A stretch of DNA of 33,980 nt, taken from Bacteroidota bacterium (lineage in GTDB: Bacteria; Bacteroidota; Bacteroidia; Chitinophagales; Chitinophagaceae). Below the pieces are notes generated by a model, which was given only the letters and a program-made list of their open reading frames with translations, made no database searches and had not been told where the DNA came from. The stretch lies in assembly GCA_025356235.1 (NCBI GenBank), contig JANXUL010000010.1:1-33980 (forward strand), given 5' to 3'. Positions 1 to 33,980 of this stretch are shown in pieces. The position numbers and the translations under genes were made by a program. The stretch's first letter is position 1; each line of letters begins with the position of its first letter.

Positions 1-380
1 GTTTTAGAAATCTCCAGTGCTTTTTCATAATTGTCGCTAAAGTATTCCAGGTCAACATAGGCAACCGCTGCATCTTCATATTCTGGGTTTGCAGCCAGTA
101 CTTGCTTAAAAGCGGCACGGCCACTATCGTAATTTTTTGTCCAGGTATAGATCCTGCCCAGGAAAATCCGGATATCTGCATAATTCGGGCTTATGCGTAA
201 GGCTTTAAATAAATAGGCTTTTGCTTTAGGATAATCACTGCTGTCAAAAGCTGCTTTTCGAGCCGCCTGAAACAACGCATCGGATGAAGAAGTATCTAGA
301 ACCTGCCCCTTCGCTATTGTGGTTGAAGTGACCATAAAAAACAGAAGGCTAAGGGGTAATATTTTTTTTGATAAAATCAT
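1..380 (-). CDS. YaiO-like TPR/outer-membrane protein, N-terminal part (runs off the window)
   Basis: Partial gene; only about the first 126 residues lie in the window. The ATG is at 380 and is followed by a signal peptide with a Lys-Lys n-region and a Leu/Phe-rich core, ending near residue 26. Next come tetratricopeptide-like helices: a KAKAYLFKALRISP repeat, then ADIRIFLGRIYTW and GRAAFKQVLAANP. The run 'ADIRIFLGRIYTW' followed by 'A-LAANPEYEDA' resembles the periplasmic TPR part of YaiO-family proteins, whose C-terminal half forms an outer-membrane barrel. The barrel itself is outside the window, so the family call rests on the N-terminus only. The gene is 54 bases downstream of the receiver gene at 435-815 on the same strand and is probably co-transcribed with the kinase and receiver. 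It could instead be a generic secreted TPR protein. Confidence 0.65.
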   Translation of the reverse strand, partial: MILSKKILPLSLLFFMVTSTTIAKGQVLDTSSSDALFQAARKAAFDSSDYPKAKAYLFKALRISPNYADIRIFLGRIYTWTKNYDSGRAAFKQVLAANPEYEDAAVAYVDLEYFSDNYEKALEISK

Positions 381-434
381 ATATCGGCAAACTGTATTTC
401 GTTAAAGCTGCACAGGAAAGTCGTATTACAAAAA

Positions 435-815
435 TTAGCCGGGATTGTTCCTTTGGAACTGGCTCATTAACCGTTTTACACGTATAGCCAGCTCATTCAG
501 GCTAAACGGCTTGGTTATGTAATCATCGGCACCCAGTTCAAAAGCTTCCATAACCACTTTTTCCTGCTCCATGGCGGACAACATAATGATAGGGATTTTT
601 TTACCGGCTTTTTTTCTAACGATGGCAACAATTTCAAGTCCGGAAACATACGGCATCATGATATCGGTGATCACCATATCAGGGTCTTCTGTTTCTATTT
701 TTGCAACGGCTTCGCGCCCGTCAATGGTTGTAATTATTTCGTAACCTTCTTTTTTAAGTTTCAGCTCAATAGTCTTGAGCAGCATGGGTTCATCTTCGGC
801 AACTAATATTTTCAT
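435..815 (-). CDS. Receiver-only response regulator (CheY-like)
   Basis: A 126-residue protein made of one REC domain and nothing else. The acidic pocket (E7, D8), the phospho-acceptor D51 in ITDIMMP, S80 in IIMLSA and K102 in TKPF are all present, so it should be phosphorylatable. There is no DNA-binding or enzymatic output domain. It lies 36 bases downstream of the hybrid kinase gene (stop at 852), and the YaiO-like gene follows on the same strand. It is therefore most simply the phospho-acceptor or shuttle for that kinase's HPt domain, although this pairing is inferred from context only. The start is an ATG. Confidence 0.93.
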   Translation of the reverse strand: MKILVAEDEPMLLKTIELKLKKEGYEIITTIDGREAVAKIETEDPDMVITDIMMPYVSGLEIVAIVRKKAGKKIPIIMLSAMEQEKVVMEAFELGADDYITKPFSLNELAIRVKRLMSQFQRNNPG

Positions 816-851
816 CTGGGGGCAATTATGGAATAAAGATTCAATACAAAA

Positions 852-3800
852 TTAACCTTTTTCCCCGGCTTCGGAAAGCTCTTTATTAATGCGGGCCTGC
901 TCTTCACGTAACTGTATTTCCATTTCTGTAAACAGCGCACAAACTTCCGCTACCTGTTTTTCAAGGGTAGATACGTCTTTTTCTTCCTTTGCGTTTTGTT
1001 CGATCATGCCCAAAAGGCCAGCCAGCTGTGTTGCCTGTAATATTGCGACTGCGCCTTTTATCTTATGTGACAGCCTGAAGAGAGCATTCCAGTTCTTTTG
1101 CTTAACCAGTTGTTCGAGTTCTTTTACCTCCTGTGGTGTATTGTCTAAGAAAAGGGAAAGAACATCAAGCAGTGATTCTTTATCATCCAATTCTTCCAGT
1201 AAAGCGAGGTCATACATTTTTGCAGGCTGTTGCTTTTTTTGAGCATCATCCGATCCGGTTTCCAAACTTTCATTAAATAATAAACTCACCAGCCGCTTAT
1301 AAAGATCATTGAAATCGAAGGGCTTCAACATAAAATCATTCATCCCTACCTCCCTGCATTTTTCCTGGTCGCCTTTTAATGCAGTAGCTGTCATGGCGAT
1401 GATCGGCGTTTTCAATTGCAGGTTCTGGCGAATGTAAACAGCGGTTTCATATCCATCCATAACAGGCATTTGTAAATCCATAATAATCAGGTCATAACTT
1501 TTATGCTGCTCGAAATAGGCAATGGCTTCTTTTCCATGAGAAGCTATATCTACTTTCCCGCCTACTTTTTTTAAAACAAAACCAATCAGTTTTTGATTAA
1601 CCTCATTGTCTTCTACCACCAGAAACCGCTTGTCTTTTAAGCGTGACGCATAATCAAGTGCGGGAGCCTCCTCTGTACTTTTCTTAATGCTATACGGGAT
1701 ATGAAAACTGAAGACAGAGCCTTTGCCCGGTGTACTTTCTACTGAAATTCCCCCGCCTTGCAATTGTACTAAGCCCTTACTGATGGCAAGACCCAGCCCG
1801 GCACCTCCATAACGGCGGGATATATCCATATTGGCCTGCGCAAACCGTTCAAATATTGTCTGTAATTTCTCAGCCGAAATTCCGATACCCGTATCTTGAA
1901 CCGTAAATAAAATAAGGGCGGTTGTTTCTGTCTTTTGTTGTAAGCCAAGAAGTACCTGGATACCCCCCGTTTTCGTAAACTTTACTGCATTCCCGATTAG
2001 ATTAATCAAGATTTGTTTTAACCTGTACGGGTCGCCAATTAAAGATGGGGGTACATCATTATCAACCAATACCCTGAAATCGAGGCTTTTACTACTTAGC
2101 TGGTGGGCGAATTGGTTTTGTACAGCTTCAAGCGCATCGATAATGTCAAATTCTATTTTCTCAATTGTAAGCTTGCCAGCCTGTATATTGGCGAAGTCAA
2201 GCACATCATTCAATATGGCCACGAGGTTATTGAGCGACCGTTTAATCATGTTGGTGAATTCGTGCTGGTCATCACTTAGTTTTGTTTCCAGTAACAGGCT
2301 CGTCATACCCTGAATACCATTCAGCGGGGTCCGTATCTCATGACTCATATTGGCGAGGAACTGCTCCTGCAATTGTTTAGCGTCTTCCGCCTTTATAAGA
2401 GCAGCTTCCAGTTCCTGCCGGCTTTGTACACGTTCTGTTATGTCAGTTGCAATACCACTTATGCCAAAAATATTTTGTTTATCGTCTAGTAAGGGAAATT
2501 TTACCAATAGCAGGTTCCGCTTGCCCTGCGATGTTTCTACCAATTCTTCACTTTCAATAAAAGTAAGTGTACTGATAATTTTTTCATCAAGTGCTTTATA
2601 ATGGTCTGCTAATTCTTTTGCACTGAAATCATAGTCAGTTTTATTAATCACCATCTCATCGGTAAGGTCAAAAACTTCTTTGAAACGCTTGTTTACCATG
2701 ATGTACCGGCCCTGCAGATCTTTGATAAAGATTAAAGTAGAGGTATTGTCAAGTATCGCCCGTAAGCGGTATTCGTTTTCTTTTCTTTTTAATTCGGATT
2801 GATTGAGTTCAAATTCAATCTGTTTCCGCTCGGTAATATCTTTTACCATGCATTGAAACCCGGTAACATTGCCATCTTCAAACAACAATTGAGCGGATTG
2901 CTCTACCCATTTTTTTTCTCCCGTTTTTGTGCGCGTGAGAAAATCCAATGTGGTTGCAGGCCTCTTTTCCTGAAATTGTGTCACATAAAAATTAACCACT
3001 TTTTCTGCCCACCCGGGGTCAAGTAAAACCGAAAAGTGCTTACCCTTCAACTCTTCAACACCGTAACCTGTTAATTCGCTTACACGGTTATTGGCGAAAG
3101 TGATGGCACCTTTATTATCAGCTGTGTACATCACCACTCCTGCGTTTTCAATAAGATTTCGGTATTTGGCTTCGCTGGCAGTAACATCTTCTTCCGCTTT
3201 TTTGCGCAGAAAAATATCCCGGTTCAGCTGAAATAAAACAATCAATACCAGGCAGAAAGCAAAAATGCCACCAAACAGCGCAAGTAAAACACCGGTATTG
3301 TATTCTTTTTCATTTTTTCCAACCCGTTTTATTAATAAAGTTTCTTGGTCCTGTTTAATTTCGGCAATCCGCGATTTAATAGACAGAGTAATCTGACGTG
3401 GCTCGGCGTCTAACCGTACTTTTTGTAATAAGGCTTCTGTGAGCACCGGAGCATCGACAAGCTCTTTTTGATAAAGGATCTTTTTCTGTGCAAGTACTTC
3501 GAGTGCCTGAATATGATCATTTTCATCGGGCGAATTTTGAATAAGGTGCCCTATGGCTTTAATGGAGTCAAGCAATCGTATATGAAGAAGGGCCAGTTTG
3601 TTTTTCCATTCAGTATCATTTGTCAACAGGTAACCACGTGAGGCGGATTCTGTTTCTACTACGAGGGTATTAACACTTTCCAGTTTCTGAAGTATGGAAT
3701 ACGTGTTATAAACCTCCTTCCGAGTAGCCTGTTGATTGTTTTTTTGTTGATACAGGATACCCATAAAACAAATAAATGCAACCAGTGAAAATACGAAAAG

Positions 3801-3854
3801 CCACCGTATTTTCTTATCCATTTTAAGCGTAGGATTTGCCTTATTGTTTTTCAT
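852..3854 (-). CDS. Tripartite hybrid sensor histidine kinase: CHASE3-PAS-PAS-HisKA-HATPase-REC-HPt
   Basis: A 1000-residue inner-membrane sensor kinase. Two membrane segments (about residues 17-35 and 188-211) flank a periplasmic domain that looks like CHASE3 (SASRGYLLT motif). Two PAS domains follow (about 228-345 and 365-480). The HisKA domain has the phospho-acceptor H505 in NMSHEIRTPLNG, then a HATPase with N, G1 and G2 boxes (NLIGNAVKFT, DTGIGI, GGAGLGLAIS). A receiver with D793 in IIMDLQMPVMDG and a C-terminal HPt domain with H930 in LSHKIKGA complete a BarA/EvgS-type internal His-Asp-His relay. The ATG at 3854 is preferred; an in-frame TTG four codons upstream (3866) is possible but less likely. 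The phosphate is probably passed on to a separate receiver, for which the 435-815 product is the obvious candidate. Confidence 0.95.
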   Translation of the reverse strand: MKNNKANPTLKMDKKIRWLFVFSLVAFICFMGILYQQKNNQQATRKEVYNTYSILQKLESVNTLVVETESASRGYLLTNDTEWKNKLALLHIRLLDSIKAIGHLIQNSPDENDHIQALEVLAQKKILYQKELVDAPVLTEALLQKVRLDAEPRQITLSIKSRIAEIKQDQETLLIKRVGKNEKEYNTGVLLALFGGIFAFCLVLIVLFQLNRDIFLRKKAEEDVTASEAKYRNLIENAGVVMYTADNKGAITFANNRVSELTGYGVEELKGKHFSVLLDPGWAEKVVNFYVTQFQEKRPATTLDFLTRTKTGEKKWVEQSAQLLFEDGNVTGFQCMVKDITERKQIEFELNQSELKRKENEYRLRAILDNTSTLIFIKDLQGRYIMVNKRFKEVFDLTDEMVINKTDYDFSAKELADHYKALDEKIISTLTFIESEELVETSQGKRNLLLVKFPLLDDKQNIFGISGIATDITERVQSRQELEAALIKAEDAKQLQEQFLANMSHEIRTPLNGIQGMTSLLLETKLSDDQHEFTNMIKRSLNNLVAILNDVLDFANIQAGKLTIEKIEFDIIDALEAVQNQFAHQLSSKSLDFRVLVDNDVPPSLIGDPYRLKQILINLIGNAVKFTKTGGIQVLLGLQQKTETTALILFTVQDTGIGISAEKLQTIFERFAQANMDISRRYGGAGLGLAISKGLVQLQGGGISVESTPGKGSVFSFHIPYSIKKSTEEAPALDYASRLKDKRFLVVEDNEVNQKLIGFVLKKVGGKVDIASHGKEAIAYFEQHKSYDLIIMDLQMPVMDGYETAVYIRQNLQLKTPIIAMTATALKGDQEKCREVGMNDFMLKPFDFNDLYKRLVSLLFNESLETGSDDAQKKQQPAKMYDLALLEELDDKESLLDVLSLFLDNTPQEVKELEQLVKQKNWNALFRLSHKIKGAVAILQATQLAGLLGMIEQNAKEEKDVSTLEKQVAEVCALFTEMEIQLREEQARINKELSEAGEKG

Positions 3855-4062
3855 AGCTGGTTTCAAAAGGAGGACTGAGAAAGTAAGATAAGCAAAATCA
3901 TTAAAAAATATCTATTCAGCAGGCAAGACAAGTAGGGATTTTTAGCAGCGCAGCCGATGCGGGATCGCCAACGGGGGAATAAACCGACATTGGTACTATT
4001 GGTTTGCGTTGTAAGACATGTAATAAACAACGACCGATTTTCTATTCAAAAACAGGTAAGAC

Positions 4063-5412
4063 TTATGCGCTCAGTTTCTTTTCCAATGCCTCAAGTGAAA
4101 CACCTTTTGTTTCAGGAACGCTTGTTAATACCCAAACCAATTGTAATACCATCATAGCAGCAAAAAAGGCGAAAATAGGCCAGGGGTTGTCTTTAAAAAA
4201 ACCATGGTCTTTATCTAAAAAAACAGGTGTTACCAATGTAATTAATGCGGCAAAAACCCAATGGACACTGGCGCCAAATGATTGTCCGGCACTCCGTATT
4301 TTATTGGGGAAAATCTCAGAAATAAATACCCAGATAACGGCTCCCTGCCCAACGGCATGCGCTGCAATAAAGAGCAGCAAAAAACCCATTAAAAAAACTG
4401 GTCCCGTATGCGTATAAAATGCCCATGATACCATTGATAAACTGAGTATATAGCCGAAAGAACCAATAATTAGTAATGTTTTTCTGCCCAGGCGGTCTAT
4501 CAAATAAAGTCCCACAAAAGTAAACAGCAGGTTAACCCCCCCGATGGCAATGGAGTTGAATAAGGATTCTTTTGCCGCAAGCCCTGCTTTTTCCAAAATT
4601 TCAGGTGCATAATACAGAATGAAATTAATACCCGAAACCTGGTTAAAAAATGCAATCATAAATGCCAGGTAAATAATCTTCTTGTGTTTCGGGCTGAAGA
4701 AGGCAACTGCTTTTCCGCTGGCATTTTCGTGCTCATTACTCCGGATAATACTCGCCGCTTCTGCCTCTACATCTGTAACCCCGATCTGTAGCATGATATT
4801 TTTGGCCGCTACTAGGTCGTTCTTTTTGGTGATCAGCCACCTCGGACTTTCAGAAATGCCCAGTACCAAAGCAGTATAAACAATAGCGGGCACGGCTAAT
4901 ACGCCTAACATCCACCGCCAGTCGTTTGCGCCGCCAATACCCTGTAAAAAATAATTTGAGAGGAATGCCACTAAAATACCAAATACAATATTGAATTGAT
5001 ATAAAGCACCGAGCCTTCCCCGAGTAACGGGCGTAGATATTTCAGAAATATAAATAGGTGCTACTACAGAAGAAATACCGATGCCTACACCACCAATAAA
5101 ACGAAAAAAAGAGAACATGTACGGACCAGAAGCAAAAGCGGAACCCAATGCCGAAACGGCAAATAATATTCCAACCCATAAAAGCACTGTTTTTCTACCA
5201 TATTTCTCTGTTGGTATTCCCCCAAAAACAGCACCCAGAACGGTGCCCCATAAGGCCATTGACATGATAAAAAATCCGTGAAACAAAGGGGAGGTATGCC
5301 ATAGTTCTTTGATTGGCTGGTTGGCGCCGGAAATCACAACCGTATCAAACCCGAAAATAAAACCTGCCAGTGCCACAACAATTGACCAGCGAAGCAGTTT
5401 GCTTTTATTCAT
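4063..5412 (-). CDS. Sugar porter family MFS transporter (XylE/GLUT-like)
   Basis: A 449-residue inner-membrane transporter with the expected 12 hydrophobic segments. Sugar-porter signatures are present: GRKTVLLW in the first cytoplasmic loop, a Gly-rich RFIGGVGIGISS segment followed by PIYISEI and RGRLGALYQ, SESPRWL, the sugar-contacting NQVSGINFILYYAPEI in helix 7, DRLGRKT, and the C-terminal VPETKG. These are the features of proton-coupled hexose/pentose porters such as XylE; the exact sugar cannot be told from sequence. It is transcribed on the same strand as kdsB, 120 bases downstream of it, but an inverted-repeat element (5467-5511) lies between them, so it may have its own promoter. 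Confidence 0.92.
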   Translation of the reverse strand: MNKSKLLRWSIVVALAGFIFGFDTVVISGANQPIKELWHTSPLFHGFFIMSMALWGTVLGAVFGGIPTEKYGRKTVLLWVGILFAVSALGSAFASGPYMFSFFRFIGGVGIGISSVVAPIYISEISTPVTRGRLGALYQFNIVFGILVAFLSNYFLQGIGGANDWRWMLGVLAVPAIVYTALVLGISESPRWLITKKNDLVAAKNIMLQIGVTDVEAEAASIIRSNEHENASGKAVAFFSPKHKKIIYLAFMIAFFNQVSGINFILYYAPEILEKAGLAAKESLFNSIAIGGVNLLFTFVGLYLIDRLGRKTLLIIGSFGYILSLSMVSWAFYTHTGPVFLMGFLLLFIAAHAVGQGAVIWVFISEIFPNKIRSAGQSFGASVHWVFAALITLVTPVFLDKDHGFFKDNPWPIFAFFAAMMVLQLVWVLTSVPETKGVSLEALEKKLSA

Positions 5413-5466
5413 TGCAATCGGTTTAGGTACAGTAAGATAAGTAATGAACGGGAATTGTAGGCCAAT

Positions 5467-5511
5467 AATATCGAATACTGAATAAGGAATTTTGAGTATT
5501 GAAGTATTCCC
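5467..5511 (+). repeat. Intergenic repeat, 'ATCGAAT' family, copy 1
   Basis: A stretch reading AATATCGAATACTGAATAAG, then GAATTTTGAGTATTGAAGTA. It shares its layout (ATATCGAAT, then GAA-A-GGAATTTTGA, then TTGA-GTA) with copies at 8556-8598 and 30560-30599, which lie in the opposite orientation. It sits between kdsB and the MFS gene, both on the minus strand. No transposase is nearby. Confidence 0.6.
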
Positions 5512-5532
5512 ATCAGCAGATTCCCAAATTCA

Positions 5533-6261
5533 TTATTCAAGCATCCGGGAAGCCCTTTCGAGGTCTTCAGGGGTATCTATTTCAATGCCCATATAATCTG
5601 TAAGCACCATTTTTAGCAATACACCATTTTCTAAATAACGAAGGCATTCTATTTTTTCTGCTTTCTCCAAAGGTGTCATTTCCCAGTTGGTAAAATTGAG
5701 CAGGGCCCGTTTGCGAAAAGCGTATACACCGATGTGTTCGTAATAAACAGCAAGGCTTTCTTTGCTTCTTGGGTAAGGAATTACATTGCGTGAGAACATA
5801 AGGGAATTCATGTTTTTATCAACGGCCACTTTTACATAATTGGGGTCGTCAATAAATTTTTGTTCTTTCATTACCTGCATTAAAGAAGCAACCTGGATAT
5901 TTTTTCCATCCTCACCCTTAAACACCTGTAATAATTTTTCAAGCGGTTCGCGTTTCACAAAAGGCTCGTCGCCCTGAACATTTACAACGATGTCAACATC
6001 CATATTTTCGATGGCTTCTGCAATTCTGTCGCTGCCACTTTCGTGTGATTTTTTACTCATCACGGCATTGCCGCCATGTGAGATAATTTCATCAAAAATA
6101 ACCGCACTATCTGTTACTACATACACCTCATTAAATAAACCTGTAGCAACTGTATTATCATAGGTATGCCGGATAACTGTTTTGTTACCCAGTAGTTGCA
6201 TCAACTTAGCCGGAAAACGAGTGGCGGCATAGCGTGCCGGTATCATGGCTATTCTCTTCAT
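5533..6261 (-). CDS. kdsB: 3-deoxy-manno-octulosonate cytidylyltransferase (CMP-Kdo synthetase)
   Basis: A 242-residue cytosolic enzyme that activates Kdo with CTP to give CMP-Kdo for the inner core of LPS. The nucleotide-binding N-terminus IPARYAATRFPAKL is diagnostic, followed by VVTDS, the SGSDRIAEA motif, the metal/substrate motif VVNVQGDEPF, and YYEHIGVYAFRKRAL and EKAEKIECLRYLENG near the C-terminus. The length is usual for KdsB. The ATG at 6261 (MKRIAMIPAR) is chosen; a TTG six codons upstream would add only MQQILL-like residues that the family lacks. Its start is 33 bases from the stop of the hydroxylase gene upstream, so the two are probably co-transcribed. Confidence 0.97.
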   Translation of the reverse strand: MKRIAMIPARYAATRFPAKLMQLLGNKTVIRHTYDNTVATGLFNEVYVVTDSAVIFDEIISHGGNAVMSKKSHESGSDRIAEAIENMDVDIVVNVQGDEPFVKREPLEKLLQVFKGEDGKNIQVASLMQVMKEQKFIDDPNYVKVAVDKNMNSLMFSRNVIPYPRSKESLAVYYEHIGVYAFRKRALLNFTNWEMTPLEKAEKIECLRYLENGVLLKMVLTDYMGIEIDTPEDLERASRMLE

Positions 6262-6294
6262 TAACAAAATTTGTTGCAAAGATGAAGGAGAAGA

Positions 6295-7125
6295 TTAATA
6301 ATCTGTTTTAATTTTTTTGTCAAAAGGTACACCCAGTTGGAAGCCCAGGCGCTCATCCTTACTGCCATCAAGCACATCCAAACCATATTTTATCTGCTCA
6401 ACGGGTGTGTAATTGAATGTGCCAAACAACCTGTCCCATACAGAAAAAATATTCCCGTAATTACTGTCTGTCTGCGGACGCATATAATGATGGTGTACTT
6501 TATGCATATTCGGTGATACTAAAAACCAGCTCAAGGCATTATCCAGCCATAAAGGCAAACGGATATTGGCATGGTTAAACTGCGTTAACACCACGCTAAG
6601 GCTTTGGTACATCATCACCAGCCATATAGGTGCCCCGCAAACCACCACACCGATCATGGTAAATACTGCGCGAAATACACTTTCGCCGGGATGGTGCCTG
6701 TTGGCAGTGGTCGTATCCACATGTGTATCGGCATGGTGCACCATGTGGAATTTCCACATCCATTTTATTTTGTGTTCGATAAAGTGGATGGAATAGGCCC
6801 CTACAAGATCAAGCAGTAAAAGCCCCGATATCATAAATACCCATAAAGGCATTTGAAACAATTGTAAGAGCCCGAATTTATTCAATACTACCCAATCGCT
6901 CGATTTAACGATAAGCAGGGCAAAAGAAAAATTAATGATGATGGTTGTAACCGTAAAAAAAATATTGATGGAAGCATGTCTCCATTTATTATAGCTAAAA
7001 CCAACCAAAGGAATTACGCCTTCGAAAATCCAGAAAAAAGTAATGCCACCCGCTATGATCAATGCGCGGTGCAGACTGGGGATATGGTCAAAATAATGAA
7101 CAATATTTTCTATCATAGCAGCCAT
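6295..7125 (-). CDS. Sterol desaturase / fatty acid hydroxylase superfamily protein
   Basis: A 276-residue integral membrane protein of the di-iron hydroxylase superfamily. Four or so hydrophobic segments surround the His clusters: HFIEH, HMVHH, then NRHHPGE, and near the C-terminus NMHKVHHHY. These eight or more His residues are the usual iron ligands. Enzymes of this type hydroxylate or desaturate lipids, such as fatty acids, sphingolipids, sterols or ether lipids; the substrate cannot be read from sequence. It lies just upstream of kdsB on the same strand (33-base gap), which suggests a link to envelope lipid or LPS. The start is the ATG at 7125; a second ATG at 7116 is possible. Confidence 0.9.
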   Translation of the reverse strand: MAAMIENIVHYFDHIPSLHRALIIAGGITFFWIFEGVIPLVGFSYNKWRHASINIFFTVTTIIINFSFALLIVKSSDWVVLNKFGLLQLFQMPLWVFMISGLLLLDLVGAYSIHFIEHKIKWMWKFHMVHHADTHVDTTTANRHHPGESVFRAVFTMIGVVVCGAPIWLVMMYQSLSVVLTQFNHANIRLPLWLDNALSWFLVSPNMHKVHHHYMRPQTDSNYGNIFSVWDRLFGTFNYTPVEQIKYGLDVLDGSKDERLGFQLGVPFDKKIKTDY

Positions 7126-7218
7126 CGTTTTGTACCATCAATTTACAAACAAAAAAGGACGTTGTTGTGATTTGCCTGAATAAAAATACGTTGATACCAT
7201 AAATAGATGGGCAACGGT

Positions 7219-7271
7219 AAAAAAGAAAGCTGCAGCTCGGGGATTGATTATCAATCCCCGAACCTGCAGCT
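7219..7271 (-). terminator. Rho-independent terminator of dnaN
   Basis: Inverted repeat AGCTGCAG-CT-CGGGGATTGA / TCAATCCCCG-AAC-CTGCAGCT (7228-7271). It gives an 18-bp stem broken by one small internal loop and capped by a 3-base loop. On the minus strand it is followed by TTCTTTTTT (7227-7219). It begins 20 bases past the dnaN stop, so it fits a strong intrinsic terminator. Confidence 0.88.
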
Positions 7272-7290
7272 AAAAAATAAAATCAAATAA

Positions 7291-8406
7291 TTAATTATTC
7301 AACATCAACGGCATTACCAGCATCAGCAAGTCTTCGCCTTCTGCCTGCTCGGTGGGTTTAATCAAACCGGCCTTTGTAGAAGTAGAGAGTTCCATTTTAA
7401 TATCATCGGTATCTGCTGCGTTAAGCATTTCAATCAGGAATTTTGCATTAAATGCAATCTGCAGGTCCTCGCCATCATATTGGCAATTCATACGTTCGTT
7501 ACCCTCAAAGCTAAAATCAACATCCTGCGCGGCCATCTGTAATTCACTGCCGGTAATGTTCAATGCTACCTGGTTGGTACTCTTATTGCTGAATACGTTT
7601 ACGCGGCGCAAGGCATTTTGAAAATCGCCTTTGTTAACGATCAGCTTGTAAGGATTGTCTGCCGGTATCACTACTTTATAATCCGGGAAACGGGCATCTA
7701 TCAAACGACAGATCATTTGCGTAGAACCGTGGTTTACAAAAAGATGGTTACTGTTATAGCTAACACTCAGCTCGTCTTCATTATCGGGTAAAGCATTCTT
7801 TAACAGGTTCAATGGTTTTTTCGGAACGATAAATGAATCGGTCTTCGATGCTTTGGTATCGGTTCTTTTATAGCGAACCAAACGATGGGCATCAGTGGCT
7901 ACAAACTGAACGCTGTCTTTAGTGAGCTCGAAGAAAACACCTGTCATTGCAGGGCGGAGGTCATCACTGCTGACCGCGAATAATGTTTTGTTGATGGCAG
8001 TAAGCAAAGCGCTGCTGCTCATGGCAAATCCGGTAGTATCATCTGCGGCGGGTTCTTTAGGGAAATTATCGGGGTTTTCGCCCATTACTTTATACTTACC
8101 GTTATCGCTGGTAATTTCTACCGCAAAGTTTTTATCAATATTAAAGGTGAGCGGCTGATCGGCAATATTTTTTAATGAATCCAGCAAAATTTTAGCAGGT
8201 ATACATACTTTTCCATTGGTCTTGCTTTCTACATCCATTTGTACCCGCATTACGGTTTCAAGGTCGGTGGCAACAACATTGAGTTTTTTATCCTGTATCT
8301 CAAATAAAAAGTCTTCCAATATGGGCAAAACGGTATTGGCATTGATCACACCGCTGATTTGTTGCAGGTGTTTTAACAGCGAAGAAGACGAAACAATAAA
8401 TTTCAT
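7291..8406 (-). CDS. dnaN: DNA polymerase III beta subunit (sliding clamp)
   Basis: A 371-residue cytosolic protein with the three-fold beta-clamp architecture. The N-terminus MKFIVSSSSLLKHLQQISGV, the VLPILEDFLFE strand, the mid-protein FVATDAHRLVRYKR and the C-terminal LLMLVMPLMLNN are typical of bacterial DnaN. The C-terminal VMPLML-type segment forms part of the pocket that binds polymerase and other clamp partners. The length is usual. It is transcribed alone: an inverted-repeat element and a promoter-like site lie upstream and a strong terminator downstream. It is not next to dnaA or recF in this window, so it lies away from the classic dnaA-dnaN-recF order. Confidence 0.98.
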   Translation of the reverse strand: MKFIVSSSSLLKHLQQISGVINANTVLPILEDFLFEIQDKKLNVVATDLETVMRVQMDVESKTNGKVCIPAKILLDSLKNIADQPLTFNIDKNFAVEITSDNGKYKVMGENPDNFPKEPAADDTTGFAMSSSALLTAINKTLFAVSSDDLRPAMTGVFFELTKDSVQFVATDAHRLVRYKRTDTKASKTDSFIVPKKPLNLLKNALPDNEDELSVSYNSNHLFVNHGSTQMICRLIDARFPDYKVVIPADNPYKLIVNKGDFQNALRRVNVFSNKSTNQVALNITGSELQMAAQDVDFSFEGNERMNCQYDGEDLQIAFNAKFLIEMLNAADTDDIKMELSTSTKAGLIKPTEQAEGEDLLMLVMPLMLNN

Positions 8407-8428
8407 TCTGGAGAGTTTAGCTTTGCAA

Positions 8429-8460
8429 CAAACCTACTGTAAAATGTTAATATTCCACAA
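8429..8460 (-). promoter_or_regulatory. dnaN: Likely dnaN promoter (Bacteroidota type)
   Basis: On the minus strand TAGGTTTG (8436-8429) matches the -7 consensus TAnnTTTG. TTGTGG (8460-8455) lies 18 bases further upstream as a -33-like element. The dnaN ATG is 22 bases downstream. The match is by eye, with no transcript evidence. Confidence 0.5.
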
Positions 8461-8537
8461 CAGAAATCCGGCAGCGGGAGATTAAAAAGGTGAATGTGAA
8501 TGAGATGTGGATTGGACAGGCATCGGGGTTTGGAGAG

Positions 8538-8598
8538 GAATATTGATTTATCCTTTACATCAACATTCAAAATTCCCTGTTCGGCATTCGATATCCTA
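8538..8598. repeat. Intergenic inverted repeat, 'ATCGAAT' family, copy 2
   Basis: On the minus strand this copy reads GATATCGAATGCCGAACAGG, then GAATTTTGAATGTTGATGTA. A local hairpin is formed by GAATATTGA (8538-8546) and TCAACATTC (8560-8568). The minus-strand copy begins exactly at the TAG stop (8598-8596) of the receiver gene, so that stop codon lies at the repeat border. Confidence 0.6.
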
Positions 8599-9000
8599 CA
8601 GGCCCTCGATCAGTTCTTTGTATTGTATACGGTTAATGGGCTTTACCAGGTAATCGCTAACAGCTTTGTATTCTCTCGATTTCTGCATATCGTTGCTGTC
8701 AATAGAGGAACTTACCACATACACCACGATAAGCTTCGAGAACTTATTGCAGAGTTTATGGTATTCTTCTAAAAATTCCCAGCCATTCATGATGGGCATA
8801 TTGATGTCGAGGAAAATAACATCGGGTAATGTTTCCGGGTTGTTGTTGCTTTGGTCTCTGAAATAATTAATCGCATCGCTACCATTGTAGAACGACTGGA
8901 TCTTTTTAGCAAGGCCGGTAGCCTCCACAAGCTTGCGCGCTGTAAATTGGTAGATATTATCATCATCTATCAAACAAACATTATGTTTCGCAACCTCCAT
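8596..9000 (-). CDS. Receiver-only response regulator
   Basis: A 134-residue single REC domain. The acidic triad D12-D13-D14 (CLIDDDN), phospho-acceptor D65 in FLDINMPIMNGWEFL, the YVVSSS switch segment and the lysine of VKPI are present. The NMPxMNGWEFL sequence is typical of the stand-alone CheY-like proteins common in Bacteroidota. No output domain and no kinase gene are adjacent. The gene stands between dnaN (downstream, same strand) and recX (divergent). A Bacteroidota-type promoter lies upstream at 9064-9093. The TAG stop coincides with the edge of an intergenic repeat. Confidence 0.92.
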   Translation of the reverse strand: MEVAKHNVCLIDDDNIYQFTARKLVEATGLAKKIQSFYNGSDAINYFRDQSNNNPETLPDVIFLDINMPIMNGWEFLEEYHKLCNKFSKLIVVYVVSSSIDSNDMQKSREYKAVSDYLVKPINRIQYKELIEGL

Positions 9001-9048
9001 GTATATAGTAAATATTAAAGTATTGAATGTGGATAGTATGTGAGTCGT

Positions 9049-9064
9049 GTAGTGAACCCACTAC
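9049..9064. promoter_or_regulatory. Perfect 6-bp palindrome next to the receiver gene promoter
   Basis: GTAGTG-AACC-CACTAC is a perfect dyad with a 4-base spacer. It touches the -7 element of the minus-strand promoter at 9064-9071, where a repressor could bind. An operator role is a guess; a chance palindrome of this size is also possible. Confidence 0.3.
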
Positions 9065-9093
9065 AAATATAATATTTTTATCAAAAAAACCAA
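9064..9093 (-). promoter_or_regulatory. Likely promoter of the receiver gene at 8596-9000
   Basis: On the minus strand TATATTTG (9071-9064) is an exact TAnnTTTG -7 element. TTGG (9093-9090) lies 18 bases upstream as a weak -33-like element. The receiver ATG is 63 bases downstream. The same gap must also carry the divergent recX promoter. Confidence 0.5.
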
Positions 9094-9108
9094 GAAAGCA
9101 GCAAAAAA

Positions 9109-9588
9109 ATGCACCTCAGCTTAACGCCCAACCAGGCCTACCCCAAAATAAAGCACTATTGCGGCTACCGCGAAAGATGCCATTTTGAGGTAAAAGAGAG
9201 GCTTTTTGGTATGGGATTGCCCAAAAAAGAGGTAGAAATTCTACTTTCCAGGCTTATTGAAGAAGATTTTCTCAATGAAGAACGGTTCGCTATCCAGTTT
9301 GCAGGCGGCCATTTTCGCCAAAAAAAATGGGGAAAAGCGAAGATCGTATATGCCTTGAGGCAGAAAAGAGTTGGTGAAAATATTATTAAAAGGGCATTGA
9401 AAGAGATAGAAGAAGATGATTATACAGCATCTTTACAAAAACTGGCCATCGCAAAATGGGAAAGCCTGAAGGGGGGAAACTACATAACCCGCCAGGTTAA
9501 AACTAACGCTTACCTGCTTCAAAAAGGATATGAGGCACAGTTAATTCAACGCATTATTGCTGGGATAAGGGCCGGAAGGAAAGAATAG
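9109..9588 (+). CDS. recX: Regulatory protein RecX
   Basis: A 159-residue cytosolic protein of the RecX family, which binds RecA filaments and modulates recombination and the SOS response. It shows the tandem three-helix repeats: an N-terminal ALxYL-like part with RERCHFEVKERL, then LIEEDFLNEERFAIQFAGGHFRQKKWGKAKIVYALRQK with the typical DFLNEERFA-F...KWG signature, and a C-terminal KGYEAQLIQRII helix. The length is usual. recA is not in the window. It is divergent from the receiver gene, and the next gene on this strand begins 25 bases later. Confidence 0.93.
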   Translation: MHLSLTPNQAYPKIKHYCGYRERCHFEVKERLFGMGLPKKEVEILLSRLIEEDFLNEERFAIQFAGGHFRQKKWGKAKIVYALRQKRVGENIIKRALKEIEEDDYTASLQKLAIAKWESLKGGNYITRQVKTNAYLLQKGYEAQLIQRIIAGIRAGRKE

Positions 9589-9613
9589 ACGTATCTGAAA
9601 TGAATGAACTATT

Positions 9614-10558
9614 ATGTTGAAAAGCTTGCTTATACCGGCATTTTGTATGCTGCTATCTGCTGTTTATGCGCAGCAAAAACAAGGGGATTATTTTAGGCGT
9701 GAATTGTCGTTTACCAACGACAATGATGCGTATCTTTTTCAAAAAAAGGATGCTAATTATACCAATGGCCTCTTTTTAAAGCTAACCACTGCTGCCCAAA
9801 AAAACGGAAACAAAACAGTAAGGTCCTACGAAATAGGACAAATGATCTATACCCCGCTTATCCGCAAAACAGCGGCCCCTGAAGATATAGACAGACCTTA
9901 TTGCGGGTATTTATTTTTTAAATACAATGAGTCGCAGTTTTTTGCTAAGGAGTCAGTCCTGCAATACAGTGTTTCGCTTGGCGTGGTAGGTGCCGCTTCT
10001 TTTGGAGAAGATATGCAGAACAGCTACCATAAATTTTTAAGATACGCCCCATTTACCGGATGGCAGTACCAGGTACAAAATGCCTTGGGCATAGATTTGG
10101 GATTTAATTATGCTAGAACCATAATTGAAGATTCTTCCTGGCTGAAATGGGTGCCCGATATACAGGTAAACCTGGGCAGTACATTTACCAACGCCAAACT
10201 TGGGGCTTATCTCTGTGTGGGAAGTTTTGAAAAAAACAGTAACAGTGCTTTGTGGAATGCGAGGGTACAGAACAAGGCTACTCAAACAAACCGAAAATAT
10301 GAACTGTTTGCCTACTGGCATCCTCAAATTATTTTTCAGGCATACAATGCTACTGTTGAGGGAGGACTGTTTTCTAAAGGTAACGGTGCCGTTTTAGGAG
10401 AAACAGAACCATGGATGTTTCAACAAACCTGGGGACTTTGTTATGCGCAGGGGCGATGGACAACTAAAATCGAATTAATATACCAAAGCAGGGAAGCGGT
10501 TACACAAAAAAATCCACAGCGCTATGGGTCTCTGCAGTTGGGTTATCGTTTGCATTAA
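9614..10558 (+). CDS. LpxR-like lipid A deacylase family protein (DUF2219), outer-membrane barrel
   Basis: A 314-residue protein with a signal peptide cleaved after VYA (about residue 19). The mature N-terminus SFTNDNDAYLF...NYTNGLFLKL corresponds to the ND...YTNG motif of LpxR, which removes the 3'-acyloxyacyl chains from lipid A at the outer membrane. N37-D38 would be the active-site Asn/Asp. H139 (SYHKFL), followed by PFTGWQYQVQN, fits the catalytic-His region (H...GW..Q). The residue pair after QN, usually EP-like in the family, reads AL here. The rest is alternating beta-strand sequence ending in an aromatic LQLGYRLH, as expected of a barrel. No lpx genes are adjacent. Activity is inferred from family only. 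Confidence 0.82.
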   Translation: MLKSLLIPAFCMLLSAVYAQQKQGDYFRRELSFTNDNDAYLFQKKDANYTNGLFLKLTTAAQKNGNKTVRSYEIGQMIYTPLIRKTAAPEDIDRPYCGYLFFKYNESQFFAKESVLQYSVSLGVVGAASFGEDMQNSYHKFLRYAPFTGWQYQVQNALGIDLGFNYARTIIEDSSWLKWVPDIQVNLGSTFTNAKLGAYLCVGSFEKNSNSALWNARVQNKATQTNRKYELFAYWHPQIIFQAYNATVEGGLFSKGNGAVLGETEPWMFQQTWGLCYAQGRWTTKIELIYQSREAVTQKNPQRYGSLQLGYRLH

Positions 10559-10680
10559 CTTGCACTTGTAATTATCATTGGTGCCTGGAAGATAAGGTTA
10601 GCCGCAGATTTTCAGATGGCGTACCGGTTATTTATAATCTGCAGCTGATTTTTATTTGATACGGCAAATAAACAAACATC

Positions 10681-11481
10681 ATGCCTTCTCTTACCCTTTC
10701 ATTAGTGCAAACCCATTTATTTTGGGAAGATAAAAAAGCCAATCTTGCCATGCTCGAAACAAAGATCATGGGCATTGCTGAAAAAACAGAACTGGTGATA
10801 TTACCCGAAATGTTCAGCACCGGATTTAGTATGAAACCCAAACTTCTTGCCGAAACGATGGACGGGGAAACGATTTCCTGGATGAAAAAAGTTGCAGCAG
10901 CAAAAAAAATAATCCTCACCGGAAGCGTGATGATTAAAGAAGATGGCCATTTTTTTAACCGTCTTTTATGGGTATTGCCTAACGGAACATTGGGCCATTA
11001 CGATAAACGCCACCGCTTTGCATTTGGTGGTGAACATGAAGAATACACACCGGGCAGGAAACGATTGATCGCCAGTGTAAAAGGATGGAAGATTAACCTG
11101 TTGATCTGTTACGACCTGCGCTTTCCGGTATGGGCAAGGCAGCAAAGCAACGAAGTGCCTGAGTATGACATACTTTTATATGTAGCCAACTGGCCTGAAC
11201 GCAGAAACTATGCGTGGAAAACATTACTTGCAGCGAGGGCTATCGAAAACCAGTGTTATGTGGTAGGAGTGAACAGGGTTGGAAATGATGGTAATGGTAT
11301 TAACCATAGCGGTGATAGTATGGTGATAGATGCAGTAGGAGCTACTTTATACCATAATGCAACAGGAGAAGACATTCATACCATCGTATTGCAAAAAGAA
11401 CCGTTGGAGGAAATAAGGGAAAAATTTCCTTTCTGGAAAGATGCCGATGGTTTTAATATAATAGAAACTGATGGAGAATAA
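10681..11481 (+). CDS. Omega-amidase / YafV-type carbon-nitrogen hydrolase
   Basis: A 266-residue cytosolic enzyme of the nitrilase superfamily. The catalytic triad is complete: E43 in LPEMFSTGF, K109 in HYDKRHRF and C143 in LICYDLRFP. The FSTGFSM and KRHRFAFGGEHEEYTPG segments are typical of YafV/Nit2-like omega-amidases, which hydrolyse alpha-ketoglutaramate or alpha-ketosuccinamate as a metabolite-repair step. The start is the ATG at 10681. Its last 11 bases overlap the start of nagA (ATG at 11471), so the two are probably translationally coupled. Confidence 0.93.
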   Translation: MPSLTLSLVQTHLFWEDKKANLAMLETKIMGIAEKTELVILPEMFSTGFSMKPKLLAETMDGETISWMKKVAAAKKIILTGSVMIKEDGHFFNRLLWVLPNGTLGHYDKRHRFAFGGEHEEYTPGRKRLIASVKGWKINLLICYDLRFPVWARQQSNEVPEYDILLYVANWPERRNYAWKTLLAARAIENQCYVVGVNRVGNDGNGINHSGDSMVIDAVGATLYHNATGEDIHTIVLQKEPLEEIREKFPFWKDADGFNIIETDGE

Positions 11482-12571
11482 CCTACAACTATATAAAGCC
11501 GAAAAAGTGTTTACCGGAAGCGAATGGCTTTCGCAACATACGGTTGTGGTATCACACGGGAAAATTGTTGAGCTACTTCCGTCTGAAAATATTTCCGGCA
11601 AACCCGTTTCCAGTTATCACCTATTGGCGCCGGCATTCATAGATATTCAGATTTATGGCGCGTATGGAAAATTATTAGCGGTATATCCTGAAGCCGATTC
11701 TTTGCATAAATTATATACGTATTGTTCAGAAGGCGGTGCTTCTCATTTTCAACCAACAGTGGCTACCAACGCATTCAAAGTTTTTTATAAATGTATTGAT
11801 GCGGTGAGGGCTTATTGGGAGGAGGGCGGGAAGGGCTGTATCGGTTTACATATAGAAGGTCCGTGGATCAACCCGATAAAAAAAGGCGCACACACTGAAT
11901 CGTTTATTCATTCACCTACTCCCGGGGAAGTAAAAGAACTACTGGAATATGGTAAGGGAGTTATTTCCATGATCACACTCGCCCCGGAAGTTTGTAGTAA
12001 AGAAGTGATGGCCCTGATACGGTCATATAATGTAATTATTTCTGCTGGCCACAGTAATGCCAATTATGAAGTGGCTACTGCTGCTTTTGATGATGGTATT
12101 AGCACGGCTACTCATTTATACAATGCCATGAGTCCTTTGCAACACCGCTCACCCGGAATGGTAGGGGCTATTTTCAATCACCCAACAGTTATGGCAAGTG
12201 TTGTGCCCGACGGGTTTCATGTTGATTTTTCTGCGATACAGATTGCGAAAAAAATATTGAAAGAAAGATTGTTTGTAATTACTGATGCAGTAACTGAAAC
12301 AAGCGAAGGCGAAAACCCCCATCATTTATCTGGAGATAAATATGAATCAAAGGGTATATTAAGTGGTTCGGCTTTAACCATGGCGAAATCTTTGCGTAAC
12401 CTGGTTAACCTTGCAGGTATTGATTTAGATGAAGCTTTGCGAATGGTAAGTACATACCCGGCGCAGGCAATGCAAAAAGCAAATACCATGGGCAGAATTG
12501 AAAAAGGCTATGATGCTAATCTTGTTTTTTTAGATGAGTTACTGGAGGTAAAAAGATTGATTAACGGATAA
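11471..12571 (+). CDS. nagA: N-acetylglucosamine-6-phosphate deacetylase
   Basis: A 366-residue amidohydrolase-superfamily enzyme that deacetylates GlcNAc-6-P to GlcN-6-P in amino-sugar and cell-wall recycling. Landmarks are IDIQIYGAYG (the DxQxxG form of the first metal motif), LHIEGPWINPIKKGAH, ISAGHSNANYE, ATHLYNAMSPLQHRSPG and the catalytic Asp in FVITDAVTE. The C-terminal GRIEKGYDANLVFLD closes the amidohydrolase beta-sandwich. The length is a little short of the usual 380 but complete. The ATG overlaps the end of the omega-amidase gene by 11 bases. No nagB is nearby. Confidence 0.95.
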   Translation: MENNLQLYKAEKVFTGSEWLSQHTVVVSHGKIVELLPSENISGKPVSSYHLLAPAFIDIQIYGAYGKLLAVYPEADSLHKLYTYCSEGGASHFQPTVATNAFKVFYKCIDAVRAYWEEGGKGCIGLHIEGPWINPIKKGAHTESFIHSPTPGEVKELLEYGKGVISMITLAPEVCSKEVMALIRSYNVIISAGHSNANYEVATAAFDDGISTATHLYNAMSPLQHRSPGMVGAIFNHPTVMASVVPDGFHVDFSAIQIAKKILKERLFVITDAVTETSEGENPHHLSGDKYESKGILSGSALTMAKSLRNLVNLAGIDLDEALRMVSTYPAQAMQKANTMGRIEKGYDANLVFLDELLEVKRLING

Positions 12572-12654
12572 AATTTATTGCAATGGGAGTTGTATTTTTT
12601 ATGTACATCTATGGCAATCCTTCTTCCTATAACCCATAAATAAAAAAGCAGGGT

Positions 12655-13389
12655 TTATTTTGCAGCAGCACGCCTTCTTTTCCCACCGGCTAAATCTGAA
12701 ATAATCTTGTCAAGAAAAACCGCGCTGCCAATACTCCAGTACCAGCCGTCGTAATTGTATTTAAGATCGCTGTTGAATACTGCTTTGCGTAAACCGATCA
12801 TTCCATTCAATCCCAGATACGTAAGAAAATGCAGGCCCTTTATGTCGGGCATGATAAGATTTACTGAGTAGCCCATACCTGCCGGAATAAAATCCTGTTT
12901 CTCACTCTTTGTTAAAAACCGGCCACGTATTTTATTGGTAGAATCCAGTTCGGCTTTTCCATAACCGATTTCAAACACCATACTCATTTCCCACCGTTTC
13001 CTGCGGAATAAAAAAGGTTCATAATAGATGGTGCCATAATAAAGGCTCTTGGTTAATTGATTGATAGGGATACCCGTTGCATCCAGCTTGATGCCTGCCG
13101 ACTCTTGTTTTAAAAAATACCCACCAATACCCACCTTATACTTATCATTTACCGATAGCCCGATGCGGTAACCCCAGATACTCACACCTTCTTTATCAAT
13201 AAAAGAAAAACGCTGGTCAAAATCACCGGCAGGTTTTAAGGAAAGCTTTTTTTTCTTCGGGATCGAATCAGTTTTCATGACCCGCGCTGTATCGGAACCC
13301 TGTGCAGATGCGGCGCTATGAAAGCCGGCTATTGTTGTTAGCAACAACAGTAAGCGTAATAGGGATATGTTACGATATGTTTGGCGCAT
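12655..13389 (-). CDS. Exported protein of unknown function, probable outer-membrane barrel
   Basis: A 244-residue protein I do not recognise. A signal peptide (MRQTYRNISLLRLLLLLTTI... ending in ASAQ, about residue 30) is followed by a short Lys-rich linker (PKKKKLSLKPAG). Next come alternating strands rich in Tyr, Gly and Trp: SIWGYRIGLSVNDKYKVGIGGYFLK, SLYYGTIYYEPFLF and WEMSMVFEIGYG. This pattern suggests an outer-membrane beta barrel or periplasmic beta-rich protein. The C-terminus is basic (GGKRRRAAAK), which is unusual for a barrel, since these often end in an aromatic residue. It follows the S41 peptidase gene by 48 bases on the same strand and may be co-transcribed with it. Confidence 0.75.
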   Translation of the reverse strand: MRQTYRNISLLRLLLLLTTIAGFHSAASAQGSDTARVMKTDSIPKKKKLSLKPAGDFDQRFSFIDKEGVSIWGYRIGLSVNDKYKVGIGGYFLKQESAGIKLDATGIPINQLTKSLYYGTIYYEPFLFRRKRWEMSMVFEIGYGKAELDSTNKIRGRFLTKSEKQDFIPAGMGYSVNLIMPDIKGLHFLTYLGLNGMIGLRKAVFNSDLKYNYDGWYWSIGSAVFLDKIISDLAGGKRRRAAAK

Positions 13390-13437
13390 GATAATTATGA
13401 TGCAAAATAATACATTCGGTGTTAAAACAAGAGCGGC

Positions 13438-14922
13438 TTAGAAAGTCTTTTGCTGTATCATCTCCCTGATTTTTTGCATTTTCAGGTCAACCCCTTTTTT
13501 AATTGCCTGTGAAGAAGGGCCTATTTCAATGTCAGGAATAATGCCATGGCCCTTGGGCCGGGTAGAATCCATCACTAACCGATACATAGGCAAACTAACC
13601 CGTAAACCTGTATTTGGGAGAACAATTGTGGGGATATGCATGGCAGAACTACCATAATAGCCCCCACCGGTTTCTTCGCCTACCAGTTTTACATTCTTTT
13701 GCCCTTTCAGGTAAGAAATGAACATGGCTGTAGCAGAAAAACTATACCCCCCCTGCACCAGGTAAACATCTCCATTAAAATGATATTTTTTTTGCGGTTG
13801 AAAGAGATGTGTTTCGTAATAACGTAAATGTATCAGGCCGTCTTCCATTTTATGTGCACCAAAGTTCATAGCAAGCCAATAGGTCCAACTGGGGTTGATG
13901 TAACGTCCATATTTGAAACGCCTGCTGATGGCTACAACACTGTCGCCTACTTTAAACGGATGATCGGTTAAATACTGGGTGAGCAAAATACTGTTACTCA
14001 CTTTGCCCCCGCCATTTTCACGCAGGTCAATTACAAGATGCTGTATATGTTGTTGCCGGATGGTTTTGAAAGAATGCCTGAAGAACCCCCTGATATTTCC
14101 ACCCGTAAAAGAGGTTAGCCGGATAAATGCTGTATTGAGCGCGGTGTCAATAACTATGCCGCGCCTGGATAATAATCTGGCTTCTCTGATTTGTTTGCGC
14201 GTTGGTTTTACAAAAGGGAATAACGGGGTGGCCCTGTTTTTTTTGCTTGTATCAATGGTTGGCCTGAAATTTTTTATCGTAGTAACTGTCTCTGTACCGG
14301 TTGAATCAATATATGAAACGATATAAGAACTGTCTAAGCCCAATATGGTTTTATACCAGGCCGGGAAATTACCACTAACTACCTGGCTTTTATAATTAAA
14401 CGAGAAACCGTCTGATGTAATATATTGAAATAAGGTATCGAGAAGTTGCCGGTTGGTTTTTCCATTAATGCCGGTTATGATGGTGCCGCGTTTGAAAATA
14501 GTGTCCCTAGGAAGGAAGCTGCTTACCACCACTAAACTATCGCCCCAGGTTTTTAAAAGCAAGGGAAATTGCGGGTAGCGAAAATGCGCTGCAATTTTTT
14601 CATACTTTTTTGAGAAACGTACCGAAGTGTGCCCACAACGTATTTTACTGATTACCCAGGCTACTTTGTTTTTAAATTGTACTTCATTTAGTGAATCGGT
14701 TATACTGTTGATGGCAGTTTGAAAACAGGCATCAATACTGTCTTTTGGCGTGTACCAATATAAACTCGGGTGATTGGCTTCGAGGATTTTTTTTAGTAAA
14801 AGAAAATCTTCCTTTAAAATACCCGGCGCTATTTTTGGTAGCGGGGTAAATTGTTTTTGTGCATCAGCACGCTGGATACTAATTGAAAGCAACAGACAGA
14901 AAAGCGTGGTCATTTGTTTCAT
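13438..14922 (-). CDS. S41 family peptidase (C-terminal-processing-protease-like), exported
   Basis: A 494-residue protein with a signal peptide (MKQMTTLFCLLLSISIQRADA). A GHTSV motif follows the N-terminal helical part. A PDZ-like segment contains GTIITGINGKTNRQLLD. The S41 core has LVIDLRENGGGKVSNS, the nucleophile S396 in GGYSFSATAMF and GEETGGG after KGQKNVKLV, whose Lys fits the S41 Ser/Lys dyad region. The end, LPMYRLVMDSTRPKGHGIIPD, is typical of Bacteroidota S41 enzymes. It probably acts in the periplasm or on the cell surface; the substrate is unknown. The ATG at 14922 is preferred over a TTG two codons upstream. It starts 9 bases after the thiL stop, so the two are likely in one operon. 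Confidence 0.92.
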   Translation of the reverse strand: MKQMTTLFCLLLSISIQRADAQKQFTPLPKIAPGILKEDFLLLKKILEANHPSLYWYTPKDSIDACFQTAINSITDSLNEVQFKNKVAWVISKIRCGHTSVRFSKKYEKIAAHFRYPQFPLLLKTWGDSLVVVSSFLPRDTIFKRGTIITGINGKTNRQLLDTLFQYITSDGFSFNYKSQVVSGNFPAWYKTILGLDSSYIVSYIDSTGTETVTTIKNFRPTIDTSKKNRATPLFPFVKPTRKQIREARLLSRRGIVIDTALNTAFIRLTSFTGGNIRGFFRHSFKTIRQQHIQHLVIDLRENGGGKVSNSILLTQYLTDHPFKVGDSVVAISRRFKYGRYINPSWTYWLAMNFGAHKMEDGLIHLRYYETHLFQPQKKYHFNGDVYLVQGGYSFSATAMFISYLKGQKNVKLVGEETGGGYYGSSAMHIPTIVLPNTGLRVSLPMYRLVMDSTRPKGHGIIPDIEIGPSSQAIKKGVDLKMQKIREMIQQKTF

Positions 14923-14931
14923 ACACAATAA

Positions 14932-15966
14932 TTATTGTGTAATGGCATTCCAGCCCTGTGCCGTAATATCGAAACTGTTACCACCCTTGGTTAATAATTT
15001 ACAACCTTCCGTTATCTCTGTCATGTAACCGATCACGCTGATCTCTTCATTCAATGTGATCTTATCGTGGTCTTCCTGCTTTAATGTAAAGATCAGTTCG
15101 TAATCCTCTCCACCATTGAGGGCGCAAACGGTGGGGTCGAGCCCGAATTTGTAGGCGGCCTTCCGGCTTTCATCCGATATCGGTATTTTTTCTTCGTATA
15201 ACCTGCAGCCCAAATTGCTTTGTTTACAGAGGTGCAGCACTTCGCTGCTGATGCCATCGCTCACATCCATCATCGCTGTAGGAACAATACTGTTCTGTTC
15301 AAAAAACTCAATGATATCTTTTCTCGCTTCCGGCTTTAATAAACGGCCAACCACATAACTTTCATTTTCAAGGTCGGGCTGTACCTTAGGGTTTTCGAGA
15401 TAGATTTTCTTTTCCCTTTCCATCAATGTTAAACCCAAAAACGCAGCGCCAAGATCGCCGCTAACACAGATCAGGTCACCTGTTTGGGCGGTGCTGCGTT
15501 TTACAAATTTATCGGGTGCCACTTCGCCAATAGCAGTAACAGAAACGATAAATCCTTTATTGGAAGAAGAGGTATCGCCCCCTACCAGGTCAACCCCGTG
15601 TTTTTCACACGCTATATAAACACCTTCATAAAAATCGTCCAGGGCTTCCAGGCTAAAGCGGTTACTGATACCAATGCTGATGGTAATTTGTGTGGGGGTG
15701 GCATTCATGGCATACACATCACTCAGGTTTACCATTACGGCTTTGTAGCCTAAGTGTTTCATAGGGGTGTACATCAGATCGAAATGGATACCTTCAATCA
15801 GGAGGTCGGTAGTAACCACGGTTTGTTTACCATAATGGTCGATAACAGCGGCATCATCCCCTACACTTAATATAGTTGAAGCATTATGTATCTCAAAATT
15901 TTTAGTGAGATGGTCTATTAAACCAAATTCTCCCAGTTCTGCTATTTCTGTTCTCTGCTCACTCAT
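14932..15966 (-). CDS. thiL: Thiamine-monophosphate kinase
   Basis: A 344-residue cytosolic enzyme that phosphorylates thiamine monophosphate to thiamine diphosphate, the active cofactor. ThiL signatures are GEFGLIDHL at the N-terminus, VGDDAAVID (metal/ATP site), TDLLIEGIHFDL, YKAVMVNLSDVYAM, VGGDTSSS, AFLGL, MMDVSDGISSEVLHL and LNGGEDYELIFT. The length is usual. The S41 peptidase gene begins 9 bases after its stop. No other thi gene and no TPP riboswitch is seen nearby. Confidence 0.97.
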   Translation of the reverse strand: MSEQRTEIAELGEFGLIDHLTKNFEIHNASTILSVGDDAAVIDHYGKQTVVTTDLLIEGIHFDLMYTPMKHLGYKAVMVNLSDVYAMNATPTQITISIGISNRFSLEALDDFYEGVYIACEKHGVDLVGGDTSSSNKGFIVSVTAIGEVAPDKFVKRSTAQTGDLICVSGDLGAAFLGLTLMEREKKIYLENPKVQPDLENESYVVGRLLKPEARKDIIEFFEQNSIVPTAMMDVSDGISSEVLHLCKQSNLGCRLYEEKIPISDESRKAAYKFGLDPTVCALNGGEDYELIFTLKQEDHDKITLNEEISVIGYMTEITEGCKLLTKGGNSFDITAQGWNAITQ

Positions 15967-16037
15967 AATTATTTTTTAACTGTTTATTTTTTTGCAACAG
16001 GCAACACGGGCTCTTTCCGGGTAACCTGATAATGTAT

Positions 16038-16817
16038 TTATACATCAGCACCATTCACCACCGCCACCAATTCATCATGAATTTTTCCATTGGTTGCAAT
16101 TATATGTGGCTGATAAGGCGAATAGCGGTCGCCTTTAAAATCGGTTACTTTTCCTCCTGCTTCTTCTACTATCAAAAAACCTGCGGCGCTATCCCAGGCC
16201 TGCAATTTGTGTTCATAAAATCCATCAAACCTGCCTGCGGCCACCCAGCAGAGATCAATGGCGGCACTACCTAACCTTCTTACGGGAACCCCTTTGCGAA
16301 TTAGTTTTTCGAATACCTGTAATGGACCATTGGGCGCATCAAGATAGGTATAGGGGAAACCGGTAACCAGGCAGCTGTTTATAACAGCTGTTTTATCACT
16401 TACATGAATGAGTTTATCGTTCAACGTTGCCCCAAATCCATGCTGGGCAAAGAACAATTCGTTTAGAAGGGGGTTGTAAACCGCACCCATGATCATCTGG
16501 CCATTATGCTCAACACCGATACTCACACAGCAAATGGGTATACCATTAGCAAAGTTCACGGTCCCGTCAATAGGATCAATGATCCATTTATAAGCAGAAT
16601 CCATAACAATTTCACCCGTTTCCTCGCTTAGTATATAATGGTCGGGAAATTCTTTTTGGATCACTTCAAAAATCGCTTTTTCAGCCGCATGGTCAGCTTC
16701 AGTAACCAGGTTATTGATACCTTCTTTATTACTTATCTTGAATTCGCCGTTGAAAAAATGGGTCAATTGTGCGGCCCCGGCTTCTATTGCCTTTAACAGC
16801 GTGTGCTTTAACATCAT
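16038..16817 (-). CDS. Inositol monophosphatase family protein (SuhB/CysQ-like)
   Basis: A 259-residue Mg2+-dependent, Li+-sensitive-type phosphatase. The metal residues are present: E65/E66 in SEETG, D81 and D84 in IDPIDGTVNFANG, and the distal Asp of AWDSAAGFLIVEEAGG. The N-terminal NLVTEADHAAEKAI helix is also typical. Family members hydrolyse myo-inositol phosphates, other sugar phosphates or PAP; the spread of the motifs is closest to SuhB-like enzymes, but the substrate is uncertain. Start: MM at 16817 or 16814. A TACTTTTG promoter element ends only 4 bases before the ATG, so the mRNA may be leaderless. It may be co-transcribed with thiL, 71 bases downstream. Confidence 0.92.
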   Translation of the reverse strand: MMLKHTLLKAIEAGAAQLTHFFNGEFKISNKEGINNLVTEADHAAEKAIFEVIQKEFPDHYILSEETGEIVMDSAYKWIIDPIDGTVNFANGIPICCVSIGVEHNGQMIMGAVYNPLLNELFFAQHGFGATLNDKLIHVSDKTAVINSCLVTGFPYTYLDAPNGPLQVFEKLIRKGVPVRRLGSAAIDLCWVAAGRFDGFYEHKLQAWDSAAGFLIVEEAGGKVTDFKGDRYSPYQPHIIATNGKIHDELVAVVNGADV

Positions 16818-16821
16818 GCCG

Positions 16822-16829
16822 CAAAAGTA
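16822..16829 (-). promoter_or_regulatory. TAnnTTTG -7 element directly before the inositol-phosphatase gene
   Basis: The minus strand reads TACTTTTG, an exact TAnnTTTG match, with just 4 bases (CGGC) before the ATG at 16817. Transcription would start about at the start codon. The region where a -33 element is expected is occupied by one arm of the inverted repeat 16839-16938, and no TTTG is seen there. Confidence 0.45.
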
Positions 16830-16838
16830 ATGAAGATG

Positions 16839-16938
16839 CAGGATACTGGGGTCTGGATGCTGGATGGAAGGATGAAGGAACCCCGACTATATCTAGTATT
16901 GAGCATCCAACATCCAGAAACCAGAATCCAGTATCTTG
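16839..16938. repeat. Long imperfect inverted repeat of the 'CCAGAATCCAGTATC' type
   Basis: The left arm has CAGGATACTGG (16839-16849) followed by TCTGGATGCTGGATG (to about 16866). The right arm has CATCCAACATCCAGA (from 16904) and then CCAGTATCTTG (16928-16938). The arms pair over about 26 positions with two G-T wobbles and one bulge of roughly 9 bases, around a central loop of about 37 bases. Internally it stutters (CATCCA, CATCCAG, CCAGAA, CCAG). It lies between two divergent genes. No terminal target duplication is evident. Confidence 0.7.
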
Positions 16939-16956
16939 TAACCAGAACCTTTTTTC

Positions 16957-18918
16957 TTGCAGTTATCTATCATCATAGTCAACTATAATGTCAAATACTT
17001 TTTAGAACAGTGCCTGCAGGCGGTTCTAAAAGGGGTTGAAGGCATTCGGGCAGAGCTGATCGTAGTGGATAATCATTCCACAGATGGCAGTATGGAATAC
17101 CTGCGCCCTCTTTTCCCGGGTATAATATTTATCTGTAACAAAGAAAACCTGGGTTTTGCCAAAGCCAATAACCTGGCATTGGCAAACGCATCGGGAGAAT
17201 ATGTGTTGTTCCTGAATCCCGATACACTCGTGCCGGAAAATGCATTTTCCTTATGCCTTACATTTATGAAGGCCCACCCAAAAGCCGGGGCATTGGGCGT
17301 GCGCATGTTAGATGGCCGGGGCAGGTTCCTGCCGGAAAGTAAGAGAGCATTTCCATCGCCTACGGCTTCTTTTTATAAACTAATGGGATTGGCAGCATTG
17401 TTTCCAACATCCGGATATTTTAATAAGTATGCATTGGGTGATCTGAATGAACATGCTAATCACCAGGTAGCTGTTTTAGCCGGCGCTTTTATGTTTACCA
17501 GGAAAAAGCTGTTGGACGATTTGCATGGCTTTGATGAAGGCTATTTTATGTACGGAGAAGATATTGACCTAAGTTACCGGATACAAAAAGCTGGCTACCA
17601 AAATCATTATTTTGCCGGAACAACGATCATTCATTTTAAAGGGGAAAGCTCGCGAAAGGCGGGACTGAACTATGTAAAGTTTTTTTACGCAGCGATGTTG
17701 ATTTTTGTACAGAAACAGTATACATCCGGAACGGCTAAACTGTTTTCTTATTTCATACAGATAGCCATAACCTGCAGGGCGATCATTACCGCGGTGGAAC
17801 GACTGGTAAGGCCTGTTTTATTTCCCGTTATCGACGGAACTATTGTATGGCTTTCATTGAAAATCGTAAGCCTTTTATGGATCAGTCAAGTACGAAATGG
17901 GAAAGGGTTTGGGTTTGAATACTTGTCGTATGCAATCGTTTTTTTTGCGGGTGTGTTTATTTTATCAGCAGCATTTACGGGCTTGTATGACAAACGGTAT
18001 AAAACAGCTAGAACCTTTTTCGCTGTTGCGTTTGCAGTAGTAAGTATGTTAGCGGTATATTCATTATTGCCCGAATCGTTACGGTTTTCAAGAGGGGTTA
18101 TTTTAGGAGGCGGATTAATGGGAGCCGTTTTTATTTTTTTGCTGCGACAAATCGTAACAGCTGAAAAAAATAATCTGTTTGAGTATGAAACGGAACGTGA
18201 AAAACAAACCATAGTGGTGGGGACGGAAAAAGAATATGGTAAAATAGTAACACTTCTCGAAGAAGTAATGCTTGCGCAAAAGCTACTTGGCAGGATTGGC
18301 GTAGATGCATCGGATAACAGTGCATTATGCAGCTTAAAAAATCTGCAGGCGCTTAGAAAAAAAATCCCTATTGGGGAAATTATTTTTTGTGAAGGTTCCC
18401 TCACACTATCTGAGATCATTGCACAAATGCAGATATTTGCGAAACAGGATATGCGGTTTCTTTTTCACTTATCCGGCACACAAAGCATTATTGGAAGTAA
18501 CAGGCTAACGGAAGCAGGTAAAGTAATCACCCCGTTTATTGAATATCGTATTGCACAACCATACCACAAAAAAATGAAGAGACTGGTTGATGTGGTTTTG
18601 GCTTTGTTATTTCTGGTTACTGCGCCCATTCATTTGATAGTGCAAAAAAAAACGACCACATTTTTAGGCAATGCACTAAGTGTTTTATCCAGCCGGAAAA
18701 CATGGGTTGGATATGCGTCCACATCCCTTGTTTTGCCACCACTTGCCAAAGGGGTAGTAGCACATATAAGCCCCACATCTTTGTTCGGGGCCAGTTTAGC
18801 AGAGAAAGCAGATAAACTATATGCCAAAAATTACGATTGGTGGCATGACATCGTGGTTGTTTTCCGCAATTACCATCGGTTAGGCAACAAATCTCCCCAA
18901 TGCTCCAATAACAATTAA
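16957..18918 (+). CDS. Family 2 glycosyltransferase fused to a reduced polyprenyl-glycosylphosphotransferase-like tail
   Basis: A 653-residue membrane protein. Residues 1 to about 235 form a rhamnosyltransferase-like GT2 domain: SIIIVNYNVK, VVDNHSTDGS (D38), FLNPDT, AGAFMFTRKKLL, and GEDIDLSYRIQKAGY. Several membrane segments follow (about 245-400). A Rossmann-like segment (about 415-520, TIVVGTEKEYG...) is reminiscent of the CoA/nucleotide-binding N-domain of WcaJ-type initiating transferases. The end (about 535-640: KRLVDVVLALLFLVTAPIHL, RKTWVGYAS, LPPLAKGVV, YDWWHDIVVVFRNY) resembles such a transferase but lacks the KFRTM and DELPQ core. It is likely to transfer a sugar in surface-polysaccharide synthesis. 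Start: TTG at 16957 is forced, because an in-frame stop lies 18 bases upstream and no ATG intervenes; the family's usual M-x-LSIIIVNYN begins exactly here. Confidence 0.88.
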   Translation: MQLSIIIVNYNVKYFLEQCLQAVLKGVEGIRAELIVVDNHSTDGSMEYLRPLFPGIIFICNKENLGFAKANNLALANASGEYVLFLNPDTLVPENAFSLCLTFMKAHPKAGALGVRMLDGRGRFLPESKRAFPSPTASFYKLMGLAALFPTSGYFNKYALGDLNEHANHQVAVLAGAFMFTRKKLLDDLHGFDEGYFMYGEDIDLSYRIQKAGYQNHYFAGTTIIHFKGESSRKAGLNYVKFFYAAMLIFVQKQYTSGTAKLFSYFIQIAITCRAIITAVERLVRPVLFPVIDGTIVWLSLKIVSLLWISQVRNGKGFGFEYLSYAIVFFAGVFILSAAFTGLYDKRYKTARTFFAVAFAVVSMLAVYSLLPESLRFSRGVILGGGLMGAVFIFLLRQIVTAEKNNLFEYETEREKQTIVVGTEKEYGKIVTLLEEVMLAQKLLGRIGVDASDNSALCSLKNLQALRKKIPIGEIIFCEGSLTLSEIIAQMQIFAKQDMRFLFHLSGTQSIIGSNRLTEAGKVITPFIEYRIAQPYHKKMKRLVDVVLALLFLVTAPIHLIVQKKTTTFLGNALSVLSSRKTWVGYASTSLVLPPLAKGVVAHISPTSLFGASLAEKADKLYAKNYDWWHDIVVVFRNYHRLGNKSPQCSNNN

Positions 18919-18969
18919 TTATTAATTCATTTCCTTTAGCTTCGTATATTCTTAAATCAGCATCTTACG

Positions 18970-20505
18970 ATGGCCATTCTTGATATCAAGCTTCCCAATA
19001 CTATTTTAAAGGCCTTACGGTTGCCACAGAATAACCCTAGAAGGCAGCAGATTACTGTATTAAAGAAACTTCTCAGGAAAGCAAGGTTTACAGAATTTGG
19101 CCAGCAATACCGTTTCGATGATATACTCTCAAGCAAACATCCCGGAAAAAAATTTCAGGAACTGGTACCCACGTTTAACTATAATACAATTTATAACGAG
19201 TGGTGGCATAAAACACTTGAGGGTAAGCCCGATATCTGCTGGCCGGGTAAGATAAGATATTATGCACTCAGCAGCGGCACGAGTGAGTCTGCCAGTAAAT
19301 ACATTCCCATAACCAACGACCTTTTGCGGGGCAATAAAATTGTTATGATAAAGCAGCTGTTGAGCCTGCGCACGTATGAGGATATCCCTTATAGTTCTAT
19401 CAGCAAAGGCTGGCTTACTTTGGGCGGGAGTACCGATCTGCAAAAAGGAGAGGATTATTATGCCGGAGACCTCAGTGGCATAACTGTAAAAAAAGCCCCG
19501 TTCTGGTTTCAGGCTTTTTATAAGCCTGGGAAAAAAATAGCCAAGCAAAAAGACTGGAACAAAAAACTTGAAGAAATCGTAGAGAAGGCACCCGAATGGG
19601 ATATTGGTTTTTTAATAGGCGTACCGGCATGGATACAAATGTGTATGGAAATGGTGATTGCCCGTTACAAACTCAATAATATTCACGAAATGTGGCCTAA
19701 CCTTGCTTTTTTTGTGCATGGTGGTGTAAGCTTTGAACCCTATAAAAAAGGGTTTGAAAAATTATTGGGTAAGCCCATCACATATATTGAAACTTATTTG
19801 GCCAGCGAAGGGTTTATCGCATACCAGGAAAGGCAGCACGCAAAAGGCATGCGGCTGGTTACAGGCGAACATATATTTATGGAATTCGTTCCTTTTGATG
19901 ATATTAATTTTGATGCGGAAGGCGATATGATTAGCGATCCCGAAGCATTAATGATACACGAGGTGGAAGAAGGAAAAGAGTATGCCCTGCTCATCAGCAC
20001 CGCCGCCGGAACCTGGCGTTATTTAATAGGCGATACCATTAAGTTTGTTGACGTAGAAAAATGTGAGATCGTAATTACAGGGCGAACCAAACATTTTTTA
20101 AGCCTTGTTGGCGAACACCTGAGTGTAGATAACATGAACAAAGCCATCCAACTGGCCAGCGAAGAACTTAATATCAGTATCCCCGAATTTACAGTTGCCG
20201 GGTTACCACATGGTAATTTTTTCGCTCATCAATGGTATGTAGCCTGTGATGATAAAGTGAATGCGGATGTATTGGGAAAACTGATAGACGATAAACTGAA
20301 AGACCTGAATGATGATTATGCAGTAGAAAGAAGAAGCGCCCTGAAAGAAGTAAAACTCCAGGTATTTAGTGAACTTCAGTTCATGGCGTTTATGAAAGCC
20401 AAGGGAAAAGTAGGCGGACAGCATAAATTTCCACGTGTATTAAAAGGAAAAATGCTGGAAGACTGGCAGCGCTTTTTACTGGGAGAAAAAATAGCCGCTC
20501 AATAA
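18970..20505 (+). CDS. GH3-family acyl-adenylating protein
   Basis: A 511-residue protein homologous to plant GH3 acyl-acid-amido synthetases (ANL-type adenylate-forming fold). Landmarks are the ATP-binding SSGTSESASKYIPIT, TYLASEGFIAYQ, LLISTAAGTWRYLIGDTIKF (with the ATP-contacting Asp) and ITGRTKHFLSLVGEHLSVDNM, followed by a small C-terminal domain with KVGGQHKFPRVL. Plant enzymes adenylate a carboxylic acid and join it to an amino acid. The bacterial substrates are unknown, so adenylation and ligation are family inference only. There is no signal peptide, so it should be cytosolic. The cyclophilin gene begins 21 bases after its stop, which makes a likely two-gene operon. Confidence 0.93.
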   Translation: MAILDIKLPNTILKALRLPQNNPRRQQITVLKKLLRKARFTEFGQQYRFDDILSSKHPGKKFQELVPTFNYNTIYNEWWHKTLEGKPDICWPGKIRYYALSSGTSESASKYIPITNDLLRGNKIVMIKQLLSLRTYEDIPYSSISKGWLTLGGSTDLQKGEDYYAGDLSGITVKKAPFWFQAFYKPGKKIAKQKDWNKKLEEIVEKAPEWDIGFLIGVPAWIQMCMEMVIARYKLNNIHEMWPNLAFFVHGGVSFEPYKKGFEKLLGKPITYIETYLASEGFIAYQERQHAKGMRLVTGEHIFMEFVPFDDINFDAEGDMISDPEALMIHEVEEGKEYALLISTAAGTWRYLIGDTIKFVDVEKCEIVITGRTKHFLSLVGEHLSVDNMNKAIQLASEELNISIPEFTVAGLPHGNFFAHQWYVACDDKVNADVLGKLIDDKLKDLNDDYAVERRSALKEVKLQVFSELQFMAFMKAKGKVGGQHKFPRVLKGKMLEDWQRFLLGEKIAAQ

Positions 20506-20526
20506 CCATCTTATAAAACCACCTGT

Positions 20527-21159
20527 ATGAAGAAGCTGTTTCTGCTGTTTATACAAATTTTTATTTTTGCAACCGTTACTCAATCACAGGTTCCCGATAT
20601 ATCCATTCTGAAAATTAAAGCGCCGGCAACATTTAAGGCCCGGTTTAAAACGAGCAGAGGCGAATTCATTATTGAGGCATATAGGAAATGGTCGCCGCTG
20701 GGTGTTGACAGGTTATACCAATTGATTAAAACAGGCTTTTATGATAATACCCTGTTGTTTAGGGTGGAGCGCAACTTCGTATCGCAGTTTGGTATTTCGG
20801 ATGACGAACAGGTAAACCGTTTCTGGGACCCTAAAAAACTAGCCGATGAGACTGCCCAATATAAAAACATGAAGGGTACCATAGCTTATGCCCGAAGCGG
20901 CCCCAACAGCCGGGTAACCCAGATTTTTATTAATATGATCGATAACCCCAAAAACGATACCACGGTAAGGTTGGGCGTAAAAGGGTTTACGCCTATTGCC
21001 AAAGTGATCAAGGGAATGGAAGTGGTTGAATTGTTTACAGACCGCTATGGCAGGGCTACAGTGCCCCAGCAGGACTCGGTTTATAAATATGGTAACCGTT
21101 ATTTTGAAAAACGTTTTCCGGGATTGGATAAGGTCATCTCGGCCCGCATCATCAAATGA
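20527..21159 (+). CDS. Exported cyclophilin-type peptidyl-prolyl isomerase
   Basis: A 210-residue protein with a signal peptide (MKKLFLLFIQIFIFATVTQS). The cyclophilin fold is seen in ARFKTSRGEFIIEAYRKWSPLGVDRLYQLIKTGFYDNTLLFRVERNFVSQFGI by position. The catalytic Arg is kept in LLFRVERNFVSQFG, but the usual FHRV reads FRVE and the GG after Q reads FG, so the active site deviates. MKGTIAYARSGPNSRVTQIFIN matches the M-x-N-x-GS-QFFI region, and GFTPIAKVIKGMEVV the later conserved strand. It is probably a periplasmic folding helper. It lies 21 bases after the GH3 gene on the same strand. Confidence 0.88.
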   Translation: MKKLFLLFIQIFIFATVTQSQVPDISILKIKAPATFKARFKTSRGEFIIEAYRKWSPLGVDRLYQLIKTGFYDNTLLFRVERNFVSQFGISDDEQVNRFWDPKKLADETAQYKNMKGTIAYARSGPNSRVTQIFINMIDNPKNDTTVRLGVKGFTPIAKVIKGMEVVELFTDRYGRATVPQQDSVYKYGNRYFEKRFPGLDKVISARIIK

Positions 21160-21244
21160 TCATCTATTTAATAAAAGATGGGCGGCAACAGTTACAATTT
21201 AAAGATTACAACTTACATTCGGGAATCAAAAATATTCCTCTGTA

Positions 21245-21901
21245 ATGATTGCCCCACTAATTAAAGGATTGGTTCTTGGTGTGCTCCTGGCGATTTCGGT
21301 AGGGCCGATTATTTTTGCTATCCTCAAACAAAGCATCAACAACGGCCATAAGGCCGGGTATTTATTTGTGGCAGGTGTTTCGGCAAGTGATATTTTATTG
21401 GTGGTGGTTTGCAATTTTTTTACATCCCTGTTTGCTGCTGCATTAAACCACCAGGTGATCATTGCGGTAACGGGAAGCACTTTACTGGTAGGTATCGGCA
21501 TCTATACATTGTTCTTTAAAAAAGTAAATACAGATGCGGGCAATAATATCGCCATTAAAGAATATGGCCACTGGCATTTTCTGGCATTTTTCTTATCAGG
21601 GTTTTTCATGAACATTCTTAACCCGGCTGTTTTTATTTTCTGGATTGTGTGGACCACGGCCATTACAGCAGATGCACAAACAGCCACCCATCCGCTCGAG
21701 TACAGAGCCATTGTATTTATAACCTGTCTTGCCTTTGTATTGTTTACAGATATTCTGAAAGTGAAACTCGCTGGTAAGCTCCGCTCAAAACTTACCCCAA
21801 AGATCCTGAACACGATCAATAAAATTTCCGGCATCATACTCATTGGTTTTGGCGTGGCCCTTTGCTGGGGCATCCTCGCGTATGGCGATAAAATAAAATA
21901 G
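21245..21901 (+). CDS. LysE/RhtB-type translocator
   Basis: A 218-residue inner-membrane protein with six hydrophobic segments. The LysE-family N-terminus is present: GLVLGVLLAISVGPIIFAILKQSI, then GHKAGYLFVAGVSASDILLV. The HFLAFFLSGFFMNILNPAVFIFWIVW segment is the typical NP-containing helix, and the last helix is ISGIILIGFGVALCWG. Members export amino acids or related metabolites; the substrate here is unknown. Start: ATG at 21245. It follows the cyclophilin gene by 85 bases. Confidence 0.9.
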   Translation: MIAPLIKGLVLGVLLAISVGPIIFAILKQSINNGHKAGYLFVAGVSASDILLVVVCNFFTSLFAAALNHQVIIAVTGSTLLVGIGIYTLFFKKVNTDAGNNIAIKEYGHWHFLAFFLSGFFMNILNPAVFIFWIVWTTAITADAQTATHPLEYRAIVFITCLAFVLFTDILKVKLAGKLRSKLTPKILNTINKISGIILIGFGVALCWGILAYGDKIK

Positions 21902-21956
21902 GCTTTAACGATATATTAAAGAAAAAATGTTTTGGCATACTCTATCTTACAGGGCG

Positions 21957-22505
21957 ATGAAAAAACTGCTTACCCCAATCCTTTTTATTTTTATTTCACA
22001 AATAGCGTTCTCGCAAAGCGACCTGTTGGTTTTAAAGCAAAGAAATCAGATCATTCAAACATGGGTGCCGGGAAGTTTTATTGATTTTCAGTTCAGTAGT
22101 AAACAATGGATTCAGGGAATTATTAAAACTGTAAGGAATGATTCTATCCTGATGGAAATAATTATCCTGCACCAGGTACCCACGCAATTAGGTTTTTTAA
22201 AAATAGATACCGCCCGGATGGGTCCGTTGAAGCTGCACGTAAAAGAAATATATGGGATGCCGAAACGGCAATTCAGCAGCGGCATCATCAGTAACGGGGC
22301 TTTGTTTCAACTGGGTAGCGGTGCCTATATTTTTCTGAATGTTTTTAATAGCCTTATTCACAAAGAACCGGTATTCAGCGCGAAAAACAGTACGGGCCTT
22401 GGCATTGCCGCGGGCATTTTTGTGCTGGGAAAGATATTGGCATCAACACATAAAACGTATATCACACTTGGCGGAAAGTATAAAATGGAAACGATACATA
22501 TTTGA
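21957..22505 (+). CDS. Small secreted protein of unknown function
   Basis: A 182-residue protein that I do not assign to a named family. The ATG at 21957 gives a clean signal peptide (MKKLLTPILFIFISQIAFSQ); the ATG ten codons upstream (21927) would put polar residues before it and is less likely. The mature part is beta-rich (GSFIDFQFSSKQWIQGIIKTVRNDSILMEIIIL), suggestive of a small barrel. A Gly-rich hydrophobic stretch (SNGALFQLGSGAYIFLNVF, GLGIAAGIFVLGKIL) follows and may be two membrane helices. It ends in YITLGGKYKMETIHI. Proteins with this layout occur in Bacteroidota, but I know no function. It lies 55 bases after the LysE gene. Confidence 0.75.
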   Translation: MKKLLTPILFIFISQIAFSQSDLLVLKQRNQIIQTWVPGSFIDFQFSSKQWIQGIIKTVRNDSILMEIIILHQVPTQLGFLKIDTARMGPLKLHVKEIYGMPKRQFSSGIISNGALFQLGSGAYIFLNVFNSLIHKEPVFSAKNSTGLGIAAGIFVLGKILASTHKTYITLGGKYKMETIHI

Positions 22506-22658
22506 TTAATTACTTATGGCGTAATAATTGAAATAGAGACAACGGTCTGCCATTACGAATTACTGGAATTTGAAGATTGTCCCGCCCTGTTTTGCAAATG
22601 AAATGTTGTGTGTTCACCTTTGTTTGTCAATTATTTTATGAATTGACCGGTATTCCTG

Positions 22659-23084
22659 TCATTTAATATAATTAGGGGACTCGCATTCCTGCCAATATTC
22701 TATAATTATTTTTATAGTACGTTTTAATTTATCAAAGGAGTTTGGCTTGACAAAAAATCCCTGAACCGACTTGGAATATGCGTCAACAACAAATTTTTGT
22801 TCAGCGCTAGTTGAAAAGAATAAATATGGAATGCATTTTATTCTTAAGTCTTCATTTGTATGAATCTTTTCTCTTAATTCTATACCATTCAACCTAGGCA
22901 TATTAATGTCCGAAAGAATAAGAAAAGGTTCAACCGCTGACTTGACTAAGTAATCGAGTGCTTCTTCACCCTCTCCGAAAAATATTATTTCATTATTAAA
23001 AGTAAGTTCCTTAAAAACAGTATTTAAGAGTTCTTGGTCATCCCTATCATCTTCTATTACTATTATCGGTCCGGTTTTATTCAT
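22659..23084 (-). CDS. Receiver-only response regulator (Rcp1-like)
   Basis: A 141-residue single REC domain. The acidic pocket (E11, D12, D13), D59 in ILSDINMPRLNGIELREKI, the FFSTSAE switch and the lysine of FVKPNSFDKL are present. The DDQELLNTVFKEL start and the FVKPNSFDKL end are typical of phytochrome-associated-type single receivers, which usually accept phosphate from a separate histidine kinase. None is adjacent here. The surrounding 22.5-24 kb is richer in A+T than the rest of the window. The start is ATG, with a Bacteroidota-type promoter at 23146-23178. Confidence 0.92.
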   Translation of the reverse strand: MNKTGPIIVIEDDRDDQELLNTVFKELTFNNEIIFFGEGEEALDYLVKSAVEPFLILSDINMPRLNGIELREKIHTNEDLRIKCIPYLFFSTSAEQKFVVDAYSKSVQGFFVKPNSFDKLKRTIKIIIEYWQECESPNYIK

Positions 23085-23145
23085 GTTCTCTACTCTGGTA
23101 AAGTGAAAGGTAAATTCGAGACTATTAAATATAAGCTTTTACATT

Positions 23146-23178
23146 CAAATATAAATTGTATTTTAAGGTAATGCACAA
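23146..23178 (-). promoter_or_regulatory. Likely promoter of the receiver gene at 22659-23084
   Basis: On the minus strand TATATTTG (23153-23146) is an exact TAnnTTTG -7 element. TTGTG (23178-23174) lies 20 bases upstream, close to the TTTG/TTG -33 element. The ATG is 61 bases downstream of the -7 box. Confidence 0.55.
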
Positions 23179-23361
23179 CGACCAGGGGTATAAGCGGTTG
23201 TGAAATAGCTTCATCGCCCTGGCCCACTACTGTTAGATCTGTTACTGATAAAAGACGTGTTGAAGTTAGCCTCAGATTTTAGGGAGTTTACAAACGGCTG
23301 GTAGGATATTTGAAAATCGTCAAGCCACATTAAGGAAAAATATAACATTAGTTTGGTGTTA

Positions 23362-23843
23362 TTATTTCGGCCTGACTGGTATCCAAATTTGTTCTTCCGA
23401 ATTTGGATCATTGTTTTTATACTTGGCTCCCAATATTTCAAAATGTGGTCGGTCGTCGAGGCAATAATCGTTTGATTTAGGTAACCACGTTTCAAAAATG
23501 TAATAAAATATTTTAGTGTCCGTATGTAAACCTTTATAATCAAAAACCGCATAAAGCCCTCTAACTAAAGTATACGTTTCCATTTCATCAGGAACAGTTA
23601 CAAAATCAGCAACTTCAACTGCGGCCCACTTTTCAAATTCTGCATGTAGATTAGAAAAAGTAAAGTCAAAGATTGGGGATACACTTGTATTGAAAATAAT
23701 TCAGTGCCCAAGTTGTTTTTAATTTCTTTTCGTCTTGGCATAAATGACTGCCAAAGTTTAAACGTTTGATTATTGGCTACCGACGTTGTTTTTCGTTTCC
23801 CAATTAATTTCCGTTCAATTAAAAATTCAATTCTTGGTTGCAT
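23362..23843 (-). pseudogene. GyrI-like / AraC effector-binding domain protein, frameshifted
   Basis: Two reading frames together make one GyrI-like small-molecule-binding protein of about 160 residues. The first frame starts at the ATG at 23843 (MQPRIEFLIERKLIGKRKTT, SFMPRRKEIKNN, ELFSIQVYP). The second continues with FDFTFSNLHAEFEKWAAVEVADFVTVPDEMETYTLVRGLYAVF and ends DDRPHFEILGAKYKNNDPNSEEQIWIPV. The break is at a run of four C (plus-strand GGGG, 23675-23678); one extra C would join the frames as VYPPIFDFTFSNL. The joined length, 483 bases including stop, is normal for the family. There is no DNA-binding domain, so it is a stand-alone ligand-binding protein. Either it is a recent pseudogene or the base is a sequencing error. 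Confidence 0.85.
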
Positions 23844-24024
23844 ATTAAATTGTCCTGTAGATTTCAATGTGGCACATGTCTAAAAAATACCGAAAAATAT
23901 AAATATTTATTTTGTAGTTCCATGGTTTATAGAATACATGCCACTTACTTTCAAGGCCTGCTGCGATGAGAGAAACGGAATTCTGCCCCCAGTTTTAGTA
24001 AACCTTTTATTAGTGTTTGCTGGT

Positions 24025-24708
24025 TTATTCTGCAGTCAACAATTGTTCAAAGAAGGCCCCAATATTATTTACTTTATCCACAAAGTGAAGTTCCAAAATC
24101 CAATGTCTTTTGTTTCCGTATTTGTCTGGTTGAAGTATATCATTATGATTGCCTGGGTGTACATCTAAACATAAATCATTTGGATCATCAGGTTGTTCAT
24201 GAGGGAAACGACCTACAATATGACCAGCTATTGCATTTCCAAATTCATAGCCATAGCGTTTTGTAAGACTGGTAACGTAATTAAAATATTCGGCACCAGT
24301 AAGATTGGTTTGTTTAAAATACCAGGCATTCGCTTCGTGCCATGCGGCTTCAATATCTTTTTTTGCTTTTAGTTTCAAAGGGTCGTTGCCTAAAACATAT
24401 GTTCTTCCAAGGTCTGCTTCCCAATCTTTAAAAACAGGATGAAAATCGAAGAACAATATATCATCTTCCTGAATAATCAGGTCAGGGGGGTCTGCAATGA
24501 AAGGTTGTAAGGTATTAATGCCTGTTCTCACAATCTTTTTGTGCCAATGATTTTCAATGCAAAAATCTTCTTTTGCAATTTTTACTATTTCATCGCAAAG
24601 TTCTTTCTCAGATTTCCCGGAAACGATTAATCCTCTTTCCTCTACTGTATAAAATAATTCTTTTGCTTTTTGTTCAGCAAGAATTAATCTTTGTTTTGCT
24701 TCGGTCAT
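24025..24708 (-). CDS. M24-family metallopeptidase-like protein
   Basis: A 227-residue cytosolic protein with the pita-bread fold of creatinase/methionine aminopeptidases. Candidate metal ligands are D88 in FFDFHP, D99 in EADLGRTYV, the His of AGHIVGRFPHE and the Glu of WILELHFVD. A final FFEQLLTAE may supply the last acidic ligand. The protein is short for M24 because the family's usual C-terminal strands are trimmed; related short forms with HWILELHFVD are known in Bacteroidota. The substrate is unknown: it could be a peptidase, a prolidase-like enzyme or a non-peptidase homologue. The start is the ATG at 24708, divergent from mtgA. Confidence 0.85.
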   Translation of the reverse strand: MTEAKQRLILAEQKAKELFYTVEERGLIVSGKSEKELCDEIVKIAKEDFCIENHWHKKIVRTGINTLQPFIADPPDLIIQEDDILFFDFHPVFKDWEADLGRTYVLGNDPLKLKAKKDIEAAWHEANAWYFKQTNLTGAEYFNYVTSLTKRYGYEFGNAIAGHIVGRFPHEQPDDPNDLCLDVHPGNHNDILQPDKYGNKRHWILELHFVDKVNNIGAFFEQLLTAE

Positions 24709-24783
24709 ATTTTTTATTTTTCCATTAAATATAAATCAAATCCTGTTATCAGATTTTCCTGTGATTTAGTATCTTTCCCCAAC

Positions 24784-25506
24784 ATGCCCACCCAACCTCA
24801 ATCACTGCTTATAAAAACCTGGCGGTACACCAAACGCATCCTGCTATGGATGTTCTTTTCCTCATTGTTCTACATCATTATTTGTCGTTGGGTAATGCCT
24901 CCGATAACCATCACACAGATCGGCGATAGTTTTAGCTATGGGTTACACCGCGATTATGTTGGCTGGAACGAGATTTCTTATAATGTAAAATTAGCCGCCA
25001 TTGCCAGCGAAGACCAGGCTTTTCTTGACCACAGCGGCTTTGATTGGGATGCGATAGAGAAAAGCCTCAAACCGAAAAAGAAAGGAAAAAAAACTAAGAT
25101 CCCATTAGGCGGCGGTGCCAGCACGCTTACACAACAGGTGGCTAAAAATGTTTTTTTATGGCAGGGTGGTGGCATCACCCGCTATATCCGAAAAGTACCC
25201 GAAATGTATTTCACCAAAATGATCGAATGGCTATGGGGCAAAAAACGCATCTTGGAAGTATATCTTAATGTAATTGAAATGGGCCCGGGTATTTTTGGTA
25301 TTGAAGCGGCCGCACAAAAATATTTTGGTAAATCTGCTAAAAACCTCACCCGCTCAGAAGCAGCTATGATCATTGCCTGTTTACCCAACCCCAAACGCTT
25401 CAGCGTTAAGCCCATAAGTAGCCGCGTTGCCTGGCGTTACCCACAGATATTACGTGAGATGAATAATATTGAAGATGATGATGATGTGCTGGCATTGATA
25501 AAATAA
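24784..25506 (+). CDS. mtgA: Monofunctional biosynthetic peptidoglycan transglycosylase
   Basis: A 240-residue membrane-anchored GT51 enzyme that polymerises lipid II into glycan strands in the periplasm. One membrane helix (residues about 19-38) is followed by the GT51 motifs: catalytic E76 in AAIASEDQAFLDHSGFD, GGASTLTQQVAKNVFLW, then RKVPEMYFTKMIEWLWGKKRILEVYLNVIEMG by position, and FGIEAAAQKYFGKSA. The length is usual. The ATG at 24784 is chosen; the frame is open further upstream to 24691, but that would overlap the divergent M24 gene and add non-family sequence. A TATCTTTC box (24770-24777) just upstream resembles a -7 element. Confidence 0.95.
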   Translation: MPTQPQSLLIKTWRYTKRILLWMFFSSLFYIIICRWVMPPITITQIGDSFSYGLHRDYVGWNEISYNVKLAAIASEDQAFLDHSGFDWDAIEKSLKPKKKGKKTKIPLGGGASTLTQQVAKNVFLWQGGGITRYIRKVPEMYFTKMIEWLWGKKRILEVYLNVIEMGPGIFGIEAAAQKYFGKSAKNLTRSEAAMIIACLPNPKRFSVKPISSRVAWRYPQILREMNNIEDDDDVLALIK

Positions 25507-25509
25507 AGG

Positions 25510-25600
25510 GGTGAGTGGTGAACGGTGAGTATTGTTGAAAAGGAGCATTTACCTACTACTCACCACTGACAACTCACCATTCACAATCAACATACAATAA
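25510..25600. repeat. Intergenic inverted repeat of the 'GTGAGTGGTGAA / TTCACCATTCAC' type
   Basis: The left part reads GTGAGTGGTGAACGGTGAG. The right part contains CTACTCACCACTGACAACTC and then ACCATTCAC. The two parts are imperfect reverse complements built from stuttering CTCACCA/TTCAC units. It lies directly downstream of mtgA and before the convergent NR-kinase-like gene, which itself carries a similar element inside its coding sequence (25949-26023). Confidence 0.65.
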
Positions 25601-25639
25601 CATGCATTTCTGCACGCAAGCAACCTGACTTAAAGATGA

Positions 25640-26230
25640 TTAGTGAAGGAATTCTTCAACAGCCGCGATCGCGGTTAGCAGGCGGTCTTCATAATTGCCA
25701 CTGATCTCTACCCAGGGAACCTGCTGATTAATCAACAGGTCTTTGTAAATATGGTACAATTCATTGCGTGGGCCCTCATGGGGGTATTCGCGTAGATCAT
25801 CTTTTACCCAGGGCAGGTCGGTGCCGCAAAGGAGGTATAGATTATATTTTCTTTCTACAATCTGGTCAAGGATAAACTGGTGGCATTTTCCAAACACATA
25901 TTCGCACCAGACTTTCATTACGTACATATCAGTATCTACGAATAAGAAAGGCGAGTGGTGTGTGGCGAGCAGTGAGTGCGGATTAACCCATCTCCGCTCA
26001 TTCACCATCGACCATTGACTATTCACTAATGATGCGTATTCATCTTCCATAGCTAACTGGCCACGTGCAATGGTGAGCAGGTTATTAAAATCGTAGGAAG
26101 TTCCATTTGTAACCAGGTATTCCCTTGCAAATTCCGGGCACCACTGCATTCCATAATGCTGGGCCAGTAACTCGCACAAAGTGCTTTTACCCGTTGATTC
26201 CGGGCCGAGGATAACAATCTTTTGAATCAT
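25640..26230 (-). CDS. NadR-like ATP-binding protein, probable nicotinamide riboside kinase, with an inserted repeat
   Basis: A 196-residue P-loop protein like the kinase domain of NadR (AAA_28 type). Walker A is GPESTGKST (residues 9-17). CPEFAREYL, the FVDTDMYVMKVWCEYVFGK Walker-B region, and DLPWVKDDLREYPHEG fit nicotinamide riboside or related kinases that trap the substrate by phosphorylation. Residues about 69-94 are extra: they read NSQWSMVNERRWVNPHS, then LLATHHSP, and are encoded by an in-frame copy of an intergenic repeat. Without them the protein would be about 170 residues, which fits the family better. The gene lies downstream of pnuC on the same strand, 200 bases away, which supports a role in NAD salvage. 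Start ATG at 26230. Confidence 0.88.
   Translation of the reverse strand: MIQKIVILGPESTGKSTLCELLAQHYGMQWCPEFAREYLVTNGTSYDFNNLLTIARGQLAMEDEYASLVNSQWSMVNERRWVNPHSLLATHHSPFLFVDTDMYVMKVWCEYVFGKCHQFILDQIVERKYNLYLLCGTDLPWVKDDLREYPHEGPRNELYHIYKDLLINQQVPWVEISGNYEDRLLTAIAAVEEFLH
25949..26023. repeat. Palindromic repeat inside the NR-kinase-like coding sequence
   Basis: The plus strand reads GCGAGTGGTGTGTGGCGAGC, then AGTGAGTGCGGATTAACCCA, and the other arm contains CTCATTCACCATCGACCATT, then GACTATTCAC. A GCGGA/TCCGC core (25978-25982 and 25993-25997) closes a 10-base loop. Its length, 75 bases, is a multiple of 3, and it is open in the gene's frame. It has the same sequence style as the intergenic element at 25510-25600. 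Confidence 0.7.
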
Positions 26231-26347
26231 GAATATTGAACAGGAAATTTTGAATGATAAAATTATTTTGTTTATATATTTATTTCTTTAAGTACGATAA
26301 CCCTTACATAATAATGTGCCCGTATAATTAACTACCGCTCTCAACAA

Positions 26348-26429
26348 TCTCTGCTATTCTGCGTTTCTCCGGTGAGAAAAAGAAGTTCACCGCAGATACG
26401 CAGGGGGCACTTAGATTTTCGCAGAGAGG
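26348..26429. repeat. Intergenic inverted repeat of the 'CTCTGCG / GGTGA' type
   Basis: The left arm has CTCTGC then CTGCGTTTCTCCGGTGAG; the right arm has TTCACCGCAGATACGCAG and ends in CGCAGAGAG. The arms pair over about 17 positions with two mismatches plus an outer 6-bp CTCTGC/GCAGAG stem. It occupies the gap between pnuC and the NR-kinase-like gene, so it would form a hairpin inside a shared transcript. Confidence 0.7.
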
Positions 26430-26430
26430 A

Positions 26431-27066
26431 TTAATTACTTCGATATTCACCTGCTTTTTTCCGCCAGGCTATCAACCCCAACACCGCTAATACAAAGAGT
26501 ACCACAAACTGCACACTCGTAAAAACGTATCCCTTGATAAAGTATAACGGAATAGAGGCGAAATTTGTTGCTATCCACCAAACCCAGCTCTCAACTTTTT
26601 TCTTTGCCATCAGCCACATACCGGTATACGCCGTAGCAGAAGCAAATGCATCGGCCCAGGGAATGGCCTCAGGTGCAAACGCTTTTTTTGCCCAGGTAAG
26701 CGCAGTGAATATGACTAAATAAAAAACCAAAAAAAATAATACCTGTTGCCGCCATTCTTTACTATTGCTATAGGTGATATGAAGAATAGCTTCGTGGTTC
26801 TGTTTATCTTTCTTTGCCCAGAGCATCCAGCCATATACGCTCATCACCGTATAATATACATTCACACTTGCTTCACCCAGCAAATTGCCTTTCATACTTA
26901 GGTAGATATAAAAAAGGGTATTGATGAGTCCCACCGGGTACACGAGTATATTTTCTTTGCGACTAAACCATACGCTGCCAATACCCGCAAAAACGGCAAT
27001 AAATTCAATGGCCCCAGTTTGCCGGATGCCGATAATAAATTGGTGAAAGACATCTGTAACACTCAT
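26431..27066 (-). CDS. pnuC: PnuC-type nicotinamide riboside transporter
   Basis: A 211-residue inner-membrane facilitator for nicotinamide riboside. Seven or so hydrophobic segments are visible: an N-terminal TGAIEFIAVFAGIGSVWFSRKENILVYPVGLINTLFYIYL by position, VNVYYTVMSVYGWMLW, and the family-typical VESWVWWIATNFASIPLYFIKG with its tryptophans. The ATG at 27066 (MSVTDVFHQF) is chosen; upstream codons in the same frame overlap the methyltransferase gene. The methyltransferase stop is 28 bases before this start, so it is probably in the same operon. The downstream NR-kinase-like ATPase would phosphorylate the imported substrate. No TPP or NAD+ riboswitch is visible. Confidence 0.93.
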   Translation of the reverse strand: MSVTDVFHQFIIGIRQTGAIEFIAVFAGIGSVWFSRKENILVYPVGLINTLFYIYLSMKGNLLGEASVNVYYTVMSVYGWMLWAKKDKQNHEAILHITYSNSKEWRQQVLFFLVFYLVIFTALTWAKKAFAPEAIPWADAFASATAYTGMWLMAKKKVESWVWWIATNFASIPLYFIKGYVFTSVQFVVLFVLAVLGLIAWRKKAGEYRSN

Positions 27067-27094
27067 AGCTAAATGTAGCAAATACAAAAGATAA

Positions 27095-27832
27095 TTAACG
27101 TCCAATTCGTAGGAAAACCGGAAAAGAGAAAGACATGGTAGCAACATCGCCCCATATTTTTTTTAAATCGATTTCCAGCAGACCGATGGGTGATATTTCA
27201 TTATGTTTACTATAATGTTTTACTGCCGACCAGGTTCCAATGTATCCGACGAGTTGTTCAAAACTCCATTGATAGGTCATTTGAAAAATCGGTACAGTAA
27301 TTTCTTCAAAAGGAAATGGAATGGTTTGATAGGCCTCGTCAATATAATGCCGTTCTGCATCCCAATAAGGACCAATGGTTTTTGTGTAGAAATGATTAAT
27401 GACTTCCTGTAATGGTTTTGCTGTTTGTACAAGACCATAACCCAGTACCGCAAAAATACCACCAAGGCGCAATGTTCTTTTTACTGCTGCATAAAAATCA
27501 TCGAAGCGGAACCAGTGAATAGCCTGCGCCACGGTGATAAGGTCAAACTGGTTATTGATAAAAGAAACAAGCTCTGCAGGCTGAACACTGTATTGAATAT
27601 TTGGTTTTTGAATGGCCGCATCCAATTGTTGTTGACTGATATCGGTTGCAAATACGTTTGTAAAATGATCGGCTAATACACCGGCTACCTGCCCGTTGCC
27701 TGTACCACAATCCCAGGCAGTATTTTTTACCTGCACTAATGAAAAAAGGTAATCAAACAATTCCGGGGGATAGTGAGGACGGAACTGCGCGTATTCTTTT
27801 GAATGATTTGAAAAATTATCTTTCATATTCAT
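27095..27832 (-). CDS. Class I SAM-dependent methyltransferase
   Basis: A 245-residue cytosolic protein with a Rossmann methyltransferase domain. The N-terminal SNHSKEYAQFRPHYPPELFDYL and motif I WDCGTGNGQVA (from about residue 41) are followed by FATDISQQQLDAA (motif II acidic residue), DLITVAQAIHWFRFDDFY and LRLGGIFAVLGYG. The HWF motif and the FRPxYP start resemble the trans-aconitate/ubiquinone-type small-molecule methyltransferases; the substrate is unknown. Its ATG at 27832 overlaps the TAA of the DUF2891 gene by one base (TAATG), so translation is probably coupled. A second ATG at 27826 is possible. Confidence 0.9.
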   Translation of the reverse strand: MNMKDNFSNHSKEYAQFRPHYPPELFDYLFSLVQVKNTAWDCGTGNGQVAGVLADHFTNVFATDISQQQLDAAIQKPNIQYSVQPAELVSFINNQFDLITVAQAIHWFRFDDFYAAVKRTLRLGGIFAVLGYGLVQTAKPLQEVINHFYTKTIGPYWDAERHYIDEAYQTIPFPFEEITVPIFQMTYQWSFEQLVGYIGTWSAVKHYSKHNEISPIGLLEIDLKKIWGDVATMSFSFPVFLRIGR

Positions 27833-28932
27833 TATTCAATAATCGCATATACTGCAAAGCTTGCCAGCCAGTGCTCACCGCCATAACTGCCACTGGCAAC
27901 ATTGGGCAAGCTGGCATTCAAATGCTTTATGGCCGATCTAAGTAAAAGTTGTTTTCTTCTATCTGTTGCAGGCAACAGTTTGGCAATCCCTTTCATGCAC
28001 CAACTCCTGCTAAAGCAAAGGCCGTCCAGGTGCACGATCTGTAAATCAGTTCTGTCAGAAACTACCGGTAACTGTGTAAGGTGCTGCAGTGAAGCTGGTG
28101 TGATCCAGTTATTGAACCAGCTGATAAATTGCGCCTTAGTCAATACATTTCTCATAAGATCGGCTTCTTCCAATGAAGGCGATAAGAAATCGGTGCCATC
28201 CGGTTCCCAAACACTTGGCGCGTTTTTATCTTTCAGGTATAATTGTTTTGCTGATTTGATGATGGCAGTTTCAAAAACCGTATTGGCTGCAGTTCGAGCA
28301 TAATCCAGGGCGAACACCAAACCAAATGCAGTATTCGGATGAACCCCTGTTCTGTTTGGATAGGTTTGTTTAGGTAAATAATTCATCCATATCTTAACAA
28401 TGGTATCGCAGAAAGGCTGTAAGGTGGTTCGCCATTTTTTCGCATCCGGATCATTCCAGGTAAGCAGCTCCTGCTGCAGTTTTAATAGCCATGCCCAGCC
28501 GTAGGTCCTTTCATAACTTTTGGAAAGCTTGCCGTCAAAATATTTTATCTCCTGGGCAATATTTTCCGGGGTAATATTCTTGGAGATGGCATCCCTGACC
28601 TGCTGAGCTTCGGGTAAACCGGTAAATTGTTTTAGTAAACGTACCAACATCCAATGTCCATGAACACTGCTGTGCCAATCGAAACAACCATAAAAAGCAG
28701 GATGCTGCTGTAAGGGTGTCATTAACTGGTCGCTGTCACCAACAGCAGTATGATTGGTTTTATTAGGATACTGCTGCTGTAAACATTTTAACGGTAGAGA
28801 AGCCAGGTGTGAAGCTCCTTCTGTTGTTAAAGAAAAATGGGTACTGTCTTTGTTAACAGTAAAAAGCTGTTTGGGTTGTGCAAAAACTCCAACGCTGGCA
28901 AAACAAAGTAACAACCATACTAATTTCTGCAT
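27832..28932 (-). CDS. DUF2891 family exported protein
   Basis: A 366-residue protein with a signal peptide (MQKLVWLLLCFASVGVFAQ). The mature part has the conserved His/Trp features of DUF2891: HPAFYGCFDWHSSVHGHWMLVRLL, ERTYGWAWLLKL, RTGVHPNTAFGLVFALDYAR, WEPDGTDFLSPSLEEADLM, HLDGLCFSRSWCM, and GSYGGEHWLASFAVYA. The pattern of W, H, D and E suggests an alpha-barrel glycosidase-like fold, but no activity is established that I know of. The ATG at 28932 is chosen because it puts the signal peptide at the start; the ATG at 28965 adds 11 residues. It lies between the GT-C membrane protein gene (gap 54 bases) and the methyltransferase. Confidence 0.85.
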   Translation of the reverse strand: MQKLVWLLLCFASVGVFAQPKQLFTVNKDSTHFSLTTEGASHLASLPLKCLQQQYPNKTNHTAVGDSDQLMTPLQQHPAFYGCFDWHSSVHGHWMLVRLLKQFTGLPEAQQVRDAISKNITPENIAQEIKYFDGKLSKSYERTYGWAWLLKLQQELLTWNDPDAKKWRTTLQPFCDTIVKIWMNYLPKQTYPNRTGVHPNTAFGLVFALDYARTAANTVFETAIIKSAKQLYLKDKNAPSVWEPDGTDFLSPSLEEADLMRNVLTKAQFISWFNNWITPASLQHLTQLPVVSDRTDLQIVHLDGLCFSRSWCMKGIAKLLPATDRRKQLLLRSAIKHLNASLPNVASGSYGGEHWLASFAVYAIIE

Positions 28933-28986
28933 GTAGTAAAATTTAAGGTAAGGTACAAAATTCATGGAAGGGTAATGATGCAGCCC

Positions 28987-30507
28987 TTACTTGTGTGAAG
29001 CACTGTCAGAAAAATAATAAATCCTGCCACCATCCAGTTGTTGTACGGAAACCTGTTTTTTATATTGTTTTATAAAATCCAACCCTACCAGGTCTGCATT
29101 TTCACCATCAGTAAGCCAGATCAGGTGAAAAGCAGGTTGTTGAAAAAAAACAGAAATTTCTTTCGGTATTTCTTTATGTGGCAGCGGTAAAGCATGTACA
29201 CCCGTTAAAAAATAAACCGCATCATTGGCATCAGCATATACCGGCTGTACAAAATGACTTTTATTTTTTTTGATGAAATCAATTGCGGGAGATTGGGTCC
29301 AGGAATCTTCTGCATAGCCGGGGATTCCAGCATCTTTAATACCTTCCCAGGCTTCGGCATTTAATTGGTACTGGTTATAATGAAAACCCGCATAAAAAAG
29401 TATAAGGGCAATCAATAATATATTTCTTTTGTAGCGTATCGACTGTTGCAAAACCGGAACAATCCAGCTGCTGCCAACCAATAGAAGAGGAATATATATA
29501 GGCGATAAAAGCCGGCTGCTCAAATCTTCAAAACGGGAAATACTAGCGATAGTAATGATAAATAATGCATACATCACAAAAAAGCAGGTAGTGATGGTTT
29601 CATAAGAATAAAAATATTGCTGTTGCAATATCCGGTAACATAATTTACCGATAGCTAATAATAGAATAATTACAAACAGAACCGTTGCGATTGTTTCATG
29701 ACTTTTCATAAAAGGAAGCCAATCTGATAGAACGGTGCCGATCTGATGCAGGTTTTCGCGAACTGAGTGAATGGCTTTCTCTCTCACCCCCGTCATGTTG
29801 CCCGATACCAAAAGGTTACGGACGAGATTAATGACCGCAAACGAACTGCCCACACAACCAAATAACAACAGGTGGTTTATTTTTTTTCTGATTGACAGAT
29901 CTCCGTCAAAAAATAAAAGAGTGCACCCTGTAAAGAACAAACCAATACCTGCATAGCGGGTAACAAATGCAAGGGCCGCTATCAACGCCGCTAACAGTAA
30001 GCGGGGAGAGGAATGGGATACCTGGTAATTACGAAAGGCAACAATGAAAAGAAGGATTAAAAAAATAAACAAAGTTTCAGACCATAACATGGAATATACT
30101 TCCAGCAGGGAGGGACTGCAGGCCAATGCGGCAAGCACACACATTTTGTATAGGGAAGATTTTTTTTGATGACCAATGATAATAACACTGGTTAACAGGA
30201 TGGACCCACTAAATAGGAGGTAATTGATAAAAGGAGCAATAAACAAAACAGGTAACCCGGTGAGAAGCATTGTGAATGCCAGAAAAGACGGGTATCCCAG
30301 CGGAAAATCTACAAGGGGCAGGCTATTAAAATCTGTAAAAGAAAAATGATGGCGGATATTGGTTGCAGTGCTTTCATACACCACAGAATCCGGTGAAATG
30401 CCAATACCGCTGTGCCGGGTAAAAAAATAAAGAAAAACAACTGCCGTAACAGACGCTAACAGTGCATCCCAGTGTTTACTGATGAATATGATGAAAGCGG
30501 ACTTCAT
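28987..30507 (-). CDS. GT-C fold membrane glycosyltransferase (GT39/ArnT-like)
   Basis: A 506-residue polytopic inner-membrane protein with roughly 10-12 hydrophobic segments and a soluble C-terminal part. The first loop contains GIGISPDSVVYES, where the acidic residue is at the position of the GT-C catalytic Asp, followed by FPLGYPSFLAFTMLL. LVTRYAG-like (AFVTRYAGIGLFF) and SRLLSPIYIPLLLV segments are typical of PMT/ArnT-like proteins using a lipid-linked sugar donor. Acceptor and donor are unknown. The ATG at 30507 is chosen; the frame also has a TTG four codons upstream. It appears to be the first gene of the run ending at the NR-kinase-like gene. Confidence 0.8.
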   Translation of the reverse strand: MKSAFIIFISKHWDALLASVTAVVFLYFFTRHSGIGISPDSVVYESTATNIRHHFSFTDFNSLPLVDFPLGYPSFLAFTMLLTGLPVLFIAPFINYLLFSGSILLTSVIIIGHQKKSSLYKMCVLAALACSPSLLEVYSMLWSETLFIFLILLFIVAFRNYQVSHSSPRLLLAALIAALAFVTRYAGIGLFFTGCTLLFFDGDLSIRKKINHLLLFGCVGSSFAVINLVRNLLVSGNMTGVREKAIHSVRENLHQIGTVLSDWLPFMKSHETIATVLFVIILLLAIGKLCYRILQQQYFYSYETITTCFFVMYALFIITIASISRFEDLSSRLLSPIYIPLLLVGSSWIVPVLQQSIRYKRNILLIALILFYAGFHYNQYQLNAEAWEGIKDAGIPGYAEDSWTQSPAIDFIKKNKSHFVQPVYADANDAVYFLTGVHALPLPHKEIPKEISVFFQQPAFHLIWLTDGENADLVGLDFIKQYKKQVSVQQLDGGRIYYFSDSASHK

Positions 30508-30559
30508 TAAGATCTGCAAAATATCGAATGTGTAATAAGGAACGATGAATTTTTTTTCT

Positions 30560-30599
30560 TCGATACTTCAACATTCAGTATTCTATGTTCACTATTCTA
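30560..30599. repeat. Intergenic repeat, 'ATCGAAT' family, copy 3 (diverged)
   Basis: The minus strand reads TAGAATAGTGAACATAGAAT, then ACTGAATGTTGAAGTATCGA. The second half matches copy 2 closely (TTGAATGTTGATGTA there). The TAG at 30599-30597 is the stop codon of the DinB-like gene, the same arrangement as for the receiver gene at copy 2. Confidence 0.5.
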
Positions 30600-31130
30600 A
30601 ACTCTTCTGCTTTCCAGTCCTTTTGTAACCAAATGCCTGTGATGCTCCACATGATATCCGGTAAAGTATAACATTTCGCGAAGGGTTAATTTTCCCAGTA
30701 AAGGATGGGGTAAAATATATTTATCCAAAGCCTCTTCACTATGTACGAGTGTTATATGGCAAAGTTTTGTAACCAGGCCTGTTAGCTGTATCAGAAGTTT
30801 TTGTTTTTGGGCTGATTCAACGGGTGCAGGTATGAAACGACCGGAAGCTTTACCGCCTTCCTGCAATTTCACATGGTACTTCTCTACCAATTCCTTATAA
30901 GACCTGGAAGAGCGGTTGGCAATGCCGAATTTCCATTTTATAATAAATTTTGGGAGGCCCATAGCCATGTTCACGGGGGTTACACTTTTTGCAATATGGC
31001 TTAATTGCTGGGCTGCAGTCCATTTACCATCGGAGGCATAACAAAAATCGGTATCAGGTAATTGTTGTAATTGTTGAATGAACTGTGTATGGTTGTTTTG
31101 CAACAGCTCAGCAATCTGTTCCTTATTCAT
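30597..31130 (-). CDS. DinB-like superfamily protein
   Basis: A 177-residue four-helix-bundle protein of the DinB/YfiT-type superfamily, whose members are metal-binding and often thiol-dependent transferases of unknown substrate. The signature His residues are present: H45 in WTAAQQLSHIAK, and the C-terminal cluster in FTGYHVEHHRHLV, which together would bind a metal ion. The middle part SYKELVEKYHVKL and LTLREMLYFTGYH are typical. The start is the ATG at 31130. The TAG stop lies on the border of an intergenic repeat. It is transcribed in the same direction as NifU, but the NifU terminator lies between them, so it is probably expressed independently. Confidence 0.88.
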   Translation of the reverse strand: MNKEQIAELLQNNHTQFIQQLQQLPDTDFCYASDGKWTAAQQLSHIAKSVTPVNMAMGLPKFIIKWKFGIANRSSRSYKELVEKYHVKLQEGGKASGRFIPAPVESAQKQKLLIQLTGLVTKLCHITLVHSEEALDKYILPHPLLGKLTLREMLYFTGYHVEHHRHLVTKGLESRRV

Positions 31131-31216
31131 AAAAGATAACGGATAGTGTAACTTAAAGTTAACATAATAATCGGGTTAACAGGGGTATATATACTGGAAA
31201 GCAATGAAGGGACCAC

Positions 31217-31258
31217 GAACAAAAATGCCCCATCCGCAAATATGCGAAACAGGGCATT
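31217..31258 (-). terminator. Rho-independent terminator of the NifU-like gene
   Basis: Outer stem AATGCCC (31224-31230) / GGGCATT (31252-31258), with an inner CGCA-AATA-TGCG stem. On the minus strand the hairpin is followed directly by TTTTTGTT. It lies 24 bases beyond the NifU-like stop. Confidence 0.8.
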
Positions 31259-31281
31259 CCTTAAAACGCAACTCAAAAAAA

Positions 31282-31881
31282 TTATTCAGCTTCAGCAACA
31301 ACTTCTTTCACTTCCGGTATCATGCGCTTCATCATCCCTTCAATACCCGCTTTCAGGGTAATCATAGAGGAGGGGCAGCCACTGCAGCTTCCCTGCAACA
31401 TCAGGTTTACAATACCGTCGTTATAACTTTTGAACTGTATGGCACCACCATCCATTTCAACGGCAGGCTTTACATAATTTTCTAATAACTCTTTTACCCT
31501 TTTTACAATATCATCATCATCTGCACTTACCGTATTGCTGGCTTCCTGTTTTACTTTGGCTACTTCTTCCTCATTCACTACAACGCCACCATTTTCGAGA
31601 TAATCTTTCAAAAATTCTTTAACAGCGGGTATTACATCCTGCCAGTCCGCAGTATCGGCTGTTTTGGTAAGTGTAACAAAATTACTGGCGATAAAAACGC
31701 TCTTAATAAAAGGAAAACTAAACAACTCTTTTGCCAAAGGGGAAGGTGTTGCCAGGGTTTCATCTGCAAAATCAATGCTCTTGCCGGGGTATAATAATTT
31801 ATTAGCCACAAACTTCATGGTTTCCGGGTTGGGCGTCATTTCGGTATAAATACTGATAACCGGGTTTCCTGTTTTAATCAT
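31282..31881 (-). CDS. NifU/Nfu-type Fe-S scaffold protein
   Basis: A 199-residue cytosolic protein for Fe-S cluster assembly and transfer. The N-terminal Nfu domain has YTEMTPNPETMKFVANK and FPFIKSVFIASNFVTLTK by position. The C-terminal NifU domain has KRVKELLENYVKPAVEMDGG and the cluster-binding C166-S-G-C169 in GSCSGCPSSM. The two-domain layout matches eukaryotic and bacterial NFU1-like proteins. The ATG at 31881 is chosen; the frame extends upstream to a TTG at 31923, but that would add 14 residues the family lacks. A strong terminator follows. No suf or isc genes are in the window. Confidence 0.95.
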   Translation of the reverse strand: MIKTGNPVISIYTEMTPNPETMKFVANKLLYPGKSIDFADETLATPSPLAKELFSFPFIKSVFIASNFVTLTKTADTADWQDVIPAVKEFLKDYLENGGVVVNEEEVAKVKQEASNTVSADDDDIVKRVKELLENYVKPAVEMDGGAIQFKSYNDGIVNLMLQGSCSGCPSSMITLKAGIEGMMKRMIPEVKEVVAEAE

Positions 31882-31923
31882 AATACTGCGTTTAAGCTTG
31901 CAGAAATAATAGCTGCTATACAA

Positions 31924-32334
31924 AAATAAACAAAAGGTGCTCAGGGTTTGTTCATTTGCGCAGTTCGCCTTGTTACAGGAGCTGATATTTTCGTATATCG
32001 AAAACTAAAACCCACTTTGCCAGTAAATAAAGGTGATAGATCCATGTTCCATGCAGATTTCAGGCTCTTTTCCGGTTTTTGCGGGGATTAATAGCTTTTG
32101 TATCAAAACAGGCCTTTTTACCATGTTTATTGTGGAAAGGGCTGAATATACGGCACGGATTGGATGGGAATAACCCAATAGCCTACAAAAAGATCGAAAA
32201 CGTAGCCTTCATATCTCCCCGGATAACTAGCTAAAATTAGATGGGCAAAAAAAATATTTGTGTATTTGGGCTTATTAAAACAAACAGTGCCAGGTAATAA
32301 TTCAAACCATAAAGTGGTAACCGAATAGGTTGAA
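31924..32334. other. Intergenic stretch with no gene seen
   Basis: About 410 bases between two minus-strand genes. I found no reading frame of useful length, no tRNA-like fold and no clear TAnnTTTG element near the NifU-like start. It is AT-rich with no strong dyad. It could hold a small RNA or a decayed gene, but nothing in it supports either. Confidence 0.5.
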
Positions 32335-33177
32335 TTATAATTTTAGGCCTACACTGAGTGTCACATAAAACATTTCTTTACCCCGTTCCGATAAATCGGG
32401 CCTGCCTGCAACCGTAACGAGGTTTTGTGGAATTACATAAGCGGGTGTTACAGACGCATTGAATTTCCCCACTACAAAAACAACAGGCATAGATACCTCA
32501 TAAGAGAGTACATTAAACTGGGTTACTTGTTCTGTCGTTTGCTGTGTTACGGGAATACCTAACAAATTCTTTTTTTCAAGATAGGTATTGGAAAATTTTT
32601 GTGTGCCGGCATACACATATACAGATGGATCAAAAGCAAAAGCAGAATGCGCTTCCGGGTTTGCAAATAGAAATAAATGATCCAGCCCAAGAGTTGCCCC
32701 CGCATCTGTCTGGTTACTAAATTTCAGATCCACGCCACCATTAATGTTTACAATCTTATTAAGGTAACTTAAATTAATACCCGTTTGAGATTTTAATGCA
32801 GACTGAACGAGGGTGCTTTTATCCTTATATAAAAACTGCGAATAAAAAAGGTTGCCCGAAAAATGGGTAGATTGGGGAAAACGATATCCCGCTTCAATAG
32901 TAGTACCGGTATAGGTATTGGCCTGACTTGCATTTTGCACAAAAATAAAATTACCCTGTGCATACAATCCTGTTTTTGATTGAAAGCCAACCGAAGGAAA
33001 TAAACCACTGCTTTTCAGGCTGTCTGTTCTGCCAAAATAATGCAGGGCAGATTGATAATTTACAGATGCGCTAAACTCATCCTTCTGTGACGGCTTTGTA
33101 TTACTTTCCTGCGAAAAAGAAAGGATTGGTAAAATCATCCATGCGAAAAGTAAATACCTGCAGTTGTTTGTTTTCAT
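32335..33177 (-). CDS. Exported protein, probable outer-membrane beta barrel, function unknown
   Basis: A 280-residue protein with a signal peptide (MKTNNCRYLLFAWMILPILS, cleaved near SFSQ). The rest is a regular series of short amphipathic strands separated by Gly, Asn and Asp turns: FSASVNYQSALHYFGR, LFPSVGFQSKTGLYAQGNFIF, TGTTIEAGYRF, FSGNLFYSQFLY, LDHLFLF, PSVYVYAGTQKF, and a final FYVTLSVGLKL with the alternating pattern of a closing strand. This fits an outer-membrane barrel of about 10-12 strands. No named family is recognised. It follows the Ala/Lys-rich gene by 82 bases on the same strand. Confidence 0.78.
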   Translation of the reverse strand: MKTNNCRYLLFAWMILPILSFSQESNTKPSQKDEFSASVNYQSALHYFGRTDSLKSSGLFPSVGFQSKTGLYAQGNFIFVQNASQANTYTGTTIEAGYRFPQSTHFSGNLFYSQFLYKDKSTLVQSALKSQTGINLSYLNKIVNINGGVDLKFSNQTDAGATLGLDHLFLFANPEAHSAFAFDPSVYVYAGTQKFSNTYLEKKNLLGIPVTQQTTEQVTQFNVLSYEVSMPVVFVVGKFNASVTPAYVIPQNLVTVAGRPDLSERGKEMFYVTLSVGLKL

Positions 33178-33259
33178 AACCGGTAGTTTTTTATAAATAC
33201 TGATTAACGATACTATGGAAGCGGGATATATCTATTGGATAGTAAAACGGAGTTATTAC

Positions 33260-33841
33260 TTATTGCTTCCCGGCTTTTACAGAACCCTGTGCCCTGGCTT
33301 CTGCACTGGCTTTTACTGAGGGCTTAGCTGCTTTAGCTTTCTCTTTAGTCTTTACTTCAGTCCTGGCTGCAGCGTCTTTTGCCTTTTCTGTCTTTTCTTT
33401 TGCTTCTTCAGATTTTGTTTTCATCTCATCTTTTGCTTCTTTCATTGGCAGGCTTGCATTTGTACTTGCATGTGCATTGCCTTCGGTTACCGATTGGGCA
33501 CGTATAAGGCCTCTCTCTTCACCACCTGCATTGCTGTTTGTACCTGCTTTATTATTACTTTTAACGCTTGCTTCACCGCTTGCTTCTACTTTGGTATTGC
33601 TCTTAACTTTTTCACCAGATTTTATGGTAGCGGTTGATGTTTGTTTAACAGCCCCAGTAGTTGCTTTTACTGCGTTGCCGGTAGCAATGGTTGCCTTATT
33701 GGTTGCATTCACTGCAGCATTTGTTGCTTTCGTTGCATTTAATGTTGCATTAGCGGCAGCACTGGTAGTAGCTTTTACGCCAAGTTGTGCGTGTGCAGCC
33801 TGAAATGAAAATACAGCAGCGATCAGGCCAAAAGATTTGAT
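33260..33841 (-). CDS. Ala/Lys/Thr-rich exported low-complexity protein; start uncertain
   Basis: The reading frame is clear, but its start is not. The hydrophobic core FGLIAAVFSFQAAHA is a typical signal peptide with cleavage AHA-Q. The mature protein is low-complexity: NAT/KAT-type repeats (TTSAAANATLNATKATNAAV, then NATNKATIATG), a Ser/Asn-rich middle, and charged helical repeats (KDEMKTKSEEAKEKTEKAKD, then RTEVKTKEKAKAAK) resembling LEA-type or coiled segments. No ATG, TTG or GTG lies in frame just before the signal core. The frame reaches a GTG at 33943, which would put over 30 residues before it and overlap a hairpin. ATC at 33841 would give a normal IKSFGLIAAVF start and is used here tentatively. 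Function unknown. Confidence 0.6.
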   Translation of the reverse strand: MKSFGLIAAVFSFQAAHAQLGVKATTSAAANATLNATKATNAAVNATNKATIATGNAVKATTGAVKQTSTATIKSGEKVKSNTKVEASGEASVKSNNKAGTNSNAGGEERGLIRAQSVTEGNAHASTNASLPMKEAKDEMKTKSEEAKEKTEKAKDAAARTEVKTKEKAKAAKPSVKASAEARAQGSVKAGKQ

Positions 33842-33903
33842 TGAGAAGCTGTTTGAGTTAAATAAATAAAAAGAGTTATAGGGCGGGTAGTAGAATAAAG
33901 TTT

Positions 33904-33960
33904 GGAAGCCAGTCGTTGAGTAATTAATGACTAAAAAAACCACCTTTTCAACTGACTTCC
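33904..33960. repeat. Inverted repeat upstream of the last gene
   Basis: GGAAGCCAGTCGTTGA (33904-33919) and TCAACTGACTTCC (33948-33960) are imperfect reverse complements, with one wobble and a 3-base bulge. In between is a run AAAAAAACCACC. It could be a leader hairpin of the last gene or the end of a gene outside the window. Confidence 0.5.
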
Positions 33961-33980
33961 AGTGGCAAATTATAGAAAGT

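Follow-up and report, generated by a model that had tools for sequence, protein, structure and literature searches.

The question raised by this locus is how repeat DNA of an intergenic type came to lie, in frame, within the gene of a conserved enzyme. The window analyzed here is the whole of a stretch of 33,980 nucleotides (contig JANXUL010000010.1 of assembly GCA_025356235.1) from a member of the Chitinophagaceae, and the gene in question (25640..26230, minus strand) encodes a protein of 196 amino acids. Based on Pfam and NCBIfam matches, this protein is a P-loop kinase of the NadR ribosylnicotinamide-kinase (RN-kinase, vitamin-B3 kinase) kind. A profile search matched it to Pfam AAA_28 with an E value of 6e-29, which backs the initial annotation of the gene as NR-kinase-like; the match to the NCBIfam nadR domain scores under that model's own cut-off. 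Both the sequence and the fold are those of a NadR kinase domain, and the presence of an adjoining gene for an NMN transporter is consistent with this identity.

Residues 69-94 of the kinase are encoded by an in-frame, apparently repeat-derived insert with the appearance of a decayed heptamer hairpin (25950..26026, minus strand), recognized by its lag-7 identity. The insert spans 77 nt and, on the coding strand, consists of a 5' arm of four heptamers of the GT(C/G)(A/G)AT(A/G) kind (25999..26026, minus strand), a 20-nt spacer, and a 3' arm, CACTCACTGCTCGCCACACACCACTCGCC (25950..25978, minus strand). Its best run of 21 comparisons gives a lag-7 identity of 0.76; elsewhere in the gene, stretches of the same length average 0.40 and reach 0.62 at most, none equaling the insert. 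The initial annotation had described 75 bases (25949-26023), a multiple of 3 as claimed, with an open frame, and had placed this intergenic-type repeat DNA, in frame, after a helix and ahead of the Walker-B strand FLFVDTD. The placement stands, no stops occur within residues 69-94, and the repeat-like stretch itself measures 77 nt. The description of the insert as palindromic was not borne out: as a DNA strand it forms no hairpin beyond those of shuffled sequences (z -0.76; 45 of 200 shuffles as good), and even the best of 17 offsets brings only 15 of 28 arm positions into agreement. The rhythm is kept and the palindrome is lost in the window insert. Given its open frame and the peptide constraint described below, the insert is presumably translated.

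The unit of the insert is frequent in its own genome. The pattern AYTSACN taken three times, with at most two mismatches, gave 253 + 242 matches, compared with 25 + 35 for the reversed pattern, so that the absence of further copies, which would have spoken against an origin from a repeat, is not what we find. A DNA search with the whole element returned only the element itself and two weak matches (19 and 26 bases, E value of 4.3). The expectation of many genomic copies of the 75-base element therefore holds for the unit and not for the element, and the near-empty result indicates that the copies have the unit in common, not the full sequence. One member of the family lies close by: an intergenic heptamer hairpin between convergent genes (25511..25584, no strand assigned), in which the unit style claimed to be shared with the insert can be seen. 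The stretch 25510-25592 folds better than shuffled sequences (z -2.36). A second, different heptamer element, hairpin-like and composed of CTGGATG / CATCCAG units, is found at 16850..16945 (no strand assigned; lag-7 match at 16901, limits set by eye). It occupies the gap between divergent genes that by eye are inositol-monophosphatase-like and glycosyltransferase-like.

A census of the same genome covered 34 stretches and the window, 395,881 bases in all; 32 of the 34 had been picked for pattern matches, so the density of arrays is not a genome average. It contained 42 arrays of period 7, of which 36 are outside open reading frames (ORFs) and 6 inside, together with four of period 8 and a single array each of periods 6 and 9 (periods 5-10 tested). 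Hairpins running from GTGAGT-like to ACTCAC-like ends numbered 39, with lengths of 44-111 bp (median, 75). Among 37 hairpins outside ORF interiors, stops close all six frames in 31. Hairpins are weakly enriched between convergent genes, which flank 10 of the 33 intergenic hairpins that have both neighbors and make up 53 of 323 gene pairs. The two arms of a hairpin match each other better than arms of different hairpins do (0.874 versus 0.835 in 27 hairpins; 0 of 10,000 permutations as high), with the own arm falling within the top 5% of all arms for only 6 of the 27. The spacers are unrelated (mean score of 5.12 versus 5.07 when shuffled, maximum of 12 versus 10; 496 pairs), and direct repeats of 3 to 4 bases abut only 2 of the 39 hairpins. 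Together, these features suggest that the hairpins have grown in place from a shared pool of units and have not been copied whole.

The abundance of the unit differs among genomes. The window's own genome ranks third of 40 for its unit, and among 16 genomes of the same genus, chosen to include long and short kinase loops, the AYTSAC unit had 326 matches in G000, 321 in G066 and 847 in G070, and none in the 13 others chosen, including G034, G067 and G059. The latter three keep kinase loops of 32-33 aa despite having no unit matches. The range from 0 to 847 between these two sets of three genomes has the look of a loss or gain of whatever maintains the AYTSAC family.

These data bear on the possibility of local slippage only, in which replication slippage and palindrome correction would generate each array where it stands, no sequence moving from one site to another. 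Slippage agrees with the dominance of period 7 (in the stretches of 16 genomes, 62 arrays have this period and 13 have any of the others from 4 to 12) and with the better average match of an arm to its own partner, the unrelated spacers and the scarcity of abutting direct repeats, and a link between 7-nt units and polymerase slippage is proposed in PMC4679880. A single unit present at hundreds of sites per genome, with an abundance that varies widely from genome to genome, is not expected from independent local slippage, and we regard slippage as the sole explanation as unlikely.

The same loop of the kinase was compared in other Chitinophagaceae, using the best 80 of at least 318 loci (designated L), ranked by similarity to the insert-bearing query. 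Among these and the window, lag 7 falls in the top 2% of the gene for 38 of 50 loops of at least 25 aa and for 2 of 31 shorter loops. In the 50 long loops, lag 8 does so in 12, lag 6 in 2 and lag 9 in none, and the inverted-repeat score in 16. The units themselves differ. The loop DNA contains CGATTCC arms in L048, CTTCCGGA-like octamers in L065 and L066, ACCGTTA units in L068 and L209 (the loop of L209 being longer by 14 aa, that is, by 6 heptamers), ACTAAC in L036, AGTCAGG in L039, GAAAATR in L045, and a mosaic in L023. Four orthologue loops chosen for their clear arms fold better than shuffled sequences (L048, z -2.9; L066, z -6.1; L068, z -3.9; L038, z -3.4). When 24 loops with clear units were clustered by single linkage at one difference, six clusters were obtained: a chain of 17, which includes the window, L036, L038 and L068, and five further clusters consisting of L045, L064, L065, L066, and L039 with L048 and L069. 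In one clade (L034, L036, L043, L048 and L068; support of 0.995), each loop is 32 aa long. L048 and L068 harbor clear arrays of different units, L036 carries ACTAAC-like units, as do L034 and L043 by eye, and in a larger tree the short-loop kinases L218 and L219 fall inside this group. We read the differing units and the short loops within one clade as replacement or repeated entry.

Strong arrays (at least 17 of 21 identities, a threshold that the window's own loop, with 16 of 21, just misses) numbered 26 in 19 of these best 80 kinases: 22 of period 7 in 17 kinases and four of period 8 in two others. The interiors of neighboring ORFs at the same best 80 of at least 318 loci (334.5 kb) had no array of period 7 or period 8, and the remaining 103.5 kb had nine of period 7 and three of period 8. 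Ranking the loci by their likeness to a query with the insert inflates the kinase count, although many carriers have other units. Judged from these sequences, the kinase loop is evidently a hotspot for repeat DNA of different families.

Whole-genome counts covered seven chosen families with patterns of our own design; those for the six loops that follow were made in the window's genome and 24 others. The unit of L066 had 61 matches in its carrier genome (by position, the insert accounts for about 5), the highest of the 25, with 35 in the next genome. That of L048 also ranked first, with 16 matches (3 from the insert) and 13 in the next. The L038 family ranked second with 92, the top genome having 113, and its pattern overlaps AYTSAC. 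The L068 family ranked fourth with 45 (at least 2 from the insert), its clade having 55, 55, 48 and 44 and other genomes at most 9; the L036 family likewise ranked fourth with 245, its clade having 452, 270, 251 and 75 and other genomes at most 20. For these two families, all higher-ranked genomes belong to the clade of the carrier. The L039 family fits badly, with only 6 matches in its carrier (3 from the insert) against 47, 24 and 23 elsewhere. In five of the six loops tested, then, the unit is a common one in the genome or clade that carries it, L039 being the exception. Comparisons of own versus other genomes were also made on smaller samples. In the 4.5-kb flanks, 4 of 38 long loops were in the top 5% (1.9 expected), a small sample that gives no support; in sampled stretches (17-80 kb per genome) the own genome ranked 1-3 for 5 of 16 genomes and lower for 3, and no own match was found for 8 of the 16, the window's genome included, which is a mixed outcome. 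We judged these samples too small and have placed weight on the whole-genome counts.

With regard to age, the 19 closest loci (L004-L022, 68-83% identity, among the best 80 of at least 318) all have a loop of 27-32 aa, and the pattern SQWSxV..WVN..L occurs in many of these loops. A loop common to all 19 indicates that the insert was inherited, and a recent, private insertion is ruled out. Of 61 genomes drawn separately from the genus, among them the window's own, 56 have a kinase match; one match is truncated and one masked, leaving 54 readable loops. Nine of these are at least 27 aa long and 45 are 9-23 aa, and every listed match is free of internal stops. In the 11 most distant kinases (L222-L232) the loop is 8-10 aa. 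The short loops in most of the genus draw and in the most distant kinases indicate that the segment is still an insertion. The initial annotation had named a similar insert in most orthologues as a result that would refute it; the closest relatives do show such an insert, and most of the genus draw and the most distant kinases do not. Many loops are exactly 32 aa, but a special constraint on length was discarded, as 17 picked fresh loops span 27-45 aa (mean, 32.9; standard deviation, 4.4).

On a tree of one short protein, loop length required 16 Fitch changes, 11 of them gains and 5 losses, whereas 500 label shuffles required 45.3 on average. Excluded from the tree were L134 (which is the window gene itself), the truncated L188, the masked L189, L233 (the same gene as L219), L204-L208 (five repeats of genes already included) and identical proteins; loop limits vary by about 1 residue with the script used. 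Within the genus, the lag-7 signal of the loop drops from 0.81 and 0.76 to 0.33 (L135-L139) with its length unchanged. L138 has a decayed loop, yet its genome is G070, the one with 847 unit matches. In a further kinase (L017:3001-3594), the 5' arm is a perfect GTCCATG array (lag-7 identity of 1.00) and the 3' arm is apparently decayed, as if homogenization had persisted in one arm alone.

The insert peptide is, on comparison of related genes, constrained. Among nine genes picked from the window's same-length clade (36 pairs), pN is 0.27 and pS 0.74 in the loop, compared with 0.125 and 0.72 in the rest of the gene, pS being near saturation. In loops picked from this clade, W73 and P94 are present in 16 of 16 and N83 in 15 of 16. 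AlphaFold2, run on 36 sequences, places strands at residues 74-77, 80-83 and 88-90 of the window insert with pLDDT of about 90; the three blocks of the L066 insert have pLDDT of 70, 56 and 83 and are mostly coil, the two models having been built from different alignments, one of them rich in loop homologues. The window insert thus looks folded and conserved, and is modeled as a beta element. The surface loop expected by the initial annotation is correct in position, between the helix and FLFVDTD, and is at odds with the strands that the model predicts there.

This conservation and predicted order, including the invariant W73, would also be found if the 32-aa segment were an ordinary variable loop native to a kinase subfamily, its likeness to a repeat being due to chance or composition, and the loops of L008, L016 and L032, which have no lag-7 signal, are in accord with this. 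A native loop does not account for an excess at lag 7 in 38 of 50 long loops that is absent at lags 6 and 9, for the clear hairpins of other units at the same place in other lineages, for units that are common in the carrier genome or clade in five of six cases, or for the graded decay of the signal within the genus. We consider a native origin decidedly improbable.

We favor the explanation, which we consider likely, that the insert is what remains of a non-autonomous heptamer hairpin that entered an ancestral RN-kinase gene in frame and was later domesticated. Insertion would have occurred in the ancestor of a Sediminibacterium-like group, at the turn between the helix and the Walker-B strand. 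The comparison of arms and spacers suggests that dispersal may proceed by the copying of units between hairpins, and that local growth into inverted arrays may occur by snap-back or template-switch synthesis. Because 7 equals 1 modulo 3, an array of at least three heptamers is read in all three phases; in genes, therefore, only units that are stop-free in every phase of the coding strand, in arrays whose total length is divisible by 3, survive. Whatever the frame, TGAATGG runs into a stop by the third unit, and TCAATGG gives none. On their coding strands, the inserts of the window kinase, gcvP and the pyruvate dehydrogenase gene described below have 5' arms of GTCAAT-/GTCAGT-like units and 3' arms of ACTCACC-like units (the last complemented by eye). 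The filter follows from the genetic code, and we infer its action on these inserts. A tolerant loop would take in arrays repeatedly, and an array could then be replaced, expanded, decayed or domesticated, the palindrome being lost and the peptide becoming a conserved beta element.

A broader reading is also possible, and we offer it tentatively: that a mutational process in the Chitinophagaceae makes and swaps period-7 hairpins and in this way adds to proteins, with the RN-kinase turn as a recurrent acceptor in which the array is replaced by the current family, and with floppy inserts becoming folded beta elements. If true, living species would display successive stages in the making of new protein structure from intergenic repeats. 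Compared among species, the loop of this one enzyme includes the short ancestral turn, fresh hairpin inserts of several families, and an old copy with a fading repeat signature and a constrained peptide that is modeled as folded. Arguments on the passage from non-coding DNA to protein structure usually have a single end point, whereas this is a series open to experiment.

Several known systems resemble the one described here. Rickettsia palindromic elements (RPE) are short palindromic repeats that lie in frame in the genes of functional proteins. The window insert is like them in occurring in frame, with the frame open, in the ORF of a conserved protein. As to a palindrome, none is significant in the window copy, and the loops of L048, L066, L068 and L038 have significant ones. 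The system differs from RPE in the 7- or 8-base tandem units arranged in inverted arms, in an abundance that depends on the genome, in the repeated filling of one loop by different families, and in its hosts, which are Bacteroidota and apparently free-living. Miniature inverted-repeat transposable elements (MITEs) are dispersed, non-autonomous repeats of small size that can contribute sequence to ORFs. They are recognized by full-length copies and target-site duplications; here the spacers are unrelated, no full-length sequence is shared and abutting direct repeats were found at 2 of 39 hairpins, and MITE-like copying was rejected. Cyanobacterial STRR are heptanucleotide direct repeats. Tandem 7-base units in intergenic regions, the hallmark of heptanucleotide repeats, are present here. 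TAACTGA heptanucleotide repeats are described in PMC4679880 as intergenic and as occurring in Beggiatoaceae, Cyanobacteria and some Bacteroidetes. Those repeats are mostly direct and their forward translation contains stops, whereas those analyzed here form inverted hairpins, with stop-free versions in frame.

The in-frame location of RPE in ORFs is also stated in PMC3733652, where REPs are described as intergenic hairpins of which a minority lie inside genes of several species, and different REPs are reported at about one recB site in two Xanthomonas species (PMC3733652). The recB case is a precedent for a shared acceptor site. REPs are defined by a palindrome of 20-40 bp with a GTAG or CGTC tag at one end. 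The hairpins listed here (57-111 bp) end mostly in GTGAGT-/ACTCAC-like sequences and have period-7 arms and unrelated spacers. Transposition by RAYT or another Y1 tyrosine transposase, as in REP elements, is suggested by the hairpin form, intergenic abundance and in-gene copies, which resemble REPs as described in PMC3733652, and is very improbable, as the window's own genome (a draft, 98% complete) has no Y1_Tnp match over the Pfam cut-off, its sole match under the cut-off contains a stop, no GTAG or CGTC tag is seen by eye at the ends of the listed elements, and the copies share no full sequence. Mobilization by RAYT is therefore unsupported in this genome, and the kinase case raises the question of how heptamer hairpins spread with no recognized transposase. 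The present case joins two known kinds, in-frame palindromic repeats and heptamer direct repeats, as heptamer hairpins that lie in frame and recur at one loop. Among the open-access papers listed by title and start of abstract, none reported such repeats in this group, which speaks only weakly for their absence from the literature.

In-frame arrays also occur in other genes. We examined 60 stretches of 15 other genomes (905,248 bases), set by contig number and offset and not by matches, except in G005, G011 and G015; these consist of few contigs, and their contig numbers were taken from earlier match lists. In these stretches, 8 of 56 period-7 arrays are inside ORFs, and all other periods from 5 to 11 together gave 10 arrays. 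As 86% of the sequence is ORF and few arrays lie inside, arrays are strongly depleted in genes, though present. The eight are in genes for icmF (two), a holB-like protein, susC/ragA, trpG, ileS, birA and an HMG-CoA-lyase-like protein. In the window's own genome, arrays inside ORFs were found in gcvP and between the domains of a fused pyruvate dehydrogenase E1 gene; valS has two, each with its own unit, and a deoxynucleoside-kinase ORF has one close to its start, where the start codon may be misplaced. These cases suggest that annotators of Chitinophagaceae proteins should be prepared for repeat-derived segments in ValRS, IleRS, GcvP and similar enzymes.

Individual cases are as follows. In valS (L200:1974-4466), the two in-frame heptamer arrays have the units NGTHHSPLTTHDF and DQFKIQNTKYKIADI. 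In the fused pyruvate dehydrogenase E1 alpha-beta gene (L192:13925-16000), an in-frame heptamer hairpin occupies the linker between the domains. The hairpin SIVNSESSVNHTHHSPLTT lies in frame in the glycine dehydrogenase gene gcvP (L118:2576-5494), whose product, judged by eye, includes another repeat-like peptide, QTPNPKLQTNLQ. In the icmF gene of another genome (L243:933-4295), an in-frame array encodes EVNGQWSMVNE, which closely resembles the window kinase's own peptide; the same gene has a further array, GGQLTVDSSQLTV.
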